Below, in pieces: positions 1-53,295 of a stretch of 53,295 bases of DNA (the stretch's first letter is position 1; every line of letters starts with the position of its first letter). This DNA is from Verrucomicrobiota bacterium. Its GTDB lineage: Bacteria; Verrucomicrobiota; Verrucomicrobiia; Limisphaerales; SXTU01. The stretch is from positions 1 to 53,295 of the forward strand of contig VHDH01000011.1 of assembly GCA_016871445.1 (NCBI GenBank), in the 5' to 3' direction. The translations under genes were made by a program, and so were the position numbers. The notes beneath the pieces were generated by a model. It was given only the letters and a program-made list of their open reading frames with translations, made no database searches and had not been told where the DNA came from.

Positions 1-1031
1 TGGTATTCATCTCCCCCAACGGAACTGTCAGCACCCCGTTTTACTTTTTCAATCGTTACGACCGCGATAGTGTCGCACAGACTTGGCAGGTGCTGCGCAG
101 CGAACTCGATCAAATGCTTCTCGACCACTCACGCAGCAAGGGCACCACGGTGAAGGAGGAAACCACCGTCAAAGAACTGCTTCGTGAGAATGGTCGTGTG
201 GTCGGTGTGCGTGCACAACACAAGGATGGTCCTGTGGCAGAGTATCGTGCTCCTATTACGCTGGATTGCACGGGTAAAGAAGCCTTTGCTGCCGTTCGCA
301 ACGGCTGGCGCACGCGCGATCCCTATTTAAACAAGGTTGCCGTCTGGACCTATTACAAAGGCTCGAAGCGGGAATCCGGCATAGACGAGGGTCAGACCGC
401 CGTGGCCTACGTGCCGGATAAGGGATGGTTCTGGCACATTCCGCAACATAACGACATGGTAAGCGTGGGTGTTGTAGCCGAAGGCAAATACCTCACGCGT
501 GACGGCGTGCGTGAACCGAGAGATATTTTCAATCGTGAAGTGGAACAAAATGTTTGGATCAAAGAACATCTCTCCGTCGGCCAGCAGGTTGGTCCTCACT
601 ACGTTACCAGCGAATACACCCAACACGCTCGTCATTGTGGCAGCGCCGGCCTACTGTTGGTCGGCGATGCTTTTGCGTTTCTGGATCCTGTATTTAGTAG
701 CGGACTAATGCTGGCATTGAAGAGCGGAGTGATGGCCGGCGACGAAGTTCATAAGGCGATTGAAGCAAACGATTTTTCTCCGGCTCGCTTCGCTGATTAC
801 GCTAAGTCGATGCGTCTGAGTGTGGAGAATATGCGGAAGCTTGTGTATGCCTTTTACAATCCGAACTTCTCGTTCAAGGACGTGACCGCTAAGTATCCCG
901 AGGCTGGAGGCGAGATCACTGACTGCCTCAGCGGCGATGTGGACAAAAATTTCGAGCCGCTTTGGCAAAAATTCCGTGAGTTTGTGCCGTTACCGGATGA
1001 CTTGCCCCTGGGACAGCCGCTGGCAAACTAG
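1..1031 (+). CDS. FAD-dependent halogenase-like oxidoreductase (5' end outside window)
   Basis: The reading frame is open from base 3 to the TAG at 1029-1031, so the N-terminus with the FAD-binding GxGxxG motif lies outside the window. An internal GTG at 90 should not be taken as the start. The visible part carries KGWFWHIP (bases about 423-446), matching the WxWxIP signature of flavin-dependent halogenases. It also carries VGDAFAFLDPVFSSG, the second FAD-contact block of halogenases and geranylgeranyl-reductase-like flavoproteins. Family knowledge: these enzymes use FADH2 and O2, and true halogenases make hypohalous acid that chlorinates an aromatic or carrier-bound substrate. The catalytic lysine of tryptophan halogenases would lie upstream, so halogenation is inferred and a plain monooxygenase or reductase remains possible. 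The GT4 gene starts 6 bases after the stop, suggesting one operon. Confidence 0.8.
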   Translation, partial: VFISPNGTVSTPFYFFNRYDRDSVAQTWQVLRSELDQMLLDHSRSKGTTVKEETTVKELLRENGRVVGVRAQHKDGPVAEYRAPITLDCTGKEAFAAVRNGWRTRDPYLNKVAVWTYYKGSKRESGIDEGQTAVAYVPDKGWFWHIPQHNDMVSVGVVAEGKYLTRDGVREPRDIFNREVEQNVWIKEHLSVGQQVGPHYVTSEYTQHARHCGSAGLLLVGDAFAFLDPVFSSGLMLALKSGVMAGDEVHKAIEANDFSPARFADYAKSMRLSVENMRKLVYAFYNPNFSFKDVTAKYPEAGGEITDCLSGDVDKNFEPLWQKFREFVPLPDDLPLGQPLAN

Positions 1032-1037
1032 CCGGCG

Positions 1038-2372
1038 ATGAACCTCGTCCAGATCACCCCCGGTGCGGGTGGAATGTATTGTGGCAACTGCTTACGAGAC
1101 AACGCGCTCGTAGCTGCATTACGCCTGCGCGGGCATACCGTGCTCATGGTGCCACTCTACCTGCCCATGACGCTTGACGAGCCTAACCAGGCTGCCGGTG
1201 TGCCAACCTTCTTCGGCGGCATAAATGTTTACCTCCAACAACAATCAGTCTTCTTTCGGCACACGCCCCAATGGCTGCATGCGCTGCTGGACTCCCCTGC
1301 TTTTCTCAAGCTCGCTGCCGGGCGCGCCGCCAAGACCCGCGCCGCCGACGTTGGCGAACTATCCCTCTCGATGTTGCGCGGTGAGGAGGGTAACCAAGTG
1401 CGCGAGCTCGACGAGCTAGTCACATGGCTTAAAACTCAGCCCCGTCCTGATGTAGTGTTACTCTCCAACGCGCTGCTCGTCGGTTTCACGCGCAAACTGA
1501 AATCCGAGCTAGGGTGTAAAGTCGTCTGCAACCTCCAAGGTGAGGACGCTTACCTCGATTCGATGCCCGACCCGATGCGCAAGCAGGTTTGGAGTTTGTT
1601 AGCCGAGCGCTGTCGGGATTGCGACCTCTTCCTCGCGCCCAGCCGTTACTTCGGCGACACGATGGCGCGGCGTTTGAGTCTCCCGGCTGACAAAGTCAAA
1701 GTGATTTTTAACGGCATCAATCTCGCTGGCCATGGTGACCAATCGCAGATGGCGGGTGATAAAGGCGAAATTGCAACCCGACTGTCAAATGCCTCCAGTC
1801 ACTTGCCACCTGTTCTCGGCTACTTCGCCCGTATGTGCCCCGAGAAGGGCCTCGACCTGCTAGTCGAGACGTTCATCGAATTGAAACGGCGTAACAGCGT
1901 GCCCGGCCTAAAACTCAAGGTTGGTGGTGGCTGCGGCCCCGGCGACGAGCCGTTTGTCGCGCAACTCAAAGACCATCTGCGGCGGGCGGGCTGCCTTAAG
2001 GAAGTTTCTTTTCATCCCAACCTGACGCGCGCACAAAAGATCGCCTTCCTTCAATCGCTCACCGTCTTCTCCGTGCCTGCGCTCTACGGCGAGGGCTTTG
2101 GGCTTTATCTAATCGAGGCACTCGCGGCGGGCGTGCCAGTAGTGCAGCCACGTCACGCGGCATTCCCCGAACTGGTCGAGGCCACCGGCGGTGGCGTCAT
2201 CGCCGAGGCAAATGCAGTTGCGCTCGCAGCGGCTATTGAGTCTCTCCTACTTGACCCAGCAAGGCTCCAAGCACTGAGTGAAACGGGGCGGCGGGCGGTA
2301 ACTGAGCAGTTCACCGTGGATCAGATGGCGAAGGGCATCGAGGCGACCCTAGCGGCACTCACCAGACTGTAA
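1038..2372 (+). CDS. Glycosyltransferase family 4 (GT-B fold)
   Basis: A 444-residue cytosolic protein starting at ATG 1038. The N-terminus (ITPGAGGMYCGNCLRDNALV) has the glycine-rich loop of the GT-B acceptor domain. The C-terminal half has the Rossmann donor domain (VLGYFARMCPEKGLDLLVE) and the retaining GT4 EX7E motif, E352 and E360, inside GEGFGLYLIEALAAGVPVV. Family role: transfer of a sugar from a nucleotide-sugar donor to a lipid, glycan or small-molecule acceptor. The acceptor cannot be read from sequence. The tight link to the halogenase-like gene suggests glycosylation of the same secondary metabolite or pigment, which is inference. A hairpin overlaps the stop codon. Confidence 0.88.
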   Translation: MNLVQITPGAGGMYCGNCLRDNALVAALRLRGHTVLMVPLYLPMTLDEPNQAAGVPTFFGGINVYLQQQSVFFRHTPQWLHALLDSPAFLKLAAGRAAKTRAADVGELSLSMLRGEEGNQVRELDELVTWLKTQPRPDVVLLSNALLVGFTRKLKSELGCKVVCNLQGEDAYLDSMPDPMRKQVWSLLAERCRDCDLFLAPSRYFGDTMARRLSLPADKVKVIFNGINLAGHGDQSQMAGDKGEIATRLSNASSHLPPVLGYFARMCPEKGLDLLVETFIELKRRNSVPGLKLKVGGGCGPGDEPFVAQLKDHLRRAGCLKEVSFHPNLTRAQKIAFLQSLTVFSVPALYGEGFGLYLIEALAAGVPVVQPRHAAFPELVEATGGGVIAEANAVALAAAIESLLLDPARLQALSETGRRAVTEQFTVDQMAKGIEATLAALTRL

Positions 2373-2430
2373 CGCGGCAAGAACACAGAACGCCGTTGCC
2401 GCGTCCAACAGACGCCGTTATATTTTTTTT
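2372..2430 (+). terminator. Hairpin with distal T8 tract after the GT4 gene
   Basis: A perfect 9-bp stem, ACGCGGCAA (2372-2380) with TTGCCGCGT (2396-2404), encloses a 15-base loop and overlaps the last base of the GT4 stop codon. A run of eight T lies at 2423-2430, 18 bases after the stem, directly against the GTG of the next gene. The spacing is long for a textbook intrinsic terminator, so it could instead be attenuating or incidental. Confidence 0.4.
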
Positions 2431-3855
2431 GTGAATTCCCTGTGCGTTGGGCCTCAGATAGACAGCGTCAGCCGTCGCAACTTCCTCAACCGTTGTGGCA
2501 TGGGCATGGGTACGCTGGGCCTGACAGGCTTACTTTCATCAGCGGACGCCTCGGAGTCGGTCAACCCCCTTGCACCAAAAGCCCCGCACTACCGCGCACG
2601 AGCCAAGCGCGTCATTCACTTCTTCCTCAATGGCGGGCCGTCGCACGTTGACACGTTCGACCCCAAGCCCGTGCTCGCCAAATACGCCGGCCAGCAGCTC
2701 CCCAGCGAGAACCTTCGTACCGAACGCAAGACCGGTGCGGCGTTTCCCTCCCCTTTCAAGTTTCAGCGCTACGGACAAAGCGGTCTCGAAATCAGCGAGG
2801 TCTTCTCCCGCACCGCGCAATTCGCTGACGACATCGCGGTGGTGCGCTCGATGTATGCGCAGGTGCCGAACCACGAGCCGTCGCTCATGTTGATGAACTG
2901 CGGCGACTCTGTGCAGGCGCGGCCCAGCTTCGGCTCGTGGATGCTCTACGGTCTCGGCACGGAGAACCAAAACCTGCCCGGCTTCATCGCGATGTGCCCT
3001 GGGGGCTACCCCATCAAGGACACGCAGAACTGGCAAAACGGCTTCCTGCCCGGCGTGTATCAGGGGACCTTCATCGACCCCCAGCACACGCAGTTGGAGA
3101 AACTCATCGAGAACATCCGCAGCCCGCACGCGACCGCCGAGATGCAGCAGCGCCAACTGGGTTTGCTCCGCCAGTTGAATGACGAGCACAAAGCCGCCCG
3201 CGCGAACGATTCGCGGCTCGACGCCCGCATCCAGTCCTTTGAACTCGCCTTCCGCATGCAGATGGAGGCGAGCGAGGCGTTTGACCTGAGCCGGGAACCC
3301 GAGCGTCTCCGCGCGCTTTACGGCGAGCACGTCCACGGGCGGCAAACGCTCATTGCGCGGCGGCTGCTGGAACGCGGCGTGCGCTTCGTGCAGCTCTGGC
3401 ACGGGGCGGGTCAGCCGTGGGACAACCACGACAACATCGAGGGTAACGTCCGCAAGCTCGCCGCGCAGATTGACCAGCCCATCGCCGCGCTCATCGCGGA
3501 CCTCAAGCAGCGCGGCCTCTTCGAGGACACGCTCATCCTCTGGGGCGGCGAGTTCGGCCGCACGCCGACAGTGGAACTGACCGACGCCGGCAAATCCAAG
3601 CTCGGCCGCGACCACAACCACTACGGCTTTAGCGTCTGGATGGCGGGCGGCGGCATCCGGGGCGGCACCGTCCACGGCGCGACGGATGAGTTCGGCTTCG
3701 CCGCCGTCCAAGACCGCGCGTCCGTCCACGACCTGCACGCGACGATGCTCGACCGCCTCGGCTTCGACCACGAGCGCCTTACCTACCGCTACGCCGGCCG
3801 CGACTTTCGCCTGACGGATGTGCACGGACATGTGATGCGGGATATTGTCGAGTGA
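2431..3855 (+). CDS. DUF1501 family protein, Tat-exported
   Basis: A 474-residue protein. GTG 2431 is the only plausible start that keeps the Tat signal SRRNFLNRCGMGMG, which is followed by a short hydrophobic stretch. The start follows T8 and has no Shine-Dalgarno sequence. DUF1501 hallmarks are present: an FFLNGGPSHVDTFDPKP block near residue 65, GGEFGRTP, the DHNHYGFSVWMAGGG block and a C-terminal HDLHATMLDRLGFDHERLTYRY...DVHGH block. DUF1501 has an alkaline-phosphatase/sulfatase-like fold, and its members are exported, usually paired with a DUF1549/DUF1553 protein. Biochemical activity is not established. This copy has no adjacent DUF1553 partner; the nearest is 1.5 kb downstream beyond another gene, and that one has its own DUF1501 partner. 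Confidence 0.92.
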   Translation: MNSLCVGPQIDSVSRRNFLNRCGMGMGTLGLTGLLSSADASESVNPLAPKAPHYRARAKRVIHFFLNGGPSHVDTFDPKPVLAKYAGQQLPSENLRTERKTGAAFPSPFKFQRYGQSGLEISEVFSRTAQFADDIAVVRSMYAQVPNHEPSLMLMNCGDSVQARPSFGSWMLYGLGTENQNLPGFIAMCPGGYPIKDTQNWQNGFLPGVYQGTFIDPQHTQLEKLIENIRSPHATAEMQQRQLGLLRQLNDEHKAARANDSRLDARIQSFELAFRMQMEASEAFDLSREPERLRALYGEHVHGRQTLIARRLLERGVRFVQLWHGAGQPWDNHDNIEGNVRKLAAQIDQPIAALIADLKQRGLFEDTLILWGGEFGRTPTVELTDAGKSKLGRDHNHYGFSVWMAGGGIRGGTVHGATDEFGFAAVQDRASVHDLHATMLDRLGFDHERLTYRYAGRDFRLTDVHGHVMRDIVE

Positions 3856-4092
3856 GCGCAAAAAGCGTGGGCACTTGAACAAGTTTATAAAATTTCCCCT
3901 ACCGATCCGCTCATGCGGGTTTGGCGCCAGCATTCTTGCTCGCTTGAGAGCATCGGCCTGCCTGTTTGCCCATCGGGAGTGACTTTATCAGGGGGCAATA
4001 GTCTTAAGGACTCGCCCAAATGCGGTGTCAACAGCTACAAGCTTCTCGACTAACTACCTTGGCATCAAGTGGTGGCTTGCTAAGCTCGCCGC
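3856..4092. other. Intergenic gap of 237 bases, no gene seen
   Basis: The gap lies between the orphan DUF1501 gene and the mutarotase-like gene. I see no convincing open frame, RNA gene, strong hairpin or repeat. It is the natural place for a promoter of the 4093-10944 gene group, but no clear -35/-10 pair stands out. Confidence 0.5.
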
Positions 4093-5313
4093 ATGAAACG
4101 CCCGTGCTTTTTTGCGGTCACCGCGCTTGCGCACTTCCTCTTCACTGGCTTCGCCAAAGCCGGCCCGGGTGAACAGACCCGCATGGTCGCCGCGCAGCCG
4201 AGCTGGATTGTCGCCACGCCGCAGGTCGAGCTGGCCCTGACCAAGCTCGGCGGGCACATGGCTCCGGTCACTTTCTTCCGCGACTCCGCCCGGCCCGTGC
4301 AGCCTTACCACATCAGCCCGTGGCAGGGAGAGAAGCACGCCTACCCGGTGCCGGTGCTGGTGCCGTTGCGCGGCGATTTCTTCTGCCTGCCTTTCGGCGG
4401 CAACGGCGAGCCGGTCAACGGCGAGAAGCACCCGCCCCACGGCGAGTCCGCCGGTTCGCCATGGCAACACGTCGCCACGAAGAAAGCCGGCGACGTGACC
4501 ACGCTCACCACGGTCATCAAGACCAAGGTCCGCCCCGGCACGGTCACGAAGGAGCTTTCCCTCGTGGACGGGCACAACGTCGTCTATTCCCGCCACGTCA
4601 TCGAGGGCTTCGCGGGCCGAACACCCATCGGCCACCACGCCACGCTCGCGATGCCGGAGCAGGAGGGCGCATTTCGCCTCAAGACCAGCCCGTTCAAATT
4701 CGGAATGGTCGCGCCGGGCTTGTTCAGCGATCCTAAGCAGGCCGAGTATCAGGCCTTGCTAGTAGGCGGCCGCTTTACCGAGCTGGACAAGGTGCCGCTC
4801 GCGTGGCGCGGCCCGGCCCACACCGACCTCGCGGCGCTGCCCGCCCGCAAAGGCCACGCCGACCTCGTGCTCCTGCTGAACGAGCCGGGCGACCTCGCGT
4901 GGGCCACCGCCACGCGGGGCGACGAAGGCTGGCTGTGGTTTGCGCTCAAAGATCCGGCCGTGCTCAACGGCACGCTGCTCTGGCTGGAGAACCACGGCCG
5001 CCACGGCCTGCCGTGGTTCGGCCGCAACAACTGCGTCGGCATCGAAGACATCACGGGCCACTGGGCCGACGGCCTCGCCGCATCGCTCGCACCGAACGTG
5101 CTCACGCGGGAAGGCATTGCAACGACCATCGAGTTGAGTGCCGCGCGCTCGACAGCGGTGAACTATATTCAGGGTGTCGTGCGCGTGCCGGCCGGCTTTC
5201 TCGAGGTGAAAACGCTCGAGTTCGCGCCCGGCCAAGTCAACTTCATCGCCACCACCGGCCAGCGCGTAACCGCACCGGTGCGGCACGAGTTCCTGAAGAC
5301 CGGCAGGCTGTAA
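4093..5313 (+). CDS. Secreted protein, possible galactose-mutarotase-like fold
   Basis: A 406-residue protein starting at ATG 4093 with a Sec signal peptide (MKRPCFFAVTALAHFLFTGFAKA, cut to read as two parts: basic MKRP then a hydrophobic core). The body is beta-rich. HGLPWFGRNNCVGIED followed by GHWADGL near residues 310-332 resembles the histidine and acidic motifs of aldose-1-epimerase/galactose-mutarotase-like proteins found beside carbohydrate genes. I recognise the general type but not a named family. A sugar-binding or epimerase role is inference. It ends 23 bases before the DUF1549/DUF1553 gene, so the two are probably co-transcribed. Another frame is open through its 3' part from 4803, but the composition and signal peptide support this frame. 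Confidence 0.72.
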   Translation: MKRPCFFAVTALAHFLFTGFAKAGPGEQTRMVAAQPSWIVATPQVELALTKLGGHMAPVTFFRDSARPVQPYHISPWQGEKHAYPVPVLVPLRGDFFCLPFGGNGEPVNGEKHPPHGESAGSPWQHVATKKAGDVTTLTTVIKTKVRPGTVTKELSLVDGHNVVYSRHVIEGFAGRTPIGHHATLAMPEQEGAFRLKTSPFKFGMVAPGLFSDPKQAEYQALLVGGRFTELDKVPLAWRGPAHTDLAALPARKGHADLVLLLNEPGDLAWATATRGDEGWLWFALKDPAVLNGTLLWLENHGRHGLPWFGRNNCVGIEDITGHWADGLAASLAPNVLTREGIATTIELSAARSTAVNYIQGVVRVPAGFLEVKTLEFAPGQVNFIATTGQRVTAPVRHEFLKTGRL

Positions 5314-5336
5314 ACTGGTACCAGCAGCATCCGCGC

Positions 5337-8300
5337 ATGAACCGAACCTTTCATCGCCGAAGCCGTGAAGCAGGCGGAATGTTCCTGCTCGCGTTGGCCG
5401 GCCTTCTGCTGGGCTGGGCGGCTTCGGCTGCTAATCTCACGCCCGCGCAAAACGAGTTCTTCGAGAAGCACATCCGCCCCGTGCTCGCTGCCGAGTGCTA
5501 TGAATGCCATTCCACGGCGAAGAAGAAGGGCGGTCTCGCGCTCGACACGCGGAATGGGTTGCTTAAAGGCGGCGAGTCTGGTCCCGCGCTTGCACCCGGA
5601 GAGCCTGAAGCCAGCCTGTTGCTGCGAGTCCTCCGTCACTCGCATCCAAAGCTGAGGATGCCCAAGAACGGCGCCAAACTGGACGCCCGCACTATAGCGA
5701 ACTTCGCTGAGTGGATTCGCCAAGGCGCGCCCGACCCGCGCACCGGTTCAGCCACCGCCCCGCATTCGGAGGCTCCAGCCTCATGGACGGACACGCTGGC
5801 ATTTCGCCGCCAATGGTGGAGCTTCCAACCGCTTTCACAGCCGACAGTGCCCACGCCAAAGAACGCCGCGTGGAGTGCCAATGCCATTGATCGCTTCTTG
5901 CTCACCGCGATGGAACAGCGCGGCCTTGCGCCCGGGCCAGCGGCGGATCCACGCACGATTTTCCGTCGCCTGACCTTCGCGCTGACCGGTCTCCCGCCAA
6001 AGTCGGAAGAGGTAGAGGCGTTCGTTAAGGAGTGGGAACTGCCAACAGCCAGGAGACAATTGATTATAGAGCGGCTCACAGACCGTCTCCTCGCTTCCCC
6101 CGCCTTCGCCGAGCGCTGGGCGAGACATTGGCTCGACCTTGTGCGCTATGCCGAGACGCACGGGTCTGAGGGCGACCCCGAAATCCCACAGGCCTGGCGC
6201 TACCGCGACTACGTCATTCGCGCCTTCGCCGCCGATGTACCCGCCGACCAACTCATCCGCGAGCATATCGCGGGCGACTTGCTTTCACCCGCGCAGACTC
6301 GTTGGAATAAAACCGACGCGCTGAACGAATCCCGCCTTGGGCTAGCACACTTCCGCCTCGTCGAACACGGCTTTCAACCAGTGGACACGCTCGACGACCA
6401 AGTCAAAGCGGTCGACAGCCAGATTGACGTTTTGGCGAAAGCTTTCCAGGGGCTTACCATTTCCTGCGCCCGCTGCCACGACCACAAGTTTGACCCCATT
6501 AGCCAGCGTGACTACACGGCACTGTTCGGCGTGCTCGCCTCGGTTCGCCCGGCACAAGTGCAACTCGACGCGCCAGAGGTACTCAACAAAAACCGCGCCG
6601 ACCTCATCGCGCTAAAAGCCCAAATCAAATCTGCGCTCGCCGACAGTTGGCGCGACGCCATCCCGCCACTTATCGTTCAGCTCACGCGCGGCTCCAGCGC
6701 CGACCCGCTGCTCGGCTCGCTCCACCAACGCCTCGCCGCCGCCGAGCAGGAACTCGCCGCCCTCGAAGCCACCGCCCGCACAAAAGCTCTCGCCAGCCGT
6801 GCCGGCGGCCTCCAGTCGCCGCCCATCGCACCCAGCACGCCCGAACGACGACTGGAAATCACGGCCCCGCCTCAACCCATCTCCCGCTGGTCGTTCGACA
6901 CCGATGCGCGCGACCAACTCGGCAACCGCCACGGCGAACTGCTCGGCGGCGCGACGCTCCGCAATGGCCGCCTCGTCCTCGATGGCAAGGAAGCCCACCT
7001 TCGCAGCGCGCTGCTTGGCCGCGAGTTGCGCGAGAAGACGCTCGAAGCGTGGGTCACGCTCGCGAACTTCGACCAAGCCGGCGGCGGAGTGGTCACGGTC
7101 GAGACCAGCAACGGCGCGGTTTTCGATGCCATTGTCTTCGCCGAGAAGGAGCCTCGGAAATGGGTCAACGGCAGCGACTTCTTCCGTCGCTCGCGCAATC
7201 TCGACGGCCCCGCCGAGTCCGCGAAGCCCGACGAACTGATTCACGTCGCCGTCAGCTATCGCGCGGACGGCAGCGTTGCCTTCTTCCGCAACGGCCAGCC
7301 CTACGCCGCGCCGCACAAGCCGGAAAGTCCGCCGGTCGTTTTTCCCACGGACGCGCGCGTGTTGCTTGGCCGCCGTCATACGGGTGGCGGACGGGCTCAT
7401 TTTGCCGGTGAGATCGACGAGGCGCGGCTTTACGACCGCGCACTATCCCCAGCGGAAATCGCGGCATCGTTCCGCACTGGACCCGTGGGTGTCAGCGCTG
7501 CAGACATTGCGAAGGCGATGACGCCCGAGCAAACCGCCCGCCATGCGCAGCTTACGGCGAGCGCGAAGCAACTCCGGGCTGAACTCGCTGCGAAGTCTCC
7601 CACCAGCAGCGAAGCCATCGCTGCCGCGCTCAAAGACGCGGCGAACAATCCCGACAATCCGCTGCACGCGTGGGCCAAGCTCGGACAACTCGACGACGCG
7701 GCCTTCGCGCGTGGTTGGGTCGAATTGGAACAAGCTTGGCGGGCGCGGCTTACCAGCGTCCGCGAGCACAACGCGAAGTTTACGCCCGCTTGGGATTTAG
7801 CGAAGCCCGACGAGGCTGCCCAATGGTTCGCGGAGGGCAGTGCCTTTTTGGGGAGCGCGACGGCGCGCATTATTCCGGGCGATTTCGCCCTAGAACCCGA
7901 AGGAGAACGCGTCCTAAAGGGCCTGCTACCTGCTGGCATTTCTTCGCATCTCATCTCCGAGAAGCATGGAGGCCTGCTCACATCGCCGCGTTTCCGCATC
8001 ACGACGGACAACCTCAGCGTGCGCGCGGCCGGCGGCAAGGGCGCAACGGTCCGACTCATCGTAGACAACTATCCACTGGGCGTGAACGCGGTCTTCCCAA
8101 AGGCCGCATTAAACCGTGACGATGCTGGCTGGTTACGACTCGACACTGCGTATCGCAAGGACTCATGGGCCTACCTTGAATTTGGCACGGCAGATGACCT
8201 CACGCGCAGGTTCGGTAATAGCGATGCTGAGGGCCGCAGTTGGTTCTTCGCTGATCGGGTGGTCTCACACGACGCGCCCGCCCCACCGCGAGATGAGCCA

Positions 8301-9530
8301 CAGGCGCTCGTAGCACTGCTTGCTCGGGCCGACGGATCCAAGGCACCGGTCAATGCCGCCACACTCGCGCGGCATTACGCCACCACGCTCGCTGCCGCCG
8401 TACAAGCATGGCGGGACGGTTCGCTGGATGAACCGCACCGGGCACTGCTCGACGCGTGCCTCCGACGCGGCCTGCTGCCAACTTCCGTAAAAGCCCTGCC
8501 AACCGTCGCGCCGCTCATCGCCGAGTATCGACGGCGGGAGGCCGAAATTTCCGCTCCGCGTCGTGCGCCTGGAGTCATCGAAGGCACGGCCTTCGACGCG
8601 CCGATGTTTCCACGCGGTGACCACACCCGGCCCGGCGAACCCGTCCGGCGCGGCTATCTCGAAGTTCTCCACCTAGGAGGCGAGGCAAGCAGTGTCAAAC
8701 CCTCTCTGACCGCCGGTGCAAGCGGTCGACTTGAACTCGCCAACGCTATCGCCTCTCCGCGCAATCCGCTGACCGCGCGCGTGATGGTAAACCGCGTATG
8801 GCACCACCTCTTCGGGCGCGGCCTCGTGGCGACGGTGGACAATTTCGGCCGGCTCGGCGACCAGCCGACACATCCCGAACTGCTCGACCACCTCGCGTCA
8901 CAATTCATCGCCGACGGCTGGTCGTTCAAGACGCTCATCCGCCGACTTGTCACCACGCAAGCCTACCAACTTGCCAGCGAACCGACTGCCGCCGCCCGCG
9001 AGCGCGACGCATCCAACGAAGTCCTCTCGCACTTCCGCGTCCGCCGACTCGAAGCCGAGGCCATACGCGATACATTGCTCACCGTCAGCGGGCGGCTCGA
9101 GCCGATGCAGTTTGGCCCGCCCGTTGGCATCGGTGACCGTACTCGCCGCAGCATTTACCTTAACGTGCGACGCAACAACCTCAGTCCGTTCCTTGAAATC
9201 TTCGATGCGCCAAAACCCTTCACCACCCTTGGTCGCCGGGACACGACCAACGTTCCCGCGCAGTCGCTCGCCTTCCTCAACGACCCGTTTGTTATCGAGG
9301 CGGCAAAGAACTGGGCGGAGCTGCTGTTGCGGCAGTCGCCGGGGGCCGGTGTGGATGCGCGGCTCCGGCAGCTTTACCTCGCCGCATTCGCCCGGCCGCC
9401 GTCGGCCGATGAGCTGGCGAAGTCGCGTACCTATCTTGCCACGCTGGGCACCGACGCCGAAGACCCGCGCGTGTGGCAGGACTTCATTCAATCGCTGTTC
9501 AATTTGAAAGAGTTCATCTATGTCCGCTGA
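5337..9530 (+). CDS. Secreted PSCyt1-DUF1549-LamG-DUF1553 protein
   Basis: A 1397-residue protein. ATG 5337 (or ATG 5379, 14 codons on) is chosen because a signal peptide with hydrophobic [15 protein letters not shown] follows; the open frame continues upstream to 4803 only as an overlap with the previous gene. Order: signal peptide; PSCyt1 heme-like motif CYECH (54-58); DUF1549 (about 185-420) with [11 protein letters not shown] (C377-H381); a LamG/concanavalin-like domain (about 515-700, ending in [15 protein letters not shown]); a linker with helical segments; DUF1553 (about 1107-1370) with the [22 protein letters not shown] block. Such proteins are frequent in planctomycetes and Verrucomicrobiota and are linked by co-occurrence to polysaccharide use. 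Heme binding is predicted from CxxCH only. Confidence 0.9.
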
Positions 9531-10944
9531 ACCCTGCCGCTACCCGTCCCGCCGCACGATGCTCCGCCGCACATCGCTCGGTTTCGGCTCGCTTGCCTTG
9601 GCGGGCCTGATGCAAGACCACGCCTCGGGCGCGGGTCTACCGCCGGGTCAACCGCACTTCGCCTCGCGCGCCAAACGCGTAATTTTTGCTTACATGAGTG
9701 GCGGCGTGTCGCATGTGGACTCGCTGGACCCCAAACCAGAACTGATCAAGCGCCACGGCCAACCCATGCCCGTGCCGGTGCGCCCGACGGTCTTTAATAA
9801 CAATGGCAACATCATGGCCAGCCCATGGGAAGCTCGACCGCGCGGCCAAAGCGGCGTGGTGATGACCGACCTATTTCCAAAGCTCGCTGCGCTGGCCGAC
9901 GACCTTGCGGTCATTCGCAGCATGACCAGCAAGGTCAACGAGCACGCGCAGGGCAATTACGCTTTTCACACCGGCTTTCCTTTCATGGGCCATCCCAGCG
10001 CGGGCGCATGGATGAGCTACGGTCTGGGCGTAGAGAATGAAAACCTGCCGGGCTTCGTCGTGCTGCAAAGTGGTGGCGCGGTGGCCCCGCACGGAGGAGT
10101 CGGCCTCTACAGCAACGGCTACCTGCCCGCACAACACCAGGCCAGTATCATCCGCGTAGATGGAAATCCGGCTCTGCCCAATATCAAGCCCCGCGAGGCT
10201 GATGCCGCCCAGCGGGCGCGCATGGACTTCATCCGCTCACTCGATGAACCGTTCGCGCAGGCCGTCGGCGACTCCGCCATCGAAGGGGCCATCCGGAACT
10301 ACGAGACCGCCTACCGAATGCAGTCCGCCGTGCCCGAGTTGTGCAACATTTCTGGCGAAAGCGAGGCCACGCGAAAACTTTACGGCCTCGACTCGCCGCA
10401 CAAGCAGTGCGCCAGCTACGGGATGCAATGTCTTGTCGCACGGAGGCTTATCGAACGCGGCGTTCGCTTCGTTGAGCTCAGCTGCCTCAACGAAGGCATT
10501 GGCGCGGGCAACGCGCCTAACCCGTGGGACCAGCACGGTAAGATTAAGGAGGGCCATGGCGCGATGGCCCACCAAGTGGATACTGGTCTCGCAGGACTGC
10601 TTACCGACCTAAAGGCCCGCGGCCTGCTCGACGAAACGCTCGTGCTTTTCAGCGGCGAGTTCGGGCGCACGCCGTTCTCCCAAGGCAGCGATGGGCGCGA
10701 CCACAATCCCTTTGGCTTCAGCTTGTGGCTGGCGGGCGGCGGCGTGCGTGGCGGTACGGCTTACGGCGCAACGGACGAACTAGGTTACTTCGCCGTCGAG
10801 GACAAGTGCGAGATCTACGACCTTTACGCCACTATGTTGCACTTGCTGGGCATGGATCACGAGAAGCTCACCTACCGCTTCGGCGGCCGCGACTTCCGCC
10901 TAACGGACGTGCACGGGCATGTGATCCGGGAAATCCTGGCGTGA
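9520..10944 (+). CDS. DUF1501 family protein, partner of the upstream PSD protein
   Basis: A 474-residue protein. ATG 9520 lies 11 bases inside the end of the DUF1549/DUF1553 gene, so translation is probably coupled. The N-terminus [20 protein letters not shown] is a Tat-like signal. DUF1501 blocks: [49 protein letters not shown], and [20 protein letters not shown] followed by DVHGHV. Its overall organisation matches the copy at 2431. A stable pair of an exported cytochrome-like protein and an exported alkaline-phosphatase-fold protein is the expected family arrangement; the reaction is unknown. Confidence 0.93.
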
Positions 10945-10981
10945 GACGGTAAGCGGAGCGGCGTTTCCCCGGTCGTCTCAC
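10941..10981. terminator. Weak hairpin between convergent genes
   Basis: GTGAGACG (10941-10948, overlapping the DUF1501 stop) pairs with CGTCTCAC (10974-10981) around a 25-base loop. It sits between two convergent genes ending at 10944 and 10990. No T tract follows on either strand, so it may be a factor-dependent end or incidental. Confidence 0.25.
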
Positions 10982-10989
10982 CACACTAG

Positions 10990-11940
10990 TCACCTAGCCG
11001 ACTGATAAAGCTTAGCGAGGTCCAGCAGTAATGGCTCCAGCTTTGCGAAATACTCTGGCTCCGGCAACTCGGTCTTACGCTCACGCAGCTTGCCGATGGC
11101 AAGTTCCAGCTCATCCCGCTTCGCGCGCACACCCGGCGGGAGTTTTAGTTCCTGCTCACTCCGCACAAGCACGAACTGATGGGCGCGCAGGCCGTCCACG
11201 GTCGCGCCGTCCTTGGCCTTCTTCACTGCGCGCACGCCCCGGAACCAGTCCGGCGGCGTGCCAAGGCCGTCGCCGTTGTCGTCCAGCAACGGATGCTCCG
11301 TTGCGAGCCGGCCCTCAGTCTCATAAAACTCCGCAACCCGACTAGCGGCGAAGAGGTACGCCTCCAGCAGCGAGGTTTGCCCATCCTTGTCGAGGTCAGC
11401 CTCCGGGCTGCCAATGGCAGCGGCAAAGTAGCCACCGAGACGCGTGTAGTTCACTTCCTGTCCGCTGCGCGTCGCGGTCACGACAACTCGGCCGGCGGCC
11501 GAGAGTTTGTTCACGAACGGCCCGCTGGCCGAAGCGCAGTTCACGATGGCAACGGGACGCTGGAACGGCTTAAGCCATTCCGAAAACTCAGCCGCGCCCA
11601 AGTCCGGGCCGCGCAGGTTAAACTTGGCTTCCTTATTATCGAACGTGCCATGGCCAAGCAGCACGAACCAGAGTTCGCCGGGGCCGGACTTCGGCTCGGC
11701 TTCCAGTGCAGCCTTGAAACGCGCGAGGTCGTTCGTCTCCGCCGACTGCCAGCCGATGGGCACAAGCTTAGCCTGCGCCGTGGCGGCGACCTGCTCCAGC
11801 TTCGCTGCCGCCTCGGTGAATTGCCGCCCCAAATCCGCTTCGCCCAACGCACCAACGAGCACGAACACCGTGGTTTTGTCAGCGGTTTGCGCGGCGACCA
11901 GTCGCACGGTGAGCAGAAAAACTGAAAGGAGGAGCTTCAC
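10990..11940 (-). CDS. Secreted caspase/legumain-like cysteine peptidase (clan CD)
   Basis: A 316-residue protein read from GTG 11940, which overlaps the TGA of the upstream gene as GTGA. A longer frame begins at 12036, but its first 32 codons lie inside the upstream gene and precede the signal peptide (KLLLSVFLLTVRLVAAQ). The order beta strand, FVLLGHGTFD, beta strand, VAIVNCASASGPF gives a His97/Cys135 pair as in C13/C14 clan CD peptidases (GHG then xxCxS). A DLDKDGQTSLLEAYLFA segment and DDNGDGLGTP resemble EF-hand calcium loops. Activity and substrate are inferred, not shown. The coupling to the vWA membrane protein suggests that they act together at the envelope. Confidence 0.78.
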   Translation of the reverse strand: MKLLLSVFLLTVRLVAAQTADKTTVFVLVGALGEADLGRQFTEAAAKLEQVAATAQAKLVPIGWQSAETNDLARFKAALEAEPKSGPGELWFVLLGHGTFDNKEAKFNLRGPDLGAAEFSEWLKPFQRPVAIVNCASASGPFVNKLSAAGRVVVTATRSGQEVNYTRLGGYFAAAIGSPEADLDKDGQTSLLEAYLFAASRVAEFYETEGRLATEHPLLDDNGDGLGTPPDWFRGVRAVKKAKDGATVDGLRAHQFVLVRSEQELKLPPGVRAKRDELELAIGKLRERKTELPEPEYFAKLEPLLLDLAKLYQSAR

Positions 11941-14321
11941 GGCAAACCCCTCCTGCGCCGCAAACCCCATTCCGCAATGAAGCACAGCAGCGCGAACAGG
12001 AATACCACCGGCTGATGCCACAGGGGCATCGTCCACGCTTCAGTGACGGGGGCTTTCAGACTAGGCAGGCGCGCTGCGAAGCCGCCGAGTGACCCCATGT
12101 CAACTACCTCCCCGCCGGTTTGCTTGGCGATGGTTTCGAGCAACGCGCGGTTCGGTTTGAGCGAACGAAACTCCTCGGCTGCCAGATCGGTCGTCCAGCC
12201 CGCCACGGCACGACCCGCCTCTGCGCCGACGTTGTTCGTGGCGACGGCCTCGACGTGGTAGCCGCCCGTCTCGCGCGGCACGAACGTCGCAATGTAGAGT
12301 CCCGGCTCCGTCGTGGACGGCTCAGCCGGCAGACGAATCGCGGGCGCGTTACTTACGCCGCCGAGGACGGGCTGCACGTGGAGCATCACGGTGGCGTTGT
12401 CCAGCGGTAGGTATTTCGAATCACGCACGCGCACGCGCAATTCAACCGCCTGATTCGCATCGCCCTTCTTGGTTTGCGCAGCGAGTTCGACCTTGTGCGG
12501 CACATCGGCCACGAGCCAGCGCGTGAGCTGCCGCCAAGCCTTCGCCATATCCGTGGACATCTCTGGGGCGCGGAAACCCCAGCGCCAGACGTCCCCCACG
12601 GTCACAACCGCCGAACGTCCGTGACCGAAGCGCTGCACGGCCACGGCCGGCAGTGCGCGGCCGTTGGCATCCGTCACAGTGGCGATGCCGCTCGCTCCAG
12701 GCTTGAGGTCGCGCACTTCATTGAGCAGATCGAAGCCCGGCATTGCGGCGAGGCGCGTCTTCTCCTCGCTTTCCGTAGGCCGCAAGCGCGCCCAAGATTG
12801 CAACCAACCCTCGCGCGTGAGGCCAAGCCGGAGGTTCTCGCGCGGCGTGTCGTCCGGCGCGCGGTCAAGATAAACCGGCAACAAATCGCCGATCGGCGTA
12901 CGAAGATAACCGCCCTCGTGAAAACTCTCTGCGCCGCCCAACATGAGAAAACCACCACCACGTTCGCCCACGAACTTTTGCACAAGCGATTTCTGATCCG
13001 CTGTGAAAAACTCGGCCTCCAAGTCATCCACGATAACTGCGTGGTAGGCGAAAAGTTCCTCGGCAGTCGTTGGGAAACCCTTCACCAATTCGTCTGGATC
13101 CTTAGTGTTCAAACGGATGAGCACAGGCTGGTCGTAACGCTGGATTTCCTCCTTCGACTGGTTGCCAAAACCGCGGAAGAGCGGGTTGCTCGACTCGCCT
13201 GCGCGCCCGCGAAAGTCGAACTTTGGCTCGCGCTTCGCGATGCGGATGAGGCCCATCAACTCGACCTGGTCGTCCTCGGTCAGCGCGCGGTTGAGGAACT
13301 TAAACTCCCAGTTCGGCCGCCCGCTGACGTAGAGGATGCGGAACGGCCCGCGCCCCCGGTCCACGGCTAAAACGCGCGTGTTGTTTGCAAGCGTGGCTTC
13401 GGCGGAGTTTTTCGCGTCTGTAAATTGCCCAGCCTCACCCTGTGCACCGACGCGCACGCGGTAGAAGGAAATTCCCCGCTGCTCCGGCTTGAGCTGGAAA
13501 CGGAACGAGAGCGTCTCGCCGTCCTGCCTGACGCGCACCGTCTGTTGTCCGACGACCTTGCCGGCGGAGTCAAGCAACTCAGCCTTTACGTCCGCGTCCA
13601 CGTAACCGCTTGCGATTGCATCAGCCTGAATCGTGACCGGCGCATCTTCGAAGCTGGTCTGCGTTGCTGTGACGTGAGCGAGCGCGATATCTCGCTCGGC
13701 ATCTTCGCGACCGATGACAACGGGATAAATCGGCGGCAGGCCCTTCAGGTCGGGCAGTTCGCCCGCGATATCCGTGGCGTTGCCGTCCGTGAGCAGCACG
13801 ACGCCGGCGACAGGGCGATTGCCGAGGCGTTCCTTCAACGTGGTCAGCGCACTGCCGATGGCGGAAGCGCGCCCGTCGAAGCTGAGTTCCGTGAAGTCCG
13901 TGCTGGGTTGGAGTCGGGAGTCAAAGACGTAGCCCCGCACCTCGAAGTTTTCACGAAGCTTCGAGAGCCAGTCCGCGCTCTTGCCCACGAGCACATCGCG
14001 GAGAAATTCGCCCCGGCTTTGGGAGTTGCCCCGGTCGTGGATTTGCATGCCCTGACTATTATCTGCGACGACCGCGAGCAAGTTCGCGCCGGGTTTCGCA
14101 CGCTGGCCAGTCCACAGGGGCTCTAGCAAGCAGAGCGCGAGCGCAGCGAAACCGAGCACCTTAAGCAACACGCAGACGGCACGTAGTCCACGGTCCGCCT
14201 CTGCCCGAGCATAACTCCAAATCAGCACCACGAGGCCGAAACCCGCCAGTGCCAGCACCGGCACCAGCCAGTCGCGCCCGGAAAAGATAAGGGAGGCGAG
14301 GCTCAAATTCAGAGGGGGCAA
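11937..14321 (-). CDS. Membrane-anchored vWA / class I GATase-like protein
   Basis: A 794-residue protein. The TTG start at 14321 is supported by GGAG six bases upstream and an in-frame stop just before it. Two N-terminal membrane segments (about residues 18-36 and 47-66) precede a vWA-like domain with DNSQGM near residue 90 (a partial MIDAS) and VVLLTDGNATD near 180. Ig-like beta regions follow. A GATase1-like domain (VIVDDLEAEFF, then GGGFLMLGGAESFHEGGY) lies near 430-480, and a C-terminal membrane segment (PVVFLFALLCFIAEW) ends in RRRR. Such proteins normally sit in MoxR-DUF58-vWA clusters of this phylum group, but no MoxR or DUF58 gene is visible here. The role is unknown; a scaffold or sensor at the membrane is inference. 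Confidence 0.82.
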   Translation of the reverse strand: MPPLNLSLASLIFSGRDWLVPVLALAGFGLVVLIWSYARAEADRGLRAVCVLLKVLGFAALALCLLEPLWTGQRAKPGANLLAVVADNSQGMQIHDRGNSQSRGEFLRDVLVGKSADWLSKLRENFEVRGYVFDSRLQPSTDFTELSFDGRASAIGSALTTLKERLGNRPVAGVVLLTDGNATDIAGELPDLKGLPPIYPVVIGREDAERDIALAHVTATQTSFEDAPVTIQADAIASGYVDADVKAELLDSAGKVVGQQTVRVRQDGETLSFRFQLKPEQRGISFYRVRVGAQGEAGQFTDAKNSAEATLANNTRVLAVDRGRGPFRILYVSGRPNWEFKFLNRALTEDDQVELMGLIRIAKREPKFDFRGRAGESSNPLFRGFGNQSKEEIQRYDQPVLIRLNTKDPDELVKGFPTTAEELFAYHAVIVDDLEAEFFTADQKSLVQKFVGERGGGFLMLGGAESFHEGGYLRTPIGDLLPVYLDRAPDDTPRENLRLGLTREGWLQSWARLRPTESEEKTRLAAMPGFDLLNEVRDLKPGASGIATVTDANGRALPAVAVQRFGHGRSAVVTVGDVWRWGFRAPEMSTDMAKAWRQLTRWLVADVPHKVELAAQTKKGDANQAVELRVRVRDSKYLPLDNATVMLHVQPVLGGVSNAPAIRLPAEPSTTEPGLYIATFVPRETGGYHVEAVATNNVGAEAGRAVAGWTTDLAAEEFRSLKPNRALLETIAKQTGGEVVDMGSLGGFAARLPSLKAPVTEAWTMPLWHQPVVFLFALLCFIAEWGLRRRRGLP

Positions 14322-14641
14322 TTAAAACTCCGGCTAAAATAAATGACCCACACCATTTTTCCCTTGGTCTGGGGCCGCCGCATGATGCCAAGGCCGCGCA
14401 CTGGCAGACTGCGCAGTCAGATGATCAATTCATGACGACGAAGCCGGACTTTCAAGGATTCGATGGGTGCGCCGTTCATGGAGCCAGAGCAATCAGCTAG
14501 AATGCAAACGGGGAGACGACGGACAGATATGGTGTGGCCTTTTGTTAGTTGGTTACTTATTGGTATCAAGATTGTCAGGAAAAGCAGGCGCAGGAGGCAA
14601 GTAAAAGTGATGCAAAATGGCCCCAGGCCAACGTAGTCAGA
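14322..14641. other. Intergenic gap of 320 bases
   Basis: The gap lies downstream of the esterase gene and upstream of the TTG-started membrane gene, both on the minus strand. It should hold the promoter of the vWA/peptidase operon, but I could not assign a convincing -35/-10. CCTTGG and CCAAGG near 14369-14398 form a loose inverted repeat. The small hairpin at 14614-14630 is listed separately. I see no RNA gene or coding frame. Confidence 0.5.
14614..14630 (-). terminator. Weak intrinsic terminator of the esterase gene
   Basis: On the minus strand TGGCC-TGG-GGCCA is followed at once by TTTT, 12 bases after the esterase stop. The stem is only 5 bp but GC-rich. Confidence 0.4.
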
Positions 14642-15766
14642 TCACTTCGCGGGCTTGAGAAAGTGCTCGAAGAAGGCGACAAGTGCGGCGTTTGACTCGT
14701 CGTTTGGCGAGTGGTCGTTTCGGTTGGTCATGGCGACTCGATGCTTTACCCCGAGCAAGTCATTTACGGCAATGGTGTGGTTGAGCGGAATCCAACGGCT
14801 CGGCGGATCCTCGCTACCGCCGCTTACTAGGAACGGGCGCGGGGCCATTAACGCATGGACTTCGTGGAGGTCGCGGCCCGTCTCAATCATTGTCTTGTAA
14901 GCCCCGGTGCGCGGGCTGTCGGGACGGATGAGGCCGGGCTTGCGCGTGAACTGCGGATCGCGACCCAGATACCAAGGCTCCCAGTAGTTCACACTGCCGC
15001 GCGTTTCGTCGAAAACGATGCCCGGGTCGCTCCACGCAGCGGCGGCGAATTTGTCGTAAAAACACGAGGCGAACATCGCCCATTTGCCGCCGTAACTGTG
15101 GCCGGCCACACCGATGCGTTTAGGGTCAACCTGCGGCAGGCTCGCCAACGCGTGCCAGCAATTCGCGCCGATGTAGCCCAGAAAAGACAGTGGCTGCCAG
15201 AATTCGCGGCCTGGTTCGGGCTTGCGGGCGTCACCGCCGGGCGAGCCGATGCTGAGAGAGACGAAGCCCTTGCGCGTGAGCTGCGCGGCAAAGTCGCGAC
15301 CCAGATTCTTGCCGAGACCGATGCTCGTCTCCGGCTCGTAAAAAGGAACTAGCACAGCCGGGAACGGCCCATTGCCGTCGGGGATAAGCAGCCATGCCTC
15401 GCCAAAGACGTTGGGGGCAACCTCAACCCGGACGCGGTGCTGGGTAAAGTTGTCACGTTTGCTTGAATCAAGGTATTCAACCTTTGGCCTTTGCAACAAA
15501 GGCGGCCAAGCCCCCATAAGGTTATGCCATTGCGCGAGTATTTCAGCGCGGCGGCGCGGCCAGTCGGCGGCAGATTTCACGCGCGAACCGTCGTTGAAGA
15601 GCAACGGCGAACGATAGCTGCCGAGCTGGCCGGAGAATTCTCTCGGCGGCGTGAAGTGGGGAGAGATGAGCTGCGTCGCAGAGTCAGCAGCAAGCGAGAC
15701 AGCTACGCCAAACGTGAGCTGCAAAACGATTTGTGAACCGTAACTAGCAACCAGTGGCAGGCGCAT
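14642..15766 (-). CDS. Secreted alpha/beta hydrolase, acetylxylan-esterase/dienelactone-hydrolase-like
   Basis: A 374-residue protein from ATG 15766 (an in-frame TTG lies three codons upstream). A Sec signal peptide (MRLPLVAS, then QLTFGVAVSLAA) is followed by an alpha/beta hydrolase. The nucleophile elbow is GVAGHSYGGKW and a late NDHSPNDE supplies a candidate catalytic His; the acidic residue probably lies in GGSEDPPSRW. The SPGGDARKPEPGREFWQPLSFLG region resembles the lid of large secreted esterases near polysaccharide genes. Deacetylation of plant glycans is a plausible role, but the substrate is inferred. It is a single gene. Confidence 0.78.
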   Translation of the reverse strand: MRLPLVASYGSQIVLQLTFGVAVSLAADSATQLISPHFTPPREFSGQLGSYRSPLLFNDGSRVKSAADWPRRRAEILAQWHNLMGAWPPLLQRPKVEYLDSSKRDNFTQHRVRVEVAPNVFGEAWLLIPDGNGPFPAVLVPFYEPETSIGLGKNLGRDFAAQLTRKGFVSLSIGSPGGDARKPEPGREFWQPLSFLGYIGANCWHALASLPQVDPKRIGVAGHSYGGKWAMFASCFYDKFAAAAWSDPGIVFDETRGSVNYWEPWYLGRDPQFTRKPGLIRPDSPRTGAYKTMIETGRDLHEVHALMAPRPFLVSGGSEDPPSRWIPLNHTIAVNDLLGVKHRVAMTNRNDHSPNDESNAALVAFFEHFLKPAK

Positions 15767-15919
15767 GGCAAACAATTGGCATTGTTAATAGAGCGATAAA
15801 GGACATTCCAACTTTGATAACCACGGCAGTTCTCAACCGCCTAAAACCACCCGCACAACAGGCCAATGCCATATCGCAATCCAAGAGCTCACGAACATAT
15901 CATCCAACGCACGGGACGG

Positions 15920-16477
15920 TTAACCCTCTTTTGACGCAGCGGGCGAGGATTCTTTAGCACCAGTCTCTGGCGAAGTAGCAATTCCTTGGTCTGGCTGCTT
16001 CCCGTCCAACTGCCAAGTAAGCAAAAACATCAGGCCCACGCCGATGCAAATGCCGCTGTCGGCGACGTTGAAGGCAGGAAATCCGGCCTCCTTCCCGCTC
16101 CGCGTCTGGACATAAAAATAGATGAAGTCCACCACGTGCTTATGAACGATCCGGTCGATGATATTACCCACGATGCCGCCAAACATCAGGCCCAGCGCCC
16201 ATTGGCCGAGCCGCTGCTCGGCACCGAAGTGGTGCCGCGAAAGAAAGAGCGCCAGCAGCGCCAGCAAGGCGACGATGGTGAGCAACTCATTATTGTTCTG
16301 AAACATGCTCCACGCCGCACCGGTATTGCCCCAATGAACAAACTTGAAGAAACCTTCGATCACGACCCGTTCCTGCGCGTAACCAAGGAATTGCAACACG
16401 GCAAATTTCGTGAGCTGATCCAGCGCTAATGTCACGCCGGCGACCAGCGCCAGCCGACGATTGGGAGTCAAGGTCAT
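15920..16477 (-). CDS. lspA: Signal peptidase II (lipoprotein signal peptidase)
   Basis: A 185-residue inner-membrane aspartyl peptidase that removes the signal peptide of diacylglyceryl-prolipoproteins. ATG 16477. It shows the N-terminal helix with LALDQLTKF, the GFFKFVHWGNTGAAWSMF block, GGIVGNIIDRIVHKHVVDFIYF and FNVADSGICIG. The conserved aspartates D108, D117 and D140 in these blocks contain the catalytic pair. Four membrane segments can be seen. The C-terminal 25 residues after WQLDGKQ are a polar tail longer than in E. coli. Lipobox-bearing proteins such as the DUF192 protein at 27194 are expected substrates. There is no clear Shine-Dalgarno sequence. Confidence 0.95.
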   Translation of the reverse strand: MTLTPNRRLALVAGVTLALDQLTKFAVLQFLGYAQERVVIEGFFKFVHWGNTGAAWSMFQNNNELLTIVALLALLALFLSRHHFGAEQRLGQWALGLMFGGIVGNIIDRIVHKHVVDFIYFYVQTRSGKEAGFPAFNVADSGICIGVGLMFLLTWQLDGKQPDQGIATSPETGAKESSPAASKEG

Positions 16478-16565
16478 CTAAGAGGTTTTAATAACTGGTT
16501 GGCGGCGAGAAGACAATGGCGAGCTGCGAGTTGCAGCCAGGCGCGGCTGGCCTTAACGTGCCGCC

Positions 16566-17150
16566 ATGTTGGAACCACGCGTCCTCCTCGTCATCGGCAC
16601 CACCAGCCAAAAAGGGTCCACCCGCGTCGTGGCCAAAGAGGCGGCCCGGCTACTGGCGGATGCCGGCTGTGCGGTGGACACGTTTGACTACGAGAAAACG
16701 CCGCTGCCGCTGTTCAACCCGGAAACTTCGTGGGCCGCGCCGGACTTCGCCGCGCTCAAGGCCCGCGTCGAGCGGGCGGATGTGCTGGTGCTGTGCACGC
16801 CCGATTACCACGGCAGCATGAGCAGTGCGCTTAAGAACTTTCTCGATCATTTCTGGAAGGAATACGCCGGCAAGCTCTTCGCCAGCGTGGTCGGGTCGTT
16901 CGACAAGGGCCTGACCGTCCACGACCAAGTGCGCACCGTTGCGCGACAATGCTACGCATGGGCACTGCCGTATGGCGTGACCTTTTCGGACAAGGAAGAC
17001 GTGCAGGACGGCACGGCGACGGAGGCGTTCCGCCAGCGGCTCACGATGCTCGCACGTGACGTGCGCGTGTATGGGGCGCTGCTAGCTGCACAACGTCGCG
17101 CAGACCTCGCCGGCACCGACCCCGGCTTCATGGCGCGGCTGAGGAAATAG
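16566..17150 (+). CDS. NADPH-dependent FMN reductase family protein
   Basis: A 194-residue cytosolic flavodoxin-fold protein from ATG 16566. VLLVIGTTSQKGSTRVVA is the phosphate-binding loop. CTPDYHGSMSSALKNFLDHF matches the P-x-Y-H-x-S-x-x-x-x-L-K-N-x-L-D signature of the NADPH-dependent FMN reductase (ArsH/ChrR/SsuE) family, which contacts the flavin ring. Members reduce FMN, quinones, azo compounds or chromate, so the exact substrate is open. It is divergent from lspA with 88 bases between the starts. Confidence 0.9.
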   Translation: MLEPRVLLVIGTTSQKGSTRVVAKEAARLLADAGCAVDTFDYEKTPLPLFNPETSWAAPDFAALKARVERADVLVLCTPDYHGSMSSALKNFLDHFWKEYAGKLFASVVGSFDKGLTVHDQVRTVARQCYAWALPYGVTFSDKEDVQDGTATEAFRQRLTMLARDVRVYGALLAAQRRADLAGTDPGFMARLRK

Positions 17151-17340
17151 AGGCCATCACCAAAAGGCCGGCAGTCTTGCCGCGGAAAAACCCGGCTTGC
17201 TCTTAAAGAATTTCGCCGTAGTGCTTCCTTAGGTTCTCTGTATCTCGTCGCGGCGGTATCCTTTTTCAATCATTGAAGCCAAACTGTTTGCCCCCAAGCA
17301 GAGCTGGCTTGTGGCGTGGGTGATTGTTAGCGTCCGCCCA
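17151..17340. other. Intergenic gap of 190 bases
   Basis: The gap holds a short hairpin CGGCA-GTCT-TGCCG (17169-17182) soon after the FMN reductase stop, followed by CGGAAAAACCC rather than a T tract. The GTG at 17311 is an alternative start of the next gene. No other element is supported. Confidence 0.4.
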
Positions 17341-18768
17341 ATGCCGGTCGCGATTCAACCCGCTTCAAATGCCACCGCCGCTCGTGGGGCTTGGTGGCCG
17401 GCGGTTGCGGGCGCGTTCCTCGCGTTCGTCCTGCTCAAGCTTGGCAATCCCGTGCTGCTCGACCACGTCGCGCCGCCACCGAAGTCGCCGGGAGAATTCC
17501 TGTTCGAGACCTGGCCGGCGACCTGGGGCTACGTCGTGCTGGCGGGAATCGCTTTGCTCGGCGCTTTGAAGTGGCGACGACCCGTCGGCGTGCCATGGTG
17601 GGCATTCGCGCTGCCGGCGGGCTGGCTCGCGTGGCAGTTCTTGGCGGCAACGACCACGGTCGAGCCGACGTTGACGCGCGTCGTCCTGCCACAGTTTACA
17701 GCGACGTGCGTGTGCTTCGCGCTAGGCCTCAGCGTGGGCGGATCTCCGAGTGCGCGACGCGTGTGGTTGGGGTTGCTGGCCGGCTTGTTAGTGATGCTCG
17801 GAGCGGGCTTCCGCCAGCAATACGGTGGGCTTGCAGCGAACCGGGAGTTTTTCGAGCAGAACGAAAAGAATGGCTGGAAGGATGTGCCGACCGATCACTT
17901 GCGGGAGTTGGAAGTAAGCCGGCTGCTGGTGCGCAAACCCGACGGCACGCTCACCACCAACCCCGACCTGCTCTCCAGGCTGGCGAAGGGTCGGATCTTC
18001 GGCACTTTCGCCTACGCCAATGCACTCGCCGGCACAGTGCTGCTGCTGCTCCCCGGCGCGCTCGCGGCAGCTTGGGCGGTCGGTGAGAGGCTGCAAAATG
18101 TCACGCGCGGGGTGCTCGTCGGCCTCGTGGCTTACATGGGGCTGGCCTGTCTTTATTGGTCAGGATCTAAGGCGGGCTGGCTTATCGCACTTGTGGTCGG
18201 CGGCGTGGCGTTGCTGCATTTGCCACTGCCCAAATCACTCAAGATCGGGCTGGTCGCCACGGTGTTGATGGGTGGGTTGGCGGGCTTCGCGTGGAAGTAC
18301 CAAAGCTACTTCGCTGGCGGCGCGCGCAGTGCGAACGCACGACTCGACTACTGGGTCGTCGCATGGCAGACGGCGTGCGACAAGCCACTGCTCGGCAGCG
18401 GCCCCGGGACGTTTTATGCCGTGTATCGGCAGGCTAAGCGGCCTGAAGCGGAAATGACCCGACTGGCGCACAACGACTACCTCCAGCAAGCGTCGGACTC
18501 TGGATTCATCGGGTTCGCGGCGTTCGGCGGGTTCGTGTGGGCTTCGCTCGTGATGCTATGGCGGCGGGTGCGGGAGGAATGGTCGTTGCTGGCGGTGTGG
18601 CTCGGGTTACTGGGCTGGGCGTTGCAGGCCTTCGTCGAGTTTGGGCTCTATATCCCGGCGCTGGCGTGGTCGGCGTTCTTCCTGTTTGGCTGGTTGTGGG
18701 CGCTTAGCGCCGAGGAAAGACGCGAATTTCTCAGGGGTGATACGGATTCAATTCGTGCCAATTCGTGA
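17341..18768 (+). CDS. O-antigen ligase family membrane protein
   Basis: A 475-residue polytopic membrane protein. ATG 17341 is preferred, since the first 10 codons from GTG 17311 add only a short extension. About ten hydrophobic segments are visible. The periplasmic loop and C-terminal block carry LLGSGPGTFYAVYRQ and the AHNDYLQQASDSGFIG motif of the WaaL/Wzy_C family. Such proteins join polysaccharides to lipid or protein acceptors or polymerise O-units, and the two roles cannot be separated by sequence. A long hydrophilic stretch (FFEQNEKNGWKDVPTDHL, about residues 170-215) is probably the large periplasmic loop. It stands apart from the glycosyltransferases at 32203-34733. Confidence 0.87.
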   Translation: MPVAIQPASNATAARGAWWPAVAGAFLAFVLLKLGNPVLLDHVAPPPKSPGEFLFETWPATWGYVVLAGIALLGALKWRRPVGVPWWAFALPAGWLAWQFLAATTTVEPTLTRVVLPQFTATCVCFALGLSVGGSPSARRVWLGLLAGLLVMLGAGFRQQYGGLAANREFFEQNEKNGWKDVPTDHLRELEVSRLLVRKPDGTLTTNPDLLSRLAKGRIFGTFAYANALAGTVLLLLPGALAAAWAVGERLQNVTRGVLVGLVAYMGLACLYWSGSKAGWLIALVVGGVALLHLPLPKSLKIGLVATVLMGGLAGFAWKYQSYFAGGARSANARLDYWVVAWQTACDKPLLGSGPGTFYAVYRQAKRPEAEMTRLAHNDYLQQASDSGFIGFAAFGGFVWASLVMLWRRVREEWSLLAVWLGLLGWALQAFVEFGLYIPALAWSAFFLFGWLWALSAEERREFLRGDTDSIRANS

Positions 18769-18825
18769 AAGCACCTCACCTTCCCGCTTGCACCTAGCGG
18801 GGTGAACCGCATCCTGCCTGCCGCT

Positions 18826-19539
18826 ATGACATCCAAGAACGCAGTCGTCACCGGGGCCGGCAGTGGAGTAGGCCAAGCCACCGCCCTGAAACTCGCCGCG
18901 CTGGGCTGGAAGGTTGCTATCCTTGGTCGTCGCGAGGCGGCGTTAGACACCACCGTCAAGCTGGCGAAGAAACACGCGAAGCAACTGCTCGTCGTCCCGT
19001 GCGACATCGGCGATGTGCAGCAAGTCGCCGCGATGGCGAAGTCTGTCTTGGCGAAGTTCAAGACCGTGGACGTGCTCGTGAACGCCGCCGGCACAAACAT
19101 CCCACGCCGCTCGCTCGCCGAGCTTTCGCTGGAGGATTACCACGCCGTCATGGATGCCAATCTTCACGGCTCTTATTACTGCGCGCAGGCTTTCCTGCCA
19201 CAGATGCGCGCGCGCAAGACCGGCACCATCGTGAACATCGTCTCCGAGGCCGGACTCAAGGCCAGCCCCAAGAGCGGCCCGAGCTACGTGCTCTCGAAGT
19301 TCGGCCAAGCCGGCCTCACGCAGTGCATCAACGCCGAGGAACGCGTCAATGGCATTCGCGCCTGCTCGATCTTCCCGGGCGACATTGACACCCCGCTGCT
19401 CAACAAGCGCCCCATCGTTCCCGACGCCGCCGCTCGTGCCCGTATGATGAAGGCCGAGGACATTGCCGACTGTGCCCTGCTTGCCATCAATCTACCGCCA
19501 CGCGCGGTGGTGGAAGAAATTCTGGTGCGGCCTGGTTAA
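18826..19539 (+). CDS. SDR family oxidoreductase
   Basis: A 237-residue classical short-chain dehydrogenase. ATG 18826 places the cofactor motif TGAGSGVGQA right after the start; the frame is open to GTG 18802. It has NAAGTN (NNAG-equivalent), the catalytic Ser in VNIVSEAG, and Tyr/Lys in SYVLSKFG. GRREAALD after beta-2 suggests an NADP(H) preference through arginine, which is inference. It begins 57 bases after the O-antigen ligase gene. The substrate is not predictable. Confidence 0.92.
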   Translation: MTSKNAVVTGAGSGVGQATALKLAALGWKVAILGRREAALDTTVKLAKKHAKQLLVVPCDIGDVQQVAAMAKSVLAKFKTVDVLVNAAGTNIPRRSLAELSLEDYHAVMDANLHGSYYCAQAFLPQMRARKTGTIVNIVSEAGLKASPKSGPSYVLSKFGQAGLTQCINAEERVNGIRACSIFPGDIDTPLLNKRPIVPDAAARARMMKAEDIADCALLAINLPPRAVVEEILVRPG

Positions 19540-19568
19540 ATGGCATTGTCGTGGTTAATCACAAAAAA

Positions 19569-19668
19569 CGCAGAGGCTGAACAGCTTGAACATTCGACTA
19601 TCACCGCTCAAACGCCGCTTGGTAGATGAAATTTGAGCTTAAAGCGATGGGCGTTTCCCGCCTCTGCG
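19569..19668. repeat. Nested inverted repeats upstream of the M16 peptidase pair
   Basis: The outer arms CGCAGAGGC (19569-19577) and GCCTCTGCG (19660-19668) are perfect 9-base complements. Inside them GCTCAAA (19606-19612) pairs with TTTGAGC (19632-19638). AAACGCC (19610-19616) can instead pair with GGCGTTT (19650-19656), so the two inner stems exclude each other. A third small hairpin, GCCC-CTTTC-GGGC plus TTTCTTT, follows at 19686-19704. Function unknown; it may be a structured leader or a terminator of the SDR gene. Confidence 0.4.
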
Positions 19669-19729
19669 CCGCAATTGACGCCGCGCCCCTTTCGGGCTTT
19701 CTTTGTCGCAACGTCAACTGTTGTCGCTC

Positions 19730-21466
19730 ATGAATTCGAAGCTTTTTTCGCTCTGCCTAGTCCTCGCGTTGTTCACCCTTTCAGCCCGTGCGCAGCAGGT
19801 GCCCGTCATTGAGAAAACCCTCTCCAACGGGATGCGCTTGCTGCTACTGCCACGCCATGATGAACCGACCGTCGCGGGCGGTTGGGTCGTGCATGTGGGC
19901 AGCGCGAACGAGCGGCCCGGCATCACGGGCATCGCGCACCTCTTCGAGCACATGATGTTCAAGGGCACGCCCACGCTCGGCACCAAGGATTTCAAGAAAG
20001 ATGTCGAAATCATCAACGAGCAGGAGCGCGTGCGCGATTTGATGCGTAAGGAAGAGGCGAATATGAGGACGCTTTGGCGGCGGGGCCAAATCGCCGACCT
20101 GCAAAATCCCGACACTTGGACCGCTCGTTACAAAGAGCTGCAGGCGCAGTTCAAAAAGCTCGTGGACGCTCAACGCGAAATCCTCGTTAAGAACGAGTTT
20201 GATCGCATTTATACAGCTAACGGCGGTTCGATGATGAACGCCTACACCAGCCATGACGTGACGGTTTACTTCATCACCGTCCCAGCCAACAAACTTGAGT
20301 TGTGGATGTGGATGGAGAGCGAGCGGCTGCTGCGGCCCGTCTTCCGCGAGTTTTATGCCGAGCGCGATGTCGTCTTCGAGGAGCGCCGGATGCGCACTGA
20401 GTCCACGCCCACGGGCCGGATTGAGGAGACGTTCTGGGCTATGTTCTGGGAGTCGCATCCTTATTCTTGGCCAGTCGTCGGCTGGCCGTCGGACATTCCC
20501 GCCATCACGAAAAAGCAGGCGGATGAGTTTTACGCGCTTTATTACGCACCGCAAAACCTCACCACCGTGCTCGTTGGCGACTTCAAAGTTGAAGAAGCCA
20601 CCGCGCTAGCGGAGAAGTACCTTGGCCGCATCCCACGTGGGAAAGAAGAGGCTCCCGACGTGGTCACGCTCGAAATCAAGCAACCTGCCGAGAAGCGGCT
20701 CGACGGCGACGCCGATACCAACCCGCAGGTGGATATCATGTGGCACACGCCCGCCTTTGGCCATCCGGACACCTACGCGCTCTCGGTGCTCGCTCAAATC
20801 CTCTCCACCCGCACCGGCCGCCTCTACAAAGGCCTCGTGCTCAGCTCTAAAGTCGCCACACAGGCCTACGCCCAGCAGCACACCATGCGTTGGGCGAGCC
20901 TCTTCAACGTGGGTGGCGAGTTGACAGATGGGAAGCTACCTGTCGAATTGGAAGCAGGTTTGCTCGCGGAAATTGAGAAGGTGAAAACCGTCGACGTGCC
21001 AGCGGAGGAATTGCAGAAGGTGAAGAACAACTTTGCGGCGGGTGAATACCGCAAGCTGGCCAACAACCACGCCATCATGCAAGCGCTCCTGCGCTACGAC
21101 GGCCTTGGCCGCTGGCAGGAAATCAACGAGGCCGGCCCGAAGCTTCAAGCCGTCACCGCAGCCGATGTACGGCGCGTGGCAAACACCTACCTGACGAAGG
21201 AGAACCGAAACGTCGCTACCATCGTGCGCAAAGCCGGCAAGAGCGCCAGCGACGATCCGGACCTTGCCGGCCTCTCACCGCAGCAGTTGCCCGCAGTGCG
21301 CCAGTTCCTCGGACGGCTGAAAGAGCAGAAGAGCGTCGAGCAGCTCAAAACACAGTTGAAGCAGATGGAGGAGCAGTCCGGCAGAGCCGACGCCAAGAAC
21401 CAGCAGTTCCTGAACATCCTCAAGAAAAAGACTGCCGAGCGCATCGCGGAATTGGAGAGGAAGTAA
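19730..21466 (+). CDS. M16 family zinc metallopeptidase, catalytic subunit
   Basis: A 578-residue exported protein from ATG 19730 (an in-frame TTG lies nine codons upstream). A signal peptide (LFSLCLVLALFTLSARA) is followed by the M16 zinc site HLFEH (70-74, inverted HxxEH); a glutamate in VVFEERRM near residue 217 is the likely third ligand. An extra charged helical insertion (about residues 95-165) separates them and makes the spacing longer than the usual about 76 residues. A second M16-like half (about 270-480) and a coiled C-terminal tail follow. M16 peptidases degrade peptides inside a closed chamber. The next gene, 13 bases downstream, encodes the likely non-catalytic partner. Confidence 0.92.
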   Translation: MNSKLFSLCLVLALFTLSARAQQVPVIEKTLSNGMRLLLLPRHDEPTVAGGWVVHVGSANERPGITGIAHLFEHMMFKGTPTLGTKDFKKDVEIINEQERVRDLMRKEEANMRTLWRRGQIADLQNPDTWTARYKELQAQFKKLVDAQREILVKNEFDRIYTANGGSMMNAYTSHDVTVYFITVPANKLELWMWMESERLLRPVFREFYAERDVVFEERRMRTESTPTGRIEETFWAMFWESHPYSWPVVGWPSDIPAITKKQADEFYALYYAPQNLTTVLVGDFKVEEATALAEKYLGRIPRGKEEAPDVVTLEIKQPAEKRLDGDADTNPQVDIMWHTPAFGHPDTYALSVLAQILSTRTGRLYKGLVLSSKVATQAYAQQHTMRWASLFNVGGELTDGKLPVELEAGLLAEIEKVKTVDVPAEELQKVKNNFAAGEYRKLANNHAIMQALLRYDGLGRWQEINEAGPKLQAVTAADVRRVANTYLTKENRNVATIVRKAGKSASDDPDLAGLSPQQLPAVRQFLGRLKEQKSVEQLKTQLKQMEEQSGRADAKNQQFLNILKKKTAERIAELERK

Positions 21467-21479
21467 TCAAGACTTTCAC

Positions 21480-22967
21480 ATGAACCAGACCCAAATCACT
21501 TCGTTAATCGCCTGTTCTGTGGCCGCGTTCTGCGCTCGTGCCGCCGACATCCCGAACCGGCCAGAGATGCTCAAATATCCCGCGCTGAATTTCTCCCCGC
21601 CAGACGCCAAGCAGTTCCGTGTAGCACTCAAGGCCGGACCGGTCGCCTACGTCGTGCCGGACCGCGAGTTACCATTGGTGAACATTTCCATTCTGGTTCG
21701 TACGGGTGATTACCTCGACCCCGCCGGCAAAGAGGGGCTGGCAGGCATGACGGGTTATCTGCTCGCGCGCGGCGGTTCGGCGTCGAAACGGGCGGAGGAT
21801 TTGGAGGAGCGTCTGGCGTTCCTCGCCGCGAGCCTGAACTCTGCCGTCAGCGATACGCAGGGCAGTGTTAGCTTGAACCTGCTCTCCAAGGATTTAGACG
21901 AGGGCTTTGCCATGCTGCGCGAGGTACTGACTGCCCCGCGTTTCCAAGACGACAAGCTCGCGCTCCGCAAACAGCAGTCGCTTCAAGCCATGAAGCAGCG
22001 AAATGATGACGCAGCGGACATCGAACAGCGCGAGCGCCGCTTCCTCGCTTATGGCGATGGCTTCTATTTCAACCGCCACAGTACCCAGGCCTCGCTCGAT
22101 TCCATCACACGCGCGGACCTCGAGGCTTTTCACAAGCGCTGGTTTCACCCGAAGAACTTCGTCGTGGCCGTGAACGGCGACTTTGACGCTTCAGCCATGA
22201 CCGCGCGGCTGGAGAAGCTCTTCGCTGCGTGGCCGTTCACCGGCGAGGTCCCGCCTCCCATTCCAACCGACCGCAAGTTCGCCGCGCCCGGCGTGTATGT
22301 CGTGGACAAGGAAGTGAACCAAGGCCGCGTGACGCTCATGCTGCCCGGCATCCAGCGCGACGACCCAGACTACCAAGCTGCGCAGGTGATGAACGACATC
22401 CTTGGCGGCGGCGGGTTCACTTCCCGAATTATGAATCGCGTCCGATCCGACGAGGGCCTTGCTTATTCAGCAGGCAGCGGCTTCCCCGGTGGCGTTTACC
22501 ACCCAATGAGCTTCCTCGCCGCGTTCCAGTCCAAGTCGCGCACCGTCGCCTACGCCACGAGTATCGTGCTAGAGGAGATAAAAAAGATAGCCGCTGAGAC
22601 GGTGACAGACGAGGAGCTCACGACCACGAAAAACCAGTTCATTGAAACATTTCCCCGCACCTTCATGACCAAGGGCGCAACTGCCGGCGCGTTCGCTAGC
22701 GACGAGTTCACTGGCCGTTTTGCGAAAGACCCCGACTACTGGAAAAACTACCGCACGAAGATCGATGCCGTGACCAAGGCCGACGTGCAGCGCGTGGCGA
22801 AAAAATTCCTCACGGCAGATAAAATGGTCATCCTCGTCGTGGGTACGAAAGAGGAAATCCTCAAAGGTCATCCGGACCATCCGGTGAAATTGGAAAGCCT
22901 CGCCGGCGGCCGCCTCGTGGACCAGCCGCTGCGCGACCCGCTCACCATGAAGCCGGCAGCGAAGTAA
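21480..22967 (+). CDS. M16 family peptidase-like protein lacking the zinc motif
   Basis: A 495-residue exported protein from ATG 21480 with a short signal peptide ending ARA. It has the M16 fold, but where the first gene has HLFEH this one reads GYLLARGG, so no zinc site is left. The C-terminal R/Y motif is kept: GGGGFTSRIMNRVRSDEGLAYSAGS. This active/inactive division of labour is the known arrangement of two-subunit M16 peptidases such as mitochondrial MPP and bacterial M16B pairs. It is 13 bases from the catalytic gene. It is expected to form the other half of the peptide chamber in the periplasm. Confidence 0.9.
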   Translation: MNQTQITSLIACSVAAFCARAADIPNRPEMLKYPALNFSPPDAKQFRVALKAGPVAYVVPDRELPLVNISILVRTGDYLDPAGKEGLAGMTGYLLARGGSASKRAEDLEERLAFLAASLNSAVSDTQGSVSLNLLSKDLDEGFAMLREVLTAPRFQDDKLALRKQQSLQAMKQRNDDAADIEQRERRFLAYGDGFYFNRHSTQASLDSITRADLEAFHKRWFHPKNFVVAVNGDFDASAMTARLEKLFAAWPFTGEVPPPIPTDRKFAAPGVYVVDKEVNQGRVTLMLPGIQRDDPDYQAAQVMNDILGGGGFTSRIMNRVRSDEGLAYSAGSGFPGGVYHPMSFLAAFQSKSRTVAYATSIVLEEIKKIAAETVTDEELTTTKNQFIETFPRTFMTKGATAGAFASDEFTGRFAKDPDYWKNYRTKIDAVTKADVQRVAKKFLTADKMVILVVGTKEEILKGHPDHPVKLESLAGGRLVDQPLRDPLTMKPAAK

Positions 22968-23154
22968 GCCGCTGCTCTCTCGCGAGGCACAAAGAGGAAA
23001 TCCTCCCACGGATTGAAGCCGTCCGTATCAACGTAACGGAAAGGCGCTGGTGGCGTGAATCAGGCAAGAACTCTGCGGGAAGGAGTGCAGCGCGAGGTCA
23101 GTCCGCAGACTGGACTTCCCAGTTACTTACCAGGCCGGCATAATTTCCCAATCT
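22968..23154. other. Intergenic gap of 187 bases
   Basis: Only small hairpins are seen, such as GAGG-AAAT-CCTC near 22993 and ACGGA/TCCGT near 23019. None has a T tract. No gene is supported. Confidence 0.35.
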
Positions 23155-23907
23155 GTGAATCGATCGCCATTAATCTGGCGGCGTGCCCTCCGTGCCCTCA
23201 TCGCAACGGTGGCCAGCCTAACCTTGCTGGTCGGCGCGGCGTGTGACGCCCGCAAGTCAGAGCCAGCCGCGTTGCCCAAAACCAATGAGGTCTCCTCCGC
23301 GCCGGTTGTTGTTTCCCCGCTGCCCAATTTGACCAACGCCCCTCCAAGTCCGACAGCCCCGCGCACGCCAAACGAGCTGTTTCAAGCCGCACAGAAACTG
23401 GCGAAGGGCACCGGCGATACCCGCGACCCGGCGGCCGCCGCGCGGCTTTACGCAGAAGCAGCCGGGAAAGGTCATGTGGACGCGCAGGCCTACCTTGCCG
23501 CCGCGTATCGCACTGGCGCCGGGGTGGTGAAGAATCCTACCGAAGCCGCGCGCTGGTTCCGAGCTGCCGCCGAGCAGGGTGATGCCCGGTCGCAGGGCGT
23601 GTTAGCCTCAATGTATGGCACCGGCGAGGGCGTGGCGAAGGATCCAGTCGAGGCCGTTAAGTGGTATCGCCGCGCCGCCGAGCAGGGCCAAGTGCGCGCG
23701 CAGGCAAACCTCGGGGCACTGCTCTTCCTCGGGCAGGGCGTGCCCAAGGATCCGGTGGAAGCGTACAAATGGTTGCACCTCGCCGCGCAAAAGGGCGACC
23801 AGGAAGCCGTAAAAAATCGTGGCAACGTGGCAGCGCGGCTTTCCGTCGCGCAGATGAACGAAGGCCGGAAGCGCGCGGCGGAATTTGTTCCCGACAAGAC
23901 AAAATAA
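23155..23907 (+). CDS. Secreted Sel1-repeat (TPR-like) protein
   Basis: A 250-residue protein from GTG 23155. The N-terminal hydrophobic stretch LIATVASLTLLVGAAC is a signal peptide, possibly of a lipoprotein, although the residue at -3 of the cysteine is Gly, a poor lipobox. A Pro/Ala/Thr-rich linker (about 35-70) follows. Then come three clear Sel1 repeats of 36 residues ending AARLYAEAAGKGH, AARWFRAAAEQGD and AVKWYRRAAEQGQ, plus a degenerate fourth ending AYKWLHLAAQKGD. Sel1 repeats are alpha/alpha scaffolds for protein binding, often in signalling or envelope complexes. The partner is unknown. Confidence 0.87.
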   Translation: MNRSPLIWRRALRALIATVASLTLLVGAACDARKSEPAALPKTNEVSSAPVVVSPLPNLTNAPPSPTAPRTPNELFQAAQKLAKGTGDTRDPAAAARLYAEAAGKGHVDAQAYLAAAYRTGAGVVKNPTEAARWFRAAAEQGDARSQGVLASMYGTGEGVAKDPVEAVKWYRRAAEQGQVRAQANLGALLFLGQGVPKDPVEAYKWLHLAAQKGDQEAVKNRGNVAARLSVAQMNEGRKRAAEFVPDKTK

Positions 23908-24011
23908 GTTCCGTAAGAATTGAACTTGTTGGTCGAAGGACTCCACCCAGCCATAAAAATGGAGACTGAATTGACCGAGGACGCATCCTCGGTGCGCCGG
24001 CCGGAGAAAAT

Positions 24012-25733
24012 TTAGAAACCCGCCGCCTTGCCCTCGACCACGCGCGGATCGTGGGCCCCGAGGAAGCTTTTGCCATCCTTTGCCCGGCCCACGGCTTGGC
24101 ACGCGCCCATTGAGGCGAGTTCCTTGAGTGTGTGACCGCGGCGTTCGAGTTCGCGGCGCACGGCGTCGGGGAAGGTCTTTTCGATGCGCAGCTCGTCAGG
24201 ACTCCACTGCTGGTGGAAACGCGGCTGGGCGAGCGCCTCGGCGGGATCGCGATCAAAGTCTATCGTGTGAATGATCGCCAGCAGCGTCTGCGTGATGATG
24301 GTCGGGCCGCCCGCTGCGCCAACGCTGAGGATGGGCTTTCCGTCACGTAACACAATCGTTGGCGACATGCTGGAGAGCGGGCGTTTGCCGGGCGCAACGG
24401 CGTTGGCCTCTGCGCCGACGAGGCCGAAGAAGTTCGCCGTGCCAGGCTGCGCGGAGAAGTCGTCCATCTCGTTATTAAGCACAACGCCGGTGCCAGGCAC
24501 GACGACCTTCGAGCCATAGCTGGTGTTAATGGTGGCGGTGCAGGCCACCCAGTTACCGTCGGCGTCAGCAGCGGAAAAGTGCGTGGTGTGCTTGCCGAAG
24601 ACGTCGCTCGTGGCGTTGGGCGGCGTATTGTGCTTGGGAAGGGGCGTGGCCTTCTTCACATCAATCTGCTTCGCGAGCTGCGCGGCGTAGGCCTTGTCCA
24701 CCAAGCCGCGTGGGACGGGCGCAAAGTCGGGGTCGCCCAGCCAGTGCGCGCGGTCAGCAAAGGCGAGCTTCATTGCCTCAGCGACGATATGAACGAAGTC
24801 CGGGGAGTCCGCGCCGAGCGCCTTGAGGTCGAACTGTTCGAGGATGTTCAAGATCTGCGCGACATGGACACCGCCGGAGCTGGGCGGAGGGAAGCCGATG
24901 ATCTCATGGCCGCGATAGGTGGTGCGGAGCGGCGGCCGCAGCTTGGCGACGTAGCCAGCAAAGTCCGCTTCGGTGAGCAGGCCACCGTTGGCGCGCATCC
25001 AGTCCGCGGTGTGCTTCGCGAAGGGGCCGCGATAAAACCAATCGCTGCCCTTCCCCGCCAACGCGCGGAAGGTAACGGATAAATCAGGTTGGCGGAGCAT
25101 GTCGCCGGCTTGCCATGGCGAACCATCGGGACGAAGAAAAATCGCCCGACTGGCGGGGAACTTGGCGAGGTCCTTGGCCGCCCCGGCGAGGCGGCTGGCG
25201 AAGTTGCGCGTGACAGGAAAGCCCGCCTCGGCGACACGCGCGGCGGCGAGACAATGGTCTGCCCACGGGAGCTTGCCGTATTTTGAGACGGCCTGATGGA
25301 ACGCGGCGACTTCGCCGGGCACACCGCTGGCCAGCGCGCCGGTCTGGCTGAGTTCGGCCACGGCCTTGCCATCGCGCAAGAACATGTCCCGGCTGGCCTT
25401 GGCAGGCGCCATCTCGCGGCCGTCTATGGCAACGACCTCGCCGTTGGCGCGACGAATAACAAGGAAACAACCGCCACCAATCCCGGAGTTATGGCTGTCC
25501 ACCACGCTGAGGACGAGGCCGGCGGTGACAATGGCATCCACCGCGTTTCCGCCGCGCCGCATCGCATCCACGGCGGCCTCGGTCGCGAGGGGGTGAACCG
25601 TAGCGACCATGCCGCGCTCGGCGGCGAATGGGGCAGGAATTTGCCACAAAAGGAGGCAAAGCGCGCAAGGCAGAAGCCGAAAGAAGGATGCTTTCCTCAT
25701 TAAGCGCGCTTTCGCAGCTGATTGGGAGCTCAT
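24012..25733 (-). CDS. ggt: Gamma-glutamyltransferase, periplasmic
   Basis: A 573-residue Ntn-hydrolase precursor from ATG 25733 (an alternative ATG 25700 removes 11 residues before the signal peptide). The hydrophobic LPCALCLLLW segment is the export signal. The large-subunit start AERGMVATVHPLATEAAVDAMRRGGNAVDA is typical. The autocleavage site is the Thr in GKHTTHFSAADADGNW, giving a small subunit beginning TTHFS. The active-site loop GKRPLSSMSPTIV and oxyanion glycines GAAGGP are present. It hydrolyses or transfers the gamma-glutamyl group of glutathione and relatives. It is a single minus-strand gene, convergent with the Sel1 gene and about 100 bases from it. Confidence 0.93.
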   Translation of the reverse strand: MSSQSAAKARLMRKASFFRLLPCALCLLLWQIPAPFAAERGMVATVHPLATEAAVDAMRRGGNAVDAIVTAGLVLSVVDSHNSGIGGGCFLVIRRANGEVVAIDGREMAPAKASRDMFLRDGKAVAELSQTGALASGVPGEVAAFHQAVSKYGKLPWADHCLAAARVAEAGFPVTRNFASRLAGAAKDLAKFPASRAIFLRPDGSPWQAGDMLRQPDLSVTFRALAGKGSDWFYRGPFAKHTADWMRANGGLLTEADFAGYVAKLRPPLRTTYRGHEIIGFPPPSSGGVHVAQILNILEQFDLKALGADSPDFVHIVAEAMKLAFADRAHWLGDPDFAPVPRGLVDKAYAAQLAKQIDVKKATPLPKHNTPPNATSDVFGKHTTHFSAADADGNWVACTATINTSYGSKVVVPGTGVVLNNEMDDFSAQPGTANFFGLVGAEANAVAPGKRPLSSMSPTIVLRDGKPILSVGAAGGPTIITQTLLAIIHTIDFDRDPAEALAQPRFHQQWSPDELRIEKTFPDAVRRELERRGHTLKELASMGACQAVGRAKDGKSFLGAHDPRVVEGKAAGF

Positions 25734-25742
25734 GGTTAGGAT

Positions 25743-26072
25743 TTAGGCCACCGTTAGCGGACCATCAAACACTGTCAGGCTCACAACCTCAGTCTTTGCC
25801 AAGTGGGGGCCGTGGCGCTCGCCGCGGGGTGCGTGGAGGAGGGTGCCAGGACCGTGACTCACTTCGGACTCAATCCACTCACCGGAAAGGATATAGGCCC
25901 ACTCGTTCGCAACGGGATGCGTGTGCGCAGGAACCTGTGTGCCGGCGGCGAACTTGCGGAGAATGACGAGGCCGCCGGTGACCTCGTGCTGGTGAAGAAT
26001 CTTCAGTTCAACGCCGGCGTAGGGGCCTGGTTGCCATGGCTTGTCATTCGCACGCGCCAAATATTGGAACAT
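25743..26072 (-). CDS. Small cupin-domain protein
   Basis: A 109-residue single-domain cupin from ATG 26072, ending nine bases before the gamma-glutamyltransferase start. The metal-binding cupin motif 1 is visible as PAHTHPVANEWAYILSGEW (two His and a Glu) and motif 2 as GPGTLLHAPRGERHGPH. Single-domain cupins of this type are metal-dependent dioxygenases, isomerases or binding proteins; the reaction cannot be assigned. The close spacing suggests an operon with ggt. Confidence 0.85.
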   Translation of the reverse strand: MFQYLARANDKPWQPGPYAGVELKILHQHEVTGGLVILRKFAAGTQVPAHTHPVANEWAYILSGEWIESEVSHGPGTLLHAPRGERHGPHLAKTEVVSLTVFDGPLTVA

Positions 26073-26133
26073 GGGGAGATGGCAACGGGTCGCGGACGAT
26101 TTGGCAAGCCTGACGCATTGCCTTTGGCAGTCT

Positions 26134-27183
26134 ATGAGCTACGCTGCGCCTATGGCCCGCCGAACACGCCCTTCGTCCAACGCCGAGTTGGACCGCCGCA
26201 TCCGCGACTTAATCGCCCTAAAAGGCGGTGGGCATAACGAGGAGCTGGTGACCGACCTCGTCGCGCAGTCCCTCAAGCTGCTGCACGACGTGGAGGATCG
26301 GGGCGACGTAAAGGTAATCCAAACCGCCGTGCGCGAGCTGCGTTACGCTTTCAAACTCTTCGCGCCCTACGCGGGCAAGCGCAAGGTGACGATTTTCGGC
26401 TCGGCACGCACGGCCCCGGAGTCGGTGGATTACCAGCTAGCCGTCGAGTTTGGGCGCAAGATCGCAGACGCGGGCTTCATGGTCATCACCGGTGCAGGCG
26501 GCGGCATCATGCAGGCGGGCCACGAGGGCGCAGGCGTCGACCGGAGTTTTGGCGCAAATATCCGGCTGCCCTGGGAGCAAGCGGCTAATCCCGTCATCGC
26601 AGAGGACAAGAAGTTGATCACGTTCAAATACTTCTTCACCCGCAAGCTTACTTTCATCCGTCACTCGGACGCCATCGCGTTGTTTCCGGGCGGCTTCGGC
26701 ACCATGGACGAGGCCTACGAGACGCTTACGCTAATGCAGACGGGCAAGAGCCAACTGATGCCGCTTGTGCTGGTGGACCGCCCGGCCGGCACGTATTGGA
26801 AGACGTGGGACAAGAACGTACGCGAGCACCTGCTGCGCAACGAATTAATCTGCCCGGAAGACACCGGCCTCTATCACATCTCCGACAACGTGGACGAAGC
26901 GGTGCGGCACATCGCGCGGTTTTACCGTAACTTTCATTCGACCCGCTTTGTGCGCGACCTACTCGTCATCCGGCTCAAAAACCCGCCCCCGCCCACGGGG
27001 CTGGCCGCGCTCAACGAGGACTTCGCGGACATCGTCACCGGCGAACCGTTTCACATCATTCCGCCCACGCCAGAGGAAACCGAGGATGGCGAACACCTCG
27101 ACCTGCAACGGGTCGCGGTCGGCTTTAACCGCAAGAGCTACGGCCGGCTGCGTCAGCTGATTGACGTATTAAACCAATACTGA
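26134..27183 (+). CDS. LOG family protein (Rossmann-fold nucleotide hydrolase)
   Basis: A 349-residue protein; ATG 26134 is chosen (ATG 26152 is an alternative, and TTG 26041 overlaps the divergent cupin gene). The LOG hallmarks are GAGGGIMQAGHEGA and PGGFGTMDEAYETLTL (PGGxGTxxE). LOG enzymes hydrolyse N-glycosidic bonds of nucleoside 5'-monophosphates such as AMP or cytokinin riboside phosphates. This is the long form: an N-terminal basic helical extension (about 60 residues) and a C-terminal domain of about 90 residues surround the about 200-residue core. In bacteria the role is usually nucleotide salvage, which is inference here. Confidence 0.9.
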   Translation: MSYAAPMARRTRPSSNAELDRRIRDLIALKGGGHNEELVTDLVAQSLKLLHDVEDRGDVKVIQTAVRELRYAFKLFAPYAGKRKVTIFGSARTAPESVDYQLAVEFGRKIADAGFMVITGAGGGIMQAGHEGAGVDRSFGANIRLPWEQAANPVIAEDKKLITFKYFFTRKLTFIRHSDAIALFPGGFGTMDEAYETLTLMQTGKSQLMPLVLVDRPAGTYWKTWDKNVREHLLRNELICPEDTGLYHISDNVDEAVRHIARFYRNFHSTRFVRDLLVIRLKNPPPPTGLAALNEDFADIVTGEPFHIIPPTPEETEDGEHLDLQRVAVGFNRKSYGRLRQLIDVLNQY

Positions 27184-27193
27184 AAAGCCAGCA

Positions 27194-27718
27194 TCAGCGC
27201 CGGCGGAGGAAGGTTTCCGGCAACGTGCCCTTTTCTGTGCGGACGGCCATGCCGGGCTTAACGTTGTTGCGCTGGAACCAACCCTGCCGCATCTCCAGGA
27301 CGAATTGCACGCGGTCGCTTTCCGATGGCAACTGTGCCTCGTTGCGCGGCTGGCCAGCGTGGATCTCCAAAAGCGTGCCGTCCGAAGCGAGATAGGCGAT
27401 GTCCAGCGGCACAAGGGTGTTGCGCATCCAGAAGGCGCGGCGGTCTGGCTCATCGAAGATGAAGATCATGCCCTCCAACTCCGCCATGTTGGTGCGCCAC
27501 ATCATGCCAACCTGGTGCTCCACCGGCGTGCGCGCGACCTCCGCGACCACCTCATGCGCGCCGAGCCAGAGCTTGACGGTCGGCAGTTTTGGCTGCGGCC
27601 GGCCGGACTCCGTGGGGTCGACCGCAGCGCCCGCGCCCGGCCCGGCGGCGGGCTTCTGGCAAGCCGCCAGTAGCGCAACCAAGGCGCAGGCAAAAAACGG
27701 GAAGACGATTCGCTTCAT
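27194..27718 (-). CDS. DUF192 lipoprotein
   Basis: A 174-residue protein from ATG 27718 with lipoprotein signal MKRIVFPFFACALVALLAAC (lipobox LAAC, Cys20), followed by a Gly/Ala/Pro linker. The DUF192 core has ARTPVEHQVGMMWRT, GMIFIFDEPDRRAFWMRNT, PLDIAYLASDGTLLEI and a C-terminal QFVLEMRQGWFQRNNVKPGM. The fold is a small beta-barrel and the function is not established. It ends 10 bases from the LOG gene in convergent orientation. Confidence 0.92.
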   Translation of the reverse strand: MKRIVFPFFACALVALLAACQKPAAGPGAGAAVDPTESGRPQPKLPTVKLWLGAHEVVAEVARTPVEHQVGMMWRTNMAELEGMIFIFDEPDRRAFWMRNTLVPLDIAYLASDGTLLEIHAGQPRNEAQLPSESDRVQFVLEMRQGWFQRNNVKPGMAVRTEKGTLPETFLRRR

Positions 27719-27766
27719 TGGCGTGAGCTTGGCAGCAAGAGCGGGGAATTCAATGCGAGGAAAAGG

Positions 27767-27795
27767 AAAAGCCGCGCGGCTGACCGCGCGGCTTT
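27767..27795 (-). terminator. Strong intrinsic terminator of the DUF1501/PSD operon
   Basis: A perfect 12-bp stem, AAAGCCGCGCGG (27768-27779) with CCGCGCGGCTTT (27784-27795), has loop CTGA. Read on the minus strand it follows the DUF1501 stop by 21 bases and is followed by TTTTCCTTTTCC. It is the best-formed terminator of the window. Confidence 0.85.
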
Positions 27796-27816
27796 CGCTA
27801 AATGCTTCGTGGTCCG

Positions 27817-29115
27817 TCAGCTCACGAGTTCCTTCAACGGCGTGCCGTTGCGGACGATCATGATCGGACGCCCGGTGCGAGTATGGTATTCCTTGCGCGA
27901 GTCAATGCCCAGCGCGCGGTAGAACGTCGCCGCCACGTCATCAGGCGTGATGGCCTTGTCCTTCGGGCCTTCGCCCTTGGCATCGGACTCGCCGACCACC
28001 TGGCCGCCTTGGATGCCGCCGCCAGCCAAGAGGCAGAACATCGCGCGGGGATAGTGATCCCGTCCGCCGCGTTGGTTGACCTTGGGCGTGCGCCCGAATT
28101 CGCCGGTCACGAAAACGGCGGTGGTTTCAAGCAGGCCCTTAGCAGCGAGCGCGGTGAACAGGCCGCTGAGACCGGCATCGAGCGGCGGGAGGTTGCGGTT
28201 CTTGAGCGCGGTGAAGTTGTCGCTGTGAGTGTCCCAACCGCCAAGGCTGACGCTGGTGAAGCGTACGCCGCTCTCAATGAGACGCATGGCCAAAAGACAG
28301 CTTTGTGAGAACTGGTCGCTACCGAAGAGCTTGGTGATACTGGGTGATTCCTTGCCCGTGTCGAAGGCGTCGCGGGCCTTGCTGGAGCGCATCATCGCGT
28401 AAGCCTTTTGGCCAAACTGATCCATGCCGGCCAGCAGTTTGTCCTCCCTGGCGAACTCGCCAAAGGCGTTGTCGTAGCGCTTGACCATGTCCTGGCGGCG
28501 GTCCACATCCTCCATCGTCACGCCATTGCGCAGGGCGAGGCCGCGGACTTCCAAGGCCTTGCCGGGCTGCGGCGAACCGCCTGTTTCGAAGGGGCCGTAT
28601 TCCACGCCAAGGTAGCCGGTGGCGTTTTCGCCGAGACTGGGGATGGCTATAAAGCTGGGCAGGTATTCCGTGCCCCGGATTTCCTTGGCCACGACGGCGC
28701 CGTAGTGCGGGTAGTTGAGCGAGGGCAACGGGCGGTTGCCGGTGTTCATGTAAAGAGTGCCCAGGTTGTGGGCGGCGAGCGTGTGGCTGACGCCACGCAA
28801 AATGACGAACTTGTCCGCGCACTTGGCGAGCTTGGGCAGGTGCTCGGAGATCATCACGCCGTCGGCGTTGGTCTTGATGGGCTTGAACTCGCCGCGATGC
28901 GTCTCGGGCGCGTCGGGCTTGAGGTCAAACGTGTCCATGTGGCTGGGGCCGCCGCCGAGGCGCACGAAGATGGCGGACTTGGCCTTGGCATCGCTCACCC
29001 CGCCGTGGCCGGCCAAGGTGAGGTAGTCACTGAGACCGATGCCGAGGCCGGCTAGGGCTCCGACGCGCAGGAAGTCGCGGCGGGCAACTCCATCACAGGT
29101 TAAGTGAGTAGACAT
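27817..29115 (-). CDS. DUF1501 family protein, Tat-exported
   Basis: A 432-residue protein from ATG 29115. The Tat-like signal is ARRDFLRVGALAGLGIG. The core has FVRLGGGPSHMDTFDLKPD, MISEHLPKLAKCADKFVILRG, NYPHYGAVVAKE, GEFGRTPKVNQRGGRDHYPRAMFCLLAGGG and an AATFYRALGIDSRKEYHT end. It belongs to a distinct subtype from the two copies at 2431 and 9520: shorter, and with DHYPRAMFCLLAGGGIQGG instead of DHN(H/P)(Y/F)GFS. It starts 37 bases after its DUF1549/DUF1553 partner and ends at a strong terminator, so the pair forms one transcript. Function unknown. Confidence 0.93.
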   Translation of the reverse strand: MSTHLTCDGVARRDFLRVGALAGLGIGLSDYLTLAGHGGVSDAKAKSAIFVRLGGGPSHMDTFDLKPDAPETHRGEFKPIKTNADGVMISEHLPKLAKCADKFVILRGVSHTLAAHNLGTLYMNTGNRPLPSLNYPHYGAVVAKEIRGTEYLPSFIAIPSLGENATGYLGVEYGPFETGGSPQPGKALEVRGLALRNGVTMEDVDRRQDMVKRYDNAFGEFAREDKLLAGMDQFGQKAYAMMRSSKARDAFDTGKESPSITKLFGSDQFSQSCLLAMRLIESGVRFTSVSLGGWDTHSDNFTALKNRNLPPLDAGLSGLFTALAAKGLLETTAVFVTGEFGRTPKVNQRGGRDHYPRAMFCLLAGGGIQGGQVVGESDAKGEGPKDKAITPDDVAATFYRALGIDSRKEYHTRTGRPIMIVRNGTPLKELVS

Positions 29116-29152
29116 ATTTTTTTGGGTTTTAGTTTCTGACTTGAAAAGCGGC

Positions 29153-31888
29153 TTAGTGATTCACCATGAACTCGCGGGTGTTGAGCATGGCCCAGAGGAG
29201 TTCGCGGATGCCTTCGGCAGGTGAGTTCGCGGCAGTGAGGTCGGTGCGGGCCTGCTCGATTTCCCTGGCGGTCGGCGGACGACTGACAGTGCGGAGGAAG
29301 ACCTGTGTGATGTAGTCTTCAAGCTTGGCCGGCGCGCTTTTTTCCGTGGATGGGACGGGCTGGAGTTTCGCAAATTTCTCCTTCGCTTGCTTCAGTTCGG
29401 CTTCGAGTTGCTCCTTGCCCTTGGGATTCTCTTTCAGTTTCGCCTCAAGCTTGCGGATGGTTAGCTCCAACTGAGCCAATTCTGCCTTGTTGCTGCGGGC
29501 TGGGCTGGTCGCCTTGCGAACCTCCTCGACGAAAGCGCCGCCCTTGGCCTGCTCCAGCGCGGACAACAGCTCGGGATCATTGCGGGTGAAGAGCGTCTGC
29601 AACAGCGTCGGGTCCGTGGTGCGCTCGCAGTCGCAGTTGGTCTCGCGCACGGGCTTGCCGAAGATGTTGAGCGAGTAGTTGGAAGCGCCTTTGCCGCCGC
29701 GGCCGGCATTGGCGTTCGGGCCAATGGCGCGGTTCTCGATGTCATCGCGGAAGCTCGCGATGCGCTCAGTGGAAAGTGTGGCCTGCGTGATGCCGTCCAC
29801 GACGACTTCGGCGGGCAGGCGGCGGATGACGAAGCGGCTGAAGTTCTTCTCGTCGTTCTTGTTGGTGTCGTTCGGCTTCCACGAGCGCTGGTAGGTGGCG
29901 CTGTTGAGGATCTCCTTGTGGAGCCACGCCATGTTGTAGCCGTTCTTCACAAACCCGTCCGCCAGGTAATCCATCAAGCCCTCATTCACCGGCGGGTTGG
30001 CGAGGTTCATGTCGTCAGCGGGTTCCACGAGGCCGCGGTTGAAGTAGCTCGCCCAGACGCGATTGACCCAAGCCTTTGCGAAGTAGGGATTCTTCGCGCT
30101 GCGGAGCCATTCCATCAAGGGAGCGCGGGGGTCGGGGTATTCCTTAAGCATCACTTCCTCGCCACCGAGCACACGCGGAGTCAGCACGCGACCATTGAAG
30201 TTGGGGTTCTTTTTCTTCATCTGTTCGATCTCGCGCTCTGAAAGCTTGCCCTTGGAGTCGCGAACGGTGGCAAAAACCTCTTGCCACGGGGCGGGTTCAC
30301 CGGCCTTCACGCGCCGCTCGAACTCATTACCCAAGGCTTTTTGATTGGTGCCCTTGGGGTCGGGCGGGACAGCGTCTTTGATTTCCTTGGTGAGGCTGGC
30401 AAACGTCACTGTCTCCCCGGGAACGCTAGGGGGGGCCTTGCCGACACCGCCTTTCGTGCCGTAACTAACGCCCTCGAAGAAGGCTTGGAAGGATTTGAAA
30501 TCGTTCTGGGTCCATTGGTCGAACGGGTGCTTGTGGCACTGCGCGCACTCGATGCGGACGCCCAAGAAGCTGTGCGAGAAGGCGAGCGCTTTGTCCTCAG
30601 CTTTCTGAAGATTCTGCCGCTGCCAAAAGTAAGGCATGTTCGGCCGCTCGGCGAAGTTCAACGGGTTCTCGGCGCGGAAGTAGCCGGACATCTCACGGGC
30701 GAATTCCTCATAGGTCTGCCCGGGCTTGGTGCGGCCCGTGGCAAGGATGATGCCTGCCATCATCTTATCATAAGGCTCGTTCTTGGCGATGCGCTCCTTC
30801 ATCCAGTCATACCACTGGCGGCTGAACTTATCGCCGTAGTTGTTCTGGCCATTGCCGCGCAGCACGCGGGCGTTGTTGCCGAGGAAATCGCTCAACTTGG
30901 TGGCCCACCACGCCGAGTAAGCCGAGGTCTTGAGCAATTCATCCACTTTCGCCGCGCGCTTGGAGGCTGACTTATCCGCGAGGAACGAAGTGATCTGGTC
31001 CGGGGTCGGCAGTGTGCCCGTGAGGTCCAGCGACACGCGGCGGAGGAACTCAGTGTCCGTGCAGGTCTCGCTCGGGATGATGCCCAGCTTCTGGAGCTTC
31101 GCGGAAACATGCTGGTCCACCTGCGAGGTCGCCGCGCTGGCGAGCTTGGGATACTTCGGCCCGACCTTATCCGACACCGGCAGCATCACGGGGATGGGAT
31201 GCACGCCGTTATCGTAAAACGCCACGACGTGCGTGTCGCCCTTGTCCTTGGCCTCAACGAGGCCGGTCGGGGAGATGACGGAGACGGAATCATCGTTCGA
31301 GCGGAAGCGTGTGAGTTGGGTCACGTCCTCAACCGTGCCGTCCTTCCAGTGGGCGAGGACGCGGAGTTGAACCTTCTCGCCGACGCGCTTAAAGACGATT
31401 TCCTTGGGCGTGATTTCCAAGTGACCAAACTCGCCCGTAGCTTCCACGTCGGCCTTCGCGCCGGACTGAATCCACTTGAGCATGAGGTTGTATTCCCAGG
31501 AGCCCTTCTTGTAGCGCTCCTTGCCCTTGTGCGGTTCCTCGTTCGTGCCCTTGAGCAGGAGCAAGCTCTTCGCAGGTTGATCGCGGTTGATGCGAACCTG
31601 CTTTTCATCACCGTCGGCGTTGACGGTCATCTGCTTGTGGTCTTTCTCAAAGTCGTAACCGAAAAGGGAAAGCTGGAAACCACCGCGCCCCTGAAACGAA
31701 CCGTGACATTCACGCCCGCTGCAACCGGCGCGGCTAATCAGCGGCACCACGTGCCGACGAAAGCTTGGTTCCTCGGCCGCAGCGATGTTTCCGAACCGCT
31801 GTTCGGGCGTAAGAAGCGGGGCGTCCTTGGCAAAAATGGGCCCAGTGAAAAAAAGTGAACTCAGCAGAAGGAGTACTGCGCGATGCAT
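29153..31888 (-). CDS. Secreted DUF1549-DUF1553 protein with Big_2 domain
   Basis: A 911-residue protein. ATG 31888 starts the signal peptide MHRAVLLLLSSLFFTGPIFA; the frame is open to 32008 but the extra 40 codons look non-coding. After the signal the heme-like block is GCSGRECHGSFQGRGGFQLSLFGYD, a C-x4-C-H motif as usual in this subfamily. A Big_2 bacterial Ig-like domain follows (about 155-240). DUF1549 has CAQCHKHPFDQWTQ near residue 470, and DUF1553 has NPYFAKAWVNRVWASYFNRGLV near 635. A charged helical segment (about residues 820-870, rich in Lys/Glu) precedes the C-terminus. It is the first gene of the pair with the DUF1501 at 27817. Confidence 0.9.
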   Translation of the reverse strand: MHRAVLLLLSSLFFTGPIFAKDAPLLTPEQRFGNIAAAEEPSFRRHVVPLISRAGCSGRECHGSFQGRGGFQLSLFGYDFEKDHKQMTVNADGDEKQVRINRDQPAKSLLLLKGTNEEPHKGKERYKKGSWEYNLMLKWIQSGAKADVEATGEFGHLEITPKEIVFKRVGEKVQLRVLAHWKDGTVEDVTQLTRFRSNDDSVSVISPTGLVEAKDKGDTHVVAFYDNGVHPIPVMLPVSDKVGPKYPKLASAATSQVDQHVSAKLQKLGIIPSETCTDTEFLRRVSLDLTGTLPTPDQITSFLADKSASKRAAKVDELLKTSAYSAWWATKLSDFLGNNARVLRGNGQNNYGDKFSRQWYDWMKERIAKNEPYDKMMAGIILATGRTKPGQTYEEFAREMSGYFRAENPLNFAERPNMPYFWQRQNLQKAEDKALAFSHSFLGVRIECAQCHKHPFDQWTQNDFKSFQAFFEGVSYGTKGGVGKAPPSVPGETVTFASLTKEIKDAVPPDPKGTNQKALGNEFERRVKAGEPAPWQEVFATVRDSKGKLSEREIEQMKKKNPNFNGRVLTPRVLGGEEVMLKEYPDPRAPLMEWLRSAKNPYFAKAWVNRVWASYFNRGLVEPADDMNLANPPVNEGLMDYLADGFVKNGYNMAWLHKEILNSATYQRSWKPNDTNKNDEKNFSRFVIRRLPAEVVVDGITQATLSTERIASFRDDIENRAIGPNANAGRGGKGASNYSLNIFGKPVRETNCDCERTTDPTLLQTLFTRNDPELLSALEQAKGGAFVEEVRKATSPARSNKAELAQLELTIRKLEAKLKENPKGKEQLEAELKQAKEKFAKLQPVPSTEKSAPAKLEDYITQVFLRTVSRPPTAREIEQARTDLTAANSPAEGIRELLWAMLNTREFMVNH

Positions 31889-32202
31889 AACTGTTTTTAA
31901 CCGGACGTGGGACGAAAAATTCCATTCACAAGAATTCAACAATGAGCTCCTGGTTGCAGATTCAGCCCGAACCAACTTCCAGAAGGGTAAAACGAGTGGG
32001 CTCATCATTGTGCTATGACGGACATCCTAACTTTCAGGATACAACAAACGAGGAAAACCCTGCCCGCTGACTCCCAGGCGCATCAATACTGCCAAAGCCA
32101 GCCAACCGCCCGTTCGTGATTCTCTTCCCGTACTCCGCTGAGTCCATTTGTAAATACCCGACGATGGCTTGAATTCCCGTGGCAAAACCGGAACATCCGC
32201 GC
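31889..32202. other. Divergent intergenic region of 314 bases
   Basis: It separates the minus-strand PSD operon from the plus-strand methyltransferase operon and should hold both promoters. ATCCT-AACTTTC-AGGAT (about 32025-32041) is a small inverted repeat that could be an operator, but this is only a guess. GTG 32179 is an alternative start of the next gene. Confidence 0.4.
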
Positions 32203-32880
32203 ATGGCTAACACACAGAAGGAACAGGTCGCCGCATTCTACGAGGCTCACCATAGCCGCGGGAAATACGATTATCTTTACGGCGGCGATGACCGAAAGGA
32301 GCTATTTATCAAGCTGATCGGTACGGGGAGGAAGATTTTGGAAGTGGGCTGCCGCGCCGGGAACCTCACCCAGCATTTTGCCAACGGCAACCAAGTGGTA
32401 GGCGTAGACATTGATCGCGCGGCGCTGAAACTCTTCGAAGAGCGACTAAGCTGCAGGGGCCACTGGGTGGATGTAGACGATGAACCACTGCCGTTTCCTG
32501 ACATGTCCTTCGATGTGGTGGTGTTCTCGGAGGTCATGGAGCACGTGCGCTTCCCGCAGAAGGCGCTGGGGGAAATCCGGCGCGTGCTCAAGCTCGATGG
32601 GCGGTTAATTGGCTCGGTGCCCAACGCCTTCCGGCTGCGGAACCGGCTTCGCTTCCTCGTGGGAAACCAATACGAGAGTGACCCCTCACACCTGCGGCAA
32701 TACTCTTTCGGTATCCTTCGCCGCGAGTTAGAGCCGCACTTTCGCGAGGTGGAAATTCATCCCGTATCCGGACACCTACTCGGCGGCGGGAGTACGGGCA
32801 TCCCGGTGTTTCCTTGGCTGCCTTTCCGCATGCGGGCGTTGTTCGCGTTGGATCTGATTTTTGTCGGCACGCCAAAATGA
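32203..32880 (+). CDS. Class I SAM-dependent methyltransferase
   Basis: A 225-residue cytosolic protein from ATG 32203 (an in-frame GTG 32179 adds eight residues). The SAM motifs are ILEVGCRAGNLT (motif I), VVGVDIDRAAL (acidic end of beta-2) and FDVVVFSEVMEHV (motif II/post-I). This is the UbiE/Methyltransf_11 group. Its stop overlaps the GT4 start as ATGA. Methylation of a sugar or glycan end group fits the two glycosyltransferases that follow; the substrate is inferred. Confidence 0.9.
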   Translation: MANTQKEQVAAFYEAHHSRGKYDYLYGGDDRKELFIKLIGTGRKILEVGCRAGNLTQHFANGNQVVGVDIDRAALKLFEERLSCRGHWVDVDDEPLPFPDMSFDVVVFSEVMEHVRFPQKALGEIRRVLKLDGRLIGSVPNAFRLRNRLRFLVGNQYESDPSHLRQYSFGILRRELEPHFREVEIHPVSGHLLGGGSTGIPVFPWLPFRMRALFALDLIFVGTPK

Positions 32881-33962
32881 AACTCGCGCTCATTCGCCGG
32901 CAGTTCTCCGCCACGGGTGGCGCAGAGCTCTATTTGCAACGGCTGCTACAGGCACTGGTCGCAGGCGGACACGAACCGCATCTGTTCGCGGAGTCGTGGA
33001 GCGGGTTGCTTGAAGGCGTGGGGTTGCATGCAGTTTCGGCTAGCGCAGACCGATCCATGCGCGCAACCCGGTTCGCTGACGCAGTTGCAACGGAACTCAA
33101 GAAGCATTCCTTCGACGTGATCTTTAGCTTGGAGCGCACGCACCACCAGGACGTTTATCGCGCGGGCGACGGCGTGCATCGCGTCTGGCTGCAGCGCCGG
33201 CACCAGTTCGCGCAATGGTGGCGGCGGCCGTTCGTGTGCGCCGGCGGCTTCCACCGGAACATGCTGAAGCTGGAGGCGCGCACCTTCGATCCTGTCAATA
33301 CCCGGCACGTGATTGTGAACTCGGAAATGGTGCGCCAGGAGATCCTGAAGCACTTCCAATTCCCCGCACATCGCATTCATCTCGTCCGTAACGGCGTTGA
33401 TCTAGACCGCTATCGCGGTGGCCAGCGCAACGCGACGCGCGCACGCTTCGGCATCAAGCCCGATGACACGCTGCTGCTGTTCGTTGGCTCCGGTTGGGAG
33501 CGCAAGGGGCTGCGCTTCGTGCTGCGCGCGTTGCACCAGTTAAAGGCCTCGGGCGTTAAGCTGCTCATCGTCGGCAAGGGTCAACCACCCTTTGCGGTGC
33601 CGGAGGGCGCCATTTTTACCGGGCCGATGAGCGATGTTGAGAACGCTTACGCCGCCGCCGACATGCTAGTTTTCCTGCCCATCTACGAGCCCTCCTCTAA
33701 CGTCGTCGCCGAGGCACTGGCCTCCGATTTGCCAGTCATCACCAGTTCGCTCAACGGCGCGAGCGAAATGATTACGCCCGGTAGGAATGGCGCGATTATC
33801 CCCGACCCGCGCGATACGAACGCGGTGGTAGAGGCCATTCGCTTCTGGATTCTGCAGCGCGGTCTTGTTGAGAAGCTGCCGAAAAACGAGTTAAGCCTTG
33901 AGCGCAACGTCGAAGAGACACTCGCCGTGCTGGAACTGGCCGCCCGGGAGAAGCAGCGTTGA
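32877..33962 (+). CDS. Glycosyltransferase family 4 (LPS/capsule type)
   Basis: A 361-residue GT-B enzyme. ATG 32877 overlaps the methyltransferase stop (ATGA) and gives the standard N-terminus MKLALIRRQFSATGGAELYL. The donor domain carries RNGVDLDRYRG, LLFVGSGWERKGLRFVL and the EX7E region PIYEPSSNVVAEALASDLPV. It resembles WaaG-like heptose/glucose transferases (ERTHHQDVYRAGDGVHRVW block). It probably adds a sugar to lipid A-core or a related envelope glycan. The next gene follows nine bases later. Confidence 0.92.
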   Translation: MKLALIRRQFSATGGAELYLQRLLQALVAGGHEPHLFAESWSGLLEGVGLHAVSASADRSMRATRFADAVATELKKHSFDVIFSLERTHHQDVYRAGDGVHRVWLQRRHQFAQWWRRPFVCAGGFHRNMLKLEARTFDPVNTRHVIVNSEMVRQEILKHFQFPAHRIHLVRNGVDLDRYRGGQRNATRARFGIKPDDTLLLFVGSGWERKGLRFVLRALHQLKASGVKLLIVGKGQPPFAVPEGAIFTGPMSDVENAYAAADMLVFLPIYEPSSNVVAEALASDLPVITSSLNGASEMITPGRNGAIIPDPRDTNAVVEAIRFWILQRGLVEKLPKNELSLERNVEETLAVLELAAREKQR

Positions 33963-33971
33963 GCGTGCACT

Positions 33972-34733
33972 ATGAAAATTTCTTTCTGCCTCATCACGCT
34001 CAACGAGGAGTCTAATCTCACTCGCTGTCTCCGCAGTTGCGCCGACTTGGCAGACGAGCTAGTCGTGCTCGACTCGGGCAGCTCGGATGGCACAGAGCGT
34101 GTCGCCCGCGAGTTTGGCGCACGCTTTCAGCGTCAGGATTGGCTCGGCTACGTGGGACAAAAGAACAAGGTGCTTTCACTGGCGACGCACGAGTGGGTTT
34201 TCAGCATTGACGCGGACGAGGAACTTTCCCCGGAGTTGCGCGCAGATCTTTTACGCCTAAAGCCGACGGAGCCACCGATCGCCCTTAGCGGGTGGTCCAT
34301 GCCTCGCTGTGTGCTCTACGAGGGCCGCTGGATTCGCCATGGCGACTGGTATCCCGACCGCCTTGTGCGTCTCTTTCGCCGGGATCGCGCTCGCTTCGCC
34401 GGCGGCAAGGTCCACGAGCGCCTCGAACTAACCGGCCCCATCGAACGGCTGTGCAGCGACCTCTATCACCACTCCTTCAAAGATCGCGACGACCACTGGG
34501 CGCGCTGCGAGAAGTACGCCCGCCTCTGGGCTGAGACGCAGCAGGATCTTGGCAAGACCGCCGGCCCGCTCGCGCCATGGACTCACGCCGCGTTCCGATG
34601 GTTTCGCGGGTATGTGCTAAAGCGTGGCTTTCTCGACGGTTTGCAAGGGTGGCGCATTGCGGGTTTTTGTGCGCGTGAAGTCGCCTTGAAATACCGCCTG
34701 CTGCGCGAGCTAAACCGAGCCAGGGCGCAGTGA
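33972..34733 (+). CDS. Glycosyltransferase family 2 (WaaE/KdtX-like)
   Basis: A 253-residue GT-A enzyme from ATG 33972. N-terminus ISFCLITLNEESNLTRCL, then ELVVLDSGSSDGTERVA (donor-site acidic residue) and VFSIDADEELSPEL (metal-binding DxD as DAD). The GKVHERLELTG and YHHSFKDRDDHW blocks are typical of LPS core beta-1,4-glucosyltransferase-like proteins. It has no membrane segment. It is the third gene of the operon with the methyltransferase and GT4. Confidence 0.9.
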   Translation: MKISFCLITLNEESNLTRCLRSCADLADELVVLDSGSSDGTERVAREFGARFQRQDWLGYVGQKNKVLSLATHEWVFSIDADEELSPELRADLLRLKPTEPPIALSGWSMPRCVLYEGRWIRHGDWYPDRLVRLFRRDRARFAGGKVHERLELTGPIERLCSDLYHHSFKDRDDHWARCEKYARLWAETQQDLGKTAGPLAPWTHAAFRWFRGYVLKRGFLDGLQGWRIAGFCAREVALKYRLLRELNRARAQ

Positions 34734-34845
34734 GGGTTGTGCTCCCCATTCGCCCGGATTTTTCCTTTGAATCCCGCGTGCTTCACGCCAGAATTCGCTT
34801 TCTTTCAGCCTGTGCTGACCGCTGGAAGCTGACTGCTCATCGCCC

Positions 34846-36675
34846 ATGAAGCGCACACATCATTGCAACGCACTGCGCCCGGAGCACGCCGGGCAATCTG
34901 TCACTTTGACCGGCTGGTGCCACTCCCGCCGCGACCTCGGCGGCGTCCTCTTCATTGACCTCCGCGACCGCGAGGGCCGTACGCAAACCGTGTTCGACCC
35001 GCAGGACTTGTCCAAGGAAACCTTCGACACCGCCACGCACCTGCACGCCGAGTCGGTCATCGAAATCACCGGCAAAGTCCGCGTTCGTCCCGCCGGCACG
35101 AACAACGACAAAATCCCCACCGGCCAAGTCGAAGTACTGGTGAAGGAACTGCGCGTGCTCAACCACGCCGCCGTGCTGCCGTTCCCCGTGGACGACCCCG
35201 AGGTCGCCAACAAGGTCAACGAAGAGCTGCGCCTTCAATACCGTTACCTCGACCTCCGCCGCCCCGAAATGACGCGCAACCTGCGCCTGCGCTCGAAGGT
35301 CGCCACCGCCACCCGCGTGTTCATGGAGGAACAGGGTTTCCTCGAGGTCGAGACGCCCACGCTGTTCAAGTCCACGCCCGAGGGGGCGCGTGAATTTCTT
35401 GTGCCGAACCGCCGCGAGCCCGGAACGTTTTACGCGCTGCCGCAGTCGCCGCAGCAGTTTAAGCAAATCCTCATGTGCGCGGGCGTCGAGCGCTACTTCC
35501 AACTCGCCCGCTGCTACCGCGACGAAGACCTGCGCGCCGACCGCCAGCCGGAGTTCACGCAGGTAGACATCGAGATGAGCTTCATCGAGCGCGAGGACAT
35601 TTACGCTCTCATCGAAGGCCTGTTAAAGAGGGTGTGGAAGACTGCCTTGGACATTGACATCCCAACACCCTTCAAGCGCATCAGCTTCGAGGAAGCGCTA
35701 AACCGCTACGGCATCGACAAGCCCGACACGCGCTTCGGCATGGAACTCGTGGACTTCACCGAAGATTTCAAGGCTTCGACGTTCAAAGTCTTCTCGGGTG
35801 CCGTCGCGAACGGCGGCGTCGTGAAGGCGATGAACGCCAAAGGCATGGCTGGCGCAACGCAGGGCCAAATCGAGACGATGACCGAATACGCCAAGAGCTT
35901 CGGCGCGAAGGGCCTCGCTTACATCAAGGTCGAGAACGGCGATTGGAAATCTCCCATCGTGAAGTTCTTCTCCGAAGCCGAGAAGACCGCGCTGAAGCAG
36001 AAACTGGCCATCGAGGAAGGTGACTTGATTCTCTTCGCCGCCGACCAATGGCTCAACGCCTGCGAAATCCTCGGCAAGATTCGCCTCTATTGCGCCGACG
36101 TGCTCAAGGCGCAGGGCAAGCTCGTCATTCCCGCCGACCAGTTCAATTTCCTGTGGGTCATCGAATTCCCACTGCTCGGCTTCGACCGCGAGCTGAACCG
36201 CTGGTATTCCAGCCACCATCCCTTCACCGCGCCCGTGGCTGATGACATTCCACTGCTCAAGTCCGACCCCAAGAAGGTTCGCGGCCAGCACTACGACATC
36301 GTCGTCAACGGCGTCGAACTCGGCGGTGGCAGCATCCGCATCCACCAGCCCGACGTGCAGAAGACCATCTTCGAAGAACTGCTCCAGATTCCGCCCGACG
36401 AAACCAAGCTGCGCTTCGGCTACATGCTGGAAGCGTTTCAGTTCGGTGCGCCCCCGCACGGCGGCATCGCGCTCGGCTTTGACCGCCTCATCGCCATCCT
36501 CTGCGGCACCTCCAGCATCCGCGACGTCATCGCCTTCCCGAAGACCGCGAAAGGCGTCTGCCTGATGACCGACTCCCCCAGCAGCGTTACCCCGCGCCAG
36601 CTCCGCGACTTGCACATCGAGGTGAAGGCGGCAGTCAAGAAGGATGCCCCGGCTCCTAGTGCTCCGGCTGCTTAA
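34846..36675 (+). CDS. aspS: Aspartyl-tRNA synthetase
   Basis: A 609-residue class II synthetase from ATG 34846, the usual length of the bacterial type. The N-terminal OB-fold anticodon domain (about 1-105; SVTLTGWCHSRRDLGGVLFIDLRDREG) is followed by the catalytic core: motif 1 around RLRSKVATATRVFMEEQGFLEVETPTL region, motif 2 FQLARCYRDEDLRADRQPEFTQ, the GAD insertion domain (about 290-425) and motif 3 GIALGFDRLIAILCG. It charges tRNA-Asp, or also tRNA-Asn if the organism lacks AsnRS, which this window cannot tell. The gene stands alone after the GT2 gene. Confidence 0.97.
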   Translation: MKRTHHCNALRPEHAGQSVTLTGWCHSRRDLGGVLFIDLRDREGRTQTVFDPQDLSKETFDTATHLHAESVIEITGKVRVRPAGTNNDKIPTGQVEVLVKELRVLNHAAVLPFPVDDPEVANKVNEELRLQYRYLDLRRPEMTRNLRLRSKVATATRVFMEEQGFLEVETPTLFKSTPEGAREFLVPNRREPGTFYALPQSPQQFKQILMCAGVERYFQLARCYRDEDLRADRQPEFTQVDIEMSFIEREDIYALIEGLLKRVWKTALDIDIPTPFKRISFEEALNRYGIDKPDTRFGMELVDFTEDFKASTFKVFSGAVANGGVVKAMNAKGMAGATQGQIETMTEYAKSFGAKGLAYIKVENGDWKSPIVKFFSEAEKTALKQKLAIEEGDLILFAADQWLNACEILGKIRLYCADVLKAQGKLVIPADQFNFLWVIEFPLLGFDRELNRWYSSHHPFTAPVADDIPLLKSDPKKVRGQHYDIVVNGVELGGGSIRIHQPDVQKTIFEELLQIPPDETKLRFGYMLEAFQFGAPPHGGIALGFDRLIAILCGTSSIRDVIAFPKTAKGVCLMTDSPSSVTPRQLRDLHIEVKAAVKKDAPAPSAPAA

Positions 36676-36707
36676 GCCACCCGATGAGCATTGCGAAAGG
36701 AAGCCCT

Positions 36708-36734
36708 GAGCTATAATGCCAAGTAAGGCAGCTC
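36708..36734. terminator. Hairpin between convergent aspS and the sugar kinase gene
   Basis: GAGC (36708-36711) with GCTC (36731-36734) and inner TGCC (36717-36720) with GGCA (36727-36730) form a bulged hairpin between the convergent stops. No T tract is seen. Low confidence. Confidence 0.25.
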
Positions 36735-36737
36735 CTC

Positions 36738-37838
36738 TCAGCGCTTTACCCGCGCACTACCCCCGCCAACGAGGGCTTCGACTTCCTTTAGCGACGCCAT
36801 ACTCGTGTCGCCGGGCGTGGTCATAGCAAGTGCGCCGTGAGCGGCGCCGAAGTCCACGGCTTTTTGCGGGTCGTTGTACTGGAGGAACCCATAAATGAGA
36901 CCGCTGGCAAAACTGTCGCCCCCGCCCACTCGGTCAAGGATCCACAAGTTCTCGCGCGTTTCGGCGGCGAAGAACTTTCCGCCAGCCCAACAGATCGCAC
37001 CCCAGTCATTGACGCTCGCGGACTTGACGCTGCGCAATGTGGTGGCGACGACTTTGAAGTTCGGAAACGCGGCGACGGCCTGCGTGATCATCTGCTGAAA
37101 GGCCTCCGTCGGGAGGTTGGCGAGATTGTGATCCAAACCTTTCACCTCAAAGCCGAGACAGGCGGTGAAGTCCTCCTCATTACCAATCATCACGTCAATA
37201 TACGGCGCGAGCGCGCGATTCACCGCCTGTGCCTTCTTCTGCCCGCCGGTGGATTGCCACAGCGAGGGCCGATAATTTAGGTCGTAGCTCACGATGGTTC
37301 CGTGCCGCTTCGCCGCCTGCACGGCTTCGAGCACAACCGCTGCCGTCGTCTCGGACAGCGCCGCGTAAATCCCACCGGTGTGAAGCCAGCGCACACCAAG
37401 CTTGCCGAAGATCTGCTCCCAATCCACCTGCCCCGGCCGCATCTGGCTGGCAGCGGAATTCGCTCGATCAGAGATGCCCACCGCGCCGCGAATGCCGTAG
37501 CCGCGCTCGGTGAAGTTTAACCCCACCCGCGTGTTACGCCCGATGCCGTCGAACGGCGCCCACTGGATGAACCGCGTATCCACACCGCCTTGCAGGATGA
37601 AATCCTCGACCAACCGGCCCACGTCGTTTTCGGGGAACGCCGTGACCACCGCCGTGCGCAAGCCAAAGCACCGGCGTAACCCGCGCGCCACGTTGTATTC
37701 CCCACCACCCTCCCAGACCTTGAATTCCCGGGCCGTGCGCACGCGACCTTCGCCAGGGTCGAGGCGAAGCATGATTTCGCCGAGGGAGAGCTGGTCAAAG
37801 ACGCACCGGTCAGCAGGACGGAGGTTCAGCGTGGGCAT
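36738..37838 (-). CDS. PfkB family sugar kinase, KDG-kinase-like
   Basis: A 366-residue ribokinase-fold enzyme from ATG 37838. N-terminus LSLGEIMLRLDPGEGRVRTAREFKVWEGGGEYNVARGLRR (read as two adjacent motifs) contains the GGxxxNVA substrate motif. The ATP/anion-hole motif is RVGGGDSFASGLIYG, with the catalytic Asp and Gly in place of the usual Ala of GAGD. The long form, with SYDLNYRPSLW and GNEEDFTACLG, is typical of 2-keto-3-deoxygluconate kinases. That reaction, KDG + ATP to KDPG, fits the tagaturonate epimerase gene 6 kb away. A fructokinase-like role is possible. Confidence 0.85.
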   Translation of the reverse strand: MPTLNLRPADRCVFDQLSLGEIMLRLDPGEGRVRTAREFKVWEGGGEYNVARGLRRCFGLRTAVVTAFPENDVGRLVEDFILQGGVDTRFIQWAPFDGIGRNTRVGLNFTERGYGIRGAVGISDRANSAASQMRPGQVDWEQIFGKLGVRWLHTGGIYAALSETTAAVVLEAVQAAKRHGTIVSYDLNYRPSLWQSTGGQKKAQAVNRALAPYIDVMIGNEEDFTACLGFEVKGLDHNLANLPTEAFQQMITQAVAAFPNFKVVATTLRSVKSASVNDWGAICWAGGKFFAAETRENLWILDRVGGGDSFASGLIYGFLQYNDPQKAVDFGAAHGALAMTTPGDTSMASLKEVEALVGGGSARVKR

Positions 37839-37921
37839 GGCAAGACTAGGTTGGCAACGGGGTAAAAGAGTCCGTCAGGACACCCGGTTAACTCAACGAG
37901 AAATTAAGCTTGCTGGGCAAG

Positions 37922-38872
37922 TCACGGCTTCACCTGCGCGGCCTTGACCAGCTCGGTTACGAGTTCCTCGGCCTTCCAGTCGTTGCCGATGAAGATCTTT
38001 TGCACCTTGCCAGCGGCGTCAATGGCCACCGTGCGTAGATTGTGGTTGAAGACGGGTTTGTCGGCGTCTCGGGGAAAGACGAGGCCGAAACGCTCAGTGA
38101 TGTCATCAATGTCAATGAGCTTGCCGGTGGCAAAGGTCCAACGGCCGAGATCCGCGCCATGCTGGGCTTTTACGTTGTTGCTGTAGTTTTGCAAAACGGG
38201 CGGAGTGTCGTAATCCACGTCGAAGGAGAGCGAGAGCAGATGATAGTTAGTCGGGCCGCTAGCCAGCGCGCGGAGTTGCTTGTCCGCCTGCGCAAAGCGG
38301 AGGCTCATACGCGGACAAAAGTCCGGTACCGGGCAGCGCGTGAAAATGAAGGTAATCGCCAGCGCGCGGCCCTTGAAGTCCGCTGTGCGGAACGGCTGGC
38401 CGCGCTGGTCGGTGAAAGTATAAGCGGGCAGCCTGTCGCCTTCCTTTAGCACCTCAACTTCGCGGACGAGGCGAAAATTCTTCCGGTTTGGATCGGTAAC
38501 CGGCGCGACGGCGGTGCTGGTCTTTGTGACCTGGTCAATCCAGCTCTCGAACTCGGCAACCGTGAAGCGGAAGTGAATCTGGTCGTTAGTACCAAGGCCA
38601 GCGAGCTGATTCGTGTCCTTGACCTTGAAGGGCATGACCATCTTCGCCATGTAGTTTGGGATTTCCTCATGGTCAATGACCACGGTACGGCCATCGGGCT
38701 TAAACTCCTTAATCACACCGCGCACGAAAAACGTTTGCAGTGGCGTGGTGGGCGCGGGCAGCACCGGCAGGGACGCGGATGGGGATATGACGGTCACGGC
38801 GGTGCGAGAGAAGAAAAAGCCCGCAACTACAATTCCTAAGATCACGCTAACAACAAGCCCGCCATTTTTCAT
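37922..38872 (-). CDS. CusF-like domain fused to SCO1/SenC copper protein
   Basis: A 316-residue membrane-anchored protein. ATG 38872 starts MKNGGLVVSVILGIVVAGFFF, an N-terminal anchor; the frame runs on upstream to 38950 without good reason. Residues 47-120 are a CusF-like copper module with H68 and M75/M78/M80 (DHEEIPNYMAKMVMPF). Residues 140-316 are a thioredoxin-fold Sco domain with FTRCPVPDFCPRM (C180 and C186, a CX5C spacing instead of CX3C) and distal His277 in FNHNLRT. Sco proteins deliver copper to the CuA site of cytochrome oxidase or act as thiol reductases. No oxidase genes are nearby. Divergent from the Tm-1-like gene. Confidence 0.9.
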   Translation of the reverse strand: MKNGGLVVSVILGIVVAGFFFSRTAVTVISPSASLPVLPAPTTPLQTFFVRGVIKEFKPDGRTVVIDHEEIPNYMAKMVMPFKVKDTNQLAGLGTNDQIHFRFTVAEFESWIDQVTKTSTAVAPVTDPNRKNFRLVREVEVLKEGDRLPAYTFTDQRGQPFRTADFKGRALAITFIFTRCPVPDFCPRMSLRFAQADKQLRALASGPTNYHLLSLSFDVDYDTPPVLQNYSNNVKAQHGADLGRWTFATGKLIDIDDITERFGLVFPRDADKPVFNHNLRTVAIDAAGKVQKIFIGNDWKAEELVTELVKAAQVKP

Positions 38873-38976
38873 GTGGGGAAAATGTGTGCTGCCCCACGAG
38901 CTTTGACAAGGCGACGCCGTGCCATATTTTTCTGCCGTTCCTTCGCGCATCGCTTTAAACTCCGGTCTGATACTTT

Positions 38977-40194
38977 ATGGCCACCATCGCAGTGCTCGGC
39001 ACTATGGACACGAAGGGCGAAGAACACGCCTTCGTCGCTAACCTTATCCGACAACGCGGGCATCATGTACTCGTCATTGACACTGGCACGCTCGAGGCCC
39101 CAAAGCTCAAGCCCGACGTGACGCGGCTCGAAGTGGCAGCGGCAGCCGGCGTGGATCTCGCCGCGCTCGTAGCCAAGAAGGATCGTGGTGAGGCGGTCAC
39201 CGCGATGTCCAAGGGTGCACCCCTCGTTCTTGCAAAACTTGCTGCCGAGGAGCGCATTCACGGCGTTATCTCGCTTGGCGGCGGCGGCGGTACGGCCATC
39301 GGCACGGCCGCGATGCGCGCGCTGCCGATTGGCTTTCCGAAGGTGATGGTCTCCACGCTTGCCTCTGGCAACACCGCCCAATATGTCGGCGTAAAAGACA
39401 TCGTGATGATCCCCGCCGTCGTGGATGTGGCGGGCATCAACCGCATCTCGCGTCAAATCCTCACGCGCGCCGCCGGAGCCATCTGCGGCATGGTTGAGAG
39501 CGTCCCTTTGCCCGGCGAAGACAAGCCGCTCATCGTCGCCTCTATGTTTGGCAACACGACCGACTGCGTTCAGGCCGCAAAAAAAATTCTCGAATCTGCC
39601 GGCTACGAAGTCCTCGTCTTCCACGCCACCGGAACGGGCGGGCGCGCTATGGAATCGCTCATCGAGTCTGGTCTGGTTGCTGGCGTGCTCGATATCACCA
39701 CCACCGAATGGGCGGACGAGCTCGTCGGCGGCATCCTCGGTGCCGGCCCGACACGGTGCGAAGCCGCCGCGCGCCACGGCGTGCCCGCCATTGTCACGCC
39801 CGGTTGCCTCGACATGGTAAACTTCGGCGCACCTGACACCGTGCCGGCGGAGTTCGCCGGTCGCACCTTCTACCAGCACAACCCACAGGTGACGCTCATG
39901 CGCACCACACCCGAGGAATGCTTTGAGTTAGGCCGCATCCTCGCTGAAAAAATTAACCTCTCCACCGCACCTGTCACCTTCCTGCTGCCTACCCAAGCAA
40001 TTAGCGTCATCAGCGCTCGCGGCCAGAAGTTCCACGACCCCATGGCCGATCGCATCTTGTTCACCACCCTAAAATCTTTTTTGCGCAAAGACATTGAGCT
40101 CGTGGAGATGGACTGCATCATCAATGCGCCAGAGTTTGCCAAAGCCTGCGCTGAGAAGCTCCTCGCGAACATCGCGAAAACAAAGACGGCGTGA
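38977..40194 (+). CDS. UPF0261 / Tm-1-like ATP-binding family protein
   Basis: A 405-residue protein from ATG 38977. It begins ATIAVLGTMDTKGEEHAFVANLI and contains GVISLGGGGGTAIGTAAMRALPIGFPKVMVSTLASG, VFHATGTGGRAMESLI and DITTTEWADELVGG, the conserved blocks of the family. The N-terminal half is homologous to plant Tm-1 resistance proteins, and bacterial members have an ATP-binding fold. The reaction is unknown. It converges on feoB with 15 bases between the stops. Confidence 0.92.
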   Translation: MATIAVLGTMDTKGEEHAFVANLIRQRGHHVLVIDTGTLEAPKLKPDVTRLEVAAAAGVDLAALVAKKDRGEAVTAMSKGAPLVLAKLAAEERIHGVISLGGGGGTAIGTAAMRALPIGFPKVMVSTLASGNTAQYVGVKDIVMIPAVVDVAGINRISRQILTRAAGAICGMVESVPLPGEDKPLIVASMFGNTTDCVQAAKKILESAGYEVLVFHATGTGGRAMESLIESGLVAGVLDITTTEWADELVGGILGAGPTRCEAAARHGVPAIVTPGCLDMVNFGAPDTVPAEFAGRTFYQHNPQVTLMRTTPEECFELGRILAEKINLSTAPVTFLLPTQAISVISARGQKFHDPMADRILFTTLKSFLRKDIELVEMDCIINAPEFAKACAEKLLANIAKTKTA

Positions 40195-40209
40195 ACCAAG
40201 CGGCGCGCG

Positions 40210-42522
40210 TCAGCCCCAGCCCAACAGTTTGCCGCCTTGGAAGGTGAGGAAGGCCATCACCCATGCCAGTGCAGTCATGTAAAGAAGCTGGAAGAGCGGC
40301 CACTTCCAAGCGTTGGTCTCGCGGCGCACGACGGCGATGGTGCTGACGCATTGCAACGCGAAGACGTAGAAAACCATCAGGGTCACACCCACCAGCGGCG
40401 TATAGACAGGGCGACCATCCTCGCGCTTCTCCTCCTGCAAGACCTTGGCCAGGCTCGCAGTGGCAGCGGTGTCCTTGGTGTCCGTCTCGCCCACGTTGTA
40501 AACCACCGACATGGTGCTCACGAAGACCTCGCGCGCAGCGAAGCTGGCGACAATGCCGATGCCCATCTTCCAGTCGAAGCCCAGCGGTGAGATGACGGGC
40601 TCGATGAGCTTACCCAAGCGGCCGGCAAAGGAGTGGCGGAGTTTTGCGCCTTGGGTTTCTTTGTCGAGGGCGTCGAGTTGGTTGAGCAGCTTTTCGGCAT
40701 CCGCCAATGAAATTTGAATTGGCTGGTCCGGTTTTTTCGTTTTGTCGGTCGCTGCCCTTAAATGGGTGATCAGCTTTTCAACGGATGCCGCGTCGGTGAC
40801 CGAGGGGACAGATGCCTTGGCCAAGGATAACTTGGCGGCTTCAGACTTGGTATCGAGGGAATCGTCCTTGGGATACGTCGCCAGAAACCAGAGCACGATG
40901 TTGATGCCCAGGATCACCGTGCCGGCGCGGCGGAGGAAGAGCTTCGAGCGGTCCCACATGTGGCGCAGGATCGTCGTGGCCACGGGGCGTTTGTAAGGCG
41001 GCAGTTCCATTATGAGCATTGGCGTCTCGCCCTTGAGCAGCGTCTTCTTGAACACCCACGCCATCACCAACGCCATCACGGTGCCGAGCAGATACATCGC
41101 GAGCAGGGTTAGCCCTTGCAGGCCGAACACGCCGGCGAGCTTCGTCTCCGGCACGCACGCGGCGATGAGCACGGCATACACCGGCAGGCGCGCGGAGCAG
41201 CTCATCAGTGGCGCGACGAGGATGGTCACGAGCCGGTCCTTCGGCGTCTCGATGGTGCGCGTGGCCATGATGCCGGGAATGGCACAGGCGTAGGAACTCA
41301 ACATCGGAATGAAGCTCTTGCCGTGCAGTCCGACCTTGCTCATGAGCCGATCCATAAGGAAGGCCGCGCGCGCCATATAGCCGGTGTCTTCCAGTAAGCT
41401 GATGAAAAAGAAGAGCAGCAGAATCTGCGGAAGAAAGACCACGACCGCGCCGACGCCCTTGATGACACCGTTGACGAGCAGATCGTTCAAGTCGCCAGGG
41501 GCCATCAGCCCACCGATCCACCCACCGAAGCCGTCGAGCAAGCCAGTGAGGAAATCCATAGGAGCCTTCGCAAAGGAGAAGATGCCCTGAAACATCAACG
41601 CCATCAGCCAGACGAAGATGAGGAGGCCCCAGACCTTGTGCGTGAAGACGCGATCCAGCCTGTCGCTGGCAGTTTCATTGACAATGCCGTTCTCCGAGAC
41701 CGTGGCCGCGACGATATCTGCGATGCGCCCATAACGCGCTTCTATGGCTGCAGTGCGCCAGTCCACGCCGGCGGCTTCGAGCCGTGCGCGGGAGGCGGTT
41801 ACAGCAGCCGCCAGTTCAGCGGGATAACGCGCGTGGGTGCTGGTGAGAACTTTCTCGTCGGTAAGTAGCAGGAGGGCTTCGGCCTGTGGGGAAGTCCAGC
41901 GTTGGGGGAAAGCTTTTTCTAGCGCGGCGGCAAGGACGGAAAGCTCGGTGGTGAACGGCGGGGCCGGCGCGGCGAAGGGTTTCGTGTTTTGCTTTTCGAC
42001 TTTTGAGTTTCGGATGGTTGCGGCGATGAGTTCGGTAAGTTCCTTCACGCCGGTGCCCTCGCTGGCGATGATTGGGAGAACGGGGACGCCGAGTTCCTTC
42101 GCGAGCGCAATGGCGTTCACGGTTTGACCATTCTGCTCGGCCACATCGGTCATGTTCAGCGCGAGGAGCGTGGGGTAGCCCAGCTCGATGACCTGCGTGG
42201 CGTAGTAAAGGTTGCGCTCGAGGTTCGAAGCGTCCACGACCACGACCACCAGCGAAGGTGCAGGCACGTCGTCGAGCCGGTGAAAGAGAATGTCGCGCGA
42301 GACTTCTTCATCGAGCGACTTGGGGCTGAGGCTGTAGGTGCCGGGTAAGTCAATGATGGTGATGCCATCCACGCCTCGGAGCGCGCCTTCCTTGCGCTCG
42401 ACAGTGACGCCGGCATAGTTGCCGACCTTGGCGCGCAGGCCGGTCAACGCGTTAAACAGCGTGGTCTTGCCGCAGTTCGGGTTGCCCGTGAGGGCGACGA
42501 AGCGTTGGGGGGAATCGGCCAT
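40210..42522 (-). CDS. feoB: Ferrous iron transporter B
   Basis: A 770-residue inner-membrane Fe(II) transporter. ATG 42522 is chosen; an upstream 10-residue extension is open but unlikely. The N-terminal GTPase has G1 GNPNCGKT (13-20), G3 DLPGTYS, G4 NMTD and G5 in ASEGTGVKEL. A helical GDI-like linker and two Gate domains with about eight membrane segments follow (VFLPQILLLFFFISLLEDTGYMARAAFLMD; PLMSCSARLPVY). A charged cytosolic insertion of about 75 residues (around 555-630, DTKSEAAKLSLAKAS...) lies between the gates. It is the last gene of the feoA-feoA-feoB operon. Confidence 0.96.
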   Translation of the reverse strand: MADSPQRFVALTGNPNCGKTTLFNALTGLRAKVGNYAGVTVERKEGALRGVDGITIIDLPGTYSLSPKSLDEEVSRDILFHRLDDVPAPSLVVVVVDASNLERNLYYATQVIELGYPTLLALNMTDVAEQNGQTVNAIALAKELGVPVLPIIASEGTGVKELTELIAATIRNSKVEKQNTKPFAAPAPPFTTELSVLAAALEKAFPQRWTSPQAEALLLLTDEKVLTSTHARYPAELAAAVTASRARLEAAGVDWRTAAIEARYGRIADIVAATVSENGIVNETASDRLDRVFTHKVWGLLIFVWLMALMFQGIFSFAKAPMDFLTGLLDGFGGWIGGLMAPGDLNDLLVNGVIKGVGAVVVFLPQILLLFFFISLLEDTGYMARAAFLMDRLMSKVGLHGKSFIPMLSSYACAIPGIMATRTIETPKDRLVTILVAPLMSCSARLPVYAVLIAACVPETKLAGVFGLQGLTLLAMYLLGTVMALVMAWVFKKTLLKGETPMLIMELPPYKRPVATTILRHMWDRSKLFLRRAGTVILGINIVLWFLATYPKDDSLDTKSEAAKLSLAKASVPSVTDAASVEKLITHLRAATDKTKKPDQPIQISLADAEKLLNQLDALDKETQGAKLRHSFAGRLGKLIEPVISPLGFDWKMGIGIVASFAAREVFVSTMSVVYNVGETDTKDTAATASLAKVLQEEKREDGRPVYTPLVGVTLMVFYVFALQCVSTIAVVRRETNAWKWPLFQLLYMTALAWVMAFLTFQGGKLLGWG

Positions 42523-42646
42523 TGGATTTAACGCACGGGCGCAGGGACGCAAAGTCGCGAGGAAACGGAATGAGCGAATTGTAGCGAGGGCAATTTAACA
42601 GCGGCCTCTTTGCGCCATGGCGTCCTTGCGTTGAATTGCATCGGCT

Positions 42647-42889
42647 TCACTTGAGGTGCACCAGAATCAGCTCCGCCTCATGCTTCCGCAGCGTGAGATT
42701 ATAACCGCGCACCTTGATTTCCAACGGGTCGCCCAGCGGAGCAAAGCGCACCAACTCGACGGGCGTGCCGACCAGCAAGCCCATTTCCATTAGCCGCGCC
42801 TTATCAGCGGGCGGGACGTTAATGGCGGCGACCTTGGCGGTGGCACCAATGGTGAGCGAGGAGAGCGGTTGCGGTTGGGTGTCCGGCAT
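42647..42889 (-). CDS. feoA: FeoA domain protein
   Basis: An 80-residue SH3-like cytosolic protein from ATG 42889. The frame is open 20 codons further, but MPDTQPQPLSSLTIG is the natural start. The FeoA core reads ARLMEMGLLVGTPVELVRFAPLGDPLEIKVRGYNLTLRKHEAELI. FeoA binds or regulates FeoB. Second gene of the operon, 124 bases before feoB. Confidence 0.92.
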   Translation of the reverse strand: MPDTQPQPLSSLTIGATAKVAAINVPPADKARLMEMGLLVGTPVELVRFAPLGDPLEIKVRGYNLTLRKHEAELILVHLK

Positions 42890-42973
42890 GACACGAGCTT
42901 TAGTTGAGGTTAGGGAGCACGGGCGGGGCGGGCTTACGGCAGCTTGCAATTTCTTTCCGGTAGCTTGCGCTGG

Positions 42974-43279
42974 TCAGGTGGGCTTGGGCTTGGAACCGGC
43001 CGGATGAATCTGCTCGACCATGATGGTCTTGGCGAGCTGTGAGCTGATGCCAAGGCGGGCATTGCAGACCTGACAGATGATGTTGGTGTGCTTCATCAAC
43101 AAACGAATGCGCTGCTCCTCACAAAAGCCCATTTCGCGCAAGCGAGCAGTGACTTCGGAGGAGCCATTGAGCTGCTTGATGCGGACAGAAACGCCGGGAC
43201 GAACAGAATCGAGTGCACAGAGCTCGGGCTTCGGACAGGTGTCGCCGGGCGCAGCAGATGGTTCATTACCGTTTGTCAC
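42974..43279 (-). CDS. FeoA-like protein with cysteine-rich ends
   Basis: A 101-residue protein from ATG 43279, the first gene of the iron operon. The FeoA fold is visible (RIKQLNGSSEVTARLREMGFCEEQRIRLLMK, then NARLGISSQLAKTIMVEQI). It contains five cysteines, C15, C21, C53, C69 and C72 (the last two as CQVC), unlike the second FeoA here, which has none. A metal-binding or iron/redox-sensing role is a reasonable inference. A second FeoA beside feoA-feoB is found in various phyla. Confidence 0.88.
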   Translation of the reverse strand: MTNGNEPSAAPGDTCPKPELCALDSVRPGVSVRIKQLNGSSEVTARLREMGFCEEQRIRLLMKHTNIICQVCNARLGISSQLAKTIMVEQIHPAGSKPKPT

Positions 43280-43327
43280 GATGAGCTCTAGTAAGGCAAA
43301 TTGGGACTCAGGTTCAAGCGCAGCGAT

Positions 43328-44065
43328 TCAGCGTGGGCTACTATGTGCGGGAGCGAGGAGCATCGCGCAATTCCAAGTTAGAAACTCCCGGACGCCCGGT
43401 AGATGCACAAGGAACGCAAACTCGGGATAATACCGCGGGACCAGCCGTTCGATGCGTAGAGCGGGGTTGGCCCGCAGGGTCTTCAGCGTCCGCCCGATGG
43501 AGGTGTAAAAAAGGTTTTGTCCCGGCGTGTGGAGGCGCGGTTTGCCTGTTACGCTTTCCCACACGCGCACTCCGCGTTTCACACCGAGATAGTGAAATGG
43601 CGAGAACTCGTGCCCGCCCCACGGCGAGAGCCAGTTCGTCCAGCTCAGGTAACAGCGCCCACCGGGCTTGATGAGCTGCGGAAGTGCGGCCAGCAGGCGT
43701 TCGGGTCGCGGGAGATGCTCGAGGACGTTCGAGCAGATGACCAAATCGTATTGTCCCAATGTGGCGAAGTCATCACGATCGATGTTAAACTTCTTAAATG
43801 GCAGGTGCGCGTTTTCCGGTAAGACGTAGCTATCGTCATCGGAGAGCGTGACCTGCGCACCAGTCTTGGCTACTTCACCGCCCAAGTCTCCAAAACCGCA
43901 GCCAAGATCGATCACGGTCGTGGCAGGGTCGCACTTCACTCCTTGCCGCCGCATCCACCCAAGGGCGTCGCGTGCCTGAAGCTGGTAAAACTCCGGGCTG
44001 CCACCTTTTGCCTTCAAGAAGCCATAAATCAACTGGTGGATGATCATCGGACGAAGTGAAACCAT
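43328..44065 (-). CDS. Class I SAM-dependent methyltransferase
   Basis: A 245-residue protein; ATG 44065 is preferred over TTG 44074. Motif I TVIDLGCGFGDLG, the beta-2 end VTLSDDDS (three aspartates), and VICSNVLEHLPRPERLL with LIKPGGRCYLSW are Methyltransf_11/25 features. Its C-terminal part (TNWLSPWGGHEFSPFHYLGVKRG) resembles methyltransferases of glycan or lipid biosynthesis. It is upstream of the feo operon by 48 bases and might be transcribed with it, but no functional link is evident. Confidence 0.9.
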   Translation of the reverse strand: MVSLRPMIIHQLIYGFLKAKGGSPEFYQLQARDALGWMRRQGVKCDPATTVIDLGCGFGDLGGEVAKTGAQVTLSDDDSYVLPENAHLPFKKFNIDRDDFATLGQYDLVICSNVLEHLPRPERLLAALPQLIKPGGRCYLSWTNWLSPWGGHEFSPFHYLGVKRGVRVWESVTGKPRLHTPGQNLFYTSIGRTLKTLRANPALRIERLVPRYYPEFAFLVHLPGVREFLTWNCAMLLAPAHSSPR

Positions 44066-44163
44066 GGCGAACAAGTAAGAGTCGAGCGAGAAAAAACCCG
44101 GCGCTGAGGAACTATTTTGCGCTTCATTGACGTTAGCTCAAGCCACACTCTATCTGCTGCTCT

Positions 44164-45411
44164 ATGACGCTTGAGAAATTTACAATCGGGGTGGGTGACC
44201 GCTTCGCCCACCAAGCCAAGGCCCAACTCAAGGCCTTTCAACTCGCGGCCGCACAAGGCGTGGCCGTCTCGCCAGTTTGGAACAAATCAAACCGCGAGCA
44301 CACTTTCATCGGCTCGCACCCGCAGAGCGTGTTCGACGCCGCCGAGGCCGCCATCAAGGCCGAGCGTTGGGCTGGTGGCTGGCACGTGGACGCCGACCAC
44401 ATTCGGCTAGAAACGGTAGACAAGTTCCTGCCCTGTTCTGACTTCTTCACCATTGATGTCGCCGACAGCATTGGTAAAGCGCCAGAGGAGCGTTACGTCG
44501 AGCGTTTTGTAGTGAAGCACCCCGAGTTGGTCGGCTCCGTCACTATCGCGGGGATTAACGAGCCGTACCGAACCACGCGCGACGGCATTGCCGCCATCGC
44601 CCGCAAATACGTCAGCGCCACGTGGGAGGCTGGGCAGATTTACCAACACATCAAACGCAAAAAAGGCGCAAAGAAGTTCATCGCCGAAGTCTCGATGGAT
44701 GAGACCGACGCGCCGCAAACACCGCCAGAACTGCTGGTCATCCTCGCCTTGCTGGCTGACACGGGCGTGCATCTCCAAACCATCGCGCCCAAGTTCACGG
44801 GCCGCTTTAACAAGGGCGTGGACTACGTGGGTGACCTGGCGCAGTTCGAACGCGAGTTCAACGACGACCTCGCGGTCATTGCGCATGCGGTCAAAGCCTA
44901 CAGCCTGCCGAAGAACCTGAAACTCAGTGTCCACAGTGGCAGCGACAAATTTAGCCTCTACCCCATCATCCGTCGGGCGCTGGAGCGCACTGGTGCGGGC
45001 GTCCACCTCAAGACCGCTGGCACGACATGGCTGGAGGAGATTATTGGTCTGGCTGAAGCGGGCGGCGACGGGCTGGCGCTAGCGAAGGAGATTTACGGCC
45101 ACGCGCTGGCGCATGTGGATGAACTGTGCGCGCCGTATGCCAGCGTGATTGACATCAAGCGTGACCAACTTCCCAGCGCAGCCGCAGTGACCGGTTGGAC
45201 CGGGAAACAACTCGCCAACGCCATTCGACATGTCCCGGGGCACCCAGAGTTCAACGCCAACATACGCCAGCTATTGCACGTCTCTTTCAAGCTCGCGGCT
45301 AAGGCGGGAGCGCGTTACACGAATCTGCTGAAGGCGAACGAGGCTGTCGTCGCTAAAAACGTAACGGAGAACCTCTACGACCGCCACCTCAAGCCACTAT
45401 TCATCGGCTGA
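44164..45411 (+). CDS. uxaE: Tagaturonate epimerase family protein
   Basis: A 415-residue cytosolic protein from ATG 44164. The family signature is visible in FTIGVGDRFAHQAKAQLKA, GGWHVDADHIRLETVDKFL, FIAEVSMDETDAPQTPPELL, PKFTGRFNKGVDYVGD and KLSVHSGSDKFSLYPIIRRAL. The Thermotoga enzyme of this family converts D-tagaturonate to D-fructuronate in galacturonate (pectin) breakdown. The His, Asp and Asn residues that bind metal and substrate are in these blocks. It is a single gene, 98 bases from the divergent methyltransferase. The KDG-kinase-like gene at 36738 would serve later in the same pathway. Confidence 0.88.
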   Translation: MTLEKFTIGVGDRFAHQAKAQLKAFQLAAAQGVAVSPVWNKSNREHTFIGSHPQSVFDAAEAAIKAERWAGGWHVDADHIRLETVDKFLPCSDFFTIDVADSIGKAPEERYVERFVVKHPELVGSVTIAGINEPYRTTRDGIAAIARKYVSATWEAGQIYQHIKRKKGAKKFIAEVSMDETDAPQTPPELLVILALLADTGVHLQTIAPKFTGRFNKGVDYVGDLAQFEREFNDDLAVIAHAVKAYSLPKNLKLSVHSGSDKFSLYPIIRRALERTGAGVHLKTAGTTWLEEIIGLAEAGGDGLALAKEIYGHALAHVDELCAPYASVIDIKRDQLPSAAAVTGWTGKQLANAIRHVPGHPEFNANIRQLLHVSFKLAAKAGARYTNLLKANEAVVAKNVTENLYDRHLKPLFIG

Positions 45412-45423
45412 CAGCGGCTCCAC

Positions 45424-46161
45424 TCAGGGCAGTTCTTTAATGCGGATGTTGCGCCAGCGGACTTCTAGCGGGTCGGTCTTGTTGCCGACGCCGTGGACTT
45501 GGAGGGCGATCAGCCCAGAGGGCGTATAGCCATCCTTGAGATCGGCCGCAGGCACGCTGTTGATCCAAGTTTTGATTGAGTCACCCCGGCACTCGACACG
45601 GAACTTATTCCAGTCGCTTTGCTTAAAAGCCTTGCCGGCTTCCGGACGTTCCTTGAGATCGTTGAGCCAACCGCGCCGGCCCTCGTCATAGATACCGCCG
45701 CTCCACGCTCGGGATGAGGGATCGATTTCCACCTGATACCCATGCACGCGGCCGGCGGCGACCTTGATAGTCTTGCCCTGCCACTCGTAGGTCTGCGGAT
45801 GGTCGTAGTAATGACTGCGAATTTGGATGCCCGAATTGAGCCCCGGCGACACCTGAAACTCCACTTCGAGGATGAAGTTTGTGTAATGCCGCTCGGTGCA
45901 GAGGAAGGAATTGGGTGTGTTAGGCACGCATTCGCCGATGACTTGGCCGTCCTCAACCCGATATTTGGCGTGGCCGCCAATCTGCACGAAGCCAGCAAGG
46001 TTCTTACCGTTGAAGAGAGGCAAAAATCCCTCGGCGTCAGGCTTGACCGGCGCGGGCAACTCGGCCGCCTTCTTGTCGGTTTTTTTATCGGCCTTGTCCG
46101 CTGCCGACACGGGCATGAAGGCGAGCATTGGGACGGCGAGGAGGGTGAACAAGTTTTTCAT
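45424..46161 (-). CDS. Secreted DUF1080 (3-keto-disaccharide hydrolase-like) protein
   Basis: A 245-residue protein from ATG 46161 with signal peptide MKNLFTLLAVPMLAFMPVSAA, then a Lys/Asp-rich linker. The DUF1080 jelly-roll reads FLPLFNGKNLAGFVQIGG, YRVEDGQVIGECVPNTPNSFLCTERHY, FILEVEFQVSPGLNSGIQIRSH, GYQVEIDPSSRAWSGGIYDEG and GLIALQVHGVGNKTDPLEVRWRNIRIKEL. DUF1080 proteins are carbohydrate-binding or 3-keto-glycoside hydrolases. Abundant in this phylum group. Convergent with uxaE (12 bases). Confidence 0.94.
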   Translation of the reverse strand: MKNLFTLLAVPMLAFMPVSAADKADKKTDKKAAELPAPVKPDAEGFLPLFNGKNLAGFVQIGGHAKYRVEDGQVIGECVPNTPNSFLCTERHYTNFILEVEFQVSPGLNSGIQIRSHYYDHPQTYEWQGKTIKVAAGRVHGYQVEIDPSSRAWSGGIYDEGRRGWLNDLKERPEAGKAFKQSDWNKFRVECRGDSIKTWINSVPAADLKDGYTPSGLIALQVHGVGNKTDPLEVRWRNIRIKELP

Positions 46162-46207
46162 TTGTAAATTCGCAGCAAGACGGACGAAGCAGTTAAAAGC
46201 GACCAAG

Positions 46208-46642
46208 CTAACGGAGGGTGAGCAGGTTGGCAAATCGCTGGGCGCGGCTGTAATAATCGGTCTTTACGCGGCTGGCTTGGTAACCCACCGCCTCGAAGTG
46301 CCCCGGCTTGTTCCACAGGAGATAGAGTTCCAAGCCGTCTGGCTCACGACCAGTCGCCCGGCGAAAGACTGTCGTGCGATCAGTGATGATGCGCTGGGCC
46401 ACGCTCCAAGCAACCTCGGGATTGTCGTACTCCCGAGACTTGGAGTAACGCCGCCAAACCTCGGGCATTATCTGGAAGCGGCTGACCTCCCCACTGACAC
46501 CCCGGATGTAATCGGCCTCGCTTTTGCGCAAGGAGGTGGCTCCCGACTCAAACATGGCTAGGGACTGCCGCAAGGACATAGCTGGACACGTTTGGCTGCC
46601 CAGCCAGGCTAACAACGCCAGACCAATGAGGGTTTGTTTCAT
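46208..46642 (-). CDS. Small secreted lysozyme-like (transglycosylase SLT-like) protein
   Basis: A 144-residue protein from ATG 46642; the frame is open 20 codons further upstream but the signal peptide starts here (MKQTLIGLALLAWLGSQTCPA). FESGATS near residues 31-37 with E32 as candidate catalytic glutamate, then GVSGEVSRFQIMPEVWRRY, matches the ES...GxxGxYQIxPxxW pattern of lytic transglycosylases. NPEVAWSVAQRI and LELYLLWNKPGHF fit the downstream helices. It could cleave peptidoglycan or be a degenerate relative. It lies upstream of the DUF1080 gene. Confidence 0.68.
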   Translation of the reverse strand: MKQTLIGLALLAWLGSQTCPAMSLRQSLAMFESGATSLRKSEADYIRGVSGEVSRFQIMPEVWRRYSKSREYDNPEVAWSVAQRIITDRTTVFRRATGREPDGLELYLLWNKPGHFEAVGYQASRVKTDYYSRAQRFANLLTLR

Positions 46643-46983
46643 AAGGATTGGGCTGGTGACGAGTGGGGACAAAGTATCTTTGGATACAACTCCCCCGGCC
46701 AACGCTCGGCAACATCGTTTTTTAGCTCTCTGGTTGGCATGGAAAACGGGGGTTTAACGCAAGAAAGATTGGAGGATGGGGCGGACGGGACACCCGAGCA
46801 TCGGGCTTCAAAAGATGAGCTCAATATAATCGCGGGCTTCGATTCTATTTGGCCCGGCCCTTCCTGCGATCCCGCATCAAGCTGGGTGTCTACACGATTA
46901 CCATGCGGCGAGGAGCTTGGTTTTGGCCTTTACGCTCGACCCACTCAAAGTTGCTGACTAGCCTGTAAGCCTTTGCGGAAGTC
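46643..46983. other. Intergenic gap of 341 bases
   Basis: This is the divergent region between the muramidase-like gene and argS. A 72-codon frame (46739-46957) is open on the plus strand, but its composition does not look coding. No RNA gene, hairpin with T tract or clear promoter is supported. Confidence 0.45.
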
Positions 46984-48753
46984 ATGCTGCACCTGGCCCT
47001 CCAAGCAAAACTCCAAGCCGCCGTCTGCGCCGTGCTACCGGATGCGGATCCCGCTGCCATCCTCGTGCGCCCTTGCTTAGACACGCGGCACGGTGATTAC
47101 CAATCCAACGCCCTCATCGCCCTCGCCAAACAGCGCAAGCTCAATCCCCGCCCATTCGCTGAACAAGTGAGAGCCGCGCTGGAAGTGGCCGACCTTTGCG
47201 AGGCCGTGGACATTGCCGGGCCGGGCTTTTTGAACTTTCGCGTGCACCCCATGGCCTTGGCAGAGGTGCTTCAGGCGGAGGCACTCAAGGAAGTGCCGTT
47301 CGTCCCAAAGACCAATCAGCCGCGCACCGTGGTGATAGACTTCAGCTCGCCAAACGTCGCCAAGCCGATGCACGTCGGGCACATTCGTTCCACGGGCATT
47401 GGCGATGCGCTCCAGCGGGTGTTCCGCCTGCTCGGCCACCGCGTCATCTCGGACAACCACATCGGCGATTGGGGCACGCAGTTCGGCAAGCTGCTGCTTG
47501 GCTGGAAGCAGATCCTCGACCGCGACGCACTGGGCCGCGAGCCGATTGCCGAATTGGAGCGACTTTACAAAGTCATCAACACCGAGTGCGACGCTAACCC
47601 CACGCGGCTCGAGGAAGCGAAGCAGGAGTTGGTGAAACTTCAGGCCGGCGACGCTGAGAACATCGCCGTCTGGCAAGAAATGATCCGCGTCTCGCAGCGG
47701 CAGTTTGATTCCGTTTATGGCCGACTTGGCGTGAAGTTCGACCACACCCTTGGCGAGAGTTTTTACAATCCACAACTCGGCGCGATTGTCGGCGATTTGC
47801 TCGCGCGCGGCGTCGCCCGCGAGAGCGAAGGCGCGGTGGGCGTGTTTAGCGATGGCTCGCTGCCGCCGAAGTCCGACCCGTTTCTCGTGAATCGCGACGG
47901 CGAGTGGGTAGCCGACCCTGCGCTCGTGCGAAAGAGCGATGGCGGCTTCAACTACATGACCACCGACCTCGCCACGATTGATTACCGGCTCCGAACTTGG
48001 TCGCCCGACGAGATCATCTACGTGGTGGACGACCGGCAGGCCCCCCACTTTCGCAAACTGTTCCTCACGTTCGCGCGCTGGCAGCCGGAGGCAGCCCAGC
48101 GCGTGAAGCTCAACCACATTGGCTTTGGTAAAATTCTCGGCGAGGACGGCCGACCCTTCAAAACTCGTAGCGGCGATACGGTGAAGCTCGAAGACCTCCT
48201 GGCCGAGGCCGAGGAACGCGCACTGAAAGTCGTGACGGAAAAGAACCCTGACCTACCCGAGGCACAGCGGAAAGAAATCGCCCGCATCGTGGGCCTCGGC
48301 GCGGTGAAATACGCCGACCTACTGCCTAATCGGCAGAGCGACTACCAGTTCAGTTGGGAGAAGATGCTGGCCTTGCAGGGCAACACCGCGCCGTATTTGC
48401 AATATGCCCACACGCGCGTGCGAGGCATCTTTCGCAAATCGGGAGAGCAGGCGTCAGGCAGCAGGCAGCCCGCGGAACTGGTGTTGGCCGCACCTGATGA
48501 ACTGGCCTTGGCGAAGCACCTCATAAACTTCGGCCTAGTACTGGAAACCGTGGCGGAGGAATGCCGGCCGAACTTCCTCAACAACTACCTCTACGAGCTG
48601 GCCGGGCTGTTCGCACGTTTTTATGAAAGCTGCCCGGTGCTCAAGGCGGAAGGTAACGAGCGTGCGACGCGACTTCTCCTCTGCGACCTCACCGGCCGTG
48701 TGCTCAAGCAGGGCTTGGCAGCGCTGGGCATCGAGGTTACTGAACAAATGTAA
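46984..48753 (+). CDS. argS: Arginyl-tRNA synthetase
   Basis: A 589-residue class I synthetase from ATG 46984, normal length. N-terminal Arg-tRNA-synt_N domain (HGDYQSNALIALAKQ, GPGFLNFRV). The core has VIDFSSPNVAKPMHVGHIRSTGIGD (HIGH motif as HVGH) and DNHIGDWGTQFG. The anticodon-binding DALR domain is at the C-terminus (APYLQYAHTRVRGIF, YELAGLFARFYESCPVL). The KMSK motif is degenerate, as in many ArgRS: KTRSGDTVKLEDLL. A short insertion GEQASGSRQPAEL precedes the DALR domain. Confidence 0.97.
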   Translation: MLHLALQAKLQAAVCAVLPDADPAAILVRPCLDTRHGDYQSNALIALAKQRKLNPRPFAEQVRAALEVADLCEAVDIAGPGFLNFRVHPMALAEVLQAEALKEVPFVPKTNQPRTVVIDFSSPNVAKPMHVGHIRSTGIGDALQRVFRLLGHRVISDNHIGDWGTQFGKLLLGWKQILDRDALGREPIAELERLYKVINTECDANPTRLEEAKQELVKLQAGDAENIAVWQEMIRVSQRQFDSVYGRLGVKFDHTLGESFYNPQLGAIVGDLLARGVARESEGAVGVFSDGSLPPKSDPFLVNRDGEWVADPALVRKSDGGFNYMTTDLATIDYRLRTWSPDEIIYVVDDRQAPHFRKLFLTFARWQPEAAQRVKLNHIGFGKILGEDGRPFKTRSGDTVKLEDLLAEAEERALKVVTEKNPDLPEAQRKEIARIVGLGAVKYADLLPNRQSDYQFSWEKMLALQGNTAPYLQYAHTRVRGIFRKSGEQASGSRQPAELVLAAPDELALAKHLINFGLVLETVAEECRPNFLNNYLYELAGLFARFYESCPVLKAEGNERATRLLLCDLTGRVLKQGLAALGIEVTEQM

Positions 48754-48851
48754 CTCACGGTTTCTTTGTGAGGAAACGAATGGCTGAGTTTCGCATTGCG
48801 TCGCAATTACCATTCCGGCGATAACGCAGCAACAACAACACTGGCAATCAC

Positions 48852-49562
48852 ATGGGCGAACAGCCTGCACAGGAAGTCGGTTATAAAATCTGGGCGGTAG
48901 ACGATGTTGTCTATGGCCCGGTGGATATGCCAACGCTGGTGGAGTGGGTGAAGGATGAGCGGGTGCTGGCGGATACGTGGGTGTTCACCTGCCACAAAAA
49001 CAAGTGGAACCAAGCCGGGCAAATGGGGGAATTACGTACCGTATTCAACGCCGTCCTGCCAGGCAGCATCCCTGTCTCGCACACCCCGCTCATCGCCGGT
49101 ATCCGGCCAGGGTCTTTGCGCCGGGTAAAAATTCTTGGCGAGATGAACGACCAACAATTAGGTCGCTTCGCCCAGTTTATGGAGGTTGAGAACGCCCGGC
49201 AGTTCCACACCATCGTTAAGCAGGGCGACCCAGGCGACGCCATGTACCTCATCCTAGAGGGCGAACTACGTGTGCGGCAGATGATCGGCGGAAAGGAGAC
49301 CGTGCTGGTCACGCTCATGGCCGGCGAGTTCTTTGGCGACATCTCGCTCTTCGACCACGGCCCGCGCTCGGCCGACGTGGTGGCCAATGATCACTCCGTC
49401 CTCCTCAAAGTCTCCACAGCTAACTTACAACGTATGACGCAGGAAGTGCCCGAATTAGCCACACCCTTCCTTGTCGCCATCTGCAAGACCCTTACCGCCC
49501 GCATCCGCGCGGACAACCGGCGTCTGCGCGACTCCATCAACGTTGCCCGCGCCAGCCGCTGA
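48852..49562 (+). CDS. GYF_2 domain-cyclic nucleotide-binding domain protein
   Basis: A 236-residue protein from ATG 48852. The N-terminal GYF_2-type domain (about 11-60) reads YKIWAVDDVVYGPVDMPTLVEWV with a terminal WN; such domains bind proline-rich ligands. A cNMP-binding domain follows (about 95-210): TIVKQGDPGDAMYLILEGELRV and phosphate-binding cassette FFGDISLFDHGPRSADVVA, whose Arg/acidic pattern is close to Crp/EPAC domains. There is no HTH, kinase or channel domain, so it is not a Crp-type DNA binder. The next gene encodes a secreted, proline-rich protein. A regulatory adaptor role is inferred. Confidence 0.85.
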   Translation: MGEQPAQEVGYKIWAVDDVVYGPVDMPTLVEWVKDERVLADTWVFTCHKNKWNQAGQMGELRTVFNAVLPGSIPVSHTPLIAGIRPGSLRRVKILGEMNDQQLGRFAQFMEVENARQFHTIVKQGDPGDAMYLILEGELRVRQMIGGKETVLVTLMAGEFFGDISLFDHGPRSADVVANDHSVLLKVSTANLQRMTQEVPELATPFLVAICKTLTARIRADNRRLRDSINVARASR

Positions 49563-49631
49563 CAGATTTCGCGCTGGCTTGCCGGGCGCCGTTGGGGCAC
49601 ATAATAAGCGAACGGCTGAGGCCGGGTGCTG

Positions 49632-50537
49632 ATGCGAAATTTACCACTCTCATTGCTGCTGACCAGCCTAGCGCTTGGCTTGGGGCACAGCGCAGCACAG
49701 ACCCTGCCCAACCGTCCCAAGGTGCAGGAGCGCCTCCCCGTGCCGCGCCTCCCCGTACCCGGTCAAGCGACTCCCACACCTGCTACACCATCGGTTTCGA
49801 CGCTACCCTTCACCCCCCCGGCCACAAATTCTGGCGTGCGTTTCGTCCCCTCCGGCGGCTTGAACCTCGACACCGCCTTGGCGCGCATCCTTAGCGACGC
49901 CAAGCTTGCCACCGCAATGGGCGAGTTGGAGCTGAGCATCACCAACGCCGGTAATGTTGAACTCAACCGCTTCCCCCTCTGGATTCACCTCCGCGAAGGG
50001 CAGGTCCGCACCGAACTGGACATCACCTCCGCCTCTGGCCATTTCGGTGCCACCGGGCCATTCGCCCCGTTCCGACAGGAAGGCATCACGCGGCTGGTCA
50101 GCCTGACCGTAGCCAACCTCACGCTGCGCAAAAGCTACCAACTCTTCCCCGAGAAGCAGACCTTCGTAAGCCGCGACCTCGCACCTGAGGACATGCCGCT
50201 CTTATTGCAATTACAAAAGCAGCCCATTGGCCCGGACACGCTTAACGACGAAGCCGCCGAGAAATGGGCCATGACCCTCGGCTATCCCAACGGCGATAAG
50301 CGACCTGCCGAGGTCTGGATCATGAACGGCATCCCCCGACAAATCCGCTTTTCCGTTGGCAACAGTCGGCTCACCGTGCGCTTCCGCGAGGCCCAACCCG
50401 TGGCGGCAACCGTCACCAAGGAACTGGCGATCCAGCAAGCGCGGCTCTTTGAGTTGCCGCCCGAATACCGCGGCTTTGCCGACGTCGGCGACATGCTCGC
50501 CATGCTCTCCGCTAAGCGTGTGAAAACTTTCCGCTAA
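49632..50537 (+). CDS. Secreted protein of unknown function, proline-rich N-terminus
   Basis: A 301-residue protein from ATG 49632 (GTG 49626 is in frame two codons upstream). A signal peptide (MRNLPLSLLLTSLALGLGHSAA) is followed by a Pro/Thr-rich linker (about 24-65: LPVPRLPVPGQATPTPATPS). The rest is a beta-rich domain: MGELELSITN, FPLWIHLREGQVRTELDI and NLTLRKSYQLFPEKQTFV. This is reminiscent of LolA-like or outer-membrane-protein-sorting folds, but I cannot recognise a family. It starts 69 bases after the GYF_2-cNMP gene and may be in the same operon. Confidence 0.7.
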   Translation: MRNLPLSLLLTSLALGLGHSAAQTLPNRPKVQERLPVPRLPVPGQATPTPATPSVSTLPFTPPATNSGVRFVPSGGLNLDTALARILSDAKLATAMGELELSITNAGNVELNRFPLWIHLREGQVRTELDITSASGHFGATGPFAPFRQEGITRLVSLTVANLTLRKSYQLFPEKQTFVSRDLAPEDMPLLLQLQKQPIGPDTLNDEAAEKWAMTLGYPNGDKRPAEVWIMNGIPRQIRFSVGNSRLTVRFREAQPVAATVTKELAIQQARLFELPPEYRGFADVGDMLAMLSAKRVKTFR

Positions 50538-50662
50538 ACTTCCCGCCTCCCGCCGCGAGCCTCCGGCCCGCTACAACACCACCAACAGGTGATTCCAAAC
50601 ATCCCACGGCCTACCCCGTCGGGGGTCTGCTTCAACCCTTCATTAAGGCTGTGTCGCAAGTC

Positions 50663-50690
50663 GAACTTTCTCCAAAGTTCTCGGCTTTTT
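50663..50690 (+). terminator. Hairpin with T5 tract downstream of the secreted-protein gene
   Basis: A perfect 7-bp stem GAACTTT (50663-50669), loop CTCC and AAAGTTC (50674-50680) is followed by TCGGCTTTTTCG on the plus strand. It lies 126 bases after the stop at 50537. The AT-rich stem and the T5 tract four bases away are moderate support. Confidence 0.4.
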
Positions 50691-50711
50691 CGGGGGTTTC
50701 CTCAGTGTTTG

Positions 50712-50788
50712 TGGCGCACCCGCAAGGAGTTGAACCTTGAACCTTCTGATCCGTAGTCAGATGCTCTATCCAGTTGAGCTACGGGTGC
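50712..50788 (-). tRNA. tRNA-Arg (anticodon ACG), CCA encoded
   Basis: The minus strand folds as a 77-base cloverleaf including the 3' CCA. Acceptor GCACCCG pairs with CGGGTGC, then discriminator G and encoded CCA (plus-strand bases 50712-50714). The D arm is AGCTCAACTGGATAGAGC, the anticodon stem/loop TCTGA-CTACGGA-TCAGA with ACG at positions 34-36, and the T arm carries GGTTCAACTCC. A34 is expected to be deaminated to inosine and so read CGU, CGC and CGA. It is a single tRNA gene, about 2 kb from argS. Confidence 0.95.
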
Positions 50789-50802
50789 AACCGCGGGTGA
50801 GG

Positions 50803-50831
50803 ACACTAGAAAGCACCCCGGGGAGCGGCAA
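50803..50831 (-). promoter_or_regulatory. Possible sigma-70 promoter of tRNA-Arg
   Basis: On the minus strand TTGCCG (50831-50826), a 17-base spacer and TAGTGT (50808-50803) lie 14 bases before the first base of the tRNA. The -35 is good and the -10 is weak. Spacing fits a vegetative promoter. Confidence 0.35.
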
Positions 50832-50915
50832 GTGATTATTTCACCACCACCGATAAAGGCTCAAGCGCGAGGAATAGCATTGTACCCAACTGCGCAAAAT
50901 CCTTCCACCGCTCCA

Positions 50916-52001
50916 TCATCGGCCGCCGGGAGTTAGCCGCACCATTCGCATCTGGCCGTTCCTCGAGCGGGCGAGGCAGAGGATTTGCCCTGACTCGTTA
51001 ATGTCATTTGCTTCGAGAAGAAACCAGCCGGAGTTTGGGGCGAGCAAACCGTTCAAGTCCCACATCTTACCTTCCCGCCATAGGAAAGCGCGCGGCTCGC
51101 CGCCCGCCAGTTGCGCGGTGCCGACGACTTGCTGCCGGTTGTTAACCGCGTTGGCGAAGGCGGCCAAGCCGCCGAGCGAGCCGAGATCGCGCATCTTTCC
51201 ACCGGTGTGCAAGAACGCGCGCGACTGACCAGCGGCGTTCTGCGCAAAGCCGACTACATCCCCAGCCTCATTCAGGCCGTTCGCTTGGCTCAAGCTGCCA
51301 CCCAGCGTGCCGAGATCGCGCATCTTTCCACCAGTGTGCAAGAAGGCGCGGCGTATCTGTTGGGCTGTCTCCGCCACGCCAACCACGTCAGACGCGCTGT
51401 TGACCGCATGCCCGTAACTGTTGCGCCCGCCGAGCGTGCCGAGGTCATGGAGTTTCCCCTGCCGCCAAAGGAAGGCATGAAACGCGCCGTTCGTCGTCTG
51501 CGCCGCGCCAGTGATTTCGGCACGCTCGTTGATGCCAAAAGCTCGGCTGTTTGCGCCGCCAAACGTGCCCAACTCGATGGGGTTACCCCCTTGCCAAAGC
51601 ATCGCGCGCTCGACCTGCCGCCCACCGGGTTGCGGCGGCCCGCTCCAGCCAACCGTATCACCAAAGTCGTTCAAATCGCTGCCAAAGGTTGGCGTGCCAG
51701 CCGGACCAAATTCATGAATGGCGTTGGTAAAGATGAACGCGCGGCTAAATGGCGCCCCGTCTCGCACCGCGACCGACCTTGTGCCAGCCGCAATGCCAAA
51801 GCGGTTCAACGCCGTCGCTCGATCAGCGGACGAAGTCAGCGCCCCGAGGTCGGTAAATGAGTAGAAGTTGCCTTGGCCAAACGCGCTCGATGCCGCAAGC
51901 AACCACGCAGCAACCAATGCGACAAGCTGGGCGATCATGGTAATGGGGACATCACGGCGTAACCTTGCCAAAGCCCGGCGTTTTCGCGCAAATACAACCA
52001 T
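50916..52001 (-). CDS. Secreted HAF-repeat protein
   Basis: A 361-residue protein. ATG 52001 gives a basic n-region (MVVFARKRRALARLRR) before the hydrophobic ALVAAWLLAASSAFGQG; ATG 51938 is an alternative with only the hydrophobic part. The frame is open to 52331 over the divergent gene and should not be used. The mature part is about six to seven repeats of about 43 residues with the HAF motif (AFLWxxGxxxDLGTLGG) separated by xAxxINxxGxVVG units, e.g. RAFLHTGGKMRDLGTLGG and RAFLHTGGKMRDLGSLGG. These repeats occur in extracellular proteins of unknown function, predicted beta-propeller-like. Divergent from the gene at 52055. Confidence 0.88.
   Translation of the reverse strand: MVVFARKRRALARLRRDVPITMIAQLVALVAAWLLAASSAFGQGNFYSFTDLGALTSSADRATALNRFGIAAGTRSVAVRDGAPFSRAFIFTNAIHEFGPAGTPTFGSDLNDFGDTVGWSGPPQPGGRQVERAMLWQGGNPIELGTFGGANSRAFGINERAEITGAAQTTNGAFHAFLWRQGKLHDLGTLGGRNSYGHAVNSASDVVGVAETAQQIRRAFLHTGGKMRDLGTLGGSLSQANGLNEAGDVVGFAQNAAGQSRAFLHTGGKMRDLGSLGGLAAFANAVNNRQQVVGTAQLAGGEPRAFLWREGKMWDLNGLLAPNSGWFLLEANDINESGQILCLARSRNGQMRMVRLTPGGR
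51180..51350. repeat. 42-base direct DNA repeat inside the HAF gene
   Basis: The segments 51180-51221 and 51309-51350 differ at only two bases. They are 129 bases apart, exactly 43 codons, one HAF unit. They encode the RAFLHTGGKMRDLG part of neighbouring repeats. The near-identity at DNA level points to recent duplication or gene conversion between the units. Confidence 0.8.
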
Positions 52002-52054
52002 AACCTGATTCACGCCCAGAGTTATCCGCGCTCGCCGCGACCGAATCCGCTTAT

Positions 52055-53179
52055 ATGAGCCGCACGGTTTCCTTTCTATGTTCTGGCACGATGCTCGCGC
52101 TACTGGCGTTGCCCACCGGCGCGGCTCGGGCTCCGAAGCCCGCCGCGCCCAGCCCCGAGCGCGTCGAGTCGGCGGTGCAGGCCGGTTCCGCCTTCCTCGT
52201 CTCGCAGCAGCAGGCCACCGGAGCCATCGCAGACGCGGCGCGCTTACAAACCGCGTTGACGTCGCTTGCGGGGTTGGCCCTGCTGGGCGCGGGACATTCA
52301 CCGTTGAACAAGTCGCCCGAAGGCGTCGCACTACGACGTGCCATCCTCTTTGTGTTGCGCACCGACCGGCAAACGGCGGACGGTTACTTTGGCGCGGCGG
52401 ACGCCTCAGTCATGTACGGGCACGCGGTAACGACACTTTTTCTCTGCGAACTGCTCTGGCGCTCCGCCGATCCTGAGCAGGAAGAACTTATTCGGCGCAA
52501 GGCGGCGGCAGGGTGCAACTTCATCCTCGGGGCCCAAGGAGCAGCGAAGTCGACACGCCGCGACACCGGCGGCTGGCGCTACAAGCCCGACGCGCGCGAC
52601 TCAGATATGTCCGTGACTGCTTGGCAACTGCTGGCGCTGCATGCGGGCGTCAAGGCCGACTTCAGCATGTCGCCGCGCAACGGCCAAGCGGCCGCGCAGT
52701 ATCTCAAGAACGCTTTCGCCGCCGAGCATGGTGTTTTCGCCTACCAAGTCCGCGCCAAACCAACCGCAGATGACAAGCCGTTGCAACCCGAAGGACGACA
52801 CAAATATTTTTCAACCACCGCGATGGGCCTGTTGGGCCTGCGCATCTGCGGCCAATCCCGTGCGCCGGAAACCGCTGTGGCCACGAATTTCCTGCTAAAC
52901 GAGCTTAGATTTGATCCCCCCGGAGACGATAAAGCTCCCAGCACGTGGATGTTTCATCGTTTATTCTTCAGCACGCTCGCGCTGAACAACTTCACCGAAG
53001 CGCAAGTGTCGCTGGCGGGCCAAGCCGCCGAGCGGAACTTCGTGGGCGGCCAAGCCGCCGACGGCTCCTGGAACTCCGGCTACGAGGGTCGGAATATCGG
53101 CCGCGTGTATTGCACTAGCCTCGCGCTCCTGAGTTTGGAGGCGAAGCACCAGCGGCTCGCCATCTTCACGGTGCCGTGA
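52055..53179 (+). CDS. Secreted prenyltransferase/squalene-oxidase-repeat (alpha/alpha toroid) protein
   Basis: A 374-residue protein from ATG 52055 with signal peptide (MSRTVSFLCSGTMLALLALPTGAARA). Repeats of the alpha/alpha6-toroid type are seen: GHAVTTLFLCELL, DTGGWRYKPDARDSDMSVTAWQLLALHAG, KYFSTTAMGLLGLRICG, DGSWNSGYEGRNIGRVYCTSLALLSLEA. The QW-like motifs are of the loose bacterial type. There is no DXDD-type cyclase motif and no thioester CxEQ, so neither squalene cyclisation nor complement-like bonding is supported. Many planctomycete and Verrucomicrobiota proteins share this structure, with unknown role. Convergent with the partial gene at the right edge. Confidence 0.85.
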   Translation: MSRTVSFLCSGTMLALLALPTGAARAPKPAAPSPERVESAVQAGSAFLVSQQQATGAIADAARLQTALTSLAGLALLGAGHSPLNKSPEGVALRRAILFVLRTDRQTADGYFGAADASVMYGHAVTTLFLCELLWRSADPEQEELIRRKAAAGCNFILGAQGAAKSTRRDTGGWRYKPDARDSDMSVTAWQLLALHAGVKADFSMSPRNGQAAAQYLKNAFAAEHGVFAYQVRAKPTADDKPLQPEGRHKYFSTTAMGLLGLRICGQSRAPETAVATNFLLNELRFDPPGDDKAPSTWMFHRLFFSTLALNNFTEAQVSLAGQAAERNFVGGQAADGSWNSGYEGRNIGRVYCTSLALLSLEAKHQRLAIFTVP

Positions 53180-53192
53180 GCGGATTGACTGC

Positions 53193-53295
53193 TTATTTCA
53201 CATCCACCACCGTCACGCGCACTTCCGCGCCGTTGCAGCGGATTTCAGGGACATACATCGCGTGACCGAGGACGGGCAGGGCGTGGAATGCACCG
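53193..53295 (-). CDS. C-terminal fragment of a probable alpha-2-macroglobulin family protein
   Basis: Only the last 33 codons are in the window; the TAA is at 53193-53195. The tail reads ALPVLGHAMYVPEIRCNGAEV and then RVTVVDVK. It resembles the end of bacterial alpha-2-macroglobulins, where a proline-rich turn and a (D/A)MYxPEIR block close the last beta domain. The identification rests on this short block and could be wrong. A bacterial alpha-2-macroglobulin is an exported protease trap. Confidence 0.45.
   Translation of the reverse strand, partial: GAFHALPVLGHAMYVPEIRCNGAEVRVTVVDVK

Follow-up and report, generated by a model that had tools for sequence, protein, structure and literature searches.

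The window, a stretch of 53,295 nucleotides from a Verrucomicrobiota contig, carries on its minus strand two overlapping genes encoding the proteins P0001 (family F2) and P0002 (family F1). The features that we refer to are the following.

10990..11940, minus: P0001, 316 amino acids, GTG start; a probably exported legumain-fold protein
11937..14321, minus: P0002, 794 amino acids; a membrane protein
11937..11940, minus: GTGA overlap, with the P0001 start on the P0002 stop, read from the sequence
11650..11652, minus: codon of P0001 H97, the clan CD histidine position, invariant in 117/117 homologues
11536..11538, minus: codon of P0001 C135, the nucleophile candidate of the original prediction, variable across the family
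11530..11532, minus: codon of P0001 S137, aligned with the C13/metacaspase catalytic Cys, S in 110/117
11362..11397, minus: EF-hand-type loop of P0001, DLDKDGQTSLLE, residues 182-193, acidic positions invariant in 117/117
11257..11283, minus: second calcium-loop-like stretch of P0001, residues 220-228 (DDNGDGLGT), D221 and D224 in 117/117
14049..14063, minus: degenerate MIDAS of P0002, residues 87-91 (DNSQG), from conservation in 83 homologues
12504..13349, minus: GATase1-like fold of P0002, residues 325-606, from the PF07090 profile and likeness to 3rht
12036..12098, minus: C-terminal piece of P0002, residues 742-762, which seems to close a discontinuous vWA fold

The GTGA overlap, already claimed in the original prediction, is confirmed by the sequence, and the same -4 overlap occurs in 17 of 74 homologous loci. 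P0001 starts with a hydrophobic segment that looks like a signal peptide, as judged without a signal-peptide predictor, and is probably exported. The true start of P0002 may be the TTG at 14306, because alignments with close relatives start at residue 6.

The pairing of the two genes is old. P0001 was present in 62 of 116 genomes searched and a P0002 family gene adjoined it in 53 of these 62, so that the co-occurrence check proposed with the original prediction bore out a conserved pair. Presence or absence of F2 and F1 agreed in 109 of the 116 genomes, a count not corrected for kinship. Among the best 80 of 420 confirmed loci, which were found via patterns over the two acidic loops and are biased to close relatives, 74 of the 76 with more than 300 bases of flank have a same-strand F1 gene upstream. 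The pair turns up in contigs whose record titles name Verrucomicrobiota or Planctomycetota, some of these titles being plainly wrong. Two loci, L102 and L124, have P0001 without P0002 upstream. The P0001 family is patchy outside the order, since at the level of the phylum a profile match at E 0.001 was obtained in 23 of 288 genomes (E <1e-90 in 14 of these). By title or the start of the abstract, we found no paper on the pair in the open-licence PMC literature.

The predicted model of P0001 (pLDDT 92.4) shows a legumain/caspase-like fold, the caspase/hemoglobinase fold of clan CD peptidases. The best-ranked solved fold was legumain 5lua (Z 18.7, 191 residues, 2.3 Å), and the 50 Foldseek matches listed are all, going by their titles, entries for caspase, metacaspase, MALT1, legumain, CHAT, Raptor or GPI transamidase, apart from GSU0716, which is also matched by the C13 profile. 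Model, Foldseek and legumain score together support the caspase-like fold that had been proposed. Aligning the P0001 family with 16 bacterial C13/metacaspase-like domains by hhalign gave E values of 2.9e-15 and 4.1e-11, and P0001 thus resembles legumain/Peptidase_C13 (clan CD, PF01650) in both fold and profile homology. Unlike Peptidase_C13, P0001 has no match in Pfam (to E 10), and none in NCBIfam, and its family lacks a family-wide catalytic Cys. P0001 stays below the curated score of PF01650, which also found nothing in its own genome; within the family, 3 of 79 members match PF01650 at E ≤1 (best E 0.028). Canonical PF01650 proteins are rare nearby (2 of 113 relatives of the window genome and 17 of 288 genomes in the phylum). 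Searches of solved-structure sequences with P0001 and with profile A2 gave a best E of only 0.96.

A putative Ca2+ site follows from the EF-hand-type loop of P0001, which has the pattern DxDxDGxxSxxE. Its residues D182, D184, D186, S190 and E193 are invariant in all 117 homologues, made up of the 80 pattern-found sequences and 37 collected without motif selection. All 37 of the latter keep the invariant positions of both loops, including D221 and D224, so the EF-hand-like loops of the original prediction held up. A relaxed EF-hand pattern finds DLDKDGQTSLLE and nothing else in the 106,586 residues of the six-frame translation of the window, and PF13202 matches 20 of 79 family members at E ≤1 (best E 0.028). 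Some bacterial C13/metacaspase-like domains have an EF-like loop at the matching place.

The evidence on catalysis is less favourable to the original prediction. H97 and C135 do stand in the clan CD order claimed for them, H97 just past strand 90-95 and C135 just past strand 130-134 of the model, and H97 is invariant (117/117) and aligns with the C13 His. As a dyad for the whole family, however, H97/C135 fails: position 135 is C in 53 of the 117 homologues, T in 54, G in 6, S in 3 and A in 1, that is, a residue other than Cys in 64, and three profile comparisons align the clan CD nucleophile with S137, two residues further on. On these grounds C135 was rejected as the family-wide nucleophile. 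Column 135 is also the Cys-richest of the alignment, so no column after strand 4 holds an invariant Cys. We also considered a register in which D/N134 is the Asp of D-x-C and the nucleophile falls at 136, where Cys occurs in 0 of 117 homologues, as it does at 137; the lack of a Cys is therefore independent of register. The 117 sequences count some genomes twice (L080 is the contig of G006), and the 91 left at 90% identity give an unchanged picture. Cys is invariant in the C13 comparison set partly by choice, because the regular expression passed by 18 of the 22 PF01650 domains taken (16 of the 22 were aligned) itself demands it; by eye, the four that failed also have Cys at the corresponding place. 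Judged from these alignments, the P0001 family is without a family-wide catalytic Cys, and P0001 is probably catalytically inactive.

It could be argued that P0001 is a cysteine peptidase via C135 wherever this residue is present, the genus of the window included, and a pseudo-enzyme elsewhere, which is the model of the original prediction. C135 directly follows its strand and was found in 37 of the 91 non-redundant members; since it is kept in 9 of 9 sequences of the window's own genus and in 21 of the 37 homologues collected without motif patterns, it may be of importance in that lineage. We nevertheless consider this model very unlikely, with T as common as C at position 135 and the profiles setting the nucleophile two residues further. 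The main alternative is that P0001 does act as a hydrolase or transpeptidase, using a Ser-His dyad (H97 with S137 or S139), and would be a calcium-gated enzyme of serine type in clan CD. It would explain a Ser in 94% of the homologues at the predicted nucleophile position, where C13 peptidases have their Cys, as well as the retention of S139 in 116 of 117. Yet position 137 is A, G or P in 7 of the 117, all seven divergent homologues aligned have A or T there, and L171 lacks the His (residues of divergent homologues and of transglutaminase fusions were read by eye). The HS and YS substitutions in two trypanosome metacaspases are also said to render them proteolytically inactive (PMC6426788). 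We regard the Ser-His enzyme as unlikely. Its extended form, a periplasmic calcium-gated enzyme using H97 and S137 and driven by an ATP-powered MoxR-vWA machine across PVC bacteria, seems decidedly unlikely, and we know of no enzyme of this kind that has been described. A pseudo-peptidase has its own difficulty, in that the invariant H97 and the conservation of S137 are stricter than a mere scaffold seems to need.

P0002 was predicted to be a three-segment membrane protein, and it does have two N-terminal hydrophobic segments and one C-terminal. Between them lie a vWA fold, an Ig-like domain, the GATase1-like fold, another Ig-like domain and the end of the vWA fold. Pfam VWA models matched none of 62 P0002 family members at E 0.01; the fold resembles vWA. 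The vWA-type structural matches begin at residues 72-79 and finish at 752-762, and the model has a helix at 742-754 and a strand at 760-766; the vWA fold thus seems to be discontinuous and completed by residues 742-762. At the MIDAS-like site noted in the original prediction, the DxS motif is kept (D87 and S89 in 82 of 83 homologues), as is D179 (83 of 83), and the third position is mostly G (59 of 83; S in 22 and T in 2). The structure 3rht from Planctomyces limnophilus, a solved member of PF07090 (GATase1_like), matches residues 328-606 with Z 23.3, and PF07090 was found in 62 of 62 family members at E 0.01 or better. Unlike 3rht, the GATase1-like fold of P0002 sits inside a vWA protein of the membrane. 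Positions 454-472 showed no conserved Cys among the up to seven commonest residues listed per position, the commonest being at 466 (C in 6 of 83). Beta-galactosidases topped the Foldseek list for whole P0002 with TM ≤0.2, and this list was set aside in favour of a domain-level comparison. To judge by the charged TM1-TM2 loop and the RRRR at the C-terminus, the body of P0002 would face the outside of the inner membrane.

MoxR-BatA clusters are widespread. Among the best 80 of 420 loci, DUF58, BatA, F3 and F1 lie upstream of P0001 in 40 of 50 with more than 9 kb upstream, and MoxR is present in 29 of 48; in many of those without it the locus ends short of the MoxR position. MoxR, DUF58 and BatA therefore cluster at the family level as in a Bat/MoxR-vWA operon, and the window itself is split. 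The original prediction had noted that MoxR and DUF58 are absent. This is true of the window, but both are present in the same genome, where contig C36 carries DUF4159, MoxR, DUF58, BatA and F3; a split operon accounts for their absence from the window. C36 extends 274 bases beyond the last F3 match, perhaps into the start of another gene, and beyond P0002 the window continues into an esterase-like gene and lspA. As these two flanks do not match each other, the split looks real rather than an assembly artefact, with a chimeric contig as a less likely cause. G081, a relative on a single contig, likewise has a divided operon, with the pair at 3.43 Mb, F3 at 3.90 Mb and BatA at 0.61 Mb; where the operon is broken, as here, P0001 and P0002 stay together.

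Such splits could mean that the two genes form a system of their own, functionally unrelated to the MoxR-BatA genes and often merely adjacent to them. The pair lies away from F3 in the window genome and in G030, G081, G050, G054 and G063, and G110 (88% complete) has the pair while F3 was not found in it. However, all five split genomes with at least 90% completeness keep F3 and BatA elsewhere, and F2 and F3 agree in presence or absence in 101 of 116 genomes, again uncorrected for kinship. Of eight genomes searched, six have F3 (not G110 or G029) and all have a BatA-type match, in G029 at only 26-35% identity. We hold an independent pair to be highly improbable.

The cluster resembles the Bat (aerotolerance) operon in its MoxR (AAA_3), DUF58 and BatA genes, assigned by Pfam, and the vWA fold of P0002 resembles BatB (3ibs, Z 15.2; 4jdu, Z 15.6). 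Beyond MoxR, DUF58 and BatA/BatB, it adds F3, a GATase1-like fold inside a vWA protein, and P0001. According to PMC3557215, Leptospira biflexa with all bat genes deleted showed unchanged growth and oxidative tolerance. The MoxR-vWA ternary conflict systems described in PMC7159879 also combine MoxR, vWA and caspase-fold parts, and about 70% of the caspase domains in effector position are said there to be inactive; unlike these systems, the present operon is of the Bat type and membrane/periplasmic. The words DUF58 and BatA are absent from the main text of that article. Pseudo-orthocaspases and the HS/YS trypanosome metacaspases (PMC6426788) share with P0001 a caspase-type fold and lost catalytic residues. 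Unlike both of these groups, P0001 has an invariant His and a Ser at the nucleophile site, looks exported and belongs to a Bat-type operon; Planctomycetes, Verrucomicrobia and legumain are not named in the main text of that article.

Calcium-responsive proteolysis, as originally claimed for the pair, is not the best default because C135 varies and the nucleophile aligns with S137; a better fit is a probably non-catalytic, calcium-loop subunit within a MoxR-vWA system. With a probability of a little under 60%, we propose that P0001, with its legumain/caspase fold, acts in the periplasm as a pseudo-peptidase and has P0002 as its partner in the inner membrane, the two forming the tail of a MoxR-DUF58-BatA-F3-P0002-P0001 cluster in Verrucomicrobiota and Planctomycetota. 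P0001 would be exported, fold around Ca2+ within the periplasm and dock there on the vWA/GATase/Ig body of P0002. The former substrate groove of P0001 would bind peptide or protein clients without cutting them. By analogy to the MoxR-vWA pairs that have been studied, cytosolic MoxR and DUF58 could supply ATP-driven remodelling, which BatA, F3 and P0002 would relay through the membrane to the client bound to P0001.

The MoxR-BatA cluster of PVC bacteria carries in P0001 an additional protein of legumain fold, probably exported and matched by neither Pfam nor NCBIfam, and P0001 would offer a soluble handle for tracing the client of the MoxR-BatA machine. The natural set of variants at position 135 (C, T, G, S and A), mostly within one operon, may also allow the change of a protease fold into a binding module to be tested.

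Two genes on the minus strand of the window overlap as GTGA, as the original prediction had read from the sequence. The pair and its neighbours are as follows.

11937-14321, minus strand: P0002, vWA/GATase1-like membrane protein, 794 aa, ending in GTGA
10990-11940, minus strand: P0001, probably exported protein with a predicted legumain fold, 316 aa, starting on the GTGA at the P0002 end
4803-10944: PSCyt1/DUF1549/DUF1553 protein, then DUF1501 protein (Pfam families), a gene pair common in PVC bacteria
14642-15775: alpha/beta hydrolase resembling an esterase, with a weak match to glucuronyl esterase; upstream of P0002
15920-16477: lspA, next after the esterase-like gene, upstream of P0002

P0001 had no match in Pfam or NCBIfam, even at an E-value of 10. 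P0002 matched GATase1_like (Pfam) above the cut-off, and all 62 aligned P0002 homologues did so at E 0.01 or better. Among the matches listed, the closest named contig with the pair is a Limisphaerales MAG by title (79% identity for P0001). The AlphaFold2 model of P0001 (79 sequences, pLDDT 92.4) supports the predicted caspase-like fold: the Foldseek matches listed were caspases, metacaspases, MALT1, legumain, Raptor, CHAT, GPI transamidase and GSU0716, and legumain ranked first in a second structural comparison (Z 18.7, 191 residues, 2.3 Å).

We compared a profile of 25 P0001 family members with 16 bacterial Peptidase_C13 (C13, PF01650)/metacaspase-like domains (E 2.9e-15). The C13 catalytic His aligned with H97, the catalytic Cys with S137, the Asp/Glu two residues before it with C135, and the Ser-Gly after it with S139-G140. 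A narrower P0001 profile (E 4.1e-11) and a single C13 domain gave the same register, and a profile built from the C13 set matched metacaspases and legumains among solved structures. We then considered 117 P0001 sequences, comprising 80 motif-picked loci (the best 80 of 420 confirmed) and 37 found without the motif. Position 135 is Cys in 53 and Thr in 54, Cys never occurs at 136 or 137, and 137 is Ser in 110. After removal of near-copies, the remaining 91 sequences have H97 in 91, S137 in 84, C135 in 37 and T135 in 45. Hence, the His of the H97/C135 dyad originally proposed is retained, but C135 is not a family-wide nucleophile. Thirteen divergent homologues were found, five of them fusions with transglutaminase-type domains; the seven that were aligned have Ala or Thr at 137, and L171 has lost the His. 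Given the S137 register, the lack of a family-wide Cys and these divergent members, the best default from sequence is that P0001 is a pseudo-peptidase. This reading is weakened by the strict conservation of H97, the near-strict conservation of S137 and the retention of C135 at genus level. The presence of C135 in all nine sequences from the window's own genus speaks against the pseudo-peptidase reading in that lineage, and for a cysteine nucleophile in the members that carry it, but the C13 alignment and the near-equal frequency of Thr at this position make such a role improbable.

In the five fusions (L175, L177, L179, L180 and L182; 787-908 aa) the P0001-like domain is N-terminal, with Transglut_core in 5/5 and DUF3857 in 3/5; judged by eye, the catalytic Cys is absent from them, and L180 also lacks the His.

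D182, D184, D186, S190 and E193 of P0001 match a textbook EF-hand loop and, like D221 and D224 in a second acidic loop, are invariant in the 117 sequences, including the 37 found without the motif. Some C13 relatives have an EF-like loop at the equivalent place, so the P0001 loop may be of old origin.

The P0002 model (pLDDT 84.0, pTM 0.69) contains a discontinuous vWA fold (about residues 72 to 762 by model comparison) resembling those of BatB and 4jdu. It also has a GATase1-like fold, for which 3rht was the best match. Two hydrophobic segments near the N terminus and one at the C terminus, the same pattern as in BatA, agree with the predicted three-segment membrane protein, and charged loops suggest a periplasmic body. 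The proposed MIDAS-like site appears mostly degenerate, with Gly at the third position in 59, Ser in 22 and Thr in 2 of 83 sequences. A P0002 paralogue match in G010:C12 (around 72294-73415) lies in an open frame reported as 24,472 aa, which may be a giant gene.

Co-occurrence of the pair was counted in 116 genomes, the window's own and relatives. P0001 matched in 62, with a P0002 orthologue immediately upstream on the same strand in 53, on a different contig in 4 and absent from 5 (complete P0001 in two, fragments in two, a weak match in one); two of the 116 have P0002 without P0001. Among the best 80 of 420 confirmed named-contig loci, picked via motif patterns over the P0001 acidic loops, 76 have more than 300 bases upstream; P0002 was found there in 74, of which 17 have the four-base overlap. 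As raw counts across related genomes, presence of P0001 was concordant with that of P0002 in 109/116 and with that of F3, a large protein encoded on the 5' side of P0002 in relatives, in 101/116. L102 and L124 have other genes and no P0002 upstream of P0001, and in G009 a DUF433 gene (L054, 11222-11584) is inserted within the pair.

In relatives the gene order is MoxR-DUF58-BatA-F3-P0002-P0001, with the pair at the 3' end. Within the best 80 of 420 loci, DUF58, BatA, F3 and P0002 are all upstream in 40 of the 50 with more than 9 kb upstream, and where the flank suffices F3 is present in 63/69, BatA in 46/52 and MoxR in 29/48. MoxR and DUF58 are absent from the window, as originally stated, but not from the genome: another contig, C36, encodes DUF4159, MoxR, DUF58, BatA and F3 as two genes. 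The sequence after F3 on C36 and that before P0002 in the window did not match each other, and similarity to relatives resumes near the P0002 start, which argues that the operon was split there while the pair stayed one unit. Splitting occurs also in other lineages that still keep the parts: in G081 a single contig carries BatA at 0.61 Mb, the pair at 3.43 Mb and F3 at 3.90 Mb, and in G030, G050, G054 and G063 the parts are on other contigs or far off. The search of G110 (88% complete) found the pair and BatA but not F3. F3 is a single gene in many relatives and two genes in several others besides the window's genome; it has no clear Pfam family, with a weak DUF4175 match, and a DUF6376 match in its second part (example L079, 10433-14715). 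In two genomes of the window's genus, a ParE-type toxin gene preceded by a small gene (L054, 8326-8849; L058, 7942-8465) lies between F3 and P0002, the same joint at which the window's genome is split.

Overall, we favour, at a probability of roughly 0.58, a reading of P0001 as an exported, probably inactive legumain-fold client receptor with a calcium-type loop. It would sit on its membrane vWA/GATase-fold partner P0002 and receive clients without cutting them, and MoxR-DUF58 would serve this receptor unit.
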